Shown here: positions 1 through 64,000 of the stretch, piece after piece | Layout of the letters: each line of letters starts with the position of its first letter | Position numbering within the stretch: position 1 is the first letter of the stretch | Origin: Veillonella sp. T11011-6 | GTDB lineage: Bacteria; Bacillota; Negativicutes; Veillonellales; Veillonellaceae | Assembly: GCF_002959755.1 (NCBI RefSeq) | Contig: NZ_PPCW01000005.1 | Span: forward strand, 315,001-379,000 | Direction: 5' to 3' | DNA: 64,000 nt | Notes under the pieces: model-generated | The model's input: only the letters and a program-made list of their open reading frames with translations | What the model was told of the DNA's origin: nothing | Databases searched by the model: none | Program-made: the position numbers and the translations under genes

Positions 1-1
1 T

Positions 2-718
2 CAAGTAAACGATGAAAAGCATTCAGCTTTGACTCTTCATGTTGATCAGTTTAGAGAGCAGATGGAGTATTTACATAATCAGGGATACAACACGATTACA
101 TTAGATCAATTATATGATTATTTAGAAAATGGTACTGAATTACCGAATAAGCCAATTGTTATTACCTTTGATGATGGCTATGTTGATAACTATAATAATG
201 CATTGCCTATTTTAAAGGAATACAATATGAAGGCTACCTTGTTTATGATTAGTGATGCTGCTAATACGCCTGGTTTTGTTTCTACAGAACAAATGCATAA
301 AATGGAAGCAGGTGGCTTTGATATTCAAGGTCATACTAATCATCATAAGATCTTAACAAAAATTGACCCTACTGAGTTGCCAGATGCTCTGCTTGGAGGG
401 AAGACTTCATTAGAGGGGATTTTAGGTGAGCCCATTGAATATTTAGCATATCCTGGTGGGTTTAACGATATGCTCGTTCAATATGTAACTAAACAGTCTG
501 GTTATAAAATGGCTTTCACAGTACAACCAGGTACAGTACAGCCAGGAGATAATCTATATGCCTTAAATCGATTGGCTATATTCCAAGGTGATACACCATA
601 TCTATCGTTCTGGATGCGCCTACATTGTGCACCATTTATTCACTACACATGGGCATTACGTGATTTTTTACGCGATAATGGATGGCCGAGATTAGCATCT
701 ATTATTCCGTTATTCTAG
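2..718 (+). CDS. Polysaccharide deacetylase (CE4 family), 5' end missing
   Basis: The reading frame is already open at base 2, so the gene starts upstream of the window and about 239 C-terminal residues are visible. The NodB/CE4 fold is shown by the motif TFDDGY (first metal/catalytic Asp pair) and a downstream GHTNHH segment that fits the His-x3-His metal site. Family members remove N-acetyl groups from chitin-like polymers, peptidoglycan or poly-GlcNAc in the envelope. The substrate cannot be told from this fragment, and any signal peptide would lie outside the window. The stop codon overlaps the ribosome site of the next gene. Confidence 0.8.
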   Translation, partial: QVNDEKHSALTLHVDQFREQMEYLHNQGYNTITLDQLYDYLENGTELPNKPIVITFDDGYVDNYNNALPILKEYNMKATLFMISDAANTPGFVSTEQMHKMEAGGFDIQGHTNHHKILTKIDPTELPDALLGGKTSLEGILGEPIEYLAYPGGFNDMLVQYVTKQSGYKMAFTVQPGTVQPGDNLYALNRLAIFQGDTPYLSFWMRLHCAPFIHYTWALRDFLRDNGWPRLASIIPLF

Positions 719-726
719 GAGGAACT

Positions 727-1221
727 ATGTCTTACGAAGTTGTAGCAAGACCTTTACGCGTTGCTGTTTTAACAGTTTCTGATACTCGTACCTTTGAAAC
801 CGATAAAGGCGGTAATAAAGTACAAGAGTTTTTAGAACAAGCAGACCATATTGTGGCAGATCGTAAAATTGTTATTGATGATTACGATGAAATTAGAAAT
901 GCTATGATCCCATGGTGTAATGATGAAAATATTGATGTTATCATTTCTACAGGTGGCACTGGCATTGCTAAGCGAGATGTGACAATTGAAGCTGCGAATA
1001 GCCTCTATGAGAAACATATTCCTGGATTTGGTGAAATCTTTAGATATTTGTCCTATACAGAGGATATTGGTACTAAGGCGATGGCGTCTCGTGCTGAAGC
1101 AGGGGTCAACAATAATACCTTGATGTTCTCTGTGCCAGGCTCTGTAGGTGCCGTTACATTAGCTATGAGTAAACTTATCATTCCTGAAATGGCCCATCTC
1201 GTTCGAGAAATTACAAAATAA
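727..1221 (+). CDS. Molybdenum cofactor biosynthesis protein, MoaB/MogA family
   Basis: A 164-residue single-domain protein of the MoaB/MogA (MoCF) fold, which binds molybdopterin and, in MogA, adenylates it before molybdenum insertion. The motif STGGTGIAKRDVT is the conserved pterin-binding loop, followed by a PGF segment and an NNNTLMFSVPGS region typical of MoaB. The ATG at 727 is chosen because AGGAGG lies at 717-722, overlapping the upstream stop; an in-frame extension to 682 has no such site. A terminator follows directly. No other cofactor gene is nearby, so MoaB versus MogA is unresolved. Confidence 0.85.
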   Translation: MSYEVVARPLRVAVLTVSDTRTFETDKGGNKVQEFLEQADHIVADRKIVIDDYDEIRNAMIPWCNDENIDVIISTGGTGIAKRDVTIEAANSLYEKHIPGFGEIFRYLSYTEDIGTKAMASRAEAGVNNNTLMFSVPGSVGAVTLAMSKLIIPEMAHLVREITK

Positions 1222-1228
1222 TATATTT

Positions 1229-1258
1229 AGACTGCTCATTCGTGGGCAGTCTTTTTTT
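1229..1258 (+). terminator. Rho-independent terminator after moaB-like gene
   Basis: Inverted repeat AGACTGC / GCAGTCT closing a 10-base loop, followed by seven T residues. It ends the deacetylase-moaB transcript. Confidence 0.85.
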
Positions 1259-1307
1259 GATAATAGAATTCATAATGCTATTTAAGGGACATAAAAATAT
1301 TCAGATA

Positions 1308-1326
1308 ATACCTTATTAATGGGTAT
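1308..1326. promoter_or_regulatory. Possible Rrf2-type operator
   Basis: Inverted repeat ATACC-N9-GGTAT upstream of the Rrf2-family gene. Length and symmetry resemble sites of Rrf2 proteins such as CymR and IscR. Autoregulation is inference only. Confidence 0.35.
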
Positions 1327-1356
1327 AAAATCTATATATGCTAATTCTCAATATAT

Positions 1357-1383
1357 AAAACAATACCATTGCAGTATTGTTTT
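1357..1383. repeat. Perfect 10-bp inverted repeat upstream of the Rrf2-family gene
   Basis: AAAACAATAC and GTATTGTTTT flank a 7-base spacer. It could be an operator in the leader of the regulator gene or a weak bidirectional terminator; the sequence does not decide. Confidence 0.5.
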
Positions 1384-1442
1384 ATTTCGATTATACTAGA
1401 TTTAGTAATACGTTTGTCCGAGTGCACGAGAAAGGAGACCTT

Positions 1443-1895
1443 ATGAAGTTAAATCAGGCCACGGATTATGCATTTCGCATGGTCTTGCATATGGCGCTAT
1501 TACCTTCGGGAACGAAGATAACTGGCTCTGTATTGGCTGAGCAGGAATTGATTCCAGAACGATTTTTGCTTAAGATTATGCGTAGTCTCATTGCAGCTGG
1601 GATTATGAAATCCTTTCGCGGTGTAGATGGTGGGTTTGCTCTCAATCGAGATCCTCAAGAGATTTCATTGCTCGATGTAATTAGAGCGGTAGAAGGGGAT
1701 GCGTATTTACAACGGTGTTTATATGATGTAGGTTCTTGCTCTAAGTCTTGTATGGGGCATTGTGCTATCAATGAGGCTATGGGGACGATTCAGGACCAAT
1801 TAATTAATCAGTTGGAGCAGGTTAACTTTAAAACGCTTGCTCAACGTGAACAGTTGATTGAGGCTGAAGCGTTGCCATATTCACAAGCGCAATGA
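1443..1895 (+). CDS. Rrf2-family transcriptional regulator
   Basis: A 150-residue protein with the Rrf2 winged helix (about residues 5-60, beginning MKLNQATDYAFRMVLHMA). Four cysteines follow at about 92, 99, 103 and 107 in an RCLYDVGSCSKSCMGHC segment. Rrf2 members such as IscR and NsrR use cysteines here to hold an Fe-S cluster that senses iron-sulfur status, nitric oxide or redox state. The start at 1443 follows GGAGA; the frame is open further upstream without a site. It lies 63 bases before cydA, so control of the cytochrome bd genes is a reasonable inference. The spacing C-x6-C-x3-C-x3-C differs from the classical three-cysteine IscR pattern. Confidence 0.85.
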   Translation: MKLNQATDYAFRMVLHMALLPSGTKITGSVLAEQELIPERFLLKIMRSLIAAGIMKSFRGVDGGFALNRDPQEISLLDVIRAVEGDAYLQRCLYDVGSCSKSCMGHCAINEAMGTIQDQLINQLEQVNFKTLAQREQLIEAEALPYSQAQ

Positions 1896-1958
1896 TACAA
1901 GGTTTTTAGTAAAAGCTCATCAAGTGATGTAGGTATTTAATTCTAAGGAGGAAAACAC

Positions 1959-3347
1959 ATGTTTGAAGCTGTAGATTTAGCTCGATTACAATTTGCGCTA
2001 ACATCTATCTATCACTGGTTGTTTGTGCCGTTCACACTAGGCATGACAGTGACTGTAGCTATCTTAGAGTGGACATATGTGTCTACAGGTAAAGAAGTTT
2101 ACAAAAAAATGGCAAAATTCTGGGGCAAATTGTTCCTAATTAACTTTGCTATGGGTGTGGTAACTGGTATTGTTCAGGAATTCCATTTCGGTATGAACTG
2201 GGCAGAATATTCTCGTTTTATGGGTGACATTTTCGGCGCTCCATTGGCCCTTGAAGCATTAATGGCATTTTTCTTGGAATCTACATTCATGGGTGTATGG
2301 ATCTTTGGCTGGGATCGTTTAAATAAAACTGTTCATGCCCTTGTAGCTACGTTGGTAGCATTAGGTACAAACCTATCTGCATTCTGGATTCTCGTAGCGA
2401 ACTCCTTCATGCAACATCCTGTAGGTTATGTAATTCGCAATGGCCGTGCAGAAATGGACAATTTCTTAACAATTGTTCAAAACGGCTATGTTCCAGGCCA
2501 ATTCTTCCATATCGTGTTGAATGGTTTATTAACAGCAGGCGTAATTATCATGGCTATCAGTGCATGGCACTTATTGCGCAACAATGCGACAGACTTCTAC
2601 CGTCGTTCCGCTAAATGGGGCATGGTTATTGCTCTTGTATTCGGTACTTTAGGCGCTTTGGCAGGTCATCATCAAGGTCAATACATTACAAAAGTACAAC
2701 CTATGAAAATGGCTGCGATGGAAGCATTGTGGGAAACACAAGATCCAGCTCCATTCTCTTTGGTAGCTAACATTGATACTAAAGCACAAAAAAATACGGG
2801 CGCACTTGAAATCCCTGGTGGTTTGTCCTTCTTGACTCAAAACTCCTTTACTTCTGGTAAAGTAGAAGGTATCAAAGATCTTCAAGCTAAATCCGAGGCT
2901 CAATATGGTCCTGGTAACTATATTCCAGATGTTCCAGCAATCTTCTGGACATTCCGTATCATGGTTGCAGCTGGTTCCATTATGTTACTCGTTGCATTCG
3001 TAGGTCTTATCCTTAATGCAAAAGATAAATTGGTTGGTAATCGCACATTCTTGAAAATTATGTTCTGGACATTGCCATTGCCATTCATTGCTCATTCCAC
3101 AGGTTGGTTTGTAGCAGAAGCAGGTCGTCAACCATGGCTTGTATATGGCTTGCAATTAACTGCAGACGGTGCATCTAAAGCCGTTACAGCTCCAGAAATT
3201 ATGACTACTATCATCGGCTTTACAGTTGTGTACATCGTAGCAGCTATTGCAGCTCTCTACCTTGCTGTAGAACACATCAAAAAAGGTCCAGATGGTAACC
3301 CATCTCACGATGTAGTTGAAAAAGAGGAGGCGAGATTATGGAATTAA
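1959..3347 (+). CDS. cydA: Cytochrome bd ubiquinol oxidase subunit I
   Basis: A 462-residue polytopic membrane protein, the quinol-oxidising subunit of the high-affinity oxygen reductase. His19 in SIYHWLFVPFTLG matches the haem b595/d ligand, and GRQPW is the family signature after the Q-loop. The length fits the short Q-loop class found in Firmicutes. An AAGGAGG site at 1945-1951 fixes the start. It overlaps cydB by ten bases. In a fermentative anaerobe the enzyme most likely scavenges oxygen; that role is inferred from biology, not read from the sequence. Confidence 0.95.
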   Translation: MFEAVDLARLQFALTSIYHWLFVPFTLGMTVTVAILEWTYVSTGKEVYKKMAKFWGKLFLINFAMGVVTGIVQEFHFGMNWAEYSRFMGDIFGAPLALEALMAFFLESTFMGVWIFGWDRLNKTVHALVATLVALGTNLSAFWILVANSFMQHPVGYVIRNGRAEMDNFLTIVQNGYVPGQFFHIVLNGLLTAGVIIMAISAWHLLRNNATDFYRRSAKWGMVIALVFGTLGALAGHHQGQYITKVQPMKMAAMEALWETQDPAPFSLVANIDTKAQKNTGALEIPGGLSFLTQNSFTSGKVEGIKDLQAKSEAQYGPGNYIPDVPAIFWTFRIMVAAGSIMLLVAFVGLILNAKDKLVGNRTFLKIMFWTLPLPFIAHSTGWFVAEAGRQPWLVYGLQLTADGASKAVTAPEIMTTIIGFTVVYIVAAIAALYLAVEHIKKGPDGNPSHDVVEKEEARLWN

Positions 3348-4357
3348 TTTTTAATAACCTTGAAGTGGTATGGTTTATTTTAATTACTGTACTATTCGCT
3401 GGCTTCTTCTTATTAGAAGGTTTTGACTATGGTACTGGTATTTTATTACCATTCATCGGTAAAACTGACGTTGAACGTCGTCAAATGATCAATGCCTTGG
3501 GCCCTGTTTGGGATGGTAACGAGGTATGGATGATTACTGCAGGTGGTGCATTATTTGCATCCTTCCCTCATGTATATGCTACATTGTTTAGTGGTTTCTA
3601 TTTAGCGTTATTCTTAATGCTTGCGGCTCTTATTATCCGCGGTGTATCTTTTGAATTCCGCTCCAAGAGCCCTAACTTGTTATGGCGTAAAACTTTTGAC
3701 TACTGCATCTTCTTTGGTTCCTTGATTCCTGCATTATTGTGGGGCGTTACAGTTGGTAACTTGATTCAAGGTACTCCAATCGATGCAAGCATGACCTATG
3801 TAGGCACATTCTTTGATTTATTAAGCCCATACACAGTACTTTGCGGTATTGCGTTTATCTTGGTATTCACATACCATGGTGGCTTATTCACTTCTATCAA
3901 AACAGCTGGTGCTGTTTCCGAACGCGCTCGCGCAGCTTCTTTGGTAGTTGGTGTTCCTACTGCAATCGGTGCTTTAGTATTGGTTGCTGCTACATATGTA
4001 TGTACAGATTTGTTCAACTCTGTATTAGCAATCGTGTGCTTCGCATTAGCAATCGTGTTCTTCCTCATTTCTTGGGGTGCTGCACGTACTCGTAATACAA
4101 AATGGGGCTTTGTATTTAGCTCCTTAACTGTTATTTCTGTAACGGCTGCTTACTTTGCAGGTTTGTTCCCTCGCATCATGGTTTCTTCTTTGAATCCTGA
4201 CTGGAGCTTAACTATTGCAAATGCAGGTAACTCTACTTACACATTGACATTGATGACTTGTGTAGCCTTCGTATTTGTGCCAATTGTATTGGCTTACCAA
4301 ATCTGGGTATACTGGACATTCCGTCATCGTGTATCTGAAAAAGACTTACACTATTAA
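3338..4357 (+). CDS. cydB: Cytochrome bd ubiquinol oxidase subunit II
   Basis: A 339-residue multi-spanning partner of CydA, starting inside the last codons of cydA, which implies translational coupling. It opens with an FFLLEGFDYGTGIL segment and a GNEVWMITAGGALFASFP stretch, both strongly conserved in CydB. The length is close to that of the Bacillus subtilis protein. A strong terminator follows, so the structural subunits end a transcript separate from, or partly joined to, the assembly transporter gene about 190 bases downstream. Confidence 0.95.
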   Translation: MELIFNNLEVVWFILITVLFAGFFLLEGFDYGTGILLPFIGKTDVERRQMINALGPVWDGNEVWMITAGGALFASFPHVYATLFSGFYLALFLMLAALIIRGVSFEFRSKSPNLLWRKTFDYCIFFGSLIPALLWGVTVGNLIQGTPIDASMTYVGTFFDLLSPYTVLCGIAFILVFTYHGGLFTSIKTAGAVSERARAASLVVGVPTAIGALVLVAATYVCTDLFNSVLAIVCFALAIVFFLISWGAARTRNTKWGFVFSSLTVISVTAAYFAGLFPRIMVSSLNPDWSLTIANAGNSTYTLTLMTCVAFVFVPIVLAYQIWVYWTFRHRVSEKDLHY

Positions 4358-4407
4358 TAGAATAGCTTTATAACTCTAGTGAGTTATAAAATTTAAGTCT
4401 CAATGTG

Positions 4408-4436
4408 AGGCGTGTCGTAGCGGCACGCCTCTTTTT
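4408..4436 (+). terminator. Rho-independent terminator after cydB
   Basis: AGGCGTG / CACGCCT stem with a 9-base loop followed by CTTTTTT. Confidence 0.88.
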
Positions 4437-4547
4437 TGTGGTAAGATGAATATAATATTGATAAATTTAGATTCATTTGTTCGTATATATTGGATTCTAA
4501 AATTCATATGATTTTTTATATTAACTATATTTACCATAGGGGATACT

Positions 4548-7500
4548 ATGATACAGCGTACCGCCTTTAAAGCGTTGCTAGAACATAAAGGTCAGCTTTT
4601 ATTACTAGGATTAACTTGTTTAGTTGAAAGTCTATCTATTGTTGGGCAAGCTTGGTTCTTTGGAACCTTAATTAATAATTTTATTTTTTCTGAAAATACC
4701 TTACACGATGAAAGGTATACCATTATCTATTTAGGGATTGCTATTATTGTGAGATTACTAGCACATTATGTGCAAGAATCTGTAGCCAACCGATTGGGGA
4801 GTGCAGTAAAAGCAACCTTTAGAAAACGAGCTTTAGCACATATGTTCAAGCTAGGTGTTCAACATAAGGAGCGTCACGGCGATGTAATCCATATGCTTAC
4901 AGATGGGTTAGAGCAAGTAGATGCTTACGTAGCTCGATATATTCCGCAAATTTTATATGCTATTATGATTCCTCTTATCATGGGCATTGCTATTGTAGAT
5001 ACTTTGCCTATTATTGGCATCATTCTAATTGTTACAGTACCATTGATTCCATTCTTTATGATCTTAATCGGCAAGCAAGCAGATCGCCTCAATAAAGAAC
5101 AGTGGGAACGTATGAGTTTCTTGTCTGGGCATTTCCTCGATGTATTGCAAGGTATCACCACATTAAAACTCTTTGGCCATGCGAAGGATCAAATAAAGGT
5201 CATTGGTCGTTTATCTGAAGAGTTTAAAGACTCTACTTTGCGTGTGTTGCGCGTGGCGTTCTTATCTGCATTGGTTCTTGAACTTGTAAGTACTATTAGT
5301 ACGGCATTGATTGCGGTATACCTTGGTTTAACACTATTAGATGGGGAGATACCATTCTTTTCAGCCTTCTTTATTTTGCTATTAGCACCAGAATTCTATA
5401 CGCCATTTAGACAACTGGGGGCTGCATTCCATACGGGAATGGCAGGGAAGACCTCCATTTTAAAATACGAAGAGTTTATGAATCGCCAGCCATCGTTACC
5501 TGTAGGTGGGCAATCTAAACTTCAAGGGCCTATACAAGCTATTGAAATTAAGGATTTAACCTTTACCTATGAAGATAGTGAAAATGGGGTACAACATATT
5601 TCATTAGAGGCTAAACGCAATTCTCCGATTATGCTTGTTGGTGAAAGTGGAGCCGGGAAATCTACAATCGCTCATATTATTGGAGGCTTTTTAACTGCTC
5701 CTAAAGGTGCTGTTGTCATTGATGGTCTTGATGTTTGTGACATCGATGTTGAGTGGTGGCGCCAACAAATCACCTATGTATCCCAGCATCCTCATATCAT
5801 GAAAGGAACCTTACGCGATGTATTATCCTTTGGAATGAATGTAAGTGATGAAGAAATCATAGAGGCATGTAAAGAAGTACAGCTACTGGATGTGATTAAT
5901 AGACAACAAGATGGTCTTGATACGATTATTGGTGAAGGTGGCTTAGGTCTTAGTGGTGGCGAACGTCAACGGGTGGCGTTAGCACGTGCGTTCTTACGAA
6001 AAGGGCAAGTGTTAATTCTCGATGAGGTAACGGCACATCTTGATGTAAAAACAGAATCTATCATAAGTAGTGCTATCCAACGTTTGATGGAGAATAAAAT
6101 TGTTATTATTATTGGCCATCGCCTACAAACGATGCACTGGGCTTCTACGTTATACGTTTTAAAACAGGGGCGCATTATTCAACAAGGCTCTTATGAAGAG
6201 CTTATTGCGGTAGAGGGATATTTTAAAGACCTTGTCACCTCTGGTTTAGGCGAATTTTCTTCAACTATTGAAGAGCAGTTGCAAACAGGGAAATCATTTG
6301 ATATTCAAGATAGAGATGAGCTAGATCATTCAATTCCTGTTGATAAAAAAGGTGCTCATGTAGTAGGAAACAATACACATACATCTGAAGTGTCAACGTC
6401 TAATATGGGCTTAGAAGGATGGAGATTACTCTTTTCTGTATTAAGTCCTGCAAAGTGGTCTTTAGTATTAGCTTTGATTTTTACATTCTTAACAGTATTT
6501 ATGAATGTAGGACTTTTAACTGTGTCTGCATGGTTATTGGCCTCAGCTGCATTGCAACCAGGCCTTACCTATTTGAGCCTTGCCATTGTAGGGGTTCGAT
6601 TCTTCGGCGTTAGCCGTGCCGTATGTCGTTATTTTGAGCGCTATACATCTCATCGGATGGCATTCCAAGGATTATATGGTTTGCGTGTATGGTTCTATGC
6701 TCATTTGGAACCATTAGCACCAGCTATTCTTAAACACTTTGGTGCTGGGGATATGTTAGGCCGTATTATGGGTGATATAGAGGTATTACAATTCTTCTAC
6801 TTGCGCACATTAATTCCTCCTGTAGCAGCCATTGCTTTAACTGTTTTAGTAGCCTATGGTGTTTCTACCATTGATAGCACTTTGGTTACACCTATAGTTT
6901 TGTCGGCTTTAATATTAGGTTTTGTATTGCCTATAGTTGTATATGCTCATAATAAACAATCATTGACTGCGATTGGACCGCAACAAGGGGAGTATAAATC
7001 ACTATTAAGTGATACTATGGATAGTTTGGAGGATGTCATTAGCTATGGTAATGAAGATTTAGTCTATCATCGTATTCAACATATGATGCATACTGTGGAT
7101 GCTAATAAGGGTATTATTGAGCGTGGCATGAACTTAGGGAATACGCTGTTCCTAGGTGGTGTGCAAATTACTGTTGTCATTGTAGCTATATTGGCTGCCA
7201 ATGCTTTGACAGGCGCTTGGGCTAGTGTTATGGTAGCGGTTGCTGCCATTGGTACACAAGCTTGGTTTGAAGCGTTACAACCTATGATTGCGGCTGTTCA
7301 TCATGGTGCTGAAAGTAAGGTGGCTACGAGTCGTCTTATGGCACTCGCCAATGAGCCAATGCCTGTGGTAGACCCAAAGGCACCAAAACCATTCAATGCT
7401 AATCGAGATATTACCTTTACGGATGTATCTTTTGGTTATAATAAAGATCGTTGTATTTATGAACATCTTAGATTAGGCATTAAGCAAGGGCAATCAGTTG

Positions 7501-8132
7501 CTATCGTTGGTGCTAGTGGCTCTGGTAAGACTACATTATTTAATATGCTTGAGCGTTTATATGATTATGGTGGTTCCATCCATGTAGGTGACGTAGAATT
7601 AAAGGATATTTCTATAGATACATGGCGTAATGCGTTAGGAACTATTACACAAGATACGTATATCTTCCATGCGTCCTTTGAGGATAATATTCGACTAGCA
7701 AGGCCGGATGCTTCAGCAGCTGATTTAGAGCGTGCTATCGAGCGTGCTTCCTTGCGCTCTGTAGTGGATAGATTGCCAGCTGGTTTTAATACGATTGTTG
7801 GTAGTGGTGGTCATGGCTTAAGTGGTGGTGAACGTCAAAGGGTTGCATTAGCTCGATTATTTTTGCGAAATCCACAAATCGTTTTATTGGATGAACCATT
7901 AGAAGGTTTAGATCAAGTAACGAGAAAGGCTTTACATTGTGATTTGATGGAATATGTAAAGGATAAAACATGCTTATACATTACACATCAGTTAGAAGGA
8001 TTAGAGCAAATGGACCGTATCGTATTTATGGATAAAGGTCAAATTATAGAAGATGGAACATATGAAGAATTGATTGCACTTCGTGGTCATTTCTATGAAT
8101 ATTGCTACCTATCTATGGCAAGTATTCAATAA
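4548..8132 (+). CDS. cydDC: CydD-CydC fusion: ABC exporter for cytochrome bd assembly
   Basis: A 1194-residue protein with two complete half-transporters in one chain. First half: membrane domain (about 1-310), Walker A GESGAGKST near residue 365 and LSGGERQR near 468. Second half: membrane domain (about 625-920), Walker A GASGSGKTT near 987 and LSGGERQR near 1091. CydDC exports reductants (glutathione or cysteine in Escherichia coli) and is needed to mature cytochrome bd, which fits its place after cydAB. Most bacteria encode the halves separately; fused forms are known in some lineages. A polar linker (about 590-625) joins them. No internal stop or frameshift is seen. Confidence 0.9.
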   Translation: MIQRTAFKALLEHKGQLLLLGLTCLVESLSIVGQAWFFGTLINNFIFSENTLHDERYTIIYLGIAIIVRLLAHYVQESVANRLGSAVKATFRKRALAHMFKLGVQHKERHGDVIHMLTDGLEQVDAYVARYIPQILYAIMIPLIMGIAIVDTLPIIGIILIVTVPLIPFFMILIGKQADRLNKEQWERMSFLSGHFLDVLQGITTLKLFGHAKDQIKVIGRLSEEFKDSTLRVLRVAFLSALVLELVSTISTALIAVYLGLTLLDGEIPFFSAFFILLLAPEFYTPFRQLGAAFHTGMAGKTSILKYEEFMNRQPSLPVGGQSKLQGPIQAIEIKDLTFTYEDSENGVQHISLEAKRNSPIMLVGESGAGKSTIAHIIGGFLTAPKGAVVIDGLDVCDIDVEWWRQQITYVSQHPHIMKGTLRDVLSFGMNVSDEEIIEACKEVQLLDVINRQQDGLDTIIGEGGLGLSGGERQRVALARAFLRKGQVLILDEVTAHLDVKTESIISSAIQRLMENKIVIIIGHRLQTMHWASTLYVLKQGRIIQQGSYEELIAVEGYFKDLVTSGLGEFSSTIEEQLQTGKSFDIQDRDELDHSIPVDKKGAHVVGNNTHTSEVSTSNMGLEGWRLLFSVLSPAKWSLVLALIFTFLTVFMNVGLLTVSAWLLASAALQPGLTYLSLAIVGVRFFGVSRAVCRYFERYTSHRMAFQGLYGLRVWFYAHLEPLAPAILKHFGAGDMLGRIMGDIEVLQFFYLRTLIPPVAAIALTVLVAYGVSTIDSTLVTPIVLSALILGFVLPIVVYAHNKQSLTAIGPQQGEYKSLLSDTMDSLEDVISYGNEDLVYHRIQHMMHTVDANKGIIERGMNLGNTLFLGGVQITVVIVAILAANALTGAWASVMVAVAAIGTQAWFEALQPMIAAVHHGAESKVATSRLMALANEPMPVVDPKAPKPFNANRDITFTDVSFGYNKDRCIYEHLRLGIKQGQSVAIVGASGSGKTTLFNMLERLYDYGGSIHVGDVELKDISIDTWRNALGTITQDTYIFHASFEDNIRLARPDASAADLERAIERASLRSVVDRLPAGFNTIVGSGGHGLSGGERQRVALARLFLRNPQIVLLDEPLEGLDQVTRKALHCDLMEYVKDKTCLYITHQLEGLEQMDRIVFMDKGQIIEDGTYEELIALRGHFYEYCYLSMASIQ

Positions 8133-8202
8133 AAATAAATATCAATTAAATTATCTATTATAACTATTAACTTATAATAGGTTGAATATTAAACTACAGT
8201 AA

Positions 8203-8235
8203 TAAAGCCCCTTTTGCTATGTAAAAGGGGCTTTA
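8203..8235 (+). terminator. Hairpin terminator after cydDC
   Basis: Perfect 13-bp arms (TAAAGCCCCTTTT and its complement) around a 7-base loop. The trailing T-run is short, and the symmetry would allow use on both strands. Confidence 0.75.
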
Positions 8236-8295
8236 TGTATGCCTATATTTAATAGTATATGTAGTAGTCTTTTATCGATAAATCATGCAATATAT

Positions 8296-8303
8296 GGTAT
8301 AAT
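8296..8303 (+). promoter_or_regulatory. Extended -10 promoter element
   Basis: GG-TATAAT with T at 8295 gives TGG-TATAAT, about 40 bases before the start at 8346. No convincing -35 box is visible, as is common for extended -10 promoters. Confidence 0.5.
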
Positions 8304-8345
8304 TTGTATGTCAAAAGCTATTTTTTTGTTACCCTTGGAGGGGTT

Positions 8346-9518
8346 ATGACTAAGATCTTCACCAAAATACGAGCGTTGGTGGATGAAGCATTATCTGATC
8401 GTGATACAGCGGTGGATAAGGTGCCTACTATAGAAAAGGCTCCATTAGAACAAGACTTGTTCGACCACCGTTTACTATATATAGAAGAAGACACAGTCAA
8501 TCGTATGTTACGGGCTGCTCTTCGCAATCATTGGCTCTTTTACGCGGTAACCTTTGAATTTGAGCCAAACAATCAAATATTCCTATCCATTATTACGAAA
8601 TGGGGGAATGTGATCAATGTGGAATTCACCTTAGAGGATTTATGGTTTGATGATTACTCATCATCCTTTGCAATCCGTCTCGACACAAATAATATAGATA
8701 CAGGTGGGTTTATTTTAAACTCTATCCTACACTTATTAGGTAACTGGTGCCTCAGTCTCTTTGGTATATTCTTTAATCCTATTGCACTAGGTGAGAAGGG
8801 ATCTACTATGCGTTTTGAGAAAAAGGGGATTATCCAGTTCGATCTATTACCGAATACACAAGTAAAAAAATTCATACCTTTGCCTGAACGACATATCGGT
8901 AGTAATGGTCCTGTTCTATTGGGGAACCCTCGTACTAGTCAATCCGTTTTACAGTTAGATTACTATGCGTTTCACGATCCAGTAGACACATTTACTGTAC
9001 CAGATGTACCAACCCGTACTAGCTGGCTTCGTTCCATCGATATTGCGGCAGTTCTCTTATTGCCAATCGGCGTGTGGATTACCTTTATTATCTTGCATCA
9101 CTACTTGCCTACAGAAACGTTAGAGTTCTCATTCTCTACATATTTCTTGATTTCTTTAGGGATTTTTATCATTTCCTTCTTGGTTATGAATATTCCTAGA
9201 TATCTGTATATGTACTTTGATTCTCGGAAACAGTGGCAAAGTGCATTTGTACATAATAATATTAAGATTCAAATGCGCAAATTACACCGTCGTATTTTCA
9301 TGCAGCAAGCTACACTCACATCTGATTGTGACGAATGTACTGCTAATGAAAGCCAAGAGCGCATTAAGCATTTGTTATTGCAAATTCGGGATAAACGGTT
9401 CCTTGCAAATCGACTCAAAATTGCTGATGATGATAGAATGCGCAAGCAGAAGGTTAAGTTTATTATCGCCTATATTGGTTGTACATTAATTGAATTGATG
9501 CTGCTCATGAATTACTAG
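8346..9518 (+). CDS. Membrane protein of unknown function
   Basis: A 390-residue protein I do not recognise. The first 220 residues are soluble and mixed alpha/beta. Two hydrophobic helices follow (about 228-250 and 262-287), then a basic stretch, a short acidic segment with a Cys pair (SDCDECTANES, about 320), and a last membrane helix ending at the C-terminus. The start at 8346 follows GGAGGGG; an upstream TTG in frame has no site. It stands alone between the cydDC terminator and an insertion sequence, with its own extended -10 promoter. No catalytic motif is visible. Confidence 0.7.
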   Translation: MTKIFTKIRALVDEALSDRDTAVDKVPTIEKAPLEQDLFDHRLLYIEEDTVNRMLRAALRNHWLFYAVTFEFEPNNQIFLSIITKWGNVINVEFTLEDLWFDDYSSSFAIRLDTNNIDTGGFILNSILHLLGNWCLSLFGIFFNPIALGEKGSTMRFEKKGIIQFDLLPNTQVKKFIPLPERHIGSNGPVLLGNPRTSQSVLQLDYYAFHDPVDTFTVPDVPTRTSWLRSIDIAAVLLLPIGVWITFIILHHYLPTETLEFSFSTYFLISLGIFIISFLVMNIPRYLYMYFDSRKQWQSAFVHNNIKIQMRKLHRRIFMQQATLTSDCDECTANESQERIKHLLLQIRDKRFLANRLKIADDDRMRKQKVKFIIAYIGCTLIELMLLMNY

Positions 9519-9555
9519 GCATTGATTATTAAATAACATCATATGTTATGGTATA

Positions 9556-9573
9556 AATAAAAAACGTATCTCT
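9556..9573. repeat. Left arm of a terminator hairpin split by the insertion sequence
   Basis: Eighteen bases ending ACGTATCTCT that are the exact reverse complement of 11058-11075 on the other side of the insertion sequence. Together they form the stem of a bidirectional terminator for the two convergent genes. Confidence 0.85.
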
Positions 9574-9611
9574 TATGATATGTACCCATTTTCCTGGACA
9601 CATATTGTTTA

Positions 9612-10419
9612 CTAGCCTAAACACATGGATGCTTCCCTGTATTTTACAGGGGGCATCCATTTTGTTTTTTTCTGGATTCTTCTGTTGTTGTAATAGTTAA
9701 TAGTTAATATATTCTTCTATCGCTACTGCAAAAGCATTAAATGATGAATATTCTGTTTCAAAACCATAATATATTTCTGTTTTCAATCTACCAAAAAAGG
9801 TTTCCATCACAGAGTTATCATAACAATTTCCTTTTCTAGACATAGACTGAATAATGCCATGTTCTTTAAGTGCTTGCGTAAAATAGTTATGTTGGTATTG
9901 CCATCCTTGATCAGAGTGGAAGATTAATCCCGAAAGATTAGTAAACTTCTTAAAGGCTTTCTCTAACATACGAGAAATCTGCTCTAAGTTAGGCCTTAAT
10001 GCTAAGTCATAAGCAACAATCTCATTCGTATTCATATCTAAAATAGGAGACAAATAGCATTTCCCCCACGAGAAATTAAATTGAGACACATCAGTAGTCC
10101 ATTTTTGTAATGGTGCAGTTGTACTAAAATCTCTATTAACGATATTTTCTGCTACTTTACCGACCTTCCCTTTGTAAGAGTGATATTTTTCTTTCGGTCG
10201 CTTTCCTGCGAGTCCCATGCTATGCATAAGTCTTTGTACTCGTTTATGATTGACTACAAAACCTCGATTAAGAAGTTCTTGGTATACACGGCGTACACCA
10301 TACCGACCTTTATGTTCTGTAAAAATCTTTTGAATTTCATCTTTTAGCTCTGTATTCCTTTTATCTACAAGATCTACTTTAGTAAGTTCAAAATAATAGG
10401 TAGATTTGGCCATTTTCAT
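9612..10419 (-). pseudogene. IS3-family transposase orfB, frameshifted near the C-terminus
   Basis: DDE integrase of the IS150 group: TTDVSQF, HSDQGWQY and NSVMETFFG carry the catalytic Asp, Asp and Glu. The intact frame ends early at 9697 after EEYINY. The expected ending (YNNRRIQKKTKWMPPVKY and on to a stop at 9612-9614) is present in another frame. The break is explained by a 7-base tandem duplication (AATAGTT twice on the plus strand, 9692-9705). The frame is open upstream of the ATG at 10419 to the end of orfA, consistent with production as an OrfAB fusion by -1 frameshifting. About 26 residues are lost. Confidence 0.85.
9692..9705. repeat. 7-bp tandem duplication that breaks orfB
   Basis: AATAGTT occurs twice in direct succession. 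Removing one copy restores the orfB frame into the conserved C-terminal transposase sequence. Confidence 0.85.
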
Positions 10420-10436
10420 AGCTTTTAGAAGATATT

Positions 10437-11006
10437 TTAGTTGATATCCTTGCTTTCGGAGCGTTTTAATAATCGCTGCTTTTTCGCCTTGAGACGCGCA
10501 GCTTCCTTTTCTTCTCTCAAGGCAATCTCTTTTTTTATGACTTCATTTTCAGCTTTAATATAAGCAATTTCAGCTCGTAAGCGAATGAGTTCCTCATATT
10601 CACTCTCTTTGAGTTTCCGAGGTGAGATAGTCTTAGTTACTTTCATTTTGCAATCCTTTGGTGGTCGTCCTTTAGGTTTATTCATAAGACCATTGTATCC
10701 CAAAGTTTTGTATTTATGAACCCATTGATACAGTTGTCCAGGATTAATACCAGCCACAATAGCTATCGCTCTTAAAGCTTGCCCTGAAAGAACTTGGCAT
10801 ACCAACTTATATTTCTCCTCTGGAGACCAATACTTCTTAGTAACTCGAAATTTATTAATATTCGGACCATGAAATTGTTCTAGTTTAACCCATTCTCTTA
10901 TTTGATTATGAAATGTACGTGTTGACACACCGGCAGGTGTCTTGGGCCATTCACCTTGATAGAATAATTCAATTGCTTTTCTTTTAAATTCATAACTATA
11001 TCTCAT
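10437..11006 (-). CDS. IS3-family transposase orfA (DNA-binding subunit)
   Basis: A 189-residue protein with two helix-turn-helix segments (about residues 1-45 and 65-115, the latter with GQALRAIAIVAGINPGQLYQW). A Glu/Lys-rich leucine-zipper-like helix follows (about 130-175), as in InsJ of IS150. The ATG at 11006 is preceded by a GGGGG site; the frame runs on through the terminal repeat without a better start. A run of five A residues before G (minus strand, 10479-10484) near the end is the likely slippage point into the orfB frame. Confidence 0.85.
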   Translation of the reverse strand: MRYSYEFKRKAIELFYQGEWPKTPAGVSTRTFHNQIREWVKLEQFHGPNINKFRVTKKYWSPEEKYKLVCQVLSGQALRAIAIVAGINPGQLYQWVHKYKTLGYNGLMNKPKGRPPKDCKMKVTKTISPRKLKESEYEELIRLRAEIAYIKAENEVIKKEIALREEKEAARLKAKKQRLLKRSESKDIN

Positions 11007-11012
11007 TAAAAT

Positions 11013-11042
11013 ACCCCCTTTACTGGTTGTCCAGTAAAGGGG
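11013..11042. repeat. Hairpin over the right IS end and orfA ribosome site
   Basis: CCCCCTTTACTGG and CCAGTAAAGGGGG form a perfect 13-bp stem with a 4-base loop. In a transcript entering from outside, the stem pairs the GGGGG ribosome site of orfA and would hide it. Confidence 0.75.
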
Positions 11043-11057
11043 GTACATATCATTAAT

Positions 11058-11075
11058 AGAGATACGTTTTTTATT
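11058..11075. repeat. Right arm of the split terminator hairpin
   Basis: AGAGATACG followed by six T residues and ATT, the exact complement of 9556-9573. Before the insertion this would have been an 18-bp stem with U-runs on both strands. Confidence 0.85.
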
Positions 11076-11091
11076 ATGTTTGTTTTATGTT

Positions 11092-11676
11092 TTACCGTTT
11101 TTTACGACGTTTTCGAACGGTTTTTCTAATTTCTCGTTCTGATTCAGATCCTGGTTGTTGCATTGACTCGTAAGTTGGTCGATTGACAGGCATAAAAGGA
11201 GGATTTCCGTATTGGTTTGGTTCCGGTTGTCCCGGCAATACCCAGAAGAGGAAACCGATGAGCCATACGAAAAGCTCCAGTAAGTAATTGAATGGAGATA
11301 CAGCAGAGTAAGTATTGATGAAAATAATAATTACTGACCAGAGAATCCCGGCCCATGCATTAAAGCCGATATCGTGAATACGACGGCCAAATAAGATGCA
11401 GGACAATGGGAAGAGTGTTGCTAATAAAATCCATATGATGACCCGTGTAAACCAATAAGCTGGTAAGGATACGACAAAGTCTAAGAATAGATCATCGATG
11501 TAATGAACGATGTGGAATAAAATCATTAGTACGATAAAACATATGATAAATTGAAGTCGATTTAATCGTCCCGTTAGATTAAAAATCGATAGGCCCATAC
11601 GTCGACCTTGGAATGCGATGAGCAAACCTACAGTACATATGAGCAGTGTTCGTAATACAACATAGAGTAAATCCAT
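11092..11676 (-). CDS. DUF805 family membrane protein
   Basis: A 194-residue protein with an extra N-terminal hydrophobic segment and then the DUF805 domain. LTGRLNRLQF, FGRRIHDIG and PGQPEPNQYGNPP are the recognisable family motifs, spread over four membrane helices. The C-terminus is strongly basic (RKTVRKRRKKR). The function of DUF805 proteins is not established. Translation starts 21 bases after the pyridoxal kinase stop with AAGGGG before the ATG, so the two genes are probably co-transcribed. Confidence 0.85.
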   Translation of the reverse strand: MDLLYVVLRTLLICTVGLLIAFQGRRMGLSIFNLTGRLNRLQFIICFIVLMILFHIVHYIDDLFLDFVVSLPAYWFTRVIIWILLATLFPLSCILFGRRIHDIGFNAWAGILWSVIIIFINTYSAVSPFNYLLELFVWLIGFLFWVLPGQPEPNQYGNPPFMPVNRPTYESMQQPGSESEREIRKTVRKRRKKR

Positions 11677-11697
11677 AAGTTCCCCTTTATTTATAGC

Positions 11698-12531
11698 TTA
11701 TAGTTGAGTTAATTCTGGCAAGACTAGCTCAAATGCTACACCTTGTTTCATAGATTTTACAGTATCTACTGTGGCTTGAATCGCTTTAGTAGTAAAATTC
11801 ATTGCTAACTCTGCCGCATCATAAGGTGAATATCCCCTCATTACTGCACCGGATAATACAGCAGTAAAGATATCCCCAGTTCCTGTAGCTTTCACAGGGA
11901 TAAGAGGAATATCATAAGTTTTTAAATAATCAGTTGGCCCATCATAGACAGCGATAACCGCATGCGTTTCAGATGGTACGCTGGTCATGATAACCATGTC
12001 AGGCCCCATTTGATGCAATCTTTTGCAACGATCATGCAATTCATCATCGCTAATAGGATCTGTAGAAAATGGAATATCTAATAAGAAACAAGCCTCCGTG
12101 TAATTAGGCTTTACAATATGAGCCTTGGAAACAAGTTGGCGCATAGCTACTACCATATCTGGTGTATAAATAGAGTAGAGGCGACCATCATCGGCCATAG
12201 CAGGATCGACGATAATCATTTGGCCATTGTTACCGAAGCGATCGATGGCTTCTTCCACGAGATGAATTTGTTCTGGGGATGCCAAGAAACCACTTACAAT
12301 AGCGTGAAAGTCGATTTCATTTTTATCCCAGCAGTCCATAAAATCTCTCATATGTGCCGATAAATCTACAAACTCGTAGTGTGGATATTCTAAGTGATTA
12401 CTCAATACAGCTGTTGCCAATGGAACCGCTTGGCAACGCATAGCGCTGATGATTGGAATCATAACGGTTAGGGCACAACGGCCGATGGAGCTCATGTCTT
12501 GAATTGTTAAGACTCTAGGTACTTCTGTCAT
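11698..12531 (-). CDS. Pyridoxal/pyridoxamine kinase (ribokinase fold)
   Basis: A 277-residue kinase that phosphorylates vitamin B6 vitamers to feed the PLP pool (PdxY/PdxK type). Family features are QDMSSIGRCALTVMIPIISAM at the N-terminus, the VDPAMADDGRLY substrate/ATP region and GTGDIFTAVL, whose Asp is the catalytic base of the ribokinase superfamily. The start at 12531 is favoured by GGAGG six bases upstream; the frame is open four codons further. It is divergent from the oligopeptide transporter genes. PdxY and PdxK cannot be separated by eye. Confidence 0.85.
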   Translation of the reverse strand: MTEVPRVLTIQDMSSIGRCALTVMIPIISAMRCQAVPLATAVLSNHLEYPHYEFVDLSAHMRDFMDCWDKNEIDFHAIVSGFLASPEQIHLVEEAIDRFGNNGQMIIVDPAMADDGRLYSIYTPDMVVAMRQLVSKAHIVKPNYTEACFLLDIPFSTDPISDDELHDRCKRLHQMGPDMVIMTSVPSETHAVIAVYDGPTDYLKTYDIPLIPVKATGTGDIFTAVLSGAVMRGYSPYDAAELAMNFTTKAIQATVDTVKSMKQGVAFELVLPELTQL

Positions 12532-12626
12532 AGACACCTCCAAAATATTATATATTTTATTGTACGTTATGTAGGGCTTTCTGTAAATGTAATGATGTAA
12601 TTCATGAAATTAACTTCATAATGTAG

Positions 12627-12632
12627 TATAAT
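12627..12632 (+). promoter_or_regulatory. Candidate -10 box for the peptide-transport operon
   Basis: TATAAT 34 bases before the first ORF. An imperfect palindrome ATGAAATTAACTTCAT (12604-12619) covers the expected -35 area and could be an operator. Confidence 0.5.
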
Positions 12633-12666
12633 AAAACAGATAGACTTTTTATGGAGGATAGTGACA

Positions 12667-13599
12667 ATGACAAGGTATGTGTTTCGACGTCTAGGTGGCG
12701 CAATCATAATCTTATGGGTCATCATTACCGTAACATTTGCATTAATGCATGCAATTCCGGGGGGACCTTTTACAACTGAGAAGAAATTACCACCTCAGGT
12801 GAAAGCAAGTATTGAAGCAAAGTATCATCTTGATGATCCTGTGTGGAAGCAGTATGGTGATTATTTAGGTGGTGTTATTACTGGTGATTTGGGACCATCA
12901 TACAAGTATGAAGGCCGTAGTGTAAACGATATTATCAGCGATGCATTCCCAATTTCTGCACAGCTCGGCTTATTATCATTAATGGTGGCTGTAGTAGGTG
13001 GCATTGCAGCAGGTGCTATTAGTGCTATGCGCCCTAATGGTATCGTTGATTATGCGGTAACCATATTATCTACAATTGGTATTTCTGTGCCTACCTTTAT
13101 TATTGGTGCCGTTCTTGTATATGTGGTGGGCTTTGAACTAGGCTGGTTCCCAGTGGCCTTATGGCGTGGTCCATCTTATATGGTGCTACCAGTATTAACG
13201 TTAGCTGCACAACCGATGGCATTCATTGCACGCTTAACACGCAGTGGGTTGCTTGATGTGTACCAACAAGAATACATCCGTACAGCTCGCGCCAAAGGCT
13301 TGAGTTCTTGGACTATTTTGACACGTCATGCGTTAGGGAATGCTATTTTGCCAGTTATTACCTATTTGGGCCCATTGGCTGCCAGCCTTTTGACAGGTAG
13401 CTTTATCGTAGAAACAATCTTTGCTATTCCAGGCCTTGGACAGTATTTCGTAACATCTATTTATAACCGTGATTATACCGTTATTCTTGGCATTACGATT
13501 TTCTATAGTGCTCTTGTAGTATTTCTTAATATTTTGGTGGATATGATTTATCCATTAATTGATCCACGTGTTACGACAGAGGAGGGGACAGATGAATAA
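12667..13599 (+). CDS. Peptide ABC transporter permease, OppB/DppB type
   Basis: A 310-residue inner-membrane permease. The N-terminus RYVFRRLGGAIIILWVIITV is typical of DppB/OppB, and EYIRTARAKGLSSWTIL is the cytoplasmic EAA loop that docks the ATPase. ATG at 12667 is preferred, nine bases after GGAGG; a GTG at 12661 is possible. It is the first gene of a tight run oppB-oppC-oppD-oppF, each overlapping or touching the next, and forms the channel with OppC. The ligand class (di-, oligo- or murein peptide) is not readable from the permease. Confidence 0.92.
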   Translation: MTRYVFRRLGGAIIILWVIITVTFALMHAIPGGPFTTEKKLPPQVKASIEAKYHLDDPVWKQYGDYLGGVITGDLGPSYKYEGRSVNDIISDAFPISAQLGLLSLMVAVVGGIAAGAISAMRPNGIVDYAVTILSTIGISVPTFIIGAVLVYVVGFELGWFPVALWRGPSYMVLPVLTLAAQPMAFIARLTRSGLLDVYQQEYIRTARAKGLSSWTILTRHALGNAILPVITYLGPLAASLLTGSFIVETIFAIPGLGQYFVTSIYNRDYTVILGITIFYSALVVFLNILVDMIYPLIDPRVTTEEGTDE

Positions 13600-14491
13600 G
13601 GAAGATTTTTTACCTATTGAGCGAACCCCTCAAGAAGAAATTACAAGCTTTATAAAACGCCCTAGTAAATGGGCGAGATTTAAGGTAAATCGCTTGGCCG
13701 TAGTAGGGGCAACCATCATTATGGTGATGATTGTATTGGCTATTTTAGGCCCCCTAATTTCGCCATATACCTATGCAGACCAATCCTTGATTGATGCGAA
13801 CCAAAGCCCAAGCTTTAGTCATTGGTTTGGTACCGATACATTAGGTCGCGACATTTACACTCGCGTTATGTACGGTGCTCGTATTTCCTTAACCATCGGT
13901 TTTGTAGCGGCATTTATCAATCTTGTTATCGGCGTTACCTATGGCGGTATTGCAGGTTACCTTGGTGGTAAGGTTGACCGCATCATGATGGGGCTGGTAG
14001 ATGTATTGTACGGTATTCCACTTTTACTGTATGTAATTTTGTTGATGGTTGTACTTGGCCCTGGCTTAACATCTATTTTCGTAGCATTGGGCATTGCGTA
14101 CTGGCTGAATATGGCCCGTATCGTACGTAGTCAAATTTTGAAAGTTAAAAACGAAGAATATATCATTGCTGCTGAAGCGATGGGCATTCCCAAATATCGC
14201 ATTTTATTGCGTCATATTTTGCCAAACTGTGTGGGACCAATCATCATTACTTTGACATTGGCCATCCCAGAGGCTATTTTTACAGAAGCATTCCTTAGTT
14301 TTATCGGCTTAGGTGTAAATGCACCTATGGCGAGCTGGGGTGTACTCGCTTCTGAAGGGATTAGTAGCATGCGCTCTTATCCGTTCCAATTGATTTTTCC
14401 TGCTGTTGCCATTAGTGTTACCATGCTTGGTTTCGCATTCCTTGGTGATGGCTTACGTAATGTGTTAGACCCTAAGGAAGGAGATAGATAA
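13592..14491 (+). CDS. Peptide ABC transporter permease, OppC/DppC type
   Basis: A 299-residue second permease, with the OppC N-terminal cytoplasmic segment and first helix, LGTDTLGRDIYTR-like sequence (here FGTDTLGRDIYTRVMYGAR) and the EAA loop EYIIAAEAMGIPKYRILL. The start at 13592 overlaps the oppB stop by eight bases and follows GAGGGG. Its stop shares bases with the oppD start (TAATG). It acts as heterodimer partner of OppB. Confidence 0.92.
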   Translation: MNKEDFLPIERTPQEEITSFIKRPSKWARFKVNRLAVVGATIIMVMIVLAILGPLISPYTYADQSLIDANQSPSFSHWFGTDTLGRDIYTRVMYGARISLTIGFVAAFINLVIGVTYGGIAGYLGGKVDRIMMGLVDVLYGIPLLLYVILLMVVLGPGLTSIFVALGIAYWLNMARIVRSQILKVKNEEYIIAAEAMGIPKYRILLRHILPNCVGPIIITLTLAIPEAIFTEAFLSFIGLGVNAPMASWGVLASEGISSMRSYPFQLIFPAVAISVTMLGFAFLGDGLRNVLDPKEGDR

Positions 14492-15471
14492 TGAATAACG
14501 CAATTGTTGATGTGCGCAATGTGTCCATTACCATCGATACCTTCCAAGGCCCTTTACGGGTTATTCGCAATCAAGATATTTCCTTACAACCAGGTGAGAT
14601 TTTAGGTATTGTTGGTGAATCCGGCTGCGGTAAATCTGTGCTAGTTAATTCCTTAATGGGATTACTACCATATGGTAAAACAAAAATCAAAGCCGATACA
14701 TTTATGATTGATGGCAATGATTGCCTTGAATTTACTGAAGATGACTGGAATGAACTCCGTGGTACTACTGTTGCCATGGTATTCCAAGATCCTATGACAT
14801 CTTTGAATCCAATCATGACGATTGGGGAGCAAATGTATGAGGTTATCCATCGTACCAATGCATATGGTGAGGATTATGATGAACGTGCTATCGCCATCGA
14901 CTTGTTAAAGAAGATGGGCCTTTCAACACCGGAAAGACGATTATCTCAATATCCTCATGAATTGAGTGGTGGTATGCGCCAACGCGTTTGTATCGCTATG
15001 GCTGTGGCAGGTCGTCCAAAGGTTTTGATTTGTGATGAACCTACAACGGCTCTTGATATTACAACAGAGGCTCAAATCTTACGCCTTATGCAAACATTAG
15101 CTGTAGAGGCTGGTATTGGCATTATCTTTATTTCTCATAATTTACGCGTTATCGCTCAAATTTGCGATCGTGTTATGGTTATGTATGCTGGTAAATGTGT
15201 TGAATCTGCTACAGTGGAGGGCATCTTTAATGAACCTCGCCATCCGTACACATTAGGGTTGTTGCTCGCTCTGCCACAAGGTAAATGGCATGGTGAGTTA
15301 AAAGCCGTTGAAGGTCAACCGCCAGATTTGTTTGATTTGCCGCGAGGCTGTGCATTTAATCCACGGTGCAAGTGGGCTATGCGTATCTGTGGTAATCGGA
15401 TTCCTATGGTTACAAATGTTGGTGAGAATCATCAATTTACATGTTGGTTAGCTAAGTTGGAGGGACTTTAA
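14491..15471 (+). CDS. Peptide ABC transporter ATPase, OppD/DppD type
   Basis: A 326-residue ATPase with Walker A GESGCGKS, signature ELSGGMRQRV and Walker B VLICDEPTTALD. The C-terminal Opp/Dpp extension contains RGCAFNPRCKWAMRIC, a cysteine cluster seen in this subfamily. It couples ATP hydrolysis to peptide import with OppF. Its start and stop overlap the neighbouring genes, indicating one operon. Confidence 0.93.
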   Translation: MNNAIVDVRNVSITIDTFQGPLRVIRNQDISLQPGEILGIVGESGCGKSVLVNSLMGLLPYGKTKIKADTFMIDGNDCLEFTEDDWNELRGTTVAMVFQDPMTSLNPIMTIGEQMYEVIHRTNAYGEDYDERAIAIDLLKKMGLSTPERRLSQYPHELSGGMRQRVCIAMAVAGRPKVLICDEPTTALDITTEAQILRLMQTLAVEAGIGIIFISHNLRVIAQICDRVMVMYAGKCVESATVEGIFNEPRHPYTLGLLLALPQGKWHGELKAVEGQPPDLFDLPRGCAFNPRCKWAMRICGNRIPMVTNVGENHQFTCWLAKLEGL

Positions 15472-16418
15472 TGAGTTACGTATGGGAAACTGACAATCTC
15501 GTTAAAGAGTTCACTCTGTCAGGAGGCTTATTTAAGCCAAAACACACGGTACATGCTGTACAAGGCGTGAGCCTATATCAATCACCAGGGGAGACCCTTG
15601 GTATCGTAGGTGAGTCTGGATGTGGTAAATCCACATTTGGCTACACTTTGATGGGCTTACATCAAGCTACATCAGGTTCTATTTATATGAACGGTCGCCA
15701 GATTGATCCATATGTGGATCGAAAAGCTGTTCATCCGGTGATGCAAATGGTATTCCAAAACCCTTATGCATCTCTTAATCCACGTCTTACAGTTAATGCG
15801 ATTCTAGAGGAACCATTGGAGCTAGATCCAAAATATACACCTCGCGATCGTGTTATTCGTGTAAAAGAAGTGCTTGATCAAGTTGGTTTAAACATGTCCT
15901 TTGGTGAGCGTTATGCTCATGAATTGTCAGGTGGCCAACGTCAACGTATCGGTATTGCACGGGCTCTCATTATGCAGCCACAGTGTATCATCTGTGATGA
16001 ACCGATTTCAGCACTAGATGTATCCATTCAAGTACAAATTATGACCTTGCTTGAGAGATTACAAGAACAACATGGTATTTCGTACCTCTTTATTTCTCAT
16101 GATTTAAATATGGTGCGCTACATCAGTCATCGCATGGTGGTTATGTACTTAGGTGCTGTTATGGAAGAAGGTCCAGCACTGGATTTATACGAATTCCCAC
16201 AACATCCTTACACTCGTGCATTGACGGCCTTAAATGGTCCTGTTATACCACATGCTCCAATTGGAGCACCTCTTAAAGGGGACCCACCAAATCCACTAGA
16301 CCCACCGAAAGGTTGTTTGTTTAGTGGTCGATGTCCAGAAGCAGAGGGTCGTTGCTTTGCAGAACGTCCACCTCTTCGTGATTGGGCAGATCGCCGCATC
16401 GCATGCTGGCACATATAA
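15471..16418 (+). CDS. Peptide ABC transporter ATPase, OppF/DppF type
   Basis: A 315-residue second ATPase with Walker A GESGCGKST, signature ELSGGQRQRIGIARAL and Walker B CIICDEPISALD. The C-terminal extension ends in GCLFSGRCPEAEGRC, the family cysteine cluster. It shares one base with the oppD stop and lies 12 bases before the serine hydrolase gene, so the operon clearly continues. Confidence 0.93.
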   Translation: MSYVWETDNLVKEFTLSGGLFKPKHTVHAVQGVSLYQSPGETLGIVGESGCGKSTFGYTLMGLHQATSGSIYMNGRQIDPYVDRKAVHPVMQMVFQNPYASLNPRLTVNAILEEPLELDPKYTPRDRVIRVKEVLDQVGLNMSFGERYAHELSGGQRQRIGIARALIMQPQCIICDEPISALDVSIQVQIMTLLERLQEQHGISYLFISHDLNMVRYISHRMVVMYLGAVMEEGPALDLYEFPQHPYTRALTALNGPVIPHAPIGAPLKGDPPNPLDPPKGCLFSGRCPEAEGRCFAERPPLRDWADRRIACWHI

Positions 16419-16430
16419 TGGGAGAATAGT

Positions 16431-17249
16431 ATGGAAAAGTTACTTGTTGGCAAGTCCTTGGAGCATCAACTCGATACAGTTATTAAAGAATTAGCACCAA
16501 AAGGAAATATATCCTATGTAGTACTTCAATTTGACGATGAAGAGGAACCGATTATTATCGCTTCTAAAGGGGAGGATACGGTACATTCTAGTGCAAGTTT
16601 GATTAAGGTACTCATCATGGAGTATGTGTTCCATTTAGCTCGTACTGAACAGTTAGACCTTAATGATACAGTTCCACTATCTAGAACACCTCGTGTTGAA
16701 GGTGGTGGAGCACTACAAGAATTAGTAGCAAAGCATAGCTTTACGTATCTTGAGTTATGCCGTCTTATGATGGTTCTCAGCGATAATATTGCAACAAATT
16801 TGCTCATTACAGTTCTTGGAATGGAAAATATCAATGCTCGTGCAGAACAGCTTGGTGTAGATGAGATAGAACTTAATCGCATGATGATGGACTTTGAAGC
16901 TCTCGCCGAAGGCCGTGATAATCGTATGACTGCTATGGCGTTAGCTCGTCTCTATAAACACATTTTTGAATGTCGCGATAGAGATTTTTATGGCCGAGAA
17001 ATGTGGAACATTTTAGGTCGCCAACAATTCCGTGATATTTTGCCATTTTATTGGGGAGAAGATGTACGCTTTCACCATAAAACAGGATCCCTTAATCGCG
17101 TAGAGCATGATGGGGGCATATTGGAAACGTTTAGAGGTCATTTTTGCTTTATCCTTTTGATGAGCGATATTGATAATGACCGAGGTAAAGAGTTAGGCGC
17201 TCGAGTAGGGCGTATCATGAAAGAATTTGTAGAGGAAGCATTGCCATGA
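16431..17249 (+). CDS. Cytosolic class A beta-lactamase-like serine hydrolase
   Basis: A 272-residue protein of the penicillin-binding/beta-lactamase fold. It has SASLIK (Ser-x-x-Lys nucleophile, about residue 63), SDN (about 118) and HKTGS (about 220). The omega-loop glutamate of true class A enzymes is missing: the equivalent stretch reads NRMMMDFEALAEG. There is no signal peptide or membrane anchor, so it should act in the cytoplasm. It lies between the transporter ATPase genes and the binding-protein gene, overlapping the latter by four bases. A D-amino-acid peptidase or esterase acting on imported peptides is likelier than antibiotic resistance. The start follows GGGAGAA. Confidence 0.75.
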   Translation: MEKLLVGKSLEHQLDTVIKELAPKGNISYVVLQFDDEEEPIIIASKGEDTVHSSASLIKVLIMEYVFHLARTEQLDLNDTVPLSRTPRVEGGGALQELVAKHSFTYLELCRLMMVLSDNIATNLLITVLGMENINARAEQLGVDEIELNRMMMDFEALAEGRDNRMTAMALARLYKHIFECRDRDFYGREMWNILGRQQFRDILPFYWGEDVRFHHKTGSLNRVEHDGGILETFRGHFCFILLMSDIDNDRGKELGARVGRIMKEFVEEALP

Positions 17250-18847
17250 TGGATAAACGAAATTTGTTAAAACTCATGGTCCTTGCTCTTGGGGTGAGTG
17301 TGCTCTTGTTTGTATTTGGTTATCCTCGCGGGGAACAACCAATTGATGAGCATACAATCCGATATGTTATTGAGCAGGAACCATCCACATTGGATCCAGC
17401 AAAGTCTACTACCTCTCCGGAGGCAACGGTTCAACTCCAATTATTTGACGGTTTAGTTCGTTTAAATGATGAAAGTGAACCAGAGGCAGCACTTGCTAAA
17501 AGCTGGGATATTTCTGATGATGGTCGCGAGTATACCTTCCATTTGCGACCAGATTTAAAATGGTCCAATGGAGAGCCTTTGACGGCTCATGATTTTGAAT
17601 ACGCTTGGAAACGCGTATTAGACCCTGAAGTCCATGCGGACAATGCATATATGTTATATGTATTAAAAAATGGCGAAGCCTTTAATAATGGTGATGCCAA
17701 AGCTGAAGACGTTGGTGTTAAGGCCATCGATGATGATACATTGGTAGTTACCTTAGAAAATCCAACCGCCTATTTCTTAAAATTATTAGCATCTCATAGT
17801 TACTATCCAGTAAGTCAAAAGGTTGTAGAGGCTCATGAAAACTGGGCTGCTAATGCAGATACATTTGTGTCTAATGGTCCATACCGCTTATTATCTTGGA
17901 AGCATAATGGGGAAATGGATTTCATTAAGAATTCAGATTACTGGGATGCGGACTCTGTAAAAACAGAGAAGATGAATTGGCCTATCAGTGAATCCCAAAG
18001 CACACGCCTTACATTGGTTGAAGGTGGCGAAGCAGATATGACTGTTGAGCCTCCTGTAGCGGATCAAAAACGTTTAGAAGAAGCGGGCCTATTACATATT
18101 GGACCTATGCTTGGTAACTATTACTACGTATTCAATGTGAAAGCAGAGCCTTTTACAGATCCTGAAGTACGTAAAGCATTCTCCATGGTTATCAACCGTG
18201 CTAATATCGTTAACAATATTGTTCGTGGCGGTAAAGAGGCTGCTTATGCATTTGTTCCATATGGCATGCTTGAAAGTAACGGTCGTGAAGACTTCCGTGA
18301 AGCTGGTAGCTATCTCGTTTACGAAGATGTAGAGCAAGCGAAAGAAATTTTGAAACAAGCTGGCTATGATAAGAACCATCCATTGCCTCCAATTACGATT
18401 TTGTATAATACAAGCGAATTACATAAAGCGATTGCTGAAGCTGTACAGGATGCATGGGTAAATGCATTTGGTGCAGATGTGCGCTTACAAAATCAAGAGA
18501 CAAAGGTATTCTTAGCCGACCGCGAAGCTGGTAAATATCAAGTTGCTCGTGCTTCTTGGGTTGCGGATTACAGTGATCCACAAAACTTCTTAGAAGTATT
18601 CTCTGCGGAAGACAACGATAGTCAGTACCATAGTGAAGACTATAATGAGTTAATCGCTCGTATTCGTACGACACCAAATGGGGCTGAACGGGATGCGTTG
18701 ATGCATAAAGCAGAACAGATGATTTTTGATGAATCTCTAGTAATGCCATTGTATTTCACAACACAACCATATGTAACAAATGGAAGTATTCAAAATTATT
18801 TCTGGACTACATTGGGCCTTGTTGACTTTAAAAAAGCATACAAATAA
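17246..18847 (+). CDS. Peptide ABC transporter substrate-binding protein, OppA/DppA type (SBP_bac_5)
   Basis: A 533-residue extracytoplasmic binding protein. It has a hydrophobic N-terminal signal (residues 8-25), then IRYVIEQEPSTLDPAKSTT, the usual start of the mature SBP_bac_5 domain, and FHLRPDLKWSNGEPLTAHDF, its family signature. There is no cysteine near the signal, so it is not a normal lipoprotein; it may be periplasmic or anchored by an uncleaved helix, which suits a diderm. The start ATGA overlaps the stop of the serine hydrolase. A terminator follows. Confidence 0.92.
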   Translation: MMDKRNLLKLMVLALGVSVLLFVFGYPRGEQPIDEHTIRYVIEQEPSTLDPAKSTTSPEATVQLQLFDGLVRLNDESEPEAALAKSWDISDDGREYTFHLRPDLKWSNGEPLTAHDFEYAWKRVLDPEVHADNAYMLYVLKNGEAFNNGDAKAEDVGVKAIDDDTLVVTLENPTAYFLKLLASHSYYPVSQKVVEAHENWAANADTFVSNGPYRLLSWKHNGEMDFIKNSDYWDADSVKTEKMNWPISESQSTRLTLVEGGEADMTVEPPVADQKRLEEAGLLHIGPMLGNYYYVFNVKAEPFTDPEVRKAFSMVINRANIVNNIVRGGKEAAYAFVPYGMLESNGREDFREAGSYLVYEDVEQAKEILKQAGYDKNHPLPPITILYNTSELHKAIAEAVQDAWVNAFGADVRLQNQETKVFLADREAGKYQVARASWVADYSDPQNFLEVFSAEDNDSQYHSEDYNELIARIRTTPNGAERDALMHKAEQMIFDESLVMPLYFTTQPYVTNGSIQNYFWTTLGLVDFKKAYK

Positions 18848-18857
18848 GATACACTTA

Positions 18858-18883
18858 AGACGTACACTATGTGTACGTCTTTT
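18858..18883 (+). terminator. Terminator after oppA
   Basis: Perfect 10-bp arms AGACGTACAC / GTGTACGTCT with a 3-base loop and TTTT. The LD-carboxypeptidase gene starts 20 bases later, so the signal may reduce rather than stop expression downstream. Confidence 0.75.
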
Positions 18884-18903
18884 GTTGTATTTTATGAGGA
18901 CAT

Positions 18904-19842
18904 ATGAACTGGATTGAACCAAAGCGCTTAGCACCGGGCATGACCATAGGTATTATGGCACCTGCCAGTGCAAGCGATGAAGATTTACATAGAATAGAAG
19001 AAATTTGTAACCTAAGGGGCTATAAAGTACTCTTTGGTGAAAGTGCACATCGTAAAGGACTCTATGGTGGTACACCAGAGGAGCAATCCCAAGAGTTTCA
19101 ATATATGATGACCACCGCACTTTGTGATGCGGTGCTAGCTTTGCGCGGTGGTTACGGAACGATGCGTTATCTAGACTTATTAGATTATAAGGCCATTCGT
19201 AAATATCGTAAGGCCTTTGTCGGGTATAGTGACTGCACGGCTCTTCATATGGCTATCAATCGATATAGTAGACTTATTACGTATCACGGGCCGATGGGCG
19301 TAGATTTTAAGCCTGAACGCAAAGCAGATATTGATGCTTTATTTAATACTTTAGAAGGTAAATTACAAGTCATAGAACCCTTACCTGAACCGCCTCGTGG
19401 TGCTATTGGTACTGAGCTAGGCGAAGGTATTTTACGGGGCGGCAATATGACGATGTTATCTATGTTGTCGGGAACACCGTATTTTTTAGAGGATGCATCT
19501 TGGAAGGATACATTACTATTCATTGAAGATGTAGGAGAGGCACCTTATAAGCTAGATCGCATGTTGCAACAATTTCGCCTCAGTGGTTTATTGAGTCGTA
19601 TTAAAGGTTTAGTGATTGGTACTTTTACAGATTGTGAAGGCGACGATGATGAGCGTGATTACGATTTAGGCTATGAAGCGTTACGCTACATGGAGGAAAA
19701 TAGAGACCCTGAATTGTTGGATCCTTTTGTATGCTATGTCCCAACAGGTCATGGAACGCCGCATCAAACATTACCACTAGGAGCGATGATTAACTTTAGG
19801 TATATTTCAAATACCATAATTGTTCATCCCTATACGAAATAG
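18904..19842 (+). CDS. LD-carboxypeptidase (peptidase family S66, LdcA/MccF type)
   Basis: A 312-residue S66 peptidase. The nucleophile Ser lies in FVGYSDCTALH (about residue 106). The Glu of FIEDVGEAPYKLDRML and the His of GHGTPHQTLPLGA complete the Ser-Glu-His triad. LdcA removes the terminal D-Ala from murein tetrapeptides in the cytoplasm during peptidoglycan recycling; MccF relatives cleave peptide antibiotics. Its place right after a peptide-import operon recalls Bacillus subtilis dpp-ykfA and supports the recycling role. There is no signal peptide. Confidence 0.85.
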   Translation: MNWIEPKRLAPGMTIGIMAPASASDEDLHRIEEICNLRGYKVLFGESAHRKGLYGGTPEEQSQEFQYMMTTALCDAVLALRGGYGTMRYLDLLDYKAIRKYRKAFVGYSDCTALHMAINRYSRLITYHGPMGVDFKPERKADIDALFNTLEGKLQVIEPLPEPPRGAIGTELGEGILRGGNMTMLSMLSGTPYFLEDASWKDTLLFIEDVGEAPYKLDRMLQQFRLSGLLSRIKGLVIGTFTDCEGDDDERDYDLGYEALRYMEENRDPELLDPFVCYVPTGHGTPHQTLPLGAMINFRYISNTIIVHPYTK

Positions 19843-19905
19843 ACACATTCTCCTTAGTTAGAATAAATAATCAACAGTATAAATTAGAAATTAAAAAGGG
19901 AAGTT

Positions 19906-21045
19906 ATGACATTACAAGAACGAGAGGCTCGTGCCTGTGCCATCATAGATAGTATGACAGAGGAATTGCGCGATATCTCCTTATATTTACACGATAACCC
20001 AGAATTGGGCTTAAACGAGCATAAAGCAGTTAAGGTAATTAACCAATTCTTAGAAACACATAATTTTACATCTCAAGTGGGGCTAACTGATTTTCCAGAG
20101 TTACAAACGGCGTTACGGGGTGACTATAACGGTACTGCACAGCATAAAATAGCCTTTTTAGGTGAATATGATGCACTACCAGAACTCGGTCATGGTTGCG
20201 GACATAATCTCATTGCCATGATGAGTTTAGGCGCGGCGGTTGCTTTTAGTCAATGTGCACCAGAAACATGGGGAACGACCTTCTTTGGATGTCCTGCAGA
20301 GGAAACCATTGGTGGTAAGGTATATATGGCGGAGGCAGGTCTATTTAAAGGCTATGATGCAGCACTCATCATTCATCCAGGCGGTGAAAATGAAGTGGGT
20401 GGCACATCGTTAGCGACGCATCCCTTAGAGGTAACCTTCCATGGTCGATCCTGTCATATCGCATCACTTACTGATTCTGGTATCAATGCCTTAGATTGTG
20501 CTGTAGATCTTTATCAAAGAGTTAAAGAGTTAAAGAAAACCTTCCCTAAAGGTGCTATTGTAGGTGCTATATTTACCGAAGCTGGTACGGCACCAAACGT
20601 AGTAACTCCTAAGGCTACGCTTCGCATGACTGTACGGGGGCGTACGGTGGATGATTTAGAAGGTATTATTTTGCCGGCTATCAAAGCGGCTGCGCAAGAG
20701 ATCGGAGCATCCTATGGCGCTCAAGTTGAAATGCATCATTATGAGCCACTTTTTAAGGATATGCGTCAAGATAAAAAGTTATTAGATCTTTTTAACGATG
20801 TGATGACTGAGTTTGGTGAAACACCTCGTATATTGCCTGATGATGAAGCGGATGGTAGCACTGATGTAGGGAATGTATCCTATGAGGTGCCTACGGCACA
20901 GCCTACATTACAGATTGGATTAGGCTTAGAAGCGCATACGCCAGAGTTCACTTGTGCAGCCGGTTCCGATTATGGATTGGAGCAAGCGATTAAGGGCGCT
21001 AAGATTATGGCTGTGGTAGCCTTGCGTTATGCAGTAGGTAAGTGA
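19906..21045 (+). CDS. M20-family amidohydrolase/peptidase
   Basis: A 379-residue metallohydrolase of the M20D/AbgB-like group. Metal ligands are seen in GHGCGHN (about residue 97) and in PAEETIGGK (about 131, with the catalytic Glu pair). A dimerisation domain lies in the middle. Relatives cleave N-acyl amino acids, aminobenzoyl-glutamate or dipeptides. It follows ldcA by 63 bases without a visible terminator, so it probably works on the same imported peptides. The substrate is not known. Confidence 0.82.
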   Translation: MTLQEREARACAIIDSMTEELRDISLYLHDNPELGLNEHKAVKVINQFLETHNFTSQVGLTDFPELQTALRGDYNGTAQHKIAFLGEYDALPELGHGCGHNLIAMMSLGAAVAFSQCAPETWGTTFFGCPAEETIGGKVYMAEAGLFKGYDAALIIHPGGENEVGGTSLATHPLEVTFHGRSCHIASLTDSGINALDCAVDLYQRVKELKKTFPKGAIVGAIFTEAGTAPNVVTPKATLRMTVRGRTVDDLEGIILPAIKAAAQEIGASYGAQVEMHHYEPLFKDMRQDKKLLDLFNDVMTEFGETPRILPDDEADGSTDVGNVSYEVPTAQPTLQIGLGLEAHTPEFTCAAGSDYGLEQAIKGAKIMAVVALRYAVGK

Positions 21046-21055
21046 TGTTCAATTT

Positions 21056-21084
21056 TTGACATATAGAGGTCAAAAAGGTACAAT
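21056..21084 (+). promoter_or_regulatory. Consensus promoter for the ABC-F gene
   Basis: TTGACA, a 17-base spacer, then TACAAT. Transcription would start near 21091, about 65 bases before the coding start, leaving room for a structured leader. A second box TATAAT lies at 21088-21093. Confidence 0.75.
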
Positions 21085-21112
21085 AGATATAATATTTAAG
21101 TAAGTATGAAAC

Positions 21113-21139
21113 AAGCCGTCTTCAACAAGACGGCTTTTA
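21113..21139 (+). terminator. Leader hairpin, possible attenuator before the ABC-F gene
   Basis: Perfect 10-bp arms AAGCCGTCTT / AAGACGGCTT with a 4-base loop, followed by TTAT. It lies after the promoter at 21056-21084 and before the start at 21157, so it is in the leader of this gene rather than a plain end of the upstream gene. Confidence 0.6.
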
Positions 21140-21156
21140 TTCCGGTGGAGATAGAT

Positions 21157-22713
21157 ATGAGTGTTTTAACCGTTTCAAATGTAACCCATGGTTTTGGAGC
21201 GCGACAAATTTTAGATGATGCATCATTCCGCTTGTTGAAAGGTGAACATGTAGGGTTAATTGGTGCTAATGGTGAAGGCAAGTCTACATTCCTAAATATC
21301 ATTACAGGCAAAATACCTCCTGATGAAGGTAAAATTGAATGGTCCAATCAAGTAACTGTAGGTTATTTGGATCAACATGCGGTCCTCGAAAAGGGCATGA
21401 CCATTCGCGACGTATTGCAACGAGCTTTTGATGATTTGTTTGTAATGGAGCAAAACATTAACGATGCGTACAATCGCATGGGTGATGTGTCTGAAGATGA
21501 AATGAATAAGCTTCTCGAGCAAGTAGGGGAGTGGCAAGAAATTCTAGAGCAGCGTGGCTTCTATGAAATTGATGCGGTTATTGAGCGTACAGCTGCAGGT
21601 TTGGGCCTTATGGATATTGGACTTGACCGAGATGTTACGGAGCTCAGCGGTGGCCAGCGTACAAAGGTTTTACTTACAAAACTTTTACTAGAAAAACCGA
21701 CGATTTTGCTCTTGGACGAACCGACAAATTATCTTGATGTAGAGCATATCCAATGGTTGCAAAACTATTTACAAAACTACGAAAATGCGTTCATCTTGAT
21801 TTCTCATGATATGGAGTTTTTAAATTCCGTAGTCAACGTGATTTATCATATCGAGCAAGCAGTTTTAACGCGTTATACTGGCGACTATCATCAGTTCCAA
21901 GCGGCTTATGAAGTGAAAAAAGCGCAAGCAGCTAAGGCTTATGAGCGTCAACAACAAGAAATTGAGCGCATGGAAGACTTTATCCAACGCAATAAGGCTC
22001 GTGTAGCAACGCGTGGTATGGCAAATTCTCGAGCTAAACGGTTAGAGAAAATGGAGATTTTGGAAAAGCCAAAAGAGTACATTAAACCAAGTTTTGGTTT
22101 TAAAGAAGGCCGTACGCCAAGTCGTTTTATTGTAGAGGCCTTTGGTTTGGAATTAGGCTATGATGAACCGTTGACTCGACCAGTAGACTTTCAAATTGAA
22201 AGAAATAAAAAAATCGCTATTCGTGGCGTTAATGGTCTAGGTAAAACGACATTATTGAAAACAATTTTAGGGTTATTAAAACCGGTGAGTGGTGAGTTGG
22301 TAAAAGGTGATTTCTTACAAATTGGGTATTTTGCTCAAGAAGATACACCATCCAATTCTGAAACTGCCTTAGATTATATTTGGAATGAATATCCGGCAAT
22401 GACTAATGCAGAAGTACGTGCAGCGCTTGCTCGTTGTGGCCTTACTAACGAGCATATTACATCGCAAATGCGCGTGTTATCTGGTGGTGAGAATGCAAAG
22501 GTTCGCTTATGTAAACTGATGCAAAATAAGTACAATGTACTCGTATTAGACGAACCAACGAATCACTTGGACATTTATGCAAAAGAAGAACTGAGTCGTG
22601 CTTTGCGTGAGTTCAAAGGAACTATCGTTTTAGTAAGTCATGAATCTGAATTTTATAAAGATTGGGTTACGGATATTTGGAATATTGAGGATTGGACGAC
22701 GAAAATCGTTTAG
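21157..22713 (+). CDS. ABC-F family ATPase
   Basis: A 518-residue soluble protein with two ATPase domains: Walker A GANGEGKST and GVNGLGKTT, signatures ELSGGQRTKVLL and VLSGGENAKVRLC. A charged inter-domain linker has ARVATRGMANSRAKRLEKM. There are no membrane helices. ABC-F proteins bind the ribosomal E site and relieve stalling or protect against antibiotics; this one resembles the YkpA/YbiT group. The ATG at 21157 follows GGAG; an in-frame ATG at 21106 would add 17 residues encoded by the leader hairpin and has only a weak site. The stop adjoins the folE ribosome site. Confidence 0.88.
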   Translation: MSVLTVSNVTHGFGARQILDDASFRLLKGEHVGLIGANGEGKSTFLNIITGKIPPDEGKIEWSNQVTVGYLDQHAVLEKGMTIRDVLQRAFDDLFVMEQNINDAYNRMGDVSEDEMNKLLEQVGEWQEILEQRGFYEIDAVIERTAAGLGLMDIGLDRDVTELSGGQRTKVLLTKLLLEKPTILLLDEPTNYLDVEHIQWLQNYLQNYENAFILISHDMEFLNSVVNVIYHIEQAVLTRYTGDYHQFQAAYEVKKAQAAKAYERQQQEIERMEDFIQRNKARVATRGMANSRAKRLEKMEILEKPKEYIKPSFGFKEGRTPSRFIVEAFGLELGYDEPLTRPVDFQIERNKKIAIRGVNGLGKTTLLKTILGLLKPVSGELVKGDFLQIGYFAQEDTPSNSETALDYIWNEYPAMTNAEVRAALARCGLTNEHITSQMRVLSGGENAKVRLCKLMQNKYNVLVLDEPTNHLDIYAKEELSRALREFKGTIVLVSHESEFYKDWVTDIWNIEDWTTKIV

Positions 22714-22721
22714 GAGGACCG

Positions 22722-23291
22722 ATGAATCAACGTGCAAAGGACGGGATAAAGCAATTTTTAGCGGCTTTATCTGTTGATACTGAGGCGCCAGAGCTAGAGA
22801 AAACACCAAGTCGTGTAACAGAATTATATAGTGAATTATTCAGTGGCGTAGGATTAGATACAAAGTCAGCCTGGGGTGAAACATTTAGTACTGATTATAA
22901 GGGTCTTGTAGCGGTTACAGGAATTCCTTTTTACTCTATGTGTGAGCACCACTTGTTGCCATTCTTTGGAACCGTGGATATTGTGTACCAACCTAAGGAT
23001 GGGTGTGTGGCAGGGCTTAGCAAGTTTCAAGATATTGTTAATATTCTTAGCCGGAGGCCGCAACTACAAGAGCGGTTAGCATCAGAATTAGCAGATGCAA
23101 TTATGAATGATTTATCTGCTCATGGTGTATTCGTACGCATTACATCGACTCAGTTGTGTATGCTTATCAAAGGGACCATGCAGCAAGATTCAAAGGTTAT
23201 TACATTAGAAAGCCGTGGTGTACTAGCAGAGACTGGCACATTACGAGATGAAGCGTTGGCAATGTTAGGTGGAGGACAGGCAAATGTTTAA
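22722..23291 (+). CDS. folE: GTP cyclohydrolase I
   Basis: A 189-residue enzyme that opens GTP to dihydroneopterin triphosphate, the first step of folate synthesis. YSMCEHHLLPFFG (Cys about 73, His 76) and the Cys of STQLCML (about 144) form the zinc site. The start follows AGGAGG that overlaps the ABC-F stop region. It overlaps folP by eight bases and leads a folE-folP-folB-folK run. Confidence 0.95.
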   Translation: MNQRAKDGIKQFLAALSVDTEAPELEKTPSRVTELYSELFSGVGLDTKSAWGETFSTDYKGLVAVTGIPFYSMCEHHLLPFFGTVDIVYQPKDGCVAGLSKFQDIVNILSRRPQLQERLASELADAIMNDLSAHGVFVRITSTQLCMLIKGTMQQDSKVITLESRGVLAETGTLRDEALAMLGGGQANV

Positions 23292-24120
23292 ACGTAGAAA
23301 TTACACATGGAATGATGGCAAAAGTTTATCTTTGTGCGATCGTACCCTTATTATGGGGATACTAAATGGTACGCCTGACTCTTTCTCTGATGGTGGTAAA
23401 TTCAATACTCCAGAAGCGGCAGCAGCACATGTAACGCAAATGATTGAAGATGGTGCTGATATCATTGATTTAGGCGTAGAATCTACGCGCCCTGGTTGCA
23501 CACCATTGACAGCAGATGAAGAAATTGAACGCTTAGCCCAATTGATAGACCCTGTACTACATGCATCTACAGTACCTGTATCTATCGATACCTATCATGC
23601 TAAAACTGCTGATTATGCACTTTCAAAGGGCGCTCATATTTTAAATGATATTTGGGGCTTACACTATGATCCTGATATGGCAGCAATAGCCGCAAAATAC
23701 AAGGTACCTGTAATCATCATGCACAATAGTAATGATACAAACTATGGTGACATCATTGAAGATATGAAGGCATACTTCTTCTTTGCTGTAGATAAAGCCT
23801 TAAAGGTTGGTGTAACACCACAACAAATTTGGCTTGATCCAGGTATCGGATTTTTTGGTAAAACAGAAGAACAAAATATTGAAGTTATGCAACGTTTAGG
23901 CGAATTAACGGCTTATGAATACCCTATTTTACTTGCCCCTAGCCGTAAGGGTTTTATCGGTTCTATGTTGGGCGGTTTACCTCCAGAAGAACGCGATGAA
24001 GGCACGGTAGCGGCTTGTATTACGGGTGTATTCCAAGGTGTTGATATGGTGCGTGTTCATAATGTGAAAATGCACAAACGCGCCTTGGCCGTAGCAGATG
24101 GCCTATTACGAGGTGAATAA
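23284..24120 (+). CDS. folP: Dihydropteroate synthase
   Basis: A 278-residue TIM-barrel enzyme joining pterin pyrophosphate to p-aminobenzoate; it is the sulfonamide target. MGILNGTPDSFSDGGKF is the N-terminal family motif, DLGVESTRPG the second loop, and APSRKGFIG the pABA/pterin loop. The start at 23284 follows GGAGGA inside folE, and the stop shares a base with folB (TAATG). Confidence 0.95.
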   Translation: MFKRRNYTWNDGKSLSLCDRTLIMGILNGTPDSFSDGGKFNTPEAAAAHVTQMIEDGADIIDLGVESTRPGCTPLTADEEIERLAQLIDPVLHASTVPVSIDTYHAKTADYALSKGAHILNDIWGLHYDPDMAAIAAKYKVPVIIMHNSNDTNYGDIIEDMKAYFFFAVDKALKVGVTPQQIWLDPGIGFFGKTEEQNIEVMQRLGELTAYEYPILLAPSRKGFIGSMLGGLPPEERDEGTVAACITGVFQGVDMVRVHNVKMHKRALAVADGLLRGE

Positions 24121-24482
24121 TGGATAAAATCGTTTTAAAAAACATGGCATTTTATGGATACCATGGCAATTTGACATCTGAACAAGCGCAAGGACAGCGC
24201 TTTTTTGTAGATGTTGAAATTACTACGGATCTTACAAAGGCCGGTCAAAGTGACCAGTTAGAGGATTCTATCAATTATGTAGAAGTATATGAGCTTGTAG
24301 AATCTGTTATGACTGGAGAAAAACATAATTTATTAGAGCGTTTAGGTGCACTTATTGCCGACTCTTTATACCAACATTATCAAGGTATCGTTGGCTTATC
24401 TGTAACGGTGCGCAAACCATCTGTACCTATTGCTGGTATCCTAGATTATGTTGAGGTTGTCACTACAAGAGGTCAAATTTGA
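24120..24482 (+). CDS. folB: Dihydroneopterin aldolase
   Basis: A 120-residue single-domain enzyme that converts dihydroneopterin to hydroxymethyl-dihydropterin and glycolaldehyde. It opens KIVLKNMAFYGYHG, the FolB signature with the conserved Tyr, and has the ERLG segment with the active-site Glu and a C-terminal VTVRKPSVPIAG motif. The start overlaps the folP stop and the stop overlaps the folK start, so translation is probably coupled. Confidence 0.93.
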   Translation: MDKIVLKNMAFYGYHGNLTSEQAQGQRFFVDVEITTDLTKAGQSDQLEDSINYVEVYELVESVMTGEKHNLLERLGALIADSLYQHYQGIVGLSVTVRKPSVPIAGILDYVEVVTTRGQI

Positions 24483-24955
24483 TGTATACCTATTACATCA
24501 GTGTAGGTTCAAATATAGGTGATAAAAGAGGCTATATTAATTCCGCTTTTCACCTATTACAAGGGCATGAGGCCGTTTCAGAGGTTATTAGTTCTTCTTT
24601 GATAGAAACGGAACCTTGGGGATATACAGATCAGGCGTCATTTATTAATGGCATGTGGTCTTGTAAAAGTACTTTGAATCCTCATGAAATGTTAAGTGTC
24701 CTTCAGTCCTTAGAACAAGAGGCTGGTCGTGAACGACTCATTCACTGGGGACCACGTACATTAGATTTAGATATTATTTTGGCTTTTGATGAAGCCGGTT
24801 CTATGATTTCCATTTGTGCTGAAACTCTAACTATACCGCATCCTTATTTTTGGGATAGAACCTTTGTCTTAGAACCTTTACATGAGTTGTTACCAACTTT
24901 TACCTATAAGGGTATCTCAATTAGCGAGCGACTAGCTACATTAAGTTTGGCATAG
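24482..24955 (+). CDS. folK: 2-amino-4-hydroxy-6-hydroxymethyldihydropteridine pyrophosphokinase
   Basis: A 157-residue kinase that activates the pterin for FolP. YYISVGSNIGDKRGYI matches the N-terminal motif and WGPRTLDLDIILAFD the catalytic/Mg-binding motif. The ATG at 24482 overlaps the folB TGA; a TTG one codon earlier is also in frame. It is the last gene of the folate run; no clear terminator follows within 120 bases. Confidence 0.93.
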   Translation: MYTYYISVGSNIGDKRGYINSAFHLLQGHEAVSEVISSSLIETEPWGYTDQASFINGMWSCKSTLNPHEMLSVLQSLEQEAGRERLIHWGPRTLDLDIILAFDEAGSMISICAETLTIPHPYFWDRTFVLEPLHELLPTFTYKGISISERLATLSLA

Positions 24956-25078
24956 AAGTCCACAAAGATATTAAAAAAATTTACAGTTATACCTAGAATT
25001 GGGATTATATTAATAGGGACTTACTGTAATGGCAATATATTATTACGTTTTATGCCTGGGGATTCATAGGGAGTATAA

Positions 25079-25885
25079 ATGAATATAAAACGTATCGGTT
25101 TATGCATACTAGCATTAATTGTAGTGGGGCTCTCCTATTGGCTTGCAGTAGGTGGCAATTACGACAGTAAAACAGTACGCATAGACCCAGAAGAGCATAC
25201 ATTAGTAAATTCTAGTGATGCCATCATTTCAAAACGAATATTAGCGATGAAGTCTATCGACTCACAAGTGTACTTTCTAGGTTATGAAGGGTATGGTATT
25301 TATAATTTAGCTGATAATACACTTCGGTTGATGCCTATTACCTTTCGTGGCCAACATATTGAGCCACCGAAGACCGAGAATTACCAACGTGGTTTACGAG
25401 AGATTACTATGGTAAAAACTTTCTCTGATTTTAGTGGGCCAGAACAATCCGTACTCAAGGATTTGTTGGAATCTACAGATAGAGGAGCTCATTATTATGG
25501 GGACTTTTACCATTCAGGTTATGAGTCATCCCTCATTGACATGAAGGATCAATATTTTATAACGAATACGGTACGAGCTTTAAAGCGTATAAATCATACA
25601 TTGTATGTATATGATGCGTCAGGGTTTATTATCATTGATTTAGATAGTCGTCGTATTCAAGGGTTCTTTAATAATCGTCTAGGTGGAGAAGGACCCAAAG
25701 GAGTACCTGATAGCTTGCGTGGCCATTATGGTTCAGATTTCACGATGATATATGCATTGTCCAAGTTAGATCCAAAGGATTTAGAGATTTTATGGTCAAT
25801 GCGAAAACAATATTTAGAAAAGTCACCACAAGTGATGGAGAATAAGGATTTATTCCCGCTTAATCTTGATGAGATGACTTTATAG
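25079..25885 (+). CDS. Exported or membrane-anchored protein of unknown function
   Basis: A 268-residue protein not recognised. One N-terminal hydrophobic helix (residues 5-25) without a lipobox would anchor or export it. The remainder alternates short beta-like segments (VYFLGYEGYGIYNL, LYVYDASGFIIIDL), which could form a small propeller-like fold. The start follows a GGGAG site. The next gene begins 10 bases after its stop, so the two are probably co-expressed. Confidence 0.65.
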   Translation: MNIKRIGLCILALIVVGLSYWLAVGGNYDSKTVRIDPEEHTLVNSSDAIISKRILAMKSIDSQVYFLGYEGYGIYNLADNTLRLMPITFRGQHIEPPKTENYQRGLREITMVKTFSDFSGPEQSVLKDLLESTDRGAHYYGDFYHSGYESSLIDMKDQYFITNTVRALKRINHTLYVYDASGFIIIDLDSRRIQGFFNNRLGGEGPKGVPDSLRGHYGSDFTMIYALSKLDPKDLEILWSMRKQYLEKSPQVMENKDLFPLNLDEMTL

Positions 25886-25895
25886 GAGGTATATT

Positions 25896-26132
25896 ATGCT
25901 TTGGTCAATTATTGTAGGCGGATTCATTGGTTTTGTAGCTGGTCGTATTACTAAAAAGGCGCAAAGCATGGGGATTATTCTTCGTGTTATTGCTGGTTTA
26001 GTAGGGGCTTCTGTAGGTCAAGCTTTGCTTGGTACTTGGGGCCCAAGTCTTGCAGGCATGGCATTAATTCCGTCCATCGTTGGTGCAGTTATAGTGATTG
26101 CTGTAGTAAGCTTCTTTACTGGACGAGACTAA
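25896..26132 (+). CDS. GlsB/YeaQ/YmgE family small membrane protein
   Basis: A 78-residue protein made almost wholly of three hydrophobic, glycine-rich helices. IIVGGFIGFVAGRI at the start is the family signature. These proteins are often annotated as transglycosylase-associated, and in Gram-positives GlsB anchors Asp23-type envelope proteins; the exact role is unknown. The start follows AGGAGG. A strong terminator follows. Confidence 0.85.
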   Translation: MLWSIIVGGFIGFVAGRITKKAQSMGIILRVIAGLVGASVGQALLGTWGPSLAGMALIPSIVGAVIVIAVVSFFTGRD

Positions 26133-26146
26133 CTATATAATAGAAG

Positions 26147-26181
26147 GACTATTATAGGATTTCCTATAATAGTCTTTTTTT
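26147..26181 (+). terminator. Rho-independent terminator after the GlsB-type gene
   Basis: Thirteen-bp perfect arms GACTATTATAGGA / TCCTATAATAGTC with a 2-base loop, then seven T residues. Confidence 0.9.
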
Positions 26182-26201
26182 ATCGCTATAAATCTATTTT
26201 C

Positions 26202-26231
26202 TTATATACCTATGAGAAAATAGGTATATAA
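26202..26231. promoter_or_regulatory. 30-bp perfect palindrome over a -10 box upstream of the dehydrogenase gene
   Basis: TTATATACCTAT, six bases, then its exact complement. TATAAT at 26227-26232 overlaps the right arm. This layout suits an operator for a dimeric repressor, or a small AT-rich hairpin in the leader. Confidence 0.55.
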
Positions 26232-26364
26232 TAGTTTATGTATTTTACAAGCAATATGTTTTAATATAACTTAACATTGTCGATTCATATAATGGCAATC
26301 GCTGGTTTAAGTGGAATTGTATTAGAAGATGTATATCTTTTAGTGCGAATCGTAGGAGGCCCTT

Positions 26365-27312
26365 ATGAAGTTACGTAAAGTAGGTATTATTGGCACTGGA
26401 CATGTAGGTTCTCATGTAGCATTTTCTCTTGCTCTACAAGGTGAAGTAGATGAATTGTATATGATGGATATTGACGAGAAAAAAGCTAAAGCACAAGCAA
26501 TGGATATAAATGATGCTGTTAGCTATATTCCTCATAAAGTAACAGCTACTGCAGGTCCTATTGAAGATTGTGGGGATTGTGATATTCTCGTATTTAGCGC
26601 TGGTCCTTTACCAAATTTATATCAAGATCGTTTAGAAAGTCTTGGTGATACAGTAGAGGTTTTAAAGGATGTTATTCCTCGAATTAAAAAGTCTGGCTTT
26701 GATGGTTTTATTATCTCTATTTCTAATCCTGCTGATGTTGTTGCTACTTATTTATGTAAACATTTAAATTGGAATCCAAAACGTATTATTTCCAGTGGTA
26801 CAGCTTTAGATTCAGCGCGTTTACAAAAAGAATTGGCGCGCATTTTTAATATTAGTAACCGTACAATTACAGCCTATTGTTTAGGTGAACATGGCGGTAG
26901 TGCTATGGTGCCATGGTCTCATGTTTATGTACAAGGAAAGCCGTTAGTACAATTACAACAAGAATTGCCTCATAGATTTCCTACACTTGATCATACTCAA
27001 GTGCTAGATGATGTAAAAATTGGTGGTTACCATGTATTGGCTGGTAAAGGCTCCACAGAGTTCGGCATTGCTAGTGCAACAACAGAATTAATTCGTGCTG
27101 TATTCCATGACGAAAAGAAAGTCTTGCCATGTTCTTGTTATCTAGATGGCCAATATGGTGAAGAAGGTATCTTTGCATCTACACCAGCAGTTATTGGTAA
27201 AGATGGCATTGAAGATGTATTTGAATTAAAGCTTACCGAAGAGGAATTGGCTTTGTTTAAAAAGTCTTGCGCTGTTATTCGTGAATACGCTCATAAAGCA
27301 GAGTCCTTATAA
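26365..27312 (+). CDS. L-lactate/2-hydroxyacid dehydrogenase (LDH/MDH superfamily)
   Basis: A 315-residue NAD-dependent dehydrogenase. KVGIIGTGHVGSHVAF is the Rossmann loop, SISNPADV the conserved NP region, DSARLQKELA carries the substrate Arg, and LGEHGGSAMVPWS the catalytic His. The substrate-specificity loop (AGPLPNLYQDRLESL) lacks the usual LDH Gln-Lys-Pro-Gly and the MDH Arg patterns and recalls L-2-hydroxyisocaproate dehydrogenase. Lactate is the main carbon source of Veillonella, so lactate or a branched hydroxy acid is plausible. The start follows AGGAGG. Confidence 0.85.
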   Translation: MKLRKVGIIGTGHVGSHVAFSLALQGEVDELYMMDIDEKKAKAQAMDINDAVSYIPHKVTATAGPIEDCGDCDILVFSAGPLPNLYQDRLESLGDTVEVLKDVIPRIKKSGFDGFIISISNPADVVATYLCKHLNWNPKRIISSGTALDSARLQKELARIFNISNRTITAYCLGEHGGSAMVPWSHVYVQGKPLVQLQQELPHRFPTLDHTQVLDDVKIGGYHVLAGKGSTEFGIASATTELIRAVFHDEKKVLPCSCYLDGQYGEEGIFASTPAVIGKDGIEDVFELKLTEEELALFKKSCAVIREYAHKAESL

Positions 27313-27426
27313 GGCTCGTATCTGTTATATAAGTCTAGTGCTGATAATAAATATCTATATATAGAGAGAATATATAGATTTAAAGGAAACTATAGATAAT
27401 TTTATTTAGTCCCTAACAAGGTTCTA

Positions 27427-27435
27427 TGATATAAT
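27427..27435 (+). promoter_or_regulatory. Extended -10 promoter for ftsB
   Basis: TGA-TATAAT 45 bases before the ftsB start, with only a weak -35 (TTTAGT). Confidence 0.6.
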
Positions 27436-27480
27436 TAAAAAATGACAGTATACAGATGATGAATATTTTTGGGGGACATT

Positions 27481-27813
27481 ATGAGTCAAGACACTATGGA
27501 AGTACAACGTCCAAAAAGGCCGCGCAAACGGGTTCGCCCTAATCGCAAAGCGCAGGATCAACGTATTATCCTCATGTGGATCAAGCGAATTGGTATAGGG
27601 ATTATGGTGCTGCTATTGTTAGGGCAAGCCTATCGCTTGGTGGCTGTATATCAAGAAAAACAACATATTGAGCAACAATTGCAAGAATTAAAACAGCGAA
27701 ATGAAGAATTAGAACAGGAAAAGGCTAAGTTGCAAGATCCAAAGACCATTGAGGGGGTGGCTCGTGAGGAGCTCGGCCTTGTAAAACCTGGTGAAGTACC
27801 TTATGTAAAATAG
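27481..27813 (+). CDS. Septum formation initiator, FtsB/DivIC family
   Basis: A 110-residue bitopic protein. It has a basic cytoplasmic N-terminus (PKRPRKRVRPNRK), one membrane helix (about 38-56) and an extracytoplasmic coiled coil (QQLQELKQRNEELEQEKAKL). The end is REELGLVKPGEVPY, the classic DivIC/FtsB signature. It forms a complex with FtsL and FtsQ/DivIB at the division site. The ATG at 27481 follows GGGGGA. It is followed by an S1-domain gene, the order seen in Firmicutes (divIC-yabR). Confidence 0.88.
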   Translation: MSQDTMEVQRPKRPRKRVRPNRKAQDQRIILMWIKRIGIGIMVLLLLGQAYRLVAVYQEKQHIEQQLQELKQRNEELEQEKAKLQDPKTIEGVAREELGLVKPGEVPYVK

Positions 27814-27882
27814 GTTTGACTGTAGTAATTTAGATTCGCATTAGTTTGTAGTTTGAGGTTTCCGCATTAATTAGGAGGTTGC

Positions 27883-28284
27883 ATGGCAATCGAAGTTGGT
27901 AACATTATTGATGGTACCGTATCTGGTATTACAAAATTCGGTGTATTTGTTGATTTAGGAGAGAAGCAAACCGGTCTAGTTCATATTTCTGAAGTAGCTC
28001 ATGGGTATGTCGAAGATATTAATACCGTATTAAAGGTTGAAGATCCAGTAAAGGTTAAGGTTTTATCTATTGAAGGCAATAAAATAGGCCTTTCTATTCG
28101 TCAAACACAACCTAAAGAGACACCAAGTGAAGAGCGACGTCCTCGTCGTGTTCAATCTAAACAAAGCACAGAGGCTTTTGAAGCAAAGATGAAATCATTC
28201 TTGCGCGATAGCAATGAACGATTGCATGATTTAAAACGCAATACAGAAGGTAAACGCGGAGGCCGAGGCGGTCGTCGAGATTAA
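27883..28284 (+). CDS. S1 RNA-binding domain protein (YabR/GSP13 type)
   Basis: A 133-residue protein. The N-terminal 70 residues are one S1 OB-fold (VGNIIDGTVSGITKFGVFVD, then TGLVHISEVAHGYV). A basic, Arg/Gly-rich tail ends GKRGGRGGRRD, suited to RNA contact. Relatives bind ribosomes or RNA under stress. AGGAGG precedes the start. It lies after ftsB as yabR follows divIC in Bacillus. Confidence 0.88.
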   Translation: MAIEVGNIIDGTVSGITKFGVFVDLGEKQTGLVHISEVAHGYVEDINTVLKVEDPVKVKVLSIEGNKIGLSIRQTQPKETPSEERRPRRVQSKQSTEAFEAKMKSFLRDSNERLHDLKRNTEGKRGGRGGRRD

Positions 28285-28289
28285 TAGTG

Positions 28290-28314
28290 AGAGATGGCAT
28301 TGAGCCATCTCTTT
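28290..28314 (+). terminator. Weak hairpin terminator after the S1-domain gene
   Basis: AGAGATGGC / GCCATCTCT with a 5-base loop and only three T residues. Confidence 0.6.
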
Positions 28315-28378
28315 ACTTATGTATAGGCTTTCACAGTATAATAGTGTTAGAGGAATACTAATTATGTAAGGAGCGGTT

Positions 28379-29275
28379 ATGAAGTTAGCTATTATCGATA
28401 TTGGATCTAATTCAGTGCGCTTATTATTGGCTACCTATGAGAATAATATATGGCACTATGAGCCAAAACAGTTATGGACTACTCGATTGGGACAACGAAA
28501 TGCAGATGGTACATTGCGATCTGAATCGATGGAGTCATCGTATCAGGCCTTTAAGGATATTAAAAACTTGGCAGACCAATATGGTGCGGACTATTGCTTT
28601 GGTTTTGCTACTAGCGCTGTTCGTGAGTCTCAAAATGGGCTTGAATTTATGGAACGAATCACGGAATACTGCCCTATGGAATGGCGAATTTTATCAGGTG
28701 ATGAAGAGGCTATTTATGGATTTAATGGTGCCTTGGGAGATCAGTTGAATGATGGTCGTCATTATACGACTATCGATATTGGTGGGGGTAGTACAGAACT
28801 CGCTTTAGGAAATAAAGACGGCGTATATTGGAGTCGTTCTTATCCAGTGGGAGCGGTGCGTTTACAATCTATGTCTGACGAAGGACCTCAACGGGTATGG
28901 GAAGAAACTCGATTCCTTTGGGACCCAATGATGATTCAAGGCGAATTTGGTGAATTTATTGGCATCGGTGGTACATTAACGACGCTAGCTGCTATAGATT
29001 TAGGCCTTGAAAATTATGATGGTACAAAGGTGCAAGGTCATAAATTAAGTCGTGAAACAGTAGAGGGCATTATTCTAAACTTGCGTTACATGAGTTGCGA
29101 CGAGAGATTACAGGTAAAAGGTTTACCTGCAGGCCGTGCCGATATCATTGTAGCCGGTGCAGAAATTTTGACGTCCTTTATGGATGCCTATGAGGTTCCT
29201 CATGTATTTGTGAGCGATCAAGATGGTATGGAGGCGATGGCCCGTGAATGTGAAAGCACTCGTTCGAACTGTTAA
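28379..29275 (+). CDS. Ppx/GppA family exopolyphosphatase / pppGpp phosphatase
   Basis: A 298-residue member of the ASKHA fold. IIDIGSNSVRLLLA is phosphate loop 1, SAVRES and GDEEA lie in the active-site region, TIDIGGGSTELAL is phosphate loop 2, and GIGGTLTTLAAI the third motif. The length matches the two-domain catalytic core without the C-terminal HD domain of E. coli Ppx. It hydrolyses polyphosphate or pppGpp; which one is not decided. It overlaps the start of tilS. A TATAAT box at 28337-28342 may serve as its promoter. Confidence 0.88.
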   Translation: MKLAIIDIGSNSVRLLLATYENNIWHYEPKQLWTTRLGQRNADGTLRSESMESSYQAFKDIKNLADQYGADYCFGFATSAVRESQNGLEFMERITEYCPMEWRILSGDEEAIYGFNGALGDQLNDGRHYTTIDIGGGSTELALGNKDGVYWSRSYPVGAVRLQSMSDEGPQRVWEETRFLWDPMMIQGEFGEFIGIGGTLTTLAAIDLGLENYDGTKVQGHKLSRETVEGIILNLRYMSCDERLQVKGLPAGRADIIVAGAEILTSFMDAYEVPHVFVSDQDGMEAMARECESTRSNC

Positions 29276-30242
29276 TCACACCTTAAAATCGCATAATCTA
29301 TTTCCCGAAAATAGTCGAATCTTAGTGGCATGCTCCGGTGGACCTGATTCAATGGCTCTATTGCATTTGTTGAAAGACATTGCCATACATCGACATACAA
29401 CGTATGAATTAGGTGTGGCTATCGTAGATCACTGCATTCGTCCTGAAAGCAAGGAAGAGGTTTTGTGGCTCCAACATCAAGTAGACGATTTAGGACTACC
29501 ATTTTATTCTGCTACATTTGATGTGCCTCGCTTGAGCAAGGAACAAAAAATGTCTGAAGAAACTATGGGGCGTCAAGTACGGTATCAATGGCTTACAGAG
29601 GTTGCAAAGTCTGAAAACTATGATTATGTTGCGGTGGCTCATCACAAGGATGATCAAGCAGAGTCGATTCTAGCACATATCATCAGAGGTTCGGGATTAA
29701 ATGGTTTGGCCGGCATGTCTGTAGTAAGCTCTGAATATGCTACTCCTGTAATTAGACCGCTGTTAGAGGTTACAAAAGAAACCTTATTGGCTTATTTAGA
29801 GGTGAAGAGGATTTCCTATTGTGTTGATCGTACGAATGAAGATGTGCGATACCAACGAAATAGGATTCGGCATCGTATTATACCTGAGTTAGAAGCTATT
29901 AATCCAAATGTAGTAGATGCTATTGTTAGATTGGGAAATTCCGTACATGAAGATTTACTAGTTATGTCTGATTTAACGGAGCTAGCTTTCGAAAAACTTG
30001 TGACTATAGGTGCTGATGGGGTGAGCTTATCTCGCCGTGCCTTACGACAAGAATCGTTGGCAATACAACGGCGCTTATGGCAGCGTTTAGTGAATACGGT
30101 AGACCCTGATATAACGCTTTCTGCAGCCCATCAAGAGCAATTACTTGATATTGTTAACACCGGGGAAGAGAAAACTTTCACTATTAAAAGTATAAAAGTA
30201 ACCGCTCAATGTGATACAATAAAAATATATTGCGAACATTAA
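29244..30242 (+). CDS. tilS: tRNA(Ile)-lysidine synthase
   Basis: A 332-residue enzyme that modifies C34 of tRNA-Ile(CAU) to lysidine so it reads AUA. VACSGGPDSMALL is the PP-loop, DHCIRPES and HHKDDQAES are conserved active-site segments, and RYQRNRIRHRIIPEL the tRNA-contact motif. The C-terminal domain is short compared with E. coli. The start is uncertain: GTG at 29244 lies nine bases after GGAGG, while an in-frame ATG at 29223 lacks a site. Both overlap ppx. Order tilS-hpt-ftsH is conserved in Firmicutes. Confidence 0.9.
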   Translation: MNVKALVRTVNHTLKSHNLFPENSRILVACSGGPDSMALLHLLKDIAIHRHTTYELGVAIVDHCIRPESKEEVLWLQHQVDDLGLPFYSATFDVPRLSKEQKMSEETMGRQVRYQWLTEVAKSENYDYVAVAHHKDDQAESILAHIIRGSGLNGLAGMSVVSSEYATPVIRPLLEVTKETLLAYLEVKRISYCVDRTNEDVRYQRNRIRHRIIPELEAINPNVVDAIVRLGNSVHEDLLVMSDLTELAFEKLVTIGADGVSLSRRALRQESLAIQRRLWQRLVNTVDPDITLSAAHQEQLLDIVNTGEEKTFTIKSIKVTAQCDTIKIYCEH

Positions 30243-30265
30243 TATGAATCGTGGAGGTCATATAG

Positions 30266-30811
30266 ATGCATCAAGATGCAAAAGAGATTTTATATACAGC
30301 GGAACAATTACAAGCTCGTGTAGCAGAGTTGGGTAAAGCAATTAGCGAAGACTATAAAAATGAATCTGTCGTGCTTGTAGGGGTATTAAAGGGAGCTGTC
30401 GTTTTCTTTACAGACTTAGCACGCGCTATCGATGATAGTGTAGATGTAAGTTTTGACTTTATTTCTTGCTCTAGCTATGGTAGCGGCACAACAAGTACAG
30501 GGGTAGTACGAATTTTAAAAGATTTGGATCGCTCTGTAGAGGGTAAGCATGTACTCGTTGTTGAAGATATCGTAGACACTGGTACAACATTACATTATTT
30601 ATTAGAAAATTTACATGCTCGTGGTGCTAAAAGCGTACGCCTTGCAGCGTTGTTGAATAAACCAGATCGCCGTAAGATGGATGTAAATGTTGACTATGTA
30701 GGCTTTATTATTCCTGATTACTTTGTTATCGGTTATGGTTTAGACTACGCTGAAAAATATCGTCATTTACCATATATCGGTATTTTGAAGGAAGAAATGT
30801 ATCAAAATTAA
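30266..30811 (+). CDS. hpt: Hypoxanthine phosphoribosyltransferase
   Basis: A 181-residue purine salvage enzyme that makes IMP or GMP from the base and PRPP. The PRPP motif is VLVVEDIVDTGTTLHYL, the flexible-loop region is SCSSYGSGTTSTG, and the PDYFVIGYGLDY segment contacts the base. GGAGG precedes the ATG. It lies between tilS and ftsH; an internal promoter for ftsH follows immediately. Confidence 0.95.
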   Translation: MHQDAKEILYTAEQLQARVAELGKAISEDYKNESVVLVGVLKGAVVFFTDLARAIDDSVDVSFDFISCSSYGSGTTSTGVVRILKDLDRSVEGKHVLVVEDIVDTGTTLHYLLENLHARGAKSVRLAALLNKPDRRKMDVNVDYVGFIIPDYFVIGYGLDYAEKYRHLPYIGILKEEMYQN

Positions 30812-30816
30812 AAATA

Positions 30817-30825
30817 TGATATAAT
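30817..30825 (+). promoter_or_regulatory. Extended -10 promoter for ftsH
   Basis: TGA-TATAAT just after the hpt stop, giving ftsH a separate transcript with a leader of about 70 bases. Confidence 0.6.
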
Positions 30826-30829
30826 ATAT

Positions 30830-30856
30830 GAGTGCATCTCTCAATGAGATGTACTC
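30830..30856 (+). promoter_or_regulatory. Hairpin in the ftsH leader
   Basis: GAGTGCATCTC / GAGATGTACTC with a 5-base loop and one wobble pair. It sits at the expected transcript start, so it could stabilise the RNA or serve as an operator. It is not a CIRCE element. Confidence 0.45.
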
Positions 30857-30901
30857 AATTCGTTTATACAACTAAAAATTATTATTGAAAGGGGTAATCT
30901 T

Positions 30902-32830
30902 TTGGGTCGATTTACAAAAAATATCGTCCTTTATTTACTTATCATTGCCGCTTTCGTTATCGCCATTGACGCTTTCTCTGGTCAAAGTGCGAATAAATCT
31001 GAATTAAGCTACACAGGATTTATTCAACAAGTACAACAGAAAAAGGTTGAGTCCGTAACGATTACCAATGATCATGGTATTAAAGGTAAACTAAAAAATG
31101 GAACAGAATTCAATTCTTATGCGCCAAGTGATGAAACATTAATTAAAACATTACAAGATAATGGCGTAGAAATTACAGCAGCGCCACCTGAGCAACCAGC
31201 TTGGTGGATGAGCCTTTTAGGTTCTGCTATTCCTATTATCATCTTGGTAGTGTTGTTCTTCTTCATTATGCAACAAACACAAGGTGGCGGTGGCCGAGTG
31301 ATGAACTTTGGTAAAAGCCGTGCTAAATTGATGGGTGAAGGTAATGTTAAGGTTAGCTTCAAAGATGTAGCAGGTGCGGAAGAAGCAAAACAAGAATTAG
31401 AAGAAGTAGTAGAATTCTTGAAGGATCCAGGTAAATTTACAGCTATCGGTGCTAAAATTCCGAAAGGTGTATTGTTAGCGGGACCTCCAGGTACAGGTAA
31501 AACATTGCTTGCTAAAGCTGTTGCTGGTGAAGCAGGCGTACCATTCTTTACGATTTCCGGTTCTGATTTCGTAGAAATGTTCGTAGGTGTTGGTGCATCT
31601 CGTGTACGTGATCTTTTCACACAAGCGAAAAAGAATGCGCCATGTATTATCTTCATCGACGAAATTGATGCGGTTGGTCGCCAACGTGGCGCAGGTCTTG
31701 GTGGTGGTCACGATGAACGTGAACAAACATTGAACCAATTGCTCGTTGAAATGGATGGCTTCGGTGCCAACGAAGGTATTATTACCATCGCTGCTACAAA
31801 CCGCCCAGATATTCTTGACCCAGCGCTCTTGCGTCCAGGTCGTTTTGACCGTCAAGTTATCGTAGGTCGTCCAGACTTACGCGGTCGTGAAGCAATCTTA
31901 AAAGTTCATGCTCGCAACAAGCCGTTGGCTGACGATGTAGACTTGAAAACAATTGCGAAGAAAACACCAGGCTTTACTGGTGCCGACTTAAGTAACTTGT
32001 TAAATGAAGCGGCTTTATTAGCGGCTCGTCTTAACAAAAAAGTAATCACTATGGCTGAAGTTGAAGAGGCTAGTGAAAAGGTTAGCATGGGTCCTGAACG
32101 CCGCAGTCACATTGTGAGTGATAAGGATCGCAAGTTAACAGCGTACCATGAATCTGGTCATGCCATTGTGGCACATTTGTTGCCTCATGCAGATCCTGTT
32201 CATAAGGTAACAATCATTCCTCGTGGCGCAGCAGGTGGTTACACTATGATGCTTCCTACAGAGGAACAAAACTACAAAACAAAATCTCAATTATTAGCGG
32301 ATATTCGCGTAGCCCTTGGTGGTCGTGTGGCAGAGGCCTTGATTTTGGATGAAATCAGTACAGGTGCTTCTGGTGACCTTCAAAGTGTAACGAATACAGC
32401 GCGCGCCATGGTAACGCGTTGGGGCATGAGCGATGAGCTTGGCCCAATCGTATTTGGTGAACAACAAGAACAAGTATTCTTAGGTAAAAACCTTGGCCAT
32501 GAACGCAACTACAGTGAAGAAATTGCTGCAAAAATCGATACTGAAATTCATCGTATCGTTGAAGATGCTTATAAAGATGTAACAAAACTTCTTAGCGATA
32601 ACGAAAAATTCTTACATGATATGGCGAATGCTCTATTAGAGGAAGAAACAATCGATGCGAAAGCAGTGGCAAATCTTTACAAATATGGTACAACAAAGGC
32701 CCCTGAAACAGAGGAACCTAAAGCTACGTTAGAAGCGGCAGGTATTGTAGTGCCAGAGGTTGTAGATGCTAATGAGCACACTTCTACAGTGGAAGCGCCT
32801 AGTGAAACACCTTCTAACGAAATTAAATAA
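30902..32830 (+). CDS. ftsH: ATP-dependent zinc metalloprotease FtsH
   Basis: A 642-residue membrane-bound AAA+ protease that degrades misfolded and regulatory proteins. Membrane helices are at about 7-23 and 105-125. Walker A is GPPGTGKT (about 194), Walker B FIDEID, the second region of homology [18 protein letters not shown], and the zinc site HESGH (about 416). The C-terminal tail is acidic and Thr/Glu-rich. The start is TTG at 30902, after AAAGGGG; there is no closer ATG. Confidence 0.96.
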
Positions 32831-32846
32831 TGGATACTGTCCAAAT

Positions 32847-32883
32847 AAAAAGAGCTGATCTCCTTGGAGACCAGCTCTTTTTT
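32847..32883. terminator. Bidirectional terminator between ftsH and the ThrE-type gene
   Basis: AGAGCTG-A-TCTCC / GGAGA-C-CAGCTCT with a 2-base loop, A-run on the left and T-run on the right. It serves both convergent genes. Confidence 0.85.
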
Positions 32884-34225
32884 ATTGTCCATCATGGATG
32901 TGACGGGTTGCTAAATATTCTTGTATGCGACGTTCCTTAAGTGATTTTAAGTATTTCTGTGCTAATACATGCGGTATGGCCACACCGACAGCGATGCCAA
33001 CGATGGTTAAAATACCTGTTACACCATTTTGTACCATATGTACAAGGCCGGATTCATTGAGTGCATTGATGTGAAGAATATCGAATAGAAAACGATAATA
33101 TAGAATCCCTGGCATTAATGCGATAGCAGACGGAACGATAATGATCGTACTAGATGTTTTAAGCCAGGTAGAAACTTTTACATAAATAATGCTCATCACG
33201 GCGGCCCCTACAAAGGTGGCCCCAGCAATAGAGAATCCCAATTCAACAGCTAGTAAATTGCGAATAAAGACACATAATACACCGCCGATACCTATTGAGA
33301 GCAAGAGGCGTACAGGAGCGTTAAATAAAACAGCGAATGACGCAGCGGCCATAAAAGAACCTATAATCTGTTCAATGGATAGTACATGAGGTTTAATGTC
33401 TACAAAGCTAAATGCAGGCATTGGATTAAAGTATAAGGCCATGGCCATACCTAAGGTCATACTACCTACGATGAGAATTGTTCTAATGGCTCGTGTAATA
33501 CCCGATAAGATATGATTGTTTATTGTATCAATGACGGCATTAATAAGCGGTACCCCTGGAATCATAAATAAGGTACAGCATACAAGAACATAAACTAATG
33601 AATCCTGTTCAATATGTGAATAGAAACCGTAGGCAGAAACCATAGCGGCAAATCCACCTAATGCAATACCTACATACTCATTACAGCCTAAACGCACGGA
33701 TAGAGTACGTGTGAAATAGCCGATTAGAGAACAAATAATTGTTACTATAAAAGCTATCATATCACCACTATATAGAAAGGCGAGCCCTGCAGAACCTAGT
33801 GCACATGCAATACCCTTTATCCAATCAGGATATACAGGTATAGTAGAATCTAATTTTGAAATGAGCTGTTCATAGGTTGTGAGTGAGTAATGTCGTTCGA
33901 AGGCGCGCCATGTGAGTTTAGATACGGCATTGATCATGGCCATATTGGGAACATGAACTGGTGTTTTTCTAAAAACTGTTATGGAACGCTCTTTATGCAA
34001 TAGATTCACCATAATAGTGGTATATGAAATATGAATATTTAAATAATTATGAGGTATCCCCATAAATGTGGCAGCTTTTAACATCTCCTCAATGATCCGA
34101 TTTGTATCAGCACCACATTCCATAAGTAGCTTGCCTATGTTTAATAGAACATCAAGTTTTCTGTGAATATGGATAAATGGGTTCTCTAGAACTTCATTTT
34201 TTTCTTCTAATGTAAATTGTTGCAT
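32882..34225 (-). CDS. ThrE-family threonine/serine exporter, two domains fused
   Basis: A 447-residue membrane protein. The soluble N-terminal part (about 1-120, with LLMECGADTNRIIEEM) and five helices match the ThrE domain (formerly DUF1212). The C-terminal half (about 285-430) has a second set of helices matching the ThrE_2/DUF3815 domain. In many Firmicutes these are two genes; here they are one chain as in Corynebacterium ThrE. It probably exports amino acids by a cation gradient; the substrate is inferred from the family. It is divergent from birA. Confidence 0.82.
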   Translation of the reverse strand: MQQFTLEEKNEVLENPFIHIHRKLDVLLNIGKLLMECGADTNRIIEEMLKAATFMGIPHNYLNIHISYTTIMVNLLHKERSITVFRKTPVHVPNMAMINAVSKLTWRAFERHYSLTTYEQLISKLDSTIPVYPDWIKGIACALGSAGLAFLYSGDMIAFIVTIICSLIGYFTRTLSVRLGCNEYVGIALGGFAAMVSAYGFYSHIEQDSLVYVLVCCTLFMIPGVPLINAVIDTINNHILSGITRAIRTILIVGSMTLGMAMALYFNPMPAFSFVDIKPHVLSIEQIIGSFMAAASFAVLFNAPVRLLLSIGIGGVLCVFIRNLLAVELGFSIAGATFVGAAVMSIIYVKVSTWLKTSSTIIIVPSAIALMPGILYYRFLFDILHINALNESGLVHMVQNGVTGILTIVGIAVGVAIPHVLAQKYLKSLKERRIQEYLATRHIHDGQ

Positions 34226-34325
34226 ATATCTCCCCAGATAATGATAGACTATACTATTGTTATCTTTTACATAAGGTATAACTTAATACTACATGTATTA
34301 TACCATTAATTATTTTAAATAATCC

Positions 34326-34354
34326 TTGCATTTTATAGGGTACACTTGTACAAT
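34326..34354 (+). promoter_or_regulatory. Promoter of birA
   Basis: TTGCAT, 17 bases, TACAAT, 43 bases before the birA ATG. Confidence 0.65.
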
Positions 34355-34358
34355 CGAA

Positions 34359-34378
34359 TTGTAAACCTAGGTTGACAA
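34359..34378. promoter_or_regulatory. Candidate BirA operator with contracted spacing
   Basis: TTGTAAACC-TA-GGTTGACAA, two half-sites very like the E. coli bio operator (TTGTAAACC and GGTTTACAA) but two rather than about 16 bases apart. It lies at roughly +5 to +24 of the birA promoter, where a repressor would block transcription. Confidence 0.5.
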
Positions 34379-34396
34379 AGAAAGGGGCTCTAAACT

Positions 34397-35371
34397 ATGC
34401 GTGATGAAGTATTAGAATTCTTGAGACAAAACCAAGGTGGTTTCGTATCGGGACAAGATATGTCGGAAGCGTGTCATGTTTCGCGCACAGCTATTTGGAA
34501 GCATATCAAAGCATTACGTCAAAAAGGCTACAAAATAGAATCTTATACCAAGAGGGGGTATCGATTATTGGAGGAACCTGATTTGTTGAGTCCATTAGCA
34601 ATGAAGCAAATCTTAAAAACAGATGTATTTGGCAAACGGTATGTCTATATGGACACTACCGAATCTACAAACCTAGAAGCTCGTCGTTTAGCACAACAAG
34701 GTGCAGAAGAAGGCACTGTTGTTGTTACAGAGGAACAGGCTGCTGGCCGCGGTCGTTTATCGCGGGGCTGGTATTCTCCATTCGGAAAAGGTCTATGGTT
34801 TAGTCTCATTTTACGCCCTGACTTTGCACCAGTAGAAGCACCGAAGTGTACATTGATGGCTGCCGTGGCATTAACAAAGGCATTTCATAAAATGGGCCTT
34901 ACAGATGCGGGTATTAAATGGCCAAATGATATCCTTGTAAATGGTCGTAAATTAGTTGGTATTTTGACAGAAATGTCCGGCTCTATGGAGGAAATTTCCT
35001 ATATTGTTATGGGCATAGGTGTCAATGTAAAGACTAAACAAGAAGAACTTCCAGAAGAATTGAAGTTAATTGCTACGTCATTAACAATGGAAGGCATTGA
35101 TATTGAACGGACAGAAGCTTTTAAAATTATTTTGGAATCCTTAGAACATCAATATTATGAAGTCCTCGATAGTGGCTTTGAGGAAACATTAAATGAATGG
35201 CGCCAATTATCGGTAACCCTTGGCGAAGAAATTGAAGTGAGAGCACCAGGAAATACCTATGAAGGGGTAGCTACAGATATTGATGAAGATGGTAACTTAT
35301 TAGTAAGAATCCCTGATGGGACAGTTAAACGTATTGTGGCAGGGGACGTGTCAATTCGTCCGCGCAAATAG
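34397..35371 (+). CDS. birA: Biotin-protein ligase and biotin operon repressor
   Basis: A 324-residue bifunctional protein. The N-terminal winged helix (about 1-62, ACHVSRTAIWKHIKALR) gives DNA binding. The ligase domain has GRGRLSRGWYSPFGKGLW (biotin/ATP loop) and KWPNDILVNGRKLVGIL (catalytic Lys). A C-terminal SH3-like domain ends the protein. It biotinylates carboxylases and decarboxylase carriers and represses biotin genes when loaded with biotinyl-AMP. AAAGGGG precedes the ATG. The next gene, coaX, starts nine bases after its stop; birA-coaX is a common Firmicute pair. Confidence 0.95.
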   Translation: MRDEVLEFLRQNQGGFVSGQDMSEACHVSRTAIWKHIKALRQKGYKIESYTKRGYRLLEEPDLLSPLAMKQILKTDVFGKRYVYMDTTESTNLEARRLAQQGAEEGTVVVTEEQAAGRGRLSRGWYSPFGKGLWFSLILRPDFAPVEAPKCTLMAAVALTKAFHKMGLTDAGIKWPNDILVNGRKLVGILTEMSGSMEEISYIVMGIGVNVKTKQEELPEELKLIATSLTMEGIDIERTEAFKIILESLEHQYYEVLDSGFEETLNEWRQLSVTLGEEIEVRAPGNTYEGVATDIDEDGNLLVRIPDGTVKRIVAGDVSIRPRK

Positions 35372-35380
35372 GAGGCATTC

Positions 35381-36148
35381 ATGTTATTAGTAATTGATGT
35401 GGGGAACACCAATATTGTTCTCGGTGTATACGACAAGACAGAGCTTGTAGGTCACTGGCGTATTTCCACGGATCGCGTTCGGACCACCGATGAATATGGC
35501 ATGTTGATGATGAATTTATTCTTCCACGATCGCAAGGTTAATGTGAAAGATATTAAGGATATTATCATTTCCTCAGTTGTGCCACCGTTGATGCCTACAT
35601 TAGAACGGGTATGTTTACGTTATTTTAATGTAAATCCTCTCATTGTTGGACCTGGTACTAAGACTGGTATTGCTATTAAGTATGATAATCCTCGTGAAGT
35701 AGGGGCTGACCGTATCGTAAATGCTGTGGCTGCACATGAACAATATAAAGGTGATTTAATCATTATCGACTTTGGTACGGCTACAACCTATTGTGCGGTT
35801 CAAGGTAATGGCGATTATATGGGCGGTGTAATTACTCCAGGCGTTACAATTTCTGCGGAGGCTTTATTCCAACGAGCAGCTAAATTACCACGTATCGATG
35901 TAAGAGATCCTGGTCAAGTGATTTGTCGCAACACCGTATCTTCTATGCAATCTGGTATGTTCTATGGCTACGTAGGCCAAGTAGAAGGTCTAGTATCTCG
36001 TATGAAAGCTGAAATGGGCGGTCAAGTAACTGTAGTGGCTACAGGCGGTTTAGCACAGCTTATCAGCAGCGCTACAGACTGCATTGACCATGTAGAGCCT
36101 ATGCTTACATTAGAAGGCTTACGTCTTATTTACGAAAGAAATAAATAA
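35381..36148 (+). CDS. coaX: Type III pantothenate kinase
   Basis: A 255-residue ASKHA-fold kinase for the first step of coenzyme A synthesis. [13 protein letters not shown] is the phosphate loop, [13 protein letters not shown] the pantothenate-binding motif, and [10 protein letters not shown] the second phosphate loop. It acts as a dimer. It is co-transcribed with birA, with GGAGG in the nine-base gap, and followed by a terminator. Confidence 0.95.
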
Positions 36149-36195
36149 TGCTACTATAATATAGTTACGTATATGTAACGAAGTAGTGTACATTT

Positions 36196-36222
36196 GGGTA
36201 CAGCTTATGCTGTACCCTTTTT
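36196..36222 (+). terminator. Terminator after coaX
   Basis: Perfect GGGTACAGC / GCTGTACCC stem, 4-base loop, five T residues. Confidence 0.9.
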
Positions 36223-36242
36223 GTTAGGGGATATAGAATTAT

Positions 36243-37229
36243 ATGAACAATAAACAATGGCAAATAGGATCCGTCAAAATTGATGGACAAGCCATATTAG
36301 CGCCAATGGCTGGGGTTAGCGACATTGCCTATCGTTTACTTGCTAAAGAGCATGGCGCCGCCTTGGTATGTACCGAAATGGTAAGCGCTATGGGCATTAA
36401 ATATAAAAATGAACGCACCCATGAATTGTTGCGCCTTGAAGATGTGGAACGGCCTGTTTCTATGCAAATCTTCGGTTCTAATCCAGAGGCGATTGCCATC
36501 GGAGCAAAGGTTGTAGCTGATGCGGGGGCAGATATTGTAGATATCAATATGGGTTGTCCTGTTAAAAAAGTTGTTTCCTCAGGGGATGGCTCTGCACTTA
36601 TGAAGAATCCTGATTTGGCGGCACGCGTAGCAGAAGCGGCAGTTAAGGCTGTCGATGTACCTGTAACGGTGAAAATGCGCATTGGTTGGGATAGTGAATC
36701 TATCAATGTAGTAGACTTTGCAAAGCGCATCGAATCCACGGGGGTCGCAGCAATTGCTGTACATGGCCGTACAAAGGAACAAATGTACAGTGGTCATGCG
36801 GACTGGTCCTATATTAAGGCTGTAAAAGATGCAGTATCTGTACCAGTTATTGGCAATGGTGATATCGTAGAACCAGAGGATGCGAAGCGCATGCTCGATG
36901 AAACGGGATGTGATGCGGTAATGGTAGGCCGTGGTGCACAGGGAAATCCATGGATCTTTAATCGTATTCATCACTATTTAGCGACTGGTGAAGTATTGGC
37001 GGCGCCGAGCGATATTGAACGTCTCGACATGTTGTTAAAGCATTTTGATCTCTTATGTCAATATAAGGGTGAAAGTATGGCCGTTAAGGAAATACGAACT
37101 CATGCAGGCTGGTATATGAAGGGCCTCCCTGAATCAGCATACTGGCGCAATCGTGTGAATACAATTCATACTGTAACAAGCTTTCACAATGAGCTAGAAT
37201 CATACCGTAAAATATTGTCTGAAATGTAG
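36243..37229 (+). CDS. dus: tRNA-dihydrouridine synthase (DusB type)
   Basis: A 328-residue FMN-dependent TIM-barrel enzyme that reduces uridine in the D-loop of tRNA. ILAPMAGVSDIAYR is the N-terminal FMN motif, NMGCPVKKVV carries the catalytic Cys, and MVGRGAQGNPWIF the phosphate-binding end of the barrel. A small helical domain follows. The DusB group is the usual Firmicute form; the target position is not determined here. It stands alone after the coaX terminator. Confidence 0.92.
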   Translation: MNNKQWQIGSVKIDGQAILAPMAGVSDIAYRLLAKEHGAALVCTEMVSAMGIKYKNERTHELLRLEDVERPVSMQIFGSNPEAIAIGAKVVADAGADIVDINMGCPVKKVVSSGDGSALMKNPDLAARVAEAAVKAVDVPVTVKMRIGWDSESINVVDFAKRIESTGVAAIAVHGRTKEQMYSGHADWSYIKAVKDAVSVPVIGNGDIVEPEDAKRMLDETGCDAVMVGRGAQGNPWIFNRIHHYLATGEVLAAPSDIERLDMLLKHFDLLCQYKGESMAVKEIRTHAGWYMKGLPESAYWRNRVNTIHTVTSFHNELESYRKILSEM

Positions 37230-37355
37230 TCAGATTGACAAATGTACAGTATTTTTATATAATGGTTGAGATAATTTAGAAATAAAAGATAAGGTGTCAT
37301 CTTATTATGGCACTTTTTTCTTATTTAATTTATATGTAGAAAGAGTGGGGTACCC

Positions 37356-37829
37356 ATGGCAGACGTAAAAGAAACATTACTTACCGCCGACGGTTTAAAG
37401 AAATTAGAAGAAGAATTAACGTATTATAAATCTGTACGTCGTATTGAAGTGTCTGAACGTATTAAGACTGCTATTGAATATGGCGATATTAGTGAAAACT
37501 CTGAATATGATGATGCAAAAAATGAACAAGCTTTCATCGAAGGTCATATTGTAGAGCTTGAAAATAAAATTAACACTGCGAAAATCATCGACGAATCCGT
37601 AAAAGGTGATGTTGTATCCGTAGGTAGTAAAGTAACGGTACTAGATACAATGTACAATGATGAATTAGAATATGTTATCGTTGGTTCCTCTGAAGCGGAT
37701 CCATTCAACAATCGTATCTCTAACGAATCTCCTGTAGGTAAAGCTATTTTGGGCAAACGTAAAGGTGATGAAGTAGAAGTTTCCACACCAGATGGTCCTG
37801 TTACATTCAAAGTGTTAGCAATCCAATAA
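37356..37829 (+). CDS. greA: Transcription elongation factor GreA
   Basis: A 157-residue factor that rescues backtracked RNA polymerase. The N-terminal coiled coil has [16 protein letters not shown], whose acidic tip stimulates transcript cleavage. The C-terminal FKBP-like domain has [20 protein letters not shown]. It precedes lysS by 29 bases; greA-lysS is a conserved pair in Firmicutes. Confidence 0.96.
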
Positions 37830-37858
37830 TTTACATTTACTGACGAAGAGGCGATAAC

Positions 37859-39382
37859 ATGAGTGAAGAAATTAAAAATGTACAAGAAGAGCTGAATGAG
37901 CAAATGCAAATTCGCCGCGACAAATTGGCTGAATACGAAGCGGATGGCATCTATCCATTTGGTCAACGTTTTGTTGTAAAAGATAATGCAAAAGAAATTA
38001 AAGATGACTTCTTCTTGAAATATGATGGTCAACCTGTAGTTATTGCAGGGCGTTTGATGACAATCCGTTCCCATGGTAAAACAGCATTTGCCAATATTCG
38101 TGATAAATCTGGGGATATTCAAGTATATTTCCGTAAAGATGTATTGGGCGAAGATGCTTATAAATACGTAAAAATGCTTGATATCGGTGATATCATCGGT
38201 GTAGAAGGTCATGTATTTAAAACTCATACAGGTGAAGTTACAATTAAAGTTAACAAATTAACTTTGTTATCTAAATCTTTACGTCCATTGCCAGAAAAAT
38301 GGCATGGTTTAAAGGATACAGAACTTCGTTACCGTCAACGTTATGTTGATTTGATTGTAAATCCTGAAGTGCGTGATACATTTGTAAAACGTTCCCAAAT
38401 CGTTGCTAAAATTCGCGAATACATGATGCGTGATGGTTTCATGGAAGTAGAAACACCAATGATGCATGCTATTCCTGGTGGTGCTGCAGCTCGTCCATTC
38501 ATCACTCACCACAATGCGCTTGATATCGATATTTACATGCGTATTGCACCAGAATTATACCTTAAACGCTTGATCGTTGGTGGTATGGACCGCGTATTCG
38601 AAATGAACCGTTGCTTCCGTAACGAAGGTATCGACAACCGTCATAATCCAGAATTCACTACTATCGAATCTTACCAAGCTTATGGCGATGTTGAGGATGC
38701 TATTCGCTTAACAGAAAATCTTGTGTCCTACTGTGCACAAGAGGTTCTAGGTACACAAGAAATCACATACCAAGGTACAGAAATCAATTTGACTCCACCT
38801 TGGAATCGTATCACAATGGCTGAAGGTGTAAAAAAATACACTGGTGAAGACTTTGATGCAGTTACTACTGTAGAAGAAGCTCGTGCTATTGCAGATCGCT
38901 TAAATGTAGAATACACAGAAAATGATGGTATTGGTAAAATCTTAAATCTTTGCTTTGAAGATTATGTAGAAGAAAACTTGATTCAACCAACTATCGTATA
39001 TGGTCATCCAAAAGAAATTTCTCCACTTGCTAAAGCAAGTCGTGAAAATCCTTTGGCTACAGAACGTTTTGAAGCATTCATTTATGGCCGTGAATTGGCA
39101 AATGGCTTCTCCGAGTTAAATGACCCAATCGACCAAAAACAACGTTTCTTGGATCAATTGAAAGAACGTGAAGCTGGCGATGATGAAGCTCACCGTATGG
39201 ATGAAGACTTCGTTACAGCTCTTGAATACGGTTTACCTCCAACAGCTGGTTTAGGTGTTGGTATTGACCGTCTTGTTATGTTCTTAACAGACTCTGCATC
39301 CATCCGCGATGTATTGTTGTTCCCATTGATGAAACCAGAAGCTCCTAAGCATATTGAAGCTGAAGAAGAAGCAGCTGAATAA
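37859..39382 (+). CDS. lysS: Lysyl-tRNA synthetase, class II
   Basis: A 507-residue enzyme. The N-terminal OB-fold anticodon domain spans about 55-160. Class II motifs are [13 protein letters not shown] (motif 2) and [14 protein letters not shown] (motif 3), with [13 protein letters not shown] in the catalytic core. A short acidic tail ends the chain. There is no room for a T-box leader between greA and lysS. A terminator follows. Confidence 0.97.
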
Positions 39383-39395
39383 TCTAAAACTAAAA

Positions 39396-39427
39396 GGCTC
39401 CCTATTCTTTGAGTAGGGAGTCTTTTT
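39396..39427 (+). terminator. Terminator after lysS
   Basis: GGCTCCCTATTC / GAGTAGGGAGTC with two wobble pairs, a 3-base loop and five T residues. Confidence 0.85.
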
Positions 39428-39515
39428 ATTCGTTATATGTTTTTATACTATGTTTTATTCCATATGTGTTGATGTATATATCGAGTGTGATACATAGTTA
39501 CGAAAGGAGGAGGCT

Positions 39516-41690
39516 GTGAAACATTTAAAGGTTGCCTTATCTGATTCCGTACAATCCCAAATTAGCTCTATAGAGGGTCGTCTATGTGTTCCTGTTTGTG
39601 ATACAGATTTTATAGATGTCGGTGCCGTTGTCATTGGCGATTGTGACTTAGAGCTTATCAATAATAATCAAATTCATACCTTTGGTATACCTGTTATTGT
39701 CCTAAGATTTGATGAAACTAGCGATTTATCTTTATATAAGGAGCGCATAGCATCCATTATAGAGTTTTCATCTACAAGTTTGGACGACTGCAAATTAGAG
39801 ATTGAAAAATTAGTTGTAAATTATGAATCCTCTATTTTACCACCATTTTTCAGTGCTTTATCCGATTATGTGGGAGAACGAAATTCACAGTTCGATTGTC
39901 CAGGACATCAAGGTGGTCAGTTTTTCTATAAACATCCTACAGGTCGCGCCTTTTACAATTTCTTTGGGGAGAATATATTTAGAGCGGACCTTTGTAATGC
40001 AGATGTAAAATTAGGAGATCTTTTAATTCATGAAGGTTATGCTTATGATGCGCAAGCGCATGCTGCGAAAGTCTATAATGCTGACAAGACCTATTTTGTG
40101 TTAAATGGTACATCTTCAGCGAATAAGGTAGTACTTAATGCTCTGTTAACACCGGGCGATATTATCTTATATGATCGGAATAATCATAAATCCATCTGCC
40201 ATGGTGGTCTTGTTATGTCTGGTGCTACCCCTATATATCTTGAGACAGCGCGCAATCCTTTTGGGTCCATTGGCGGTATTTTAGATCATTGTTTTGATGA
40301 AAGTTATATTCGATCTTTGATTGCAGAAAAATCGCCTGAAAAAGCAAAGGCTAAACGTCCTATTCGGCTGGCAGTCATTCAATTAGGCACCTATGATGGT
40401 ACAATTTATAATGCACGCCAAGTATTAGATAAAATTGGTCATCTTTGTGATTATATTTTCTTTGACTCTGCTTGGGTCGGATATGAACAGTTTATTCCTA
40501 TGATGAAAGATTGTAGTCCCCTATTATTAGAGTTAGGTCCAAATAATCCTGGGATTTTAGTAACCCAATCGGTACATAAGCAACAAGCAGGTTTTTCTCA
40601 AACCTCTCAAATTCATAAGAAGGATAGTCATATAAAGGGGCAAGACCGTTATGTAGATCATAAACGTTTTAACAACTCCTTTATGATGCACGCGTCAACC
40701 TCGCCATTTTACCCCTTATTTGCCTCTCTCGATGTAAATGCTAAAATCCATGAAGGTGAGTTGGGACAAAACCTGTGGCGTGAGTGTGTTGAAGTTGCTA
40801 TTGATGCTCGTAAAGCTGTGTTGAAGCAATGCAAATATCTCCGTCCATTAGTACCACCGATAGTGCATGGCAAAAAATGGGAAGACGGAAATACACAGGT
40901 CATGGCGGAAGATGTAAATTATTTTGCCTTTGAACCAGAAGCGAAATGGCATTCATTTAAGGGCTATGGTAAGGGGCAGTATTTTATCGATCCTTGTAAG
41001 TTCCAGTTGATTACACCAGGAATTAATGTAGAGACCGGAGAATATGAAGCGTTTGGTATTCCTGCTAATATTCTTGCTAATTATTTACGGGAAAATCGAA
41101 TCATTCCTGAAAAATGTGATTTAAATACGATCTTATTCCTTATGACACCAGCAGAATCTAAGCATAAGATGGATGCACTCGTGGAGGAACTCGTTCGCTT
41201 TGAAGACCTCATAGACCGGGATGCACCGATGGAAGAAGTGTTACCGTCTATTTACAATAGTCATATAGAGAAATATAAAGGTTATAGTATTCGTCAACTA
41301 TGTCAAGAAATGCATGATTTTTATAAGTCTAGAAATGTAAGCCTCTTACAACAACGCTTATTTTCCCATGAATACTTCCCCGACTATGTCATGAATCCAC
41401 AGGAGGCAAACTTTGAGTTCCAACGTAACAAGGGGGAATTAGTACCGCTACGCGAAGCAGAAGGGCGTATTGCTCTTGAAGGAGCTCTTCCGTACCCACC
41501 AGGTGTATTGTGTGTGCAACCAGGAGAACGTTGGTCGAAGACCGCTTGCGACTATTTCTTGGCTTTAGAGGAAGGTATTAATCTGTTGCCGGGGTTTGCG
41601 CCAGAAATACAAGGCGTATACATTACTGAACAAGCTAATGGCTATAAACAAGCGTATGGTTATGTATTGAAAAAAGAATATGAGATGTAA
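39516..41690 (+). CDS. Orn/Lys/Arg decarboxylase, PLP fold type I
   Basis: A 724-residue decarboxylase of the large inducible class: N-terminal wing (about 1-110), aspartate-aminotransferase-like core with SVHKQQAGFSQTS (Lys binds PLP), and the C-terminal domain (about 560-724). NGTSSANKVV and FDSAWVGYEQF are conserved core segments. It makes putrescine, cadaverine or agmatine; overall order resembles ornithine decarboxylase SpeC/SpeF, but the substrate is not certain. The start is GTG at 39516 after AAAGGAGG. Veillonella attaches putrescine/cadaverine to peptidoglycan, so an envelope role is plausible. Confidence 0.88.
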   Translation: MKHLKVALSDSVQSQISSIEGRLCVPVCDTDFIDVGAVVIGDCDLELINNNQIHTFGIPVIVLRFDETSDLSLYKERIASIIEFSSTSLDDCKLEIEKLVVNYESSILPPFFSALSDYVGERNSQFDCPGHQGGQFFYKHPTGRAFYNFFGENIFRADLCNADVKLGDLLIHEGYAYDAQAHAAKVYNADKTYFVLNGTSSANKVVLNALLTPGDIILYDRNNHKSICHGGLVMSGATPIYLETARNPFGSIGGILDHCFDESYIRSLIAEKSPEKAKAKRPIRLAVIQLGTYDGTIYNARQVLDKIGHLCDYIFFDSAWVGYEQFIPMMKDCSPLLLELGPNNPGILVTQSVHKQQAGFSQTSQIHKKDSHIKGQDRYVDHKRFNNSFMMHASTSPFYPLFASLDVNAKIHEGELGQNLWRECVEVAIDARKAVLKQCKYLRPLVPPIVHGKKWEDGNTQVMAEDVNYFAFEPEAKWHSFKGYGKGQYFIDPCKFQLITPGINVETGEYEAFGIPANILANYLRENRIIPEKCDLNTILFLMTPAESKHKMDALVEELVRFEDLIDRDAPMEEVLPSIYNSHIEKYKGYSIRQLCQEMHDFYKSRNVSLLQQRLFSHEYFPDYVMNPQEANFEFQRNKGELVPLREAEGRIALEGALPYPPGVLCVQPGERWSKTACDYFLALEEGINLLPGFAPEIQGVYITEQANGYKQAYGYVLKKEYEM

Positions 41691-41830
41691 ATTATGACTG
41701 TGGCATTCATCATTCACTTTGCTATTTAAATAGCATATACTATGAATCATATAGCATAGTCTATTAAAGAAAAAACTAGCGTGTTATATGAGCTTAGCAT
41801 TTTAGGGCTCTAATTACGCGAGGAGGTTAT

Positions 41831-43111
41831 ATGAATTCGACAGTTATTTTAAAAGGGAATATCTTATATACACCGCGTCCTTCAGAATTTATATCGATTC
41901 AACATGGCTATATCATTGCCGTAGATGGTGTAGTTGTATATTGTGGTGAAAGTATTCCACCAGCCTATGCAGATTGTGAGGTTACTGATTATGGTGATAA
42001 TCTCATTATTCCAGGCTTTGTAGATACACATGCACATGCTCCACAGTATTGTAATCGTGGCCTTGGGATGGATAAAGAACTTTTACCTTGGTTAGAAACC
42101 TATACATTTCCTGAGGAGGCAAAGTTTAGTGATCTAGATTATGCACGGTTAGTATATGGCGCCTTTGTCCAAGACTTATGGCGCAATGGGACTACTAGAA
42201 GTATACTGTTTGGCACTATCCATAAAGAGAGCACATTAGTGTTGATGGAACTTTTACAAAAAACTGGATTATCTGCCTATGTAGGCAAGGTCAATATGGA
42301 CCGCAATAGCCCAGATTTCTTGATTGAAGAAACAAGTCAATCTTTAGCGGATACGAAAGACTGGTTAGAGGCATCGGCTCAATTTGGTCCATTGGTAAAA
42401 CCTATTATTACCCCTCGTTTTGTACCATCTTGCACGAGCGAGTTAATGGATGGCCTTGGTACATTATCAGAAGAGTACAAGGTACCAGTTCAATCCCATT
42501 TATCTGAAAATCACGGTGAAATTGATTGGGTAGCAGCATTACATCCGGAGTCACCAAATTATACAGATGTGTATTATGAACATAAATTGATTGGGCGGAC
42601 GCCAACGGTAATGGCTCATTGCATTCATTTAAGTGATATCGAGATGGATCGTATGGCTGAAACACAAACTATGGTATCGCATTGCCCATATTCCAATGTA
42701 AATCTATCAAGTGGTATTGCACCGATTCGTAAGCTAATGAAACGGAATATACCGATTGGTTTAGGTTCTGATATCTCAGGCGGTCATATTGTATCAATGG
42801 CGAAGGTTCTTACAGAAGCAATTGGATTATCTAAGATGAAATGGGTGGAAGTGGATTCAAATTATGCGCCCCTCACATTAAGTGAAGCCTTCTATATGGC
42901 TACAAAGGGTGGAGGTAAGTTCTTTGGTAAGGTTGGTAGCTTTGAAAAAGGCTGTGAACTAGATGCCCTTATCATTGATGATACATCACTATTTGACCCG
43001 AATGAACGCACCTTAGAGGAGCGGTTAGAGCGTTGGTTATATGTTGGTGATGATCGACATATCGTTAAGCGCTATGTAGGGGGCATCGTATTACCTAATC
43101 CCCAAGGTTGA
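41831..43111 (+). CDS. guaD: Guanine deaminase
   Basis: A 426-residue amidohydrolase-fold enzyme that turns guanine into xanthine. Metal ligands are in VDTHAHAPQYCNRG (His-x-His), HLSENHGEIDWV, MAHCIHL and GLGSDISGG. SENHGEI and the CNRG segment are typical of guanine deaminase rather than chlorohydrolases. AGGAGG precedes the ATG. The 140 bases upstream show no purine-riboswitch core. A terminator follows. Confidence 0.9.
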   Translation: MNSTVILKGNILYTPRPSEFISIQHGYIIAVDGVVVYCGESIPPAYADCEVTDYGDNLIIPGFVDTHAHAPQYCNRGLGMDKELLPWLETYTFPEEAKFSDLDYARLVYGAFVQDLWRNGTTRSILFGTIHKESTLVLMELLQKTGLSAYVGKVNMDRNSPDFLIEETSQSLADTKDWLEASAQFGPLVKPIITPRFVPSCTSELMDGLGTLSEEYKVPVQSHLSENHGEIDWVAALHPESPNYTDVYYEHKLIGRTPTVMAHCIHLSDIEMDRMAETQTMVSHCPYSNVNLSSGIAPIRKLMKRNIPIGLGSDISGGHIVSMAKVLTEAIGLSKMKWVEVDSNYAPLTLSEAFYMATKGGGKFFGKVGSFEKGCELDALIIDDTSLFDPNERTLEERLERWLYVGDDRHIVKRYVGGIVLPNPQG

Positions 43112-43165
43112 TATTTCAGCTCTGATAACGCTAAAAAGAGGAACAAAATTTAAATAATAGCCAGT

Positions 43166-43201
43166 ACAGGTAGTTTGTATATCATGCAAGCTACCTGTTT
43201 T
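43166..43201 (+). terminator. Terminator after guaD
   Basis: ACAGGTAGTTT / AAGCTACCTGT stem with one wobble, followed by TTTT. Confidence 0.75.
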
Positions 43202-43278
43202 ATTTTGACCTCGTGTTGCGCATCAATGCCCTTGGTGTATAATAAAAAGATGTATAAATTAAGAAAGTGGGGTACTTG

Positions 43279-44232
43279 ATGGATATATTAGGGGCAAGGC
43301 GCTCTATAGAACAGAAGTTACTTATGCAATCCGTAGGGCTAATGGCCCTTGTAGCAGTAAGTGGCACTATAATGGGGATTGTTACAGGATCTAGCGCAGT
43401 CTTATTAGATGGCGTATTTTCCTTTGTCGATGTTGTTATTAAGATCATGATGCTCATGACGGCCAAGTTAATAGCCCGTGAAACGAGTAAGCGCTTTCAA
43501 TTTGGGTATTGGCAGTTTGAACCTTTGGTACTGGCTGTAGAAGGATTCTTTATATTACTAATTGTAATTTACGCTCTATCTAGTGGCATTACAGATCTTA
43601 TATCGGGCGGCCGTCATGTAGATTTTGGACCAGCCATTTATTATGCCATCTTCTTTACCGTAGCTGATACAATCTATTACTTGTATGTACGACGGATTAA
43701 CAAGAGCTTACAGTCCAACTTAATTAAATTTGATAATGTGAGTTGGTATGTTGATGCGTTACTGGAAGCAGCTATTTTAATCAGTTTTGTAGTGGCAATC
43801 ATGTTAGAAAGAACTGAATATGCTGACTGGGCAGCGTATATTGACCCAATTGTTCTCATTGTATTGGCCGTACAGATGATACCGTCAGCGTTCCGTATTA
43901 TCATCCCATCTGTGAAACAAGTATTGGGATGGGCACCAACTTCATTGCATAATGAAGTGCAAGAAATCATGGATCGCTTTATGGAAAAGTACAATTTCAA
44001 AGATTATGTTTCTAGTGTACAAGTATATGGGAACACTCGAATTATTGAAATTGATATTTTAGTTCGAAAGAACTTCCCATATCAAACGATTGCTGAAATC
44101 GATGCGATTCGCAATGAAATTGACCAGGAAATCGGAGGGAATCCAACGGAAAAATGGGTAACTATTTCTTTCACAGGTACCCGAAAATGGATGGCAAAAG
44201 ATTATTTACTAGAAGAAGATGATGATGAATAG
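43279..44232 (+). CDS. Cation diffusion facilitator (CDF) family transporter
   Basis: A 317-residue metal/proton antiporter. It has six predicted helices (about 15-215) and a C-terminal cytoplasmic ferredoxin-like domain (about 235-310). The membrane metal site is modified: helix 2 reads DGVFSFVDVV (Asp-x6-Asp) and helix 5 WYVDALLEAA, rather than His-x3-Asp pairs of zinc carriers. This may point to iron or manganese. An in-frame GTG at 43267 is an alternative start. It stands alone between guaD and serS. Confidence 0.8.
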   Translation: MDILGARRSIEQKLLMQSVGLMALVAVSGTIMGIVTGSSAVLLDGVFSFVDVVIKIMMLMTAKLIARETSKRFQFGYWQFEPLVLAVEGFFILLIVIYALSSGITDLISGGRHVDFGPAIYYAIFFTVADTIYYLYVRRINKSLQSNLIKFDNVSWYVDALLEAAILISFVVAIMLERTEYADWAAYIDPIVLIVLAVQMIPSAFRIIIPSVKQVLGWAPTSLHNEVQEIMDRFMEKYNFKDYVSSVQVYGNTRIIEIDILVRKNFPYQTIAEIDAIRNEIDQEIGGNPTEKWVTISFTGTRKWMAKDYLLEEDDDE

Positions 44233-44294
44233 CATAAAAATTAATTAGAAATCTAGTAGATAGCCTATAATTTAATGATAAATACACCAATATA

Positions 44295-44303
44295 TGGTAT
44301 ACT
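44295..44303 (+). promoter_or_regulatory. Extended -10 promoter for serS
   Basis: TGG-TATACT, 54 bases before the serS start, same form as the element at 8295-8303. Confidence 0.55.
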
Positions 44304-44356
44304 TAAACGTATTGAATATATTGTTCGTAGCATAGTTGGAAGATGAGGTTTATAGT

Positions 44357-45637
44357 ATGTTAGACTTGAAATTTGTCCGTGAAAATATTGATTTAGTGCA
44401 ACAAAACTTAGATAATCGTCACACGAAAGGCGATTTAGAAACCTTTGTATCCGCTTATGATGAACGCCGTCAGTTGATTGGTAAAGTAGAGGAGTTAAAA
44501 GCTCTTCGTAATTCCGTAACTGAAGAAATTAGCCAATTAAAACGCAATAAAGAAAATGCGGATGATAAAATCGCAGAAATGAAAAAAGTAGGCGATGATA
44601 TTGCAGAGCTTGATAATCGTATTCGCGATGTAGAAGCTAAATTACGTGATGCGGCTTTGATGTTGCCAAATATGTGCGATGCATCTGTTCCTGTTGGTGC
44701 TGATGAAGATGAAAATGTGGAACAACGTAAATGGGGCGAACCACGTCAATTTGACTTTGATGTACAAGCTCATTGGGATTTAGGTGAAAATCTTGATATC
44801 CTTGATTTCAATCGCGCTGGTAAAATGAGTGGTGCTCGTTTCACTGTATATAAAGGTTTAGGTGCTCGTTTAGAACGTGCTCTTATTAACTTCATGGTTG
44901 ATCTTCATGTAGATAAACAAGGCTACACTGAAATGATGACTCCATATATGGTAACTCGTGAAACTTTGACAGGTACTGGCCAATTACCTAAATTTGCTGA
45001 AGATATGTACCATGTAGAGGATACAGAATACTTCTTGATCCCTACAGCAGAGGTTACATTGACTAATTATCATAGCGGTGAAATCTTGAGCGAAGAAGAG
45101 TTGCCTAAATACTATACTGCATTTACAGCGTGCTTCCGTGCTGAAGCTGGTTCTGCAGGTCGTGATACACGTGGTCTTATCCGTCAACATCAATTCAATA
45201 AAGTTGAAATGGTTAAATTAGCTAAACCTGAAGATTCTTACGCAGAATTAGAAAAGTTAACTGATAATGCAGAAGAAGTATTGCGCTTATTGGAATTACC
45301 ATTCCGTGTCATTACACTTTGCACAGGTGATATTGGCTTTGGTTCTGCTAAAACATATGACGTAGAGGTATGGATGCCAGCTCAAGGCAAGTACAGAGAA
45401 ATCTCCTCTTGCTCCAATATGACTGATTTCCAAGCTCGTCGTGCAAATATTAAATTCCGTCGTGGACCTAAAGGTAAACCAGAATTCGTTCATACATTAA
45501 ATGGCTCTGGTCTTGCTGTAGGCCGTACAGTAGCAGCTATCTTGGAAAATTACCAACAAGCTGATGGCTCTGTTGTAATTCCTAAGGTACTTGTTCCTTA
45601 CATGGGTGGCGTAGAAGTAATCAAGGCAGCAAAATAA
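44357..45637 (+). CDS. serS: Seryl-tRNA synthetase
   Basis: A 426-residue class II enzyme. The N-terminal antiparallel coiled coil (about 25-105) grips the long variable arm of tRNA-Ser. Motif 2 lies in [17 protein letters not shown], and [15 protein letters not shown] and the C-terminal motif 3 [15 protein letters not shown] complete the site. The ATG at 44357 follows GAGG; an in-frame TTG at 44336 adds seven residues without support. The leader is too short for a T-box. Confidence 0.96.
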
Positions 45638-45650
45638 GAGGGGGCATTTG

Positions 45651-46295
45651 ATGAAGTTCTTTATTGATACCGCAGAATTTGATGAGATAAAAGAAGCATA
45701 TGCTTTTGGTTTTATCGATGGTGTGACTACTAACCCATCCCTTATCGTGAAAGCTAAACGCGACTTAAAACAAGTTATTTCTGAAATTGCAAATCTTGTA
45801 GAAGGTCCTGTAAGTGCAGAGGTTATTGCTTCTGATGCAGAAGGCATGATTGCAGAAGCTCATGAGCTTGTAAAATTAGGCTCCAATGTAGTTATTAAAG
45901 TGCCTATGACTCCAGAAGGTCTTAAAGCTGTTGCTGTGTTGAGCAAAGAAGGTATTAAAACAAATGTAACCTTAATCTTCTCTGCTAACCAAGCTTTATT
46001 GGCAGCTCGTGCAGGTGCTACCTATGTGAGCCCATTTGTGGGTCGCATTGATGATATCAGCATGGACGGCCTTACATTAATTCAAGATATTGCAGACATA
46101 TTTGCTATTCATGGCATTGAAACCGAAATTATTGCAGCCAGTGTGAGAACGCCATTGCATATCATTCAATGTGCTAAAGCCGGTGCTCATATTGCAACAG
46201 TGCCATTCAAAGTACTTATGCAAGCTATGAAACATCCATTGACGGATGCAGGGCTTGAAAAATTTATGGCAGATTGGAAACAAGCTAATCAATAA
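45651..46295 (+). CDS. Transaldolase, small FSA/TalC type
   Basis: A 214-residue TIM-barrel aldolase. [16 protein letters not shown] at the start and [10 protein letters not shown] are family signatures, and [15 protein letters not shown] carries the Schiff-base Lys. These small enzymes act as transaldolase in the pentose phosphate pathway or as fructose-6-phosphate aldolase. The next gene, glpX, also handles fructose phosphates, which supports a sugar-phosphate role. The start follows AGAGGGGG, 13 bases after serS. Confidence 0.9.
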
Positions 46296-46361
46296 GTTAA
46301 GTATTCGGCTCAATGTAAGAGTCATATTACAATACACACAGGACTTATAAGGAGGCCTATT

Positions 46362-47324
46362 ATGGATCGTACATTATCTTTGGAATTTGCTCGTGTCGTT
46401 GAAGCGGCTGCTTTACGCAGTGGTCGTTTACTTGGTCGCGGTCAAAAGGATGCAGCGGATGGTCTTGCTGTAGATGCAATGCGTCAAGCATTTGACTCTG
46501 TTCGTATTTCTGGTACAGTAGTTATCGGTGAAGGCGAAATTGATGAAGCGCCTATGCTTTACATTGGTGAACATGTAGGTGCTGGTGGCCCAGAAGTAGA
46601 TATCGCAGTTGACCCAATTGAAGGCACAAACTTGATTGCAAAAGGCCAAAATGGTGCGATTGCAGTTATGGCTATTGCTGAAAAAGGTGGCTTGTTACAT
46701 GCACCAGATATGTATATGGAAAAACTTTGCGTTGGCCCTCGTGGTGCAGGTGCTATTGATATTACTAAATCTTTGACTGAAAATATCAAAAATGTAGCAG
46801 CAAAAATGAATCGCAATGTCGATGAAATCACACTTGTTATGCTAGATCGTGAACGTCATCATGGCTTGATGAAAGAAGCTCGTGACCTTGGTGCACGTAT
46901 TATGTTAATTTCTGATGGTGATGTTAACCCAGCTATGGAATGTTGTATTGAAGGTTCTGGTGTGCACATGGTTGTTGGTACTGGTGGTGCACCAGAAGGC
47001 GTATTGGCTGCAGCTGCTTTGAAATGCGTAGGTGGCGATATGCAAGCCCGCTTGAAACCAGAAACAGAAGAAGAAATTCGTCGTTGTCATGAAATGGGTA
47101 TTACCGATGTAAATCAAGTACTTACATTGGATGATCTCGTTCGTACAGATGATGTTATCTTCGCGGCTACTGCTATTACTCGCGGTAACTTATTGAATGC
47201 TATTCAATACTTCCCAGGTGGTGCGCGTACACATACTATCGTAATGCGCTCTAAAACTGGTACTGTTCGTTTCTTAGATACAGTGCATATGGATGAGAAA
47301 CTAAAATCCTTAAAAGCAAAATAA
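46362..47324 (+). CDS. glpX: Fructose-1,6-bisphosphatase, class II
   Basis: A 320-residue GlpX-type phosphatase, the gluconeogenic step. GEGEIDEAPMLYIGE and DPIEGTNLIAKGQNGAI carry the metal-binding acidic residues. Veillonella cannot grow on most sugars and makes hexose from lactate, so gluconeogenesis is essential to it; that link is from general knowledge. AAGGAGG precedes the ATG. A terminator follows. Confidence 0.94.
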   Translation: MDRTLSLEFARVVEAAALRSGRLLGRGQKDAADGLAVDAMRQAFDSVRISGTVVIGEGEIDEAPMLYIGEHVGAGGPEVDIAVDPIEGTNLIAKGQNGAIAVMAIAEKGGLLHAPDMYMEKLCVGPRGAGAIDITKSLTENIKNVAAKMNRNVDEITLVMLDRERHHGLMKEARDLGARIMLISDGDVNPAMECCIEGSGVHMVVGTGGAPEGVLAAAALKCVGGDMQARLKPETEEEIRRCHEMGITDVNQVLTLDDLVRTDDVIFAATAITRGNLLNAIQYFPGGARTHTIVMRSKTGTVRFLDTVHMDEKLKSLKAK

Positions 47325-47331
47325 TAATTAG

Positions 47332-47356
47332 GCCCCTCAAAATGAGGGGCTTTTTT
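47332..47356 (+). terminator. Terminator after glpX
   Basis: GCCCCTC / GAGGGGC with a 5-base loop and six T residues. Confidence 0.92.
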
Positions 47357-47378
47357 CTCAGTATTTTCTCACAGTCTC

Positions 47379-47408
47379 TTGATGAGATATATCGAAAAAT
47401 AGTATAAT
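47379..47408 (+). promoter_or_regulatory. Promoter of murA
   Basis: TTGATG, 18 bases, TATAAT. The leader downstream carries two small hairpins (47423-47442 and 47442-47458). Confidence 0.6.
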
Positions 47409-47490
47409 AATATTCAGTATATGACGTTATAAATACAACGTCTTGTAGTTCATACAAGATGATCGATATAAAAGTGTAGGAGGAATTCTG

Positions 47491-48756
47491 TTGGAAAAGC
47501 TAATCATTCAAGGTGGCAATCGGTTGGAAGGCCGTGTACGTGTTAGTAGTGCTAAAAATGCGGTACTCCCTATTATTGCCGGTACTTTACTAGCATCAAC
47601 GCCTAGTAAATTACTTGAAATTCCAAATTTGGAAGATGTAGGTACGATTTGCCAAGTTATCGAGTCTTTGGGGGTTAAAATCACTCGTAATAAAGCAGAT
47701 GATGAAATTATTTTCGATGCATCTACATTAACTGCTACGGAAGCTCCTTATGAGCTTGTACGCAAAATGCGTGCATCTTTCCTTGTAATGGGTCCACTTT
47801 TAGCGCGCAAAGGGGAGGCTAAAATCTCCATGCCAGGTGGTTGTGCAATTGGTGCACGTCCTATCGACCTTCACCTAAAAGCTTTTGAAGCGTTAGGTGC
47901 TAAAATTGAAATTACTGAAGATTATGTATATGCACATGCTCCAGAAGGCCTTAAAGGTACTCAAATTTACTTGGATTTCCCAAGTGTAGGGGCTACAGAA
48001 AATGTAATTATGGCGGCTTCTATGGCGGAAGGTAAAACTGTTATCGAAAATGCTGCGGAAGAACCTGAAATCGTTGATTTAGCGACATTCTTAAATGCAA
48101 TGGGCGCTAATATTCGCGGTGCTGGTACCAATGTAATTCGCATTGAAGGGGTGCCTCAATTACATGGTGCGATTCATACGGTTATTCCTGACCGTATCGA
48201 AGCTGGTACATATTTGATTGCCGCAGCTATGGCTGGTGGCGACGTATTTGTAGAAAATGCATTGCCAGAACATTTGAAACCAGTAGTAGCTAAGTTGAAA
48301 GAAGCTGGCGTTACTGTAGAGGAAGAAATTGATGGTATTCGTGTTATCAGCACTGGCAAAGGCATTAAAGCTGTTGATATCAAAACATTGCCATACCCAG
48401 GCTTCCCAACAGATATGCAAGCTCAATTTATGGCGCTTACTACAATTGCTGAAGGCACAAGTACAGTAACAGAAACTGTATTTGAAAACCGCTTCATGCA
48501 CGTTGCAGAACTTCGCAAAATGGGTGCCCATATCGATATCGACAATCGTCAAGCGATTGTAGAAGGTATGCCACGCTTACATGGTGCTGTAGTTAATGCC
48601 ACAGACTTGCGTGCAGGTGCAGCTCTTGTTTGTGCTGCGTTGACTGCAGAAGGTAGAACAGAAGTTGGTCGTCTACATCATATCGATCGTGGTTATGAAG
48701 ATTTCGTAGGTAAATTGCAAAGGTTAGGTGCTGATATTGTTCGGGTTGACGAATAA
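47491..48756 (+). CDS. murA: UDP-N-acetylglucosamine 1-carboxyvinyltransferase
   Basis: A 421-residue enzyme for the first committed step of peptidoglycan synthesis, adding enolpyruvate to UDP-GlcNAc. [16 protein letters not shown] is the N-terminal motif and [16 protein letters not shown] holds the active-site Cys (about 118), the fosfomycin target. The start is TTG at 47491 after AGGAGG. The next reading frame overlaps its end or follows closely. Confidence 0.96.
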
Positions 48757-50122
48757 AAGTACAGAGCCAAAACAGAATAAAAAGAAACGAAGCCGGCGCT
48801 CAAAAGGGCCGGCTTTATACAACGAGCAACAAAACCTAGGTGCTGCAAAGGTTGAAAACTCTAAGGCGAGCACGACTCGTAAGCCTTTGCGTAGAACAAA
48901 GCGTAAGTCTACGAAACTTTCAGAAGGTGTAGCTAAACAAGCGAATCACTTAGCTTCTAATATGCGGGAGGCCATGGTTAAAGTGACGAAGATGCGCCGT
49001 GTTGAACGTCGTAACCGTGAGACTGTAGCTATTGCAAAAACTACACCAGCTATGACCTTGAAGCGCCTAGTTCGTCCTGAGCAGGTGGGCGATTTAATGG
49101 GACGATTAAATCGTTCATTAAACTTTGACTTGGGCATCGACTTAGGAACTGCGAATATTCTTATTTTCGCTAAAGGTAAGGGCTTAGTCTTAGATGAGCC
49201 AGCTTATATTGCGAAAGATGATAAAACAGGGGATATTCTTGCCTTAGGCGAAGCTGCACGTACTATGATAGGACGTACACCTAAAGGCATATCTGTTATT
49301 CGCCCTGTTCAAGCAGGTGTTATTGCAGATTATGATATGACCGAATTTATGTTAAAGTATTTTATTCGTTCAGTCGTGCCTGCTTCTAGATTGATGAAAA
49401 CGCGTATTATCGTATGTGTACCATCTGGGATTACACCTGTTGAAAAACGGGCCATTTTAGAAGCTTTGCTTAGAACTGGGGCCAAGAAGACTGTCTTGAT
49501 AGAGGAACCATTGGCGGCAGCTATGGGGACAGGGCTCAATGATGCAGATCAAGTTGGGGCCATGGTTGTCGATGTTGGTGGCGGTACTACGGATATCGCA
49601 GTTCTTTGTGATACTGGCGTTGTGGTGAGTGAATCCCTTCGCATTGGGGGAGATTCCTTCAATGAATCTATTATCCGTTACATCCGTCGTAAGAAGCGAC
49701 TTGTTATTGGACCTTTAACAGCTGAAAAGATTAAGATTTCTGTCGGTACTGTAGATCGTCGTGCTAAGGAGCGAACTATAGAGGTTAGAGGGCGGGATGC
49801 AAGCTCTGGATTACCTAAGATGGTTGCTGTTAATTCCTTAGAGATTCAACGTGCCTTAGAGGCGCAAGTGATGAATATTCTAGAAGGAATTAAATCTATT
49901 CTAGAAAAAACGCCACCAGAACTTGTGGCGGCTATTAATGATCACGGCATCATTCTTACCGGTGGCGGTGCTCTCATCGATGGGTTGGATCGTGTTATTA
50001 CACGTTCTGTAGGTATTGCATCGTATTTGGTAGAGTCTCCACGATATGCTGTTATTAAAGGGGTCGCCAAAGCCCTTGATGAAATGTCACAATTGCGTGA
50101 TACCTTGGATGAATTACAATAA
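48737..50122 (+). CDS. MreB-like actin-family protein with basic N-terminal extension
   Basis: The C-terminal 330 residues are MreB/Mbl: [17 protein letters not shown] (phosphate 1), [14 protein letters not shown] (phosphate 2), [17 protein letters not shown] and [12 protein letters not shown] (adenosine motif). Ahead of this lie some 120 residues rich in Lys/Arg ([28 protein letters not shown]), absent from ordinary MreB, which starts just before the DLGTAN motif. The start is unsure: TTG at 48737 follows AGGTTAGG, but later ATGs (about 49051 and 49099) would give shorter forms. MreB polymers organise cell-wall synthesis in rods, yet Veillonella are cocci, so a different envelope role is possible. 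Confidence 0.75.
48790..48816 (+). terminator. Hairpin inside the 5' end of the MreB-like frame
   Basis: AAGCCGGC / GCCGGCTT with a 10-base loop and three T residues, 34 bases after the murA stop. It may be the murA terminator or an attenuator. Confidence 0.5.
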
Positions 50123-50151
50123 AATATTGTATTGACATACTATGTAAATTG

Positions 50152-50218
50152 ACGAAGTTGCTATTTATAGTTAGGCCATTGATGATTGGAATAACTGTAG
50201 ATAGTAACTTCGTTTTTT
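50152..50218 (+). terminator. Long hairpin terminator after the MreB-like gene
   Basis: Two 22-base arms (50152-50173 and 50192-50213) pair fully if three wobble pairs are allowed, around an 18-base loop, followed by six T residues. It is unusually long for a simple terminator. Confidence 0.7.
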
Positions 50219-50230
50219 AGTGCCCTCTTT

Positions 50231-50259
50231 TTGTAATTTTCATCTTTATGATGTATACT
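50231..50259 (+). promoter_or_regulatory. Promoter of the AMIN-domain gene
   Basis: TTGTAA, 17 bases, TATACT, about 80 bases before the start at 50339. Confidence 0.6.
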
Positions 50260-50338
50260 ATAGTAAAAGTATATTGCGTAAAATTGATGTGCAAATATAA
50301 ACCTATTAATATGGTTTGTCGCTATAGAGGAATTGTAT

Positions 50339-51682
50339 ATGAAACGATATTTATATTTGACTTTTGCTGTTTTAGGTTTTCTAGGCAGTACCATACCTTA
50401 TGCTGAGGCAGGGAATTTAACAGGTGTACGTGTATCTAATCACGAAGGCACAAGTCGAATTGTATTGGATGTATCTGAAATGCCTGTATCTTGGACTAAG
50501 TCTTATAATGAGTCCACACATGCCCTTACACTTAACCTTGGTGGTACTACAAATGGATTGACGGGTCCTATAGCGCAAAATAATACAAAAACAGGTGTTT
50601 TAAAAGGCATTGGCTTACAACCTGTTAATGGATCTTTGCAAGTAACATTGACGGCTAACAAGGATGTACAACATCATGAATTTACATTGGAGAAGCCATC
50701 GCGTATTGTAGTTGATTTGTTTTCTAGCTATGCTCAACAAACAACAAAGGATGTAAATAAATCTGTTACGTATAGCAAGATTAATAACACTGTATCAGAA
50801 GGCAAAATCCAGGCCTTTGCATTATCTGTGGACAATGATTCACCTATGGTGGTCGCTCATGTTTCGGAAGGTAAACCCTTATCATCTGTAGTTCAATCGC
50901 ATACTGCTATAATTGGCGCAAAGGTAAAAGGTAGTAGTTTTGATCGCCCTTATTCGGTAGCAAGTGATGGAACTATTGATTTAGAGCGTATTTCTAACCG
51001 TGGCACCTTGCGATATACACCAAATCGTGGATATTTTATTGAAGAAAAAAGACCTTTACTACAGGCTAAAACACAGAAGGATACATTCCTGATTACCTCT
51101 GTTAATACAAGTCGTAAAGAAAATGCTTTGACTCTATATACATCAGCGTATGGGGCATCTACAAAGACTAATGACTTTGGATACGAAGTGACTGTTGCTA
51201 ATGGCAAGGTGGTTAGTGGTCAAAAAGGGAATTCTAAAATTGGAGAAAACCAATACGTGTTATCTGGTCACGGAGAATCGCGGGATACATTACGTAAATT
51301 AAAGGTGGGCACACCGATTACGATTCAAAATAGACCGGAGTTGGCACAAGTGAATACCACTGGTGGAGCAGCTTTACAAGCAGGTACTATGGTTTTGAAA
51401 AATGGTAACTATGTAGGTGCTGATGGGACCAATAATAAAGCTCGTAGTTTTATAGGAACTACTAAAGATCATAATTTGGTGGTTCTTACTGTTGATAAAG
51501 CTGGGCTTCAATCCGTAGGGGTTACACAACAAGAAGGGGCTCAACTATTATCCAAACTAGGCGTCGTGGATGGTGCTGAATTATCGAATCAAGGTAGTGT
51601 TGATTTAGTAGTCAATGATACATACGTTCATAAAGCGACTTCAAATCCTACGACCTATGAGGATATTGTAATTATAAAATGA
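50339..51682 (+). CDS. Exported AMIN-domain protein with NAGPA-like C-terminal domain
   Basis: A 447-residue protein with signal peptide (residues 1-22, ending YAEAG). One AMIN domain follows (about 23-125, GVRVSNHEGTSRIVLDVS to SRIVVDLFS), which targets proteins to peptidoglycan or outer-membrane secretins. The C-terminal part (about 290-447) resembles phosphodiester glycosidase (NAGPA) folds: RSFIGTTKDHNLVVLTVD, then EGAQLLSKLGVVDGAELSNQGS. The usual Asp-Gly-Gly-Gly-Ser end of that motif is altered (SNQGS), so activity is doubtful. GAGG precedes the ATG at 50339. It opens the envelope cluster. Confidence 0.7.
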   Translation: MKRYLYLTFAVLGFLGSTIPYAEAGNLTGVRVSNHEGTSRIVLDVSEMPVSWTKSYNESTHALTLNLGGTTNGLTGPIAQNNTKTGVLKGIGLQPVNGSLQVTLTANKDVQHHEFTLEKPSRIVVDLFSSYAQQTTKDVNKSVTYSKINNTVSEGKIQAFALSVDNDSPMVVAHVSEGKPLSSVVQSHTAIIGAKVKGSSFDRPYSVASDGTIDLERISNRGTLRYTPNRGYFIEEKRPLLQAKTQKDTFLITSVNTSRKENALTLYTSAYGASTKTNDFGYEVTVANGKVVSGQKGNSKIGENQYVLSGHGESRDTLRKLKVGTPITIQNRPELAQVNTTGGAALQAGTMVLKNGNYVGADGTNNKARSFIGTTKDHNLVVLTVDKAGLQSVGVTQQEGAQLLSKLGVVDGAELSNQGSVDLVVNDTYVHKATSNPTTYEDIVIIK

Positions 51683-51703
51683 ATTCGTTGCATACAATTT
51701 TGT

Positions 51704-51732
51704 TTGAAATATTAGTAATAATTTAGTATACT
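51704..51732 (+). promoter_or_regulatory. Promoter for the miniprotein and following envelope genes
   Basis: TTGAAA, 17 bases, TATACT, 39 bases before the start at 51771. The run of genes from 51771 to 58408 has no clear terminator inside, so this may drive all of it. Confidence 0.7.
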
Positions 51733-51770
51733 ATAAATACATAACTAATTTTGTAAAAGGAGGGATCGTT

Positions 51771-52055
51771 ATGAAAAGAGTAGTGTTGGCATTAGCTGCT
51801 TTAGGCATTTTAAGTGTTAGCTCTGTAATGGCGGCCCCTGTATCATACCAAAGTGTATTAACAGGTAAAGTTGCTTCTACAGTTTCTGTTGGCTCTGCTG
51901 TAACAGAAGGTCAAACATTGGTAACTGTAGAGACATTGGCTGGCCCTATGGCTGCTGCTAAATCTACTGTAACTGGTACTGTAACGGCGGTTAATGTTAC
52001 AGTGGGCTCAGACGTTTCTCGTGATCAAATCGTTGTCACAGTAGAAAGTAAATAA
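51771..52055 (+). CDS. Exported biotinyl/lipoyl-like miniprotein
   Basis: A 94-residue protein with a clear signal peptide (cleavage after VMAA, about residue 22). The mature 70 residues look like one biotinyl/lipoyl hairpin fold: GKVASTVSVGSAVTEGQTLVTVE, then TGTVTAVNVTVGSDVSRDQIVVTVE. The usual modified lysine (MKM loop) is absent: the loop reads GPMAAAKST. So it is not an ordinary biotin carrier. Such folds also occur in membrane-fusion proteins. AAGGAGG precedes the ATG. It starts 13 bases before the S55-peptidase gene, implying a shared transcript. Confidence 0.7.
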   Translation: MKRVVLALAALGILSVSSVMAAPVSYQSVLTGKVASTVSVGSAVTEGQTLVTVETLAGPMAAAKSTVTGTVTAVNVTVGSDVSRDQIVVTVESK

Positions 52056-52067
52056 AGGAGAGAAGGA

Positions 52068-54074
52068 ATGAAGTTTTCTCATTCTTGGCGTCGGTATAGA
52101 AAAGCGATACTGGCGCTTTTCTTCTGTACTTCACTTACAGCTGCACAGGCTGTTGATTTCATGCCTGTCAATGATGTAACTACAGGTATGGAAGGCATTG
52201 CAAAAACTGTAATTGTAGGAGATACCATTTCTACCTTTGATGTAAAGGTACTTGGTGTCATGAAGGATAAGGGACCATCTGGTCATCTTATTTTAGCGAA
52301 GTTCTCTGGTCCTGTTATGGAAAAAACAGGCGGCATCGCTCATGGCATGAGTGGTAGTCCTGTATATATAAATGGTAAGCTCGTTGGTGCTGTTGCTTAT
52401 GGCTGGGGCTTTGCAGATGGTACGATTGGGATGATTACCCCTATCGAGGATATGGTGAAATTATGGAATATTCCATATGAGAAGAACTTATCCAAACCAT
52501 GGGATGATAAACAATTGATCCCTCTTGGCACGCCACTTATGGCTTATGGCTTTGATGCAGCATCCATGGATTACTTCAAATCCAAGTTGCCACAATATAA
52601 ATATGAAACATATGATACGGCTAGTGCTAGTGGTGATGAAATTGCTAAACCTCTAGAAGCCGGTGGTTCTGTAGCAGCATTACTAGTTGATGGTGACCTA
52701 AAACTGGGGGCCATTGGTACTGTTACCTATGTAGATGGGGAAAAGATTGTTGCCTTTGGTCATCCATTCTTAAAACATGGCTCCTCAAACTACTTCATGC
52801 ATAATGCAAGCATCTTTACAGTAGTTAAAAGTTATGATGCTGCTTTCAAATTGGGCTCTATGGGCAAGGAAGTTGGCTCTGTAACTGAAGATAGAGGTGC
52901 TGGTATTGCAGGTGTTTCTGGTGTGATTTCTCCAGGGATCCCTATGCGATTCCATTTGAAAGACCTTGATATGGGGCGTGATAAAACTAGCTCTGTTAAG
53001 GTTATTGAAGATAGTGAGATGACACCGACTTTAGCGGCTACATCTCTATATAACATGTTGAATAAAACGTTGGATCGTAGTGGCGCTGGTACGGCTACCA
53101 TTTCTTATACAATCACACCAAGAGGTAAAGAGCATAAACCGTTGACGCGAACTAATATGTTCTATAGCTCTGACTCTATCTCTGAGAAGGCTGTTGATGA
53201 GTTCTATAATGTTATCGACGTTCTTATGAATAACCGATTCATTAATTATGAAATTTCTGACATCTCTGTAGAAACTGAGGTGACACAAGATAAGAAAACA
53301 GCTAAGCTTGTTGATGCCTCTGCATCTTCAACCATTGTTTCCCCTGGTGATACAATCGTTGTAGATGTAACGTTGGAGCCGTTCCGCGGTGAGAAGGTCG
53401 TTAAACAAATCTTCTTTAAGGTTCCTGAGGATCAAGCTGTTGGCAAGTATACCTTAGAGGTGCGTGGGGGCGGTGAAATCCCATTACCTTATGTATTAGA
53501 AAAGCAAAAATATAATTTAACTGATGAAATTTTACGTCGCTTAAAAGTTCATAAAGATTTTAATGAACTTTATGATGAAATTCAAAAGACTGATACAAAT
53601 AATCAAATCGTTGTAGAGTTTTTAGAAGATGGCATTAGTCTTGTTGATGAAGATGGTTCCCAATCTGTTAAAAAAGCTAAACTTAAAGATGTGGAATCAA
53701 AACCTATGCCAGGGGATGTAAAGAAAAAAACAGGTCAAGAAGATTTGAGTTCTAGTAAGGACGATGATAATCAAATAGAAAAAACTGCTATTGATACGGA
53801 ATACATCGTTCAAGGTGATGGTCAATTTACAATTCATGTTATGAAACCAGCCGATCGCGATAAAGCATTAGCTAAACGCGTAAAAGAAGTTAAAAATCAA
53901 AGCAAGATGGAACATAAATTAGAATTGGAAGACCAATCCAAAAAGGATAAATCCAGTAAAAAAGATGTGAAAAAGTCTGATAAACAAGATGTGAAAAAAT
54001 CTGATAAACAAGACCAAAAAACACCTGATAAAAAGGATGAATCTAAAGTAAATGATACTAATGCAGCTGAATAA
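52068..54074 (+). CDS. SpoIVB-type S55 peptidase domain protein, exported
   Basis: A 668-residue protein. A basic N-terminus and signal helix (about 11-29, ending AAQAVD) export it. The S55 domain follows: TTGMEGIAKTVIVGDTIS, then GGIAHGMSGSPVYING, whose GMSGS holds the nucleophile Ser (about 95). A VAFGHPFLKHG segment is typical of SpoIVB-like proteins. The middle (about 400-500) looks like a beta-rich domain. The C-terminal 70 residues are Lys/Asp-rich with a repeated DVKKSDKQ unit. SpoIVB is a sporulation signalling protease, but this non-sporulating context points to an envelope role. It lies directly before mlaE. Confidence 0.8.
   Translation: MKFSHSWRRYRKAILALFFCTSLTAAQAVDFMPVNDVTTGMEGIAKTVIVGDTISTFDVKVLGVMKDKGPSGHLILAKFSGPVMEKTGGIAHGMSGSPVYINGKLVGAVAYGWGFADGTIGMITPIEDMVKLWNIPYEKNLSKPWDDKQLIPLGTPLMAYGFDAASMDYFKSKLPQYKYETYDTASASGDEIAKPLEAGGSVAALLVDGDLKLGAIGTVTYVDGEKIVAFGHPFLKHGSSNYFMHNASIFTVVKSYDAAFKLGSMGKEVGSVTEDRGAGIAGVSGVISPGIPMRFHLKDLDMGRDKTSSVKVIEDSEMTPTLAATSLYNMLNKTLDRSGAGTATISYTITPRGKEHKPLTRTNMFYSSDSISEKAVDEFYNVIDVLMNNRFINYEISDISVETEVTQDKKTAKLVDASASSTIVSPGDTIVVDVTLEPFRGEKVVKQIFFKVPEDQAVGKYTLEVRGGGEIPLPYVLEKQKYNLTDEILRRLKVHKDFNELYDEIQKTDTNNQIVVEFLEDGISLVDEDGSQSVKKAKLKDVESKPMPGDVKKKTGQEDLSSSKDDDNQIEKTAIDTEYIVQGDGQFTIHVMKPADRDKALAKRVKEVKNQSKMEHKLELEDQSKKDKSSKKDVKKSDKQDVKKSDKQDQKTPDKKDESKVNDTNAAE
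53964..54011 (+). repeat. Two tandem 24-bp repeats in the S55-protein tail
   Basis: Two copies differing at one base encode DVKKSDKQ twice. Copy number could vary between strains by slippage. Confidence 0.85.
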
Positions 54075-54105
54075 GCTGAAAATGTAAGGGGAAAGGGCTA
54101 AACTG

Positions 54106-54867
54106 TTGAATTGGCTAGAATCGATAGGACGAGCTGTAATGAACGGCCTATCACAGATGGGGAGTGCTACATTATTGGTGTGGCACACAATTAGACAACT
54201 GAAAATGATTAATCTGTGGCATGTGTTTCAGCAGATGGCTCACTTAGGCGTAGATTCGTTGCCGATTATCAGTTTAACGTTACTCTTTGCTGGTGCAGTT
54301 ATGACCTTACAGATTACAGATGTATTGATTACATATGGTGCACAAAGCACTGTAGGTGGTCTTATGGCTGTTGCTATGGGACGTGAATTAGGTCCCATCT
54401 TAGTAGGGGTAGTACTAGCTGGCCGTGTTGGCGCTGCCATCACGGCTGAAATTGGTACAATGAAGGTAACCGAACAAATCGATGCGCTTCGTGTTATGGC
54501 TGTCGATCCTATTGGTTATCTTGTGGTACCTCGTGTAGTAGCATGTATGATTATGGTGCCTATATTGGCGTTTTATGGTGTAGTAATTGGCATTGCAGGT
54601 GGTTACTTTGTGGCTACTGCAATTAAGGGTTTAGCGCCAAGTACCTATTTAGATTCTATTCAAATGTTTTCTACTATTTCAGACTTCACATTAGGCTTAG
54701 TTAAGTCCAGTGTGTTTGGTGCTGTTATTGCATTGGTAGGCTCCTATAAGGGGATGGAAACTAAAATGGGCGCAGAAGCCGTAGGCTTCTCCACAACTAG
54801 TTCTGTAGTAACTAGTATTATTTTAGTATTTGTATTAAATTACTTTTTGTCTACTTTGTTATATTAG
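54106..54867 (+). CDS. mlaE: MlaE-family permease of the phospholipid ABC transporter
   Basis: A 253-residue inner-membrane permease. GRELGPILVGVVLAGRVGAA and EIGTMKVTEQIDALRVM are the strongly conserved MlaE motifs; five helices are predicted. It forms the channel for lipid movement between the membranes with MlaF (ATPase) and MlaD. The start is TTG at 54106, nine bases after AAGGGGAAAGGG; the first ATG lies 11 codons on. Order mlaE-mlaF-mlaD is tight. No MlaB or MlaC gene is present. Confidence 0.93.
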   Translation: MNWLESIGRAVMNGLSQMGSATLLVWHTIRQLKMINLWHVFQQMAHLGVDSLPIISLTLLFAGAVMTLQITDVLITYGAQSTVGGLMAVAMGRELGPILVGVVLAGRVGAAITAEIGTMKVTEQIDALRVMAVDPIGYLVVPRVVACMIMVPILAFYGVVIGIAGGYFVATAIKGLAPSTYLDSIQMFSTISDFTLGLVKSSVFGAVIALVGSYKGMETKMGAEAVGFSTTSSVVTSIILVFVLNYFLSTLLY

Positions 54868-54887
54868 TAGATACGCTAGAGGGATTT

Positions 54888-55646
54888 ATGATAGAACTAC
54901 GCGATGTTGTAGTTGCCTATGAGTCACGTGTGATTTTAGACTCCATTAATCTTACCATTAATGATGGGGAGACGTTGGTTATATTAGGCGGTAGTGGTAG
55001 TGGTAAAAGTACATTGCTTCGCTTATTAATAGGCTTGCAGCGTCCTACATCGGGACAGATTATTGTAGATGGCACAGATATTACAACATTATCTGAAGAT
55101 GAATTTAATACAGTACGAAGAAAGATGGGGATGGTATTCCAATACTCTGCTCTGTTTGATTCTATGTCGGTAGGTGAAAATGTAGGCTTTGGTTTACGTC
55201 AACATACGGACTTAGGCGACGATGAGATACGACGCATTGTAGCAGAGCGACTAGATTGGGTCGGTTTGAAAGGGTATGAATCCTATATGCCTAACGAATT
55301 GTCAGGCGGTATGAAAAAGCGCGTTAGCTTAGCTCGCGCCATAGCGCTAGACCCAAGCTTAATCCTCTATGATGAACCTTCATCCGGCTTGGATCCTATT
55401 ACATCTGGTACGATTAGTATGCTAATTAAGGGGATGCAACAACGGCTTGGTTGTACTTCTATTGTAGTAACACATGATATGCAATCCGCGTTTTACGTGG
55501 CAAATCGCATAGCTTTACTTGATAAGGGGAAATTTGTGGAAATTTCTGATACAATAGACTTTAAGAATTCTACAAATAAAAAGGTACAACAGTTTATTCA
55601 TGGTGAAGCAGAACCAATTAATGTATCTGCGATGGGAGATGTGTAA
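54888..55646 (+). CDS. mlaF: MlaF-family ATPase of the phospholipid ABC transporter
   Basis: A 252-residue ATPase with Walker A GGSGSGKST, signature ELSGGMKKRVSLARAI and Walker B LILYDEPSSGLDP. The GMKKR form of the signature is characteristic of the MlaF/Mkl group. It powers lipid transport through MlaE. Its stop overlaps the mlaD start (TAATG), and GAGGGA precedes its ATG. Confidence 0.94.
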   Translation: MIELRDVVVAYESRVILDSINLTINDGETLVILGGSGSGKSTLLRLLIGLQRPTSGQIIVDGTDITTLSEDEFNTVRRKMGMVFQYSALFDSMSVGENVGFGLRQHTDLGDDEIRRIVAERLDWVGLKGYESYMPNELSGGMKKRVSLARAIALDPSLILYDEPSSGLDPITSGTISMLIKGMQQRLGCTSIVVTHDMQSAFYVANRIALLDKGKFVEISDTIDFKNSTNKKVQQFIHGEAEPINVSAMGDV

Positions 55647-56905
55647 TGAAGTGGACGACGGAGGCCAAGGTAGGGGCTTTCACAATAATAGGTATAGCTC
55701 TATTTATTGCGGGAATACTTTTTGTAGGTCGCATTGATATATGGGCTAAGCCACAAATGACGATTACTGGCGATTTTGCTCAAGTTAATGGCCTAAAAAA
55801 TGGCAATCAAGTTAAATATTCAGGTGTGGCCATCGGTAATGTCTCTGATATCGAGATTACTCCGCATGGTGTTGTAGTAAAAATGAAGCTTGATGAAAAA
55901 ACACAAATTCCAAGTGATTCTACGTTCACATTGGGATCAGATGGTTTTTTAGGTGATAAATTTATTCAAATTTCACCAGGTCAATCTAAGGTGTTTTTAC
56001 AAGATGGTGACTCTGTTAAGGGCGAAGGTGCAGACGCTATGGATAAAGCGATGCAAAGTGCTCAAAAGTTAATGGATGGCACCGAAAAAATGTTGCAATC
56101 TATCAATAATATTATTGGTGATCCAGCAACGCAAAATGCACTTAAACATTCCTTGCAATCTACTGCGACGATGGCTGATAATGCTGTAGCGATTACACAA
56201 AATATGGCTGATGTAACGGCACAGCTAAATCAAGCTGCTCAACAATTTAATGCAGATGGTAATGCAGGCAATGATATGCGTGCTATTTTGACTAACTTAA
56301 AACAAACTACGGATCGTGTAGATAATATGGCTCGTTCTATGGAGTCTACTGTAACTGATCCTAAAGCACAGGAAAATATTAAGGAAACATTACATAATAC
56401 GGCACAGATTTCAGCTCGCATCAACAAATTGATGGGTGGTAAAGCATATCAAACTGATGCAAGTGGAAATGTAGTAGATGGAAATAATGTTGAAAAAAAG
56501 TCATCTACTAAAGTTGAGCCTTCTGTAGATTTGTTATATAACACAACAGATGATGAATTCCGCATCAATGGTCGTGTTCGTGCTTATAATGATAAAGGTA
56601 TGGCTGAGCTTGGCCTTTCCAATATCGGCGATGGCACTAAATTCGATTTAAATGCAGGTCGATTCATTAGCTCTAAATGGCTAGTACGGGGCGGTATTTT
56701 TGAAAGTGAATTAGGACTTGGCGTTGACTATAATTTACGTGGTCCAGTTTCATTATCCGCAGCGGTATATGACCTTAACAATCGCAAATATCGTATTCGT
56801 AGTGATATACGTTTACATAAAGATACTTATGGGGTTATTCAAATGACCAGACCGTTCGGTTCCACGAATGGTGGTACCTACTTTGGTATCAAACAAGTAT
56901 TTTAA
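55646..56905 (+). CDS. mlaD: MlaD: MCE-domain protein with C-terminal outer-membrane beta-barrel
   Basis: A 419-residue protein, over twice the length of E. coli MlaD. One N-terminal membrane helix (about 9-28) is followed by an MCE domain (about 35-115, GDFAQVNGLKNGNQVKYSGV), a long helical region (about 130-265), a polar linker, and about 130 residues of alternating beta strands (FRINGRVRAYND to YFGIKQVF) ending in Phe, the outer-membrane barrel signature. Known work on Veillonella parvula describes MlaD of this design as bridging both membranes. This explains the lack of MlaA, MlaB and MlaC here. Confidence 0.92.
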   Translation: MKWTTEAKVGAFTIIGIALFIAGILFVGRIDIWAKPQMTITGDFAQVNGLKNGNQVKYSGVAIGNVSDIEITPHGVVVKMKLDEKTQIPSDSTFTLGSDGFLGDKFIQISPGQSKVFLQDGDSVKGEGADAMDKAMQSAQKLMDGTEKMLQSINNIIGDPATQNALKHSLQSTATMADNAVAITQNMADVTAQLNQAAQQFNADGNAGNDMRAILTNLKQTTDRVDNMARSMESTVTDPKAQENIKETLHNTAQISARINKLMGGKAYQTDASGNVVDGNNVEKKSSTKVEPSVDLLYNTTDDEFRINGRVRAYNDKGMAELGLSNIGDGTKFDLNAGRFISSKWLVRGGIFESELGLGVDYNLRGPVSLSAAVYDLNNRKYRIRSDIRLHKDTYGVIQMTRPFGSTNGGTYFGIKQVF

Positions 56906-56947
56906 AGACTAATACATTCACTTTAGGTGAGTATGGAGGTACATATT

Positions 56948-58408
56948 ATGAATAAAAAGGTTTTATCCTTAGGTGTAATGCTCTCCTTAGCTACTACAGG
57001 TGCAATGGCTGCTGATGTAGTTACAACTTCCGTTAATAATGGAGACCAATTAAGCAAATATCAAAAAGAAGCGATTCAATTAACACAAAAGCAATTAGCC
57101 GAAAAATCTGTTCAAGATAGTAAAACATATGAGAGCAAATTGGACCTCGATGAGACTCGTACCATAGAGTTGGCGTTGGCGAATAACCGTACAGCAAAAC
57201 AAACTAAATGGGGCTATGAAGCTGCTAAATCTGCAGTGAGCCAAGTAGCAGCAGGCAAGAACCCTAGTGTAAGCTATGGTTGGTCTGCTCAAAAAACAGG
57301 CGGTGACACTGGCCGTGGTAAATCTGGTAGTCATAACTTCTCCATTAGTGCTCCTGTATTTAATCCTCAACTCGATGCAAGTATTGATTCTGCACGTTAT
57401 ACTCGTGAAGGCACTGGCGCTAGCTATGAAGAAGCATTGCAACAAGCAAAATATGATGCTATTAGTGGCTACTATACATTGATCATGAACCGTAATCTTG
57501 TTGATGTGGCTCAACAAGCTGTTAAAGATTACCAAGGTCATGTAACAAATGTGCAAGCTCAATATAATGTTGGTTTGGTAGCAAGTTCTGATGTATTGGC
57601 TGCTAAAACAAATCTTGCTGATTCTGAAACAAATCTTGTAAAAGCGCAAAATTCTGCAAATTTAGCAGAGGCTAGCTTGAATCAAGTCATTGCATATCCT
57701 GCACAAACAGCTATTAATACAGCAGAACATGACTTACAATATAAACCTTACAATATTACGTTGGAACAAGCTAAAGCATATGCTTTGCTTCACCGTTCTG
57801 CCCTTGTAAAATCTGCTCTCGATGTAAAATCTGCAGAAGAGGCTGTAAAATCTGCTAAATCTGGCTACTTGCCAACTGTAGCTGTAAAAGCTGGTCGTGG
57901 TTATGCCGATCCAGATGGTTACTTTGGAACAAGTACAAAATCCTGGAGTGTAGGTGCTACTGCATCTTGGAGCTTATGGGATGGCGGTGCAACACAAAAT
58001 GCTATTAAAAAAGCAAATGCACAACTTGAACAAGCGAAAGAGGCTAATTTAGCTACTGTTGATGCTGTATTATTAGCAGTACAAAAAGCATACTTGAATT
58101 TGCGTTCTGCAGAGCAAACAATCCAAAGCACTCAAACTGCAGTTGCTCAAGGTCAAGAAAGCTTCCGTATTGCTACACTTCGCTATCGTGCTGGTGTTGG
58201 TACAAACCTTGATGTACTCGATGCGGAAACTAAATTAACAGATGCTCGTAATAACTATGTACAAGCTCTTTATAATTACAATATTAGCATTGCAGCTCTT
58301 GAACAATTGACAGGTGTTCCATTGAATACTCCAGTTGGACAAGGTGCAGAAATTATTGCAAACAGTGGTGCAGCTGAACAATTAGCACAACTTGGTGGCA
58401 ATCAATAA
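56948..58408 (+). CDS. tolC: TolC-family outer membrane efflux protein
   Basis: A 486-residue protein with signal peptide (about 1-22, ending GAMAAD) and two outer membrane efflux repeats (about 45-250 and 260-465). Each repeat has long helices with conserved strands (SVSYGWSAQKTG; LPTVAVKAGRGYAD). SFRIATLRYRAGVGTNLDVLDAETKL is the typical OEP C-terminal helix. It forms the trimeric outer-membrane tunnel for efflux pumps or type I secretion; no inner-membrane pump partner is in this window. The start at 56948 follows GGAGG. A terminator follows. Confidence 0.93.
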   Translation: MNKKVLSLGVMLSLATTGAMAADVVTTSVNNGDQLSKYQKEAIQLTQKQLAEKSVQDSKTYESKLDLDETRTIELALANNRTAKQTKWGYEAAKSAVSQVAAGKNPSVSYGWSAQKTGGDTGRGKSGSHNFSISAPVFNPQLDASIDSARYTREGTGASYEEALQQAKYDAISGYYTLIMNRNLVDVAQQAVKDYQGHVTNVQAQYNVGLVASSDVLAAKTNLADSETNLVKAQNSANLAEASLNQVIAYPAQTAINTAEHDLQYKPYNITLEQAKAYALLHRSALVKSALDVKSAEEAVKSAKSGYLPTVAVKAGRGYADPDGYFGTSTKSWSVGATASWSLWDGGATQNAIKKANAQLEQAKEANLATVDAVLLAVQKAYLNLRSAEQTIQSTQTAVAQGQESFRIATLRYRAGVGTNLDVLDAETKLTDARNNYVQALYNYNISIAALEQLTGVPLNTPVGQGAEIIANSGAAEQLAQLGGNQ

Positions 58409-58420
58409 TAGAATACTAAA

Positions 58421-58448
58421 AAAGACGACTTCGGTCGTCTTTTTTTTG
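58421..58448 (+). terminator. Terminator after tolC
   Basis: AAAGACGAC, TTCG loop, GTCGTCTTT, within an eight-T run. The stable UUCG tetraloop makes this a strong terminator. Confidence 0.93.
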
Positions 58449-58663
58449 TTATAGATTTATAAAGCGTAAATTCATTGTATATTTTCATTTTTATGTTATG
58501 GTAATGTTTAAAATAATTTTATCTGTAGTTATTGCAGAAAATGATTAGTAAAAAATATATTAGTTTTATAAAATTTACCCTTAAAATACTATAGTTATTA
58601 CTTTGTGTGTGGTAAGATTAGTATATATATTTATATTATTCATAATGTGTATGGGAGATCATT
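58449..58663 (+). promoter_or_regulatory. AT-rich spacer with promoter elements before tamB
   Basis: The longest gene-free stretch of the window (about 255 bases with the terminator). It holds TGG-TAAGAT at 58610-58618, a possible extended -10 for tamB, and no reading frame or structured RNA that I can recognise. Confidence 0.4.
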
Positions 58664-61600
58664 ATGACCCGTAAAAAGTGGTGCCTCATAGGGGCTGCAA
58701 TTTTAGGCTTATCTGCAGTTGGTGCTAGTATAAACCCTATAGCTCAGACCTATGTAGCACCTATGGTTAAAGAACAAGTAAATAATGCCATAAACGGATC
58801 TGTGGACTATGATTCTCTTCGTATCAATTGGAATGGTGATGTAGTTTTATCAGATGTGGTGATTAAAGATCGGGATGGTCACTTAGTAGGGACGGCGCAA
58901 GATGTAGCCGTTGGGGTTAAACTATCTGCATTACCAAGTATAATTGGGGGTAATACATCAGGGGCAACAGCTATATCGACTGTTACTGTAGAGGCACCTG
59001 ATCTTCATATATGGCAATTGAACGATGGATCTTGGAGTATAGAAAAATTAGTAAAACCATCTGATCCGAATAAATCGGGTGGTTTTGATGGTGATATTAC
59101 CATTAATAATGGCCATGTAGCGCTACGTACTAAAGATGGCATTAAACGCAATGTTGAAAACCTTGATGGTACCGTTGCTCTTAATATGAGTGGTATGTCT
59201 AAAGGGGCTTTTACTGCAGATATAGATGGTTCCTCTGTTCTTGTAAATGGCAACATTGATATGGATCATGTATCTAATTTCGATCTCTTTGTGCAAGCAG
59301 ATGAAATTGATACGGCAGGTATCATGAGTTTTATACCGCTTCGTAAAGATTTGTCAGTAACGGGTGGGAAATTACAAGACTTACATCTCAATATTAAAAG
59401 TGAAGATGGCCAATATGTTATGAGTGGCAATGTAGGCTTTAAAGGCTTAACGGGGACTTATAAACGGAGCAATACGCTTTATACGATTACCAATGGTGAA
59501 GGTCGTATTATGTTGAATCACGACCAAATTGTTATTAGTCATAGCTCTTGGCGTATTAATGATCAGGAAGCAAAGCTTAATGGTCTCATTACATTGGGAA
59601 AAGACGAAGAGTATTTAAATCTTAATGTTGTAGCCGATAAGGTGGATTTAGAAGCTATTACTGATGTAGGGGTTACTGGTATTGTTGGCGGTCGTGCGCA
59701 TATAGGAGGCACTACTGTAGCGCCTCGCGTAGACGCAACAATAGGTAGTGATGGTATTTCTTATAAAGGATATCATGTGGATCGCGTTCAAGGAAATGTG
59801 GTATACGATAATGGATTAGTTCGTATCGATGATGCCCAATTGTCTATTGGTGCTGGTAATGCTAAAGTCAAAGGTCAATACGTTGTAGATACAGGTGATT
59901 TTGACGCTATTGCCAATGTAAATGCATTATCGTTGGATACTTTTACAAAAGATTTAGCTATGCCTATTAGTGGGACCGTTGATGGTGAAATTCACGCTTT
60001 AGGGAAGAATAATCAACTTACAGATCTTGTGGGAGCGGTCCAAGGTCATCAGATTGGTGTACGTGGTGTAGTTCTAGACTCTGTAAAAGCGGATTTGACC
60101 CATAGTGATAATCTTACCAACATAACTATGGTAGGCAATATGGGAACGGGTTCCTTTAGTGGATATGGTTCTATTCAAAATGGCCAAGTGGATGCCACAG
60201 TTTCTGGTAATGCCTTGCCGTTGACATCACTTAGTCCAATCATAGGTGAAGATGTAGCTGGCACAGTTAGCACTTCTATTAATGTAAAAGGTGCCTTAGA
60301 TAACCCTAATGTGATTGGAACCGTATGGGGACAAGAGGTTCTCTATAAGGGGGCTCACTTTAATGATATTCATAGCGATATCAATCTAGATAATCATATT
60401 CTAACAATAACCAATGGTCATATTGGTGATGGTAGTGGCGGTTACGATATTACCGGTTGGTATAATATCAATACTGATGCATTAGATTTAAATGCTAAAG
60501 CTCGTGCTGTACGTATTGAAAATTTAATTCGTCCTGTAACAGATATTCCTATTACAGGTTGGTTTGAAACTGACAACCATATAACAGGGACTATTGCTAG
60601 TCCGATTGTAGAAGGGCGAGCTCATTTATGGGATGGGTCTGCCTATGGCAAGCTTATTACTAATGCTTTTGCCAAATACAACTATAAAAATGAAACATTA
60701 GAATTATATCGCTTTGATATCGAAGGTTACGGTGCAACTATTACTGGTGGCGGTACTGTATCAAAAGAAGCTATTAATATTGATTTTGAAGGTAAGAAAA
60801 TCGATATGGGTAGATTGCTCATCAATACCGATTATAAGGTGGATGGTTTACTAGCAGGCCGTGGTACTATAACGGGTTCCATGGATAACCCTCAGTTTAA
60901 TGGCTATATTTTATCAGATGCTTTATCCATTAATGGACAGCTATTGACGGATATTCATGGCCATGTTTATGCCGATAAGTCTGTTGTAAATGTACAAGAT
61001 TTTTCGTTTGCTGAATCGAATGGTGGTCGTTATGTTGCTAAAGGTGGCATGAAGCTTGACGATAGCAAACAATTATTTGGCGTTTTAGATGTTACCAATG
61101 GTAGTGTAAAGAACTTATTGGCTTTATTAGATCGAGCTGATGAGCACCTCGATGGTCAATTAAATGGCTCTGTTGAAATTGGAGGTACGAAGGACAATCC
61201 AAGTGTTATTGTAAATGGTAAAATTAACGATGTTAGCATTGATGATAAGGTAGTAGGGGATGCAACAATTGATGCTAGCCTAGCTAATCGTAAGTTTAAA
61301 ATTACCACTTTAAAACTACCTGTTGGTGAGGGCCTCATTGCTATGGGTGGTACTTTGGATCTCGATGGGCAAGCTGATTTACAAGTAGCCTTAAAGGATG
61401 TCGACATAGTGCCATTCTTACCACTTGTAGGTAAGGATATTCAAGCAACAGGCTGGGTAACAGGTGTTGTGAATGTTACTGGAGAAACTAAAAATCCTAA
61501 GGTGGAATTATCTGGTGCAGTAGAGTCCGGTTCGTTCAATGGAATTGGTATTGATGAAGGCTTTGCGTTGGCTACAATGCAAGATCATGTCATTCAAATC

Positions 61601-62950
61601 CAACGTATTCAAGGCGCTAAAGGAGGCTATAAGCTCAGTATTTATGGTAAAATTCCATTGGCGGCTCTTTATACATCTGGTTATTTAGAAGCTAGTGATG
61701 CTAAATCTATGGATGTAACAATTGACTTTAACGAAGCAGATATGGCTGTTATTCCTCTTGTTACTACTAGTGTTAAAGATGCAACGGGGCCGTTAAAGGG
61801 TGCAATTAGGCTTACAGGGACTATAGACCAACCTGAGGCATACGGCACAGTATCTGTACGTAATGGTACTATGAAATTGGCCAATGTAGATAATGAAATT
61901 ACTGGTATTGACGGAGATTTAATCTTCTCTGGACAACAAGGGGATTTCCAATCTCGTATCAATATGGGGAAAGGTAGTGCTGGTTTAGCTGCTAAGGTAA
62001 ATTGGTCTGGTCATGAGCTTACCAACTATAAGGCTGCCGTTCAACTTGATGGACTCGATGTTCGTAGCGAATATGTGAGAGGCCCATTAAATGGTGAACT
62101 TTACATTGCGGAACGTGATGGATTACCTACCTTGATAGGTAATTTGGACCTAGAAAACATCCAATTTAAGATTCCTCTTTCCTTGCAGTCTAGTGAAAGT
62201 AGCACCAACATGGGTGTAGATGTTAATATTCATGCTGGCAAGGGCGTACGCTTATATGATCGAACTCTATATAACATGTTTATCGGTGGTGATGTTCATT
62301 TCGGTGGCACATTACAAAACCCAACTGCTAGTGGCCAGTTCGATGTTAAATCTGGTACGTTCAAATACTTAAGTCATGTATTTAATATTACGAAGGGGAA
62401 TGCACACTTTGTAGGTGGTTCCTATTTACCAAACTTACAATTAGAGGCTGAAACGAATGTAAGCAACTACAATATTATGCTTGGTGTAAAAGGGACTGTA
62501 GACCATATGGATCTTACTTTGTCGTCTAATCCTAGTTTGTCTAGAAAGCAAATTATTTCCATGTTAACCTTTGGTCGTGGTGCAGATTCAAATAGTAGTA
62601 CATTGACAAATGATGATGTGAATGCTGTTGCTACAGCAGGTTTACAAATGTTTGCCTTTGGCTATGTGCAAGATGCATTGCAAAATACATTAGGTTTAGA
62701 TCGGATTAATATTACGACAGGTTCCATTGATCCTGATGAACCAACTAATAGGGCAACAGCAGGTAATTACAACATTGAAATTGGCAAATATATTGTGCCA
62801 AAAGTTATGCTTACCTATTCTCAAGGTATCAATAATAAACAAAATAAATATGGTGTGGAGTATTCTGTTAAACGAAACCTTAAATTCACTGCATGGCATA
62901 CATCGCAAGGGAACAATTATATAGGCGGCCGTTGGACAAGAAGCTTTTAA
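58664..62950 (+). CDS. tamB: TamB-like AsmA-family protein (translocation and assembly / lipid transport)
   Basis: A 1428-residue protein with one N-terminal membrane helix (about 7-25), then some 1100 residues of repeating beta strands (units such as GTVDGEIHALGKNN, GSVEIGGTKDNPSVIVNG). These would form the long hydrophobic groove of TamB/AsmA proteins. The C-terminal 350 residues are the TamB (DUF490) domain, with LTLSSNPSLSRKQIISMLTFG and ending GGRWTRSF with a terminal Phe. Such proteins span the periplasm and carry phospholipid or help Omp85 barrels. GGGAG precedes the ATG. The BamA-type gene follows, as in the diderm Firmicute outer-membrane clusters. Confidence 0.92.
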   Translation: MTRKKWCLIGAAILGLSAVGASINPIAQTYVAPMVKEQVNNAINGSVDYDSLRINWNGDVVLSDVVIKDRDGHLVGTAQDVAVGVKLSALPSIIGGNTSGATAISTVTVEAPDLHIWQLNDGSWSIEKLVKPSDPNKSGGFDGDITINNGHVALRTKDGIKRNVENLDGTVALNMSGMSKGAFTADIDGSSVLVNGNIDMDHVSNFDLFVQADEIDTAGIMSFIPLRKDLSVTGGKLQDLHLNIKSEDGQYVMSGNVGFKGLTGTYKRSNTLYTITNGEGRIMLNHDQIVISHSSWRINDQEAKLNGLITLGKDEEYLNLNVVADKVDLEAITDVGVTGIVGGRAHIGGTTVAPRVDATIGSDGISYKGYHVDRVQGNVVYDNGLVRIDDAQLSIGAGNAKVKGQYVVDTGDFDAIANVNALSLDTFTKDLAMPISGTVDGEIHALGKNNQLTDLVGAVQGHQIGVRGVVLDSVKADLTHSDNLTNITMVGNMGTGSFSGYGSIQNGQVDATVSGNALPLTSLSPIIGEDVAGTVSTSINVKGALDNPNVIGTVWGQEVLYKGAHFNDIHSDINLDNHILTITNGHIGDGSGGYDITGWYNINTDALDLNAKARAVRIENLIRPVTDIPITGWFETDNHITGTIASPIVEGRAHLWDGSAYGKLITNAFAKYNYKNETLELYRFDIEGYGATITGGGTVSKEAINIDFEGKKIDMGRLLINTDYKVDGLLAGRGTITGSMDNPQFNGYILSDALSINGQLLTDIHGHVYADKSVVNVQDFSFAESNGGRYVAKGGMKLDDSKQLFGVLDVTNGSVKNLLALLDRADEHLDGQLNGSVEIGGTKDNPSVIVNGKINDVSIDDKVVGDATIDASLANRKFKITTLKLPVGEGLIAMGGTLDLDGQADLQVALKDVDIVPFLPLVGKDIQATGWVTGVVNVTGETKNPKVELSGAVESGSFNGIGIDEGFALATMQDHVIQIQRIQGAKGGYKLSIYGKIPLAALYTSGYLEASDAKSMDVTIDFNEADMAVIPLVTTSVKDATGPLKGAIRLTGTIDQPEAYGTVSVRNGTMKLANVDNEITGIDGDLIFSGQQGDFQSRINMGKGSAGLAAKVNWSGHELTNYKAAVQLDGLDVRSEYVRGPLNGELYIAERDGLPTLIGNLDLENIQFKIPLSLQSSESSTNMGVDVNIHAGKGVRLYDRTLYNMFIGGDVHFGGTLQNPTASGQFDVKSGTFKYLSHVFNITKGNAHFVGGSYLPNLQLEAETNVSNYNIMLGVKGTVDHMDLTLSSNPSLSRKQIISMLTFGRGADSNSSTLTNDDVNAVATAGLQMFAFGYVQDALQNTLGLDRINITTGSIDPDEPTNRATAGNYNIEIGKYIVPKVMLTYSQGINNKQNKYGVEYSVKRNLKFTAWHTSQGNNYIGGRWTRSF

Positions 62951-63048
62951 GTGTATGGCTAGAGTGTGCAAATCCCATGGATATGCATATTCTAGTCATA
63001 TTAATTTCATAAAATTTGTTTAATATAGTACTCATTCCCAGTATTTTA

Positions 63049-63057
63049 TGCTATAAT
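63049..63057 (+). promoter_or_regulatory. Extended -10 promoter for the bamA-type gene
   Basis: TGC-TATAAT about 70 bases before the start at 63128, so this gene can be expressed apart from tamB. Confidence 0.6.
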
Positions 63058-63127
63058 AATAAAGATTTATTAGTCTTTATAAAACAAGATGTAAACTTTT
63101 TATGGGGATGAGTTCTAGGAGGAATTT

Positions 63128-64000
63128 ATGTTTAAACCAAAAGCCTATAAAAGTATGCTTGCAGCATCTGTGTTGACTGCTGTCATGGGGACAGGCAGTG
63201 TATTTGCTGCGGAGGTACAAGCTGGCTATACTCCAGATTTAAATAACACAACAACAACTAGTGCAGCAACTACTAATGATTCTACTACTACACAAGCAGT
63301 TTACAATGCTAATGCGGCTACATCTGCAACAACACAAGATGAAACTGATGCAGCTATCTTAGCGGCTCGTGGTGATACAACTGTATCTAGCGATGGTACT
63401 GTAGTTAAAGGTTCTGATGGAACTGTTACAGTTAATAATGCTGCTTTGAAAACAGATGATAAACAAGTAAAAATGGTGTCTAAAACTACTGGTGGTACTG
63501 ACCTTGATAAGGCTGCTGAAAATGGCCAAACTCAAGCTGTTACAACTGTAGAGGCTCAATATGTTACATCTGCAAATGCAGAGTCTATTAATCCATATGT
63601 AGGTAAATTGATAACTGGTTTATCTATTTCTGGCGTAACAGCTGAACAACAAGCACAACTATTGCCAATCTTAACAGAAAAAATCGGCGATGCTGTGTCC
63701 GTTGATGGTGTATTTAAAGACGTAACTAACCTAGGTAATACTGGCTACTTCTCTGAAGTAAACCCTGTATTCACTACAGTACCTGAAGGGGTTAAATTGG
63801 ACTTTGCTGTCACAGTAAATCCAATTACTACAGGTGTAGCTTTCGAAGGCAATACAGTTTATACTTCTGAAGTATTGACTAAGTTCATGGATATTCAACC
63901 AGGTCAAGTTCTTAACTCTGTATACGTAGGCCAAAAAGTTCAAGGTATCAACGCAGCATATGCTCGTGATGGCTATATGTTGGCACATGTAGATGGTATT
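63128..64000 (+). CDS. bamA: Omp85/BamA-type outer membrane assembly protein, 3' end beyond window
   Basis: The frame is open from the ATG at 63128 to the last base (291 residues seen). A signal peptide (about 1-27, VMGTGSVFAAE) is followed by a Thr/Ser/Ala/Asn-rich, low-complexity stretch to about residue 115. POTRA-like domains follow (about 155-225, LITGLSISGVTAEQ; then ITTGVAFEGNTVYTSEVLTKF, typical of the POTRA strand-helix pattern). The barrel lies outside the window. BamA inserts beta-barrel proteins in the outer membrane. AGGAGG precedes the ATG. With tamB upstream, BamA is likelier than TamA, but both remain possible. Confidence 0.82.
   Translation, partial: MFKPKAYKSMLAASVLTAVMGTGSVFAAEVQAGYTPDLNNTTTTSAATTNDSTTTQAVYNANAATSATTQDETDAAILAARGDTTVSSDGTVVKGSDGTVTVNNAALKTDDKQVKMVSKTTGGTDLDKAAENGQTQAVTTVEAQYVTSANAESINPYVGKLITGLSISGVTAEQQAQLLPILTEKIGDAVSVDGVFKDVTNLGNTGYFSEVNPVFTTVPEGVKLDFAVTVNPITTGVAFEGNTVYTSEVLTKFMDIQPGQVLNSVYVGQKVQGINAAYARDGYMLAHVDGI

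Follow-up and report, generated by a model that had tools for sequence, protein, structure and literature searches.

A putative serine protease with an apparently permuted S55 domain in the outer-membrane gene cluster of Veillonella and other diderm bacteria

The sporulation peptidase SpoIVB of Bacillus subtilis (MEROPS S55; PDB 9lnf) is the closest solved relative of the protein described here. Asp363 or Thr393 has been suggested as its third catalytic residue (PMC12502668). A gene of the same family, Vpar_0521, has been described in Veillonella parvula DSM 2008, where the gene order is Vpar_0519 (DUF2233), Vpar_0521 (SpoIVB domain), Vpar_0525 (TolC), Vpar_0526 (TamB) and Vpar_0527 (BamA/TamA) (PMC5491611). 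The Vpar_0521 protein was recovered from outer-membrane and surface-exposed fractions, was assigned an N-terminal SpoIVB domain and a DUF1090 domain, was flagged as a priority protein of unknown role, and was noted as conserved in diderm Firmicutes (PMC5491611). The window analyzed here is the whole 64,000-nucleotide stretch of Veillonella sp. T11011-6 (contig NZ_PPCW01000005.1, positions 315,001 to 379,000). It carries a gene that is almost certainly the orthologue of Vpar_0521, in the same gene order (PMC5491611). All features below lie on the forward (+) strand of the window.

The S55-type gene and its predicted domain architecture

The gene (positions 52068 to 54074) begins with ATG and, as read from its open reading frame, encodes a predicted, probably permuted S55-type serine protease of 668 aa belonging to the Vpar_0521 family. 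It is the single S55 match in this genome. Its N-terminus, MKFSHSWRRYRKAILALFFCTSLTAAQA, is of the Sec type and has no lipobox. From the sequence and an AlphaFold helix at residues 4–23, the signal peptide is predicted to span approximately residues 1–27 (52068–52148; predicted cleavage site). The AlphaFold model of the full protein has a pLDDT of 87 and a pTM of 0.82.

The Ser barrel, approximately residues 28–141 (52149–52490), corresponds to the C-terminal half of PF05580 and to SpoIVB residues 311–422. It contains GMSGSPV at residues 93–99, of which GMSGSP (residues 93–98; 52344–52361) includes Ser95, at the position of SpoIVB Ser378 and the predicted nucleophile from its conservation in 74 sequences. 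The predicted His barrel, residues 192–316 (52641–53015), matches the part of the SpoIVB peptidase domain that lies N-terminal there, its first half, and, modeled separately, reaches a pLDDT of 94.6. Its FGHPF motif (residues 230–234; 52755–52769) contains the predicted catalytic base His232, aligned to SpoIVB His236, and Asp210 (52695–52697) is an invariant acid common to canonical SpoIVB, aligned by eye with Asp213 of B. subtilis. In the AlphaFold model, strand-rich, well-predicted C-terminal domains follow (53016–53600). The remainder (53600–54071) is made up of a low-confidence linker, a short folded segment (approximately residues 570–592), a long helix and a charged tail, as judged from the model and the family alignment. 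The tail contains only two exact DVKKSDKQ units, with a pLDDT of about 40, and is lineage-specific, present in close relatives only. The proposal in the preliminary description that this tail binds wall or lipid A phosphates was rejected, the tail being absent outside close relatives and predicted to be disordered.

The window protein matches Pfam PF05580 (Peptidase_S55) with an E-value of 4.5e-11 and 43.6 bits, against a gathering cut-off of 25 bits. Together with the Sec-type N-terminus, this bears out the S55 signature and export signal first noticed in the sequence. The match covers only model positions 109–209 of 210, that is, the Ser half, and lies at the protein N-terminus; in all eight relatives scanned it is likewise N-terminal and restricted to the Ser half (model position ~107 onward). 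The NCBIfam SpoIVB equivalog TIGR02860 scores 43 bits, below its curated cut-off of 305, over model positions 312–397 of 402 only. No PDZ family was found by Pfam at E ≤ 1 in the window protein or at E ≤ 0.1 in the eight relatives. By sequence comparison the closest solved relative is SpoIVB (9lnf), again over the Ser-containing part only, and 9lnf is also the top Foldseek match of the full model. VIA-align places model residues 28–136 onto the second barrel of 9lnf (residues 311–422; Z 7.1, 106 residues, 29% identity), and the Ser barrel also matches HtrA-type proteases with Z up to 8.0. Homology of the Ser half with that of SpoIVB is, at the level of sequence, shown computationally. The suggested third residues of SpoIVB, Asp363 and Thr393, align by eye with Ser80 and Ala110 and are not kept; column 110 is Ala, Ser or Gly only across the 74 family sequences. 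Proteolytic activity of the family is a prediction, and no report of such activity for any member was found in the literature.

The two halves appear to occur in reversed order relative to SpoIVB. The His motif comes first in SpoIVB, whereas in the window family the Ser part (residues 28–141) precedes the His part (approximately residues 192–300). The Ser half of SpoIVB, used as a profile, matches the family N-terminus only (E down to 6e-21). The corresponding profile for the His half of SpoIVB, built from 42 sequences, gives its sole peak at family residues ~175–320 (E 6.7e-5), with His on His, and all other family regions give E-values of about 0.01 or worse. An earlier comparison with a shallow SpoIVB profile had been weak (P 0.013), and the deeper profile resolved the match. 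When the halves are rejoined in the SpoIVB order, a single continuous alignment of 186 columns is obtained; the native order gives two separate alignments. For the isolated His barrel, 9lnf ranks first in Foldseek, though weakly (E 0.14). VIA-align gives middling Z scores for this barrel, mostly to second barrels of other PA-clan proteases and with 9lnf not listed, and its placement is limited by the resemblance of PA-clan second barrels to first barrels. Circular permutation of the two-barrel S55 domain relative to SpoIVB is strongly supported by these profiles and models, not proven, and the His-half match is moderate. The permutation would explain why no more than half an S55 domain shows up in annotation. 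For chymotrypsin-type proteases, a natural rearrangement of this kind throughout a large family would be unusual.

Gene neighborhood in the window and in Negativicutes

Upstream of the S55 gene lies a gene for an AMIN and NAGPA (phosphodiester glycosidase) protein (50333–51682; profile match), which also adjoins S55 in diderm Firmicutes that have no Mla genes. It is followed by a promoter-like site, TTGAAA-17-TATACT (51704–51732; consensus match only), and by a gene for an exported miniprotein of 94 aa (51771–52055), separated from the start of S55 by 12 bases. Pfam and further comparison point to a biotinyl/lipoyl-like fold without a modifiable Lys. Downstream, mlaE starts with TTG 31 bases after the S55 stop (54106–54867), a spacing that agrees with the one first reported. 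It is followed by mlaF (54888–55646), a long form of mlaD (55646–56905; PMC10665443) and a tolC homologue (56948–58408), all assigned by profile match. A sequence scan located a terminator-like hairpin 3′ of tolC (58418–58445). The next genes are tamB (58664–62950; profile match) and a BamA/TamA-like gene that runs past the window end (63128–64000, start only), its probable identity taken from its position and from the literature (Vpar_0527). The strong hairpin between tolC and tamB suggests that tamB is transcribed separately.

The order NAGPA, miniprotein, S55, mlaE, mlaF, mlaD and tolC recurs across the 40 loci compared in Negativicutes, which represent about 30 families. A homologue of the S55 gene is present in 148 of 150 Negativicutes genomes, and in about 117 of the 141 that could be resolved, from tables read by eye, it lies directly 5′ of mlaE. 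Most exceptions belong to one family (f13; named relatives Selenomonadaceae), where mla is located elsewhere and S55 precedes murA in the loci read. The same linkage was found in a single Synergistales locus (L081), and mlaE linkage was seen in these two groups only.

The miniprotein resembles the lipoyl domain of membrane fusion proteins, is encoded beside mlaD and tolC, and is near-universal 5′ of S55 in Negativicutes. Some Selenomonadaceae-like genomes lack it, and the matches obtained beyond Negativicutes were all weak. In the five genomes tested in which mla lies elsewhere (G043, G084, G075, G140 and G141), the miniprotein gene has remained beside S55, which argues against its being a part of Mla.

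The neighborhood also bears on a signaling role, in which the protein, like SpoIVB, would cut a membrane-anchored regulator and, through regulated intramembrane proteolysis, inform the cytoplasm of the condition of the envelope. The nearest solved relative works in this way in sporulation (PMC12502668). However, the identified neighbors are structural envelope genes, and no regulator or site-2 protease gene was seen as a conserved direct neighbor among the genes that could be named. Together with the lack of a PDZ match, this makes signaling unlikely.

Distribution outside Negativicutes and relation to sporulation

Across 81 Bacillota genomes, MlaE is present in 4 and the permuted S55 form in 18. 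MlaE is absent from 14 of these 18 genomes, as well as from 9 of 25 other genomes carrying the S55 gene. Omp85/BamA, by contrast, is present in all 18, and in 15 of them S55 lies 2.5–14 kb from omp85. The association of S55 with Omp85 has a Fisher p of 4e-16, a value that ignores shared ancestry and is not taken as a probability here. Of the Bacillota loci, 14 were read; most have the order (NAGPA), S55, TamB and BamA, the usual one in diderm Firmicutes that have no Mla. Since S55 adjoins TamB-BamA in these Mla-less loci and mlaEFD-tolC sits between S55 and TamB in Negativicutes, TamB-BamA appears, from gene order, to be the older partner of S55 in Firmicutes.

These distributions weaken a Mla-specific role, in which the protein would be an accessory dedicated to processing or regulating the MlaEFD phospholipid transporter. 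The position directly 5′ of mlaE in most Negativicutes and in the Synergistales locus favors it. Yet MlaE is missing from many carriers, most Selenomonadaceae-like genomes keep mla elsewhere, and a 2023 V. parvula study that does not mention the S55 protein describes MlaEFD as a minimal system (PMC10665443). We regard dedication to Mla as quite unlikely. The preliminary description had tied the S55 protein, the miniprotein and MlaEFD together in the diderm envelope. The linkage within Negativicutes and the envelope role are supported; the specificity for Mla is not, with only 4 of 81 Bacillota genomes containing MlaE and S55 tracking Omp85 in 18 of 18.

Members of the permuted family are about 600 aa long and occur in many diderm phyla. 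A search of genome contigs gave 496 relatives, and the 80 best, which were retained, include sequences from Acidobacteriota, Latescibacterota, Gemmatimonadota, Aminicenantes, Poribacteria, Myxococcota, Bipolaricaulota, Armatimonadota, Synergistota, Brachyspira, Limnochordia and others. The control genomes of E. coli, Caulobacter, Synechococcus and Bacteroides gave no PF05580 match, and the permuted S55 form is therefore not universal among diderms. In a quick tree, Firmicutes and Bipolaricaulota are placed apart from Acidobacteriota and allies, with the Firmicutes sequences grouped (support 81), a pattern that agrees with long vertical descent. The gene directly 3′ of S55 in 40 loci of other phyla encodes a secreted protein, about 700 aa long, with beta-propeller and Ig-like domains (e.g., L128:4392-6446 and L098:4066-6264). 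In one Armatimonadota protein of 1,313 aa (L091:106-4044) S55 and the propeller/Ig part are fused. In Bipolaricaulota the gene next to S55 looks, by sequence, like murF. A Brachyspira locus (L136:7884-13197) has three tandem permuted-S55 genes followed by a propeller gene.

In the alignment of 74 permuted sequences from many phyla, Ser95 is kept in 73, and G93, M94, G96, S97, P98, His232 and Asp210 are each kept in all 74. FGH, like GMSGSP, varies little or not at all; together with the homologues in 148 of 150 Negativicutes genomes, this conservation goes beyond chance. One relative (L083:7851-10040) carries GMGGSP, where Gly replaces the catalytic Ser, and is possibly inactive. The large conserved C-terminal domains, the propeller/Ig protein that accompanies S55 or is fused to it in other phyla and this Ser-to-Gly member would fit a chaperone or scaffold that has a protease fold but does not cleave, perhaps one that helps outer-membrane proteins or TamB to fold. 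The retention of Ser95 in 73 and His232 in 74 of the 74 sequences speaks against such a function, which we consider quite unlikely.

Canonical SpoIVB was read from tables in 69 of the 81 Bacillota genomes, the permuted form in 18 and both forms in 15. Ten Negativicutes genomes also hold a full-length SpoIVB gene plus the permuted gene; that they form spores was deduced from the presence of SpoIVB and from relatives with known names, Sporomusa among them. Because both forms coexist in the same genomes, the permuted gene is, on gene content, not a sporulation relic. The idea that SpoIVB had been reused in this non-spore-former was rejected in view of this coexistence and of the wide spread of the permuted form: spore-formers have a separate canonical SpoIVB, and the window family is permuted, without PDZ and far more widespread.

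Proposed role and comparison with known systems

The export signal, the conserved Ser and His, the clustering with outer-membrane genes and the co-occurrence with Omp85 are shown computationally. With these features, the protein is probably a Sec-exported periplasmic (or outer-membrane-associated) serine protease with a permuted S55 domain, conserved in the outer-membrane cluster of diderm Firmicutes and acting on the assembly machinery. Its chain would run from the Ser barrel (GMSGSP, Ser95) through a linker to the His barrel (FGH, His232) and the strand-rich domains. The cluster comprises NAGPA, S55, TamB and BamA in this order, and Negativicutes also have the miniprotein 5′ of S55 and mlaEFD-tolC 3′ of it. 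The putative protease would most likely trim or degrade, in the intermembrane space, some protein of the machinery for outer-membrane assembly or of the lipid bridge, much as SpoIVB works between the two forespore membranes. The initial observation was right and its envelope guess right in outline, and its Mla and SpoIVB readings were mostly wrong.

More tentatively, the permuted S55 protein may be an ancient diderm envelope-assembly enzyme inherited with the outer membrane, with SpoIVB as its sporulation-specific sister and both working between two membranes. If this doubtful scenario were true, the protease of the sporulation checkpoint and that of outer-membrane assembly would go back to a common ancestor and differ by a circular permutation, and the envelope-assembly protease would have a beta-propeller partner in other phyla. 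Within Firmicutes, the permuted S55 family is a marker of the outer membrane; lying before TamB-BamA, it is a candidate missing part of outer-membrane assembly outside Proteobacteria. Genetic work is feasible in V. parvula, for which mla and tamB mutants are available.

The system had been called undescribed. That does not apply to the gene itself, Vpar_0521 having been flagged in the outer-membrane proteome (PMC5491611), and it does apply, as far as literature searches show, to the permutation, the cross-phylum spread, the TamB-BamA neighborhood and the propeller partner. No literature report of the family's permutation, spread or neighborhood was found, nor any use of the name "peptidase S55" for the permuted family, and a Veillonella biofilm transposon paper contains nothing on the S55 gene. 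The Vpar_0521 paper describes no permutation, no spread beyond diderm Firmicutes and no neighborhood logic (PMC5491611). The MlaEFD system of V. parvula (PMC10665443) is encoded by adjacent genes in Negativicutes, but the S55 protein is not named as a component in that study and is found where Mla is absent. The HtrA/DegP periplasmic proteases share PA-clan barrels, a structural match to the Ser barrel and a place in envelope quality control; they differ from the window protein in barrel order and in having PDZ domains, and show no close sequence relation to it. SpoIVB differs in the order of its halves, its PDZ domain, the extra C-terminal domains of the window family and the Asp363 and Thr393 that the window family does not conserve. 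The window family also occurs in non-spore-formers, and beside canonical SpoIVB in spore-formers. The likeness to SpoIVB lies in the homologous Ser barrel with GMSGSP, the GH motif in the other half and the predicted action between two membranes. The finding is also relevant to the connection that has been proposed between sporulation and the outer membrane.
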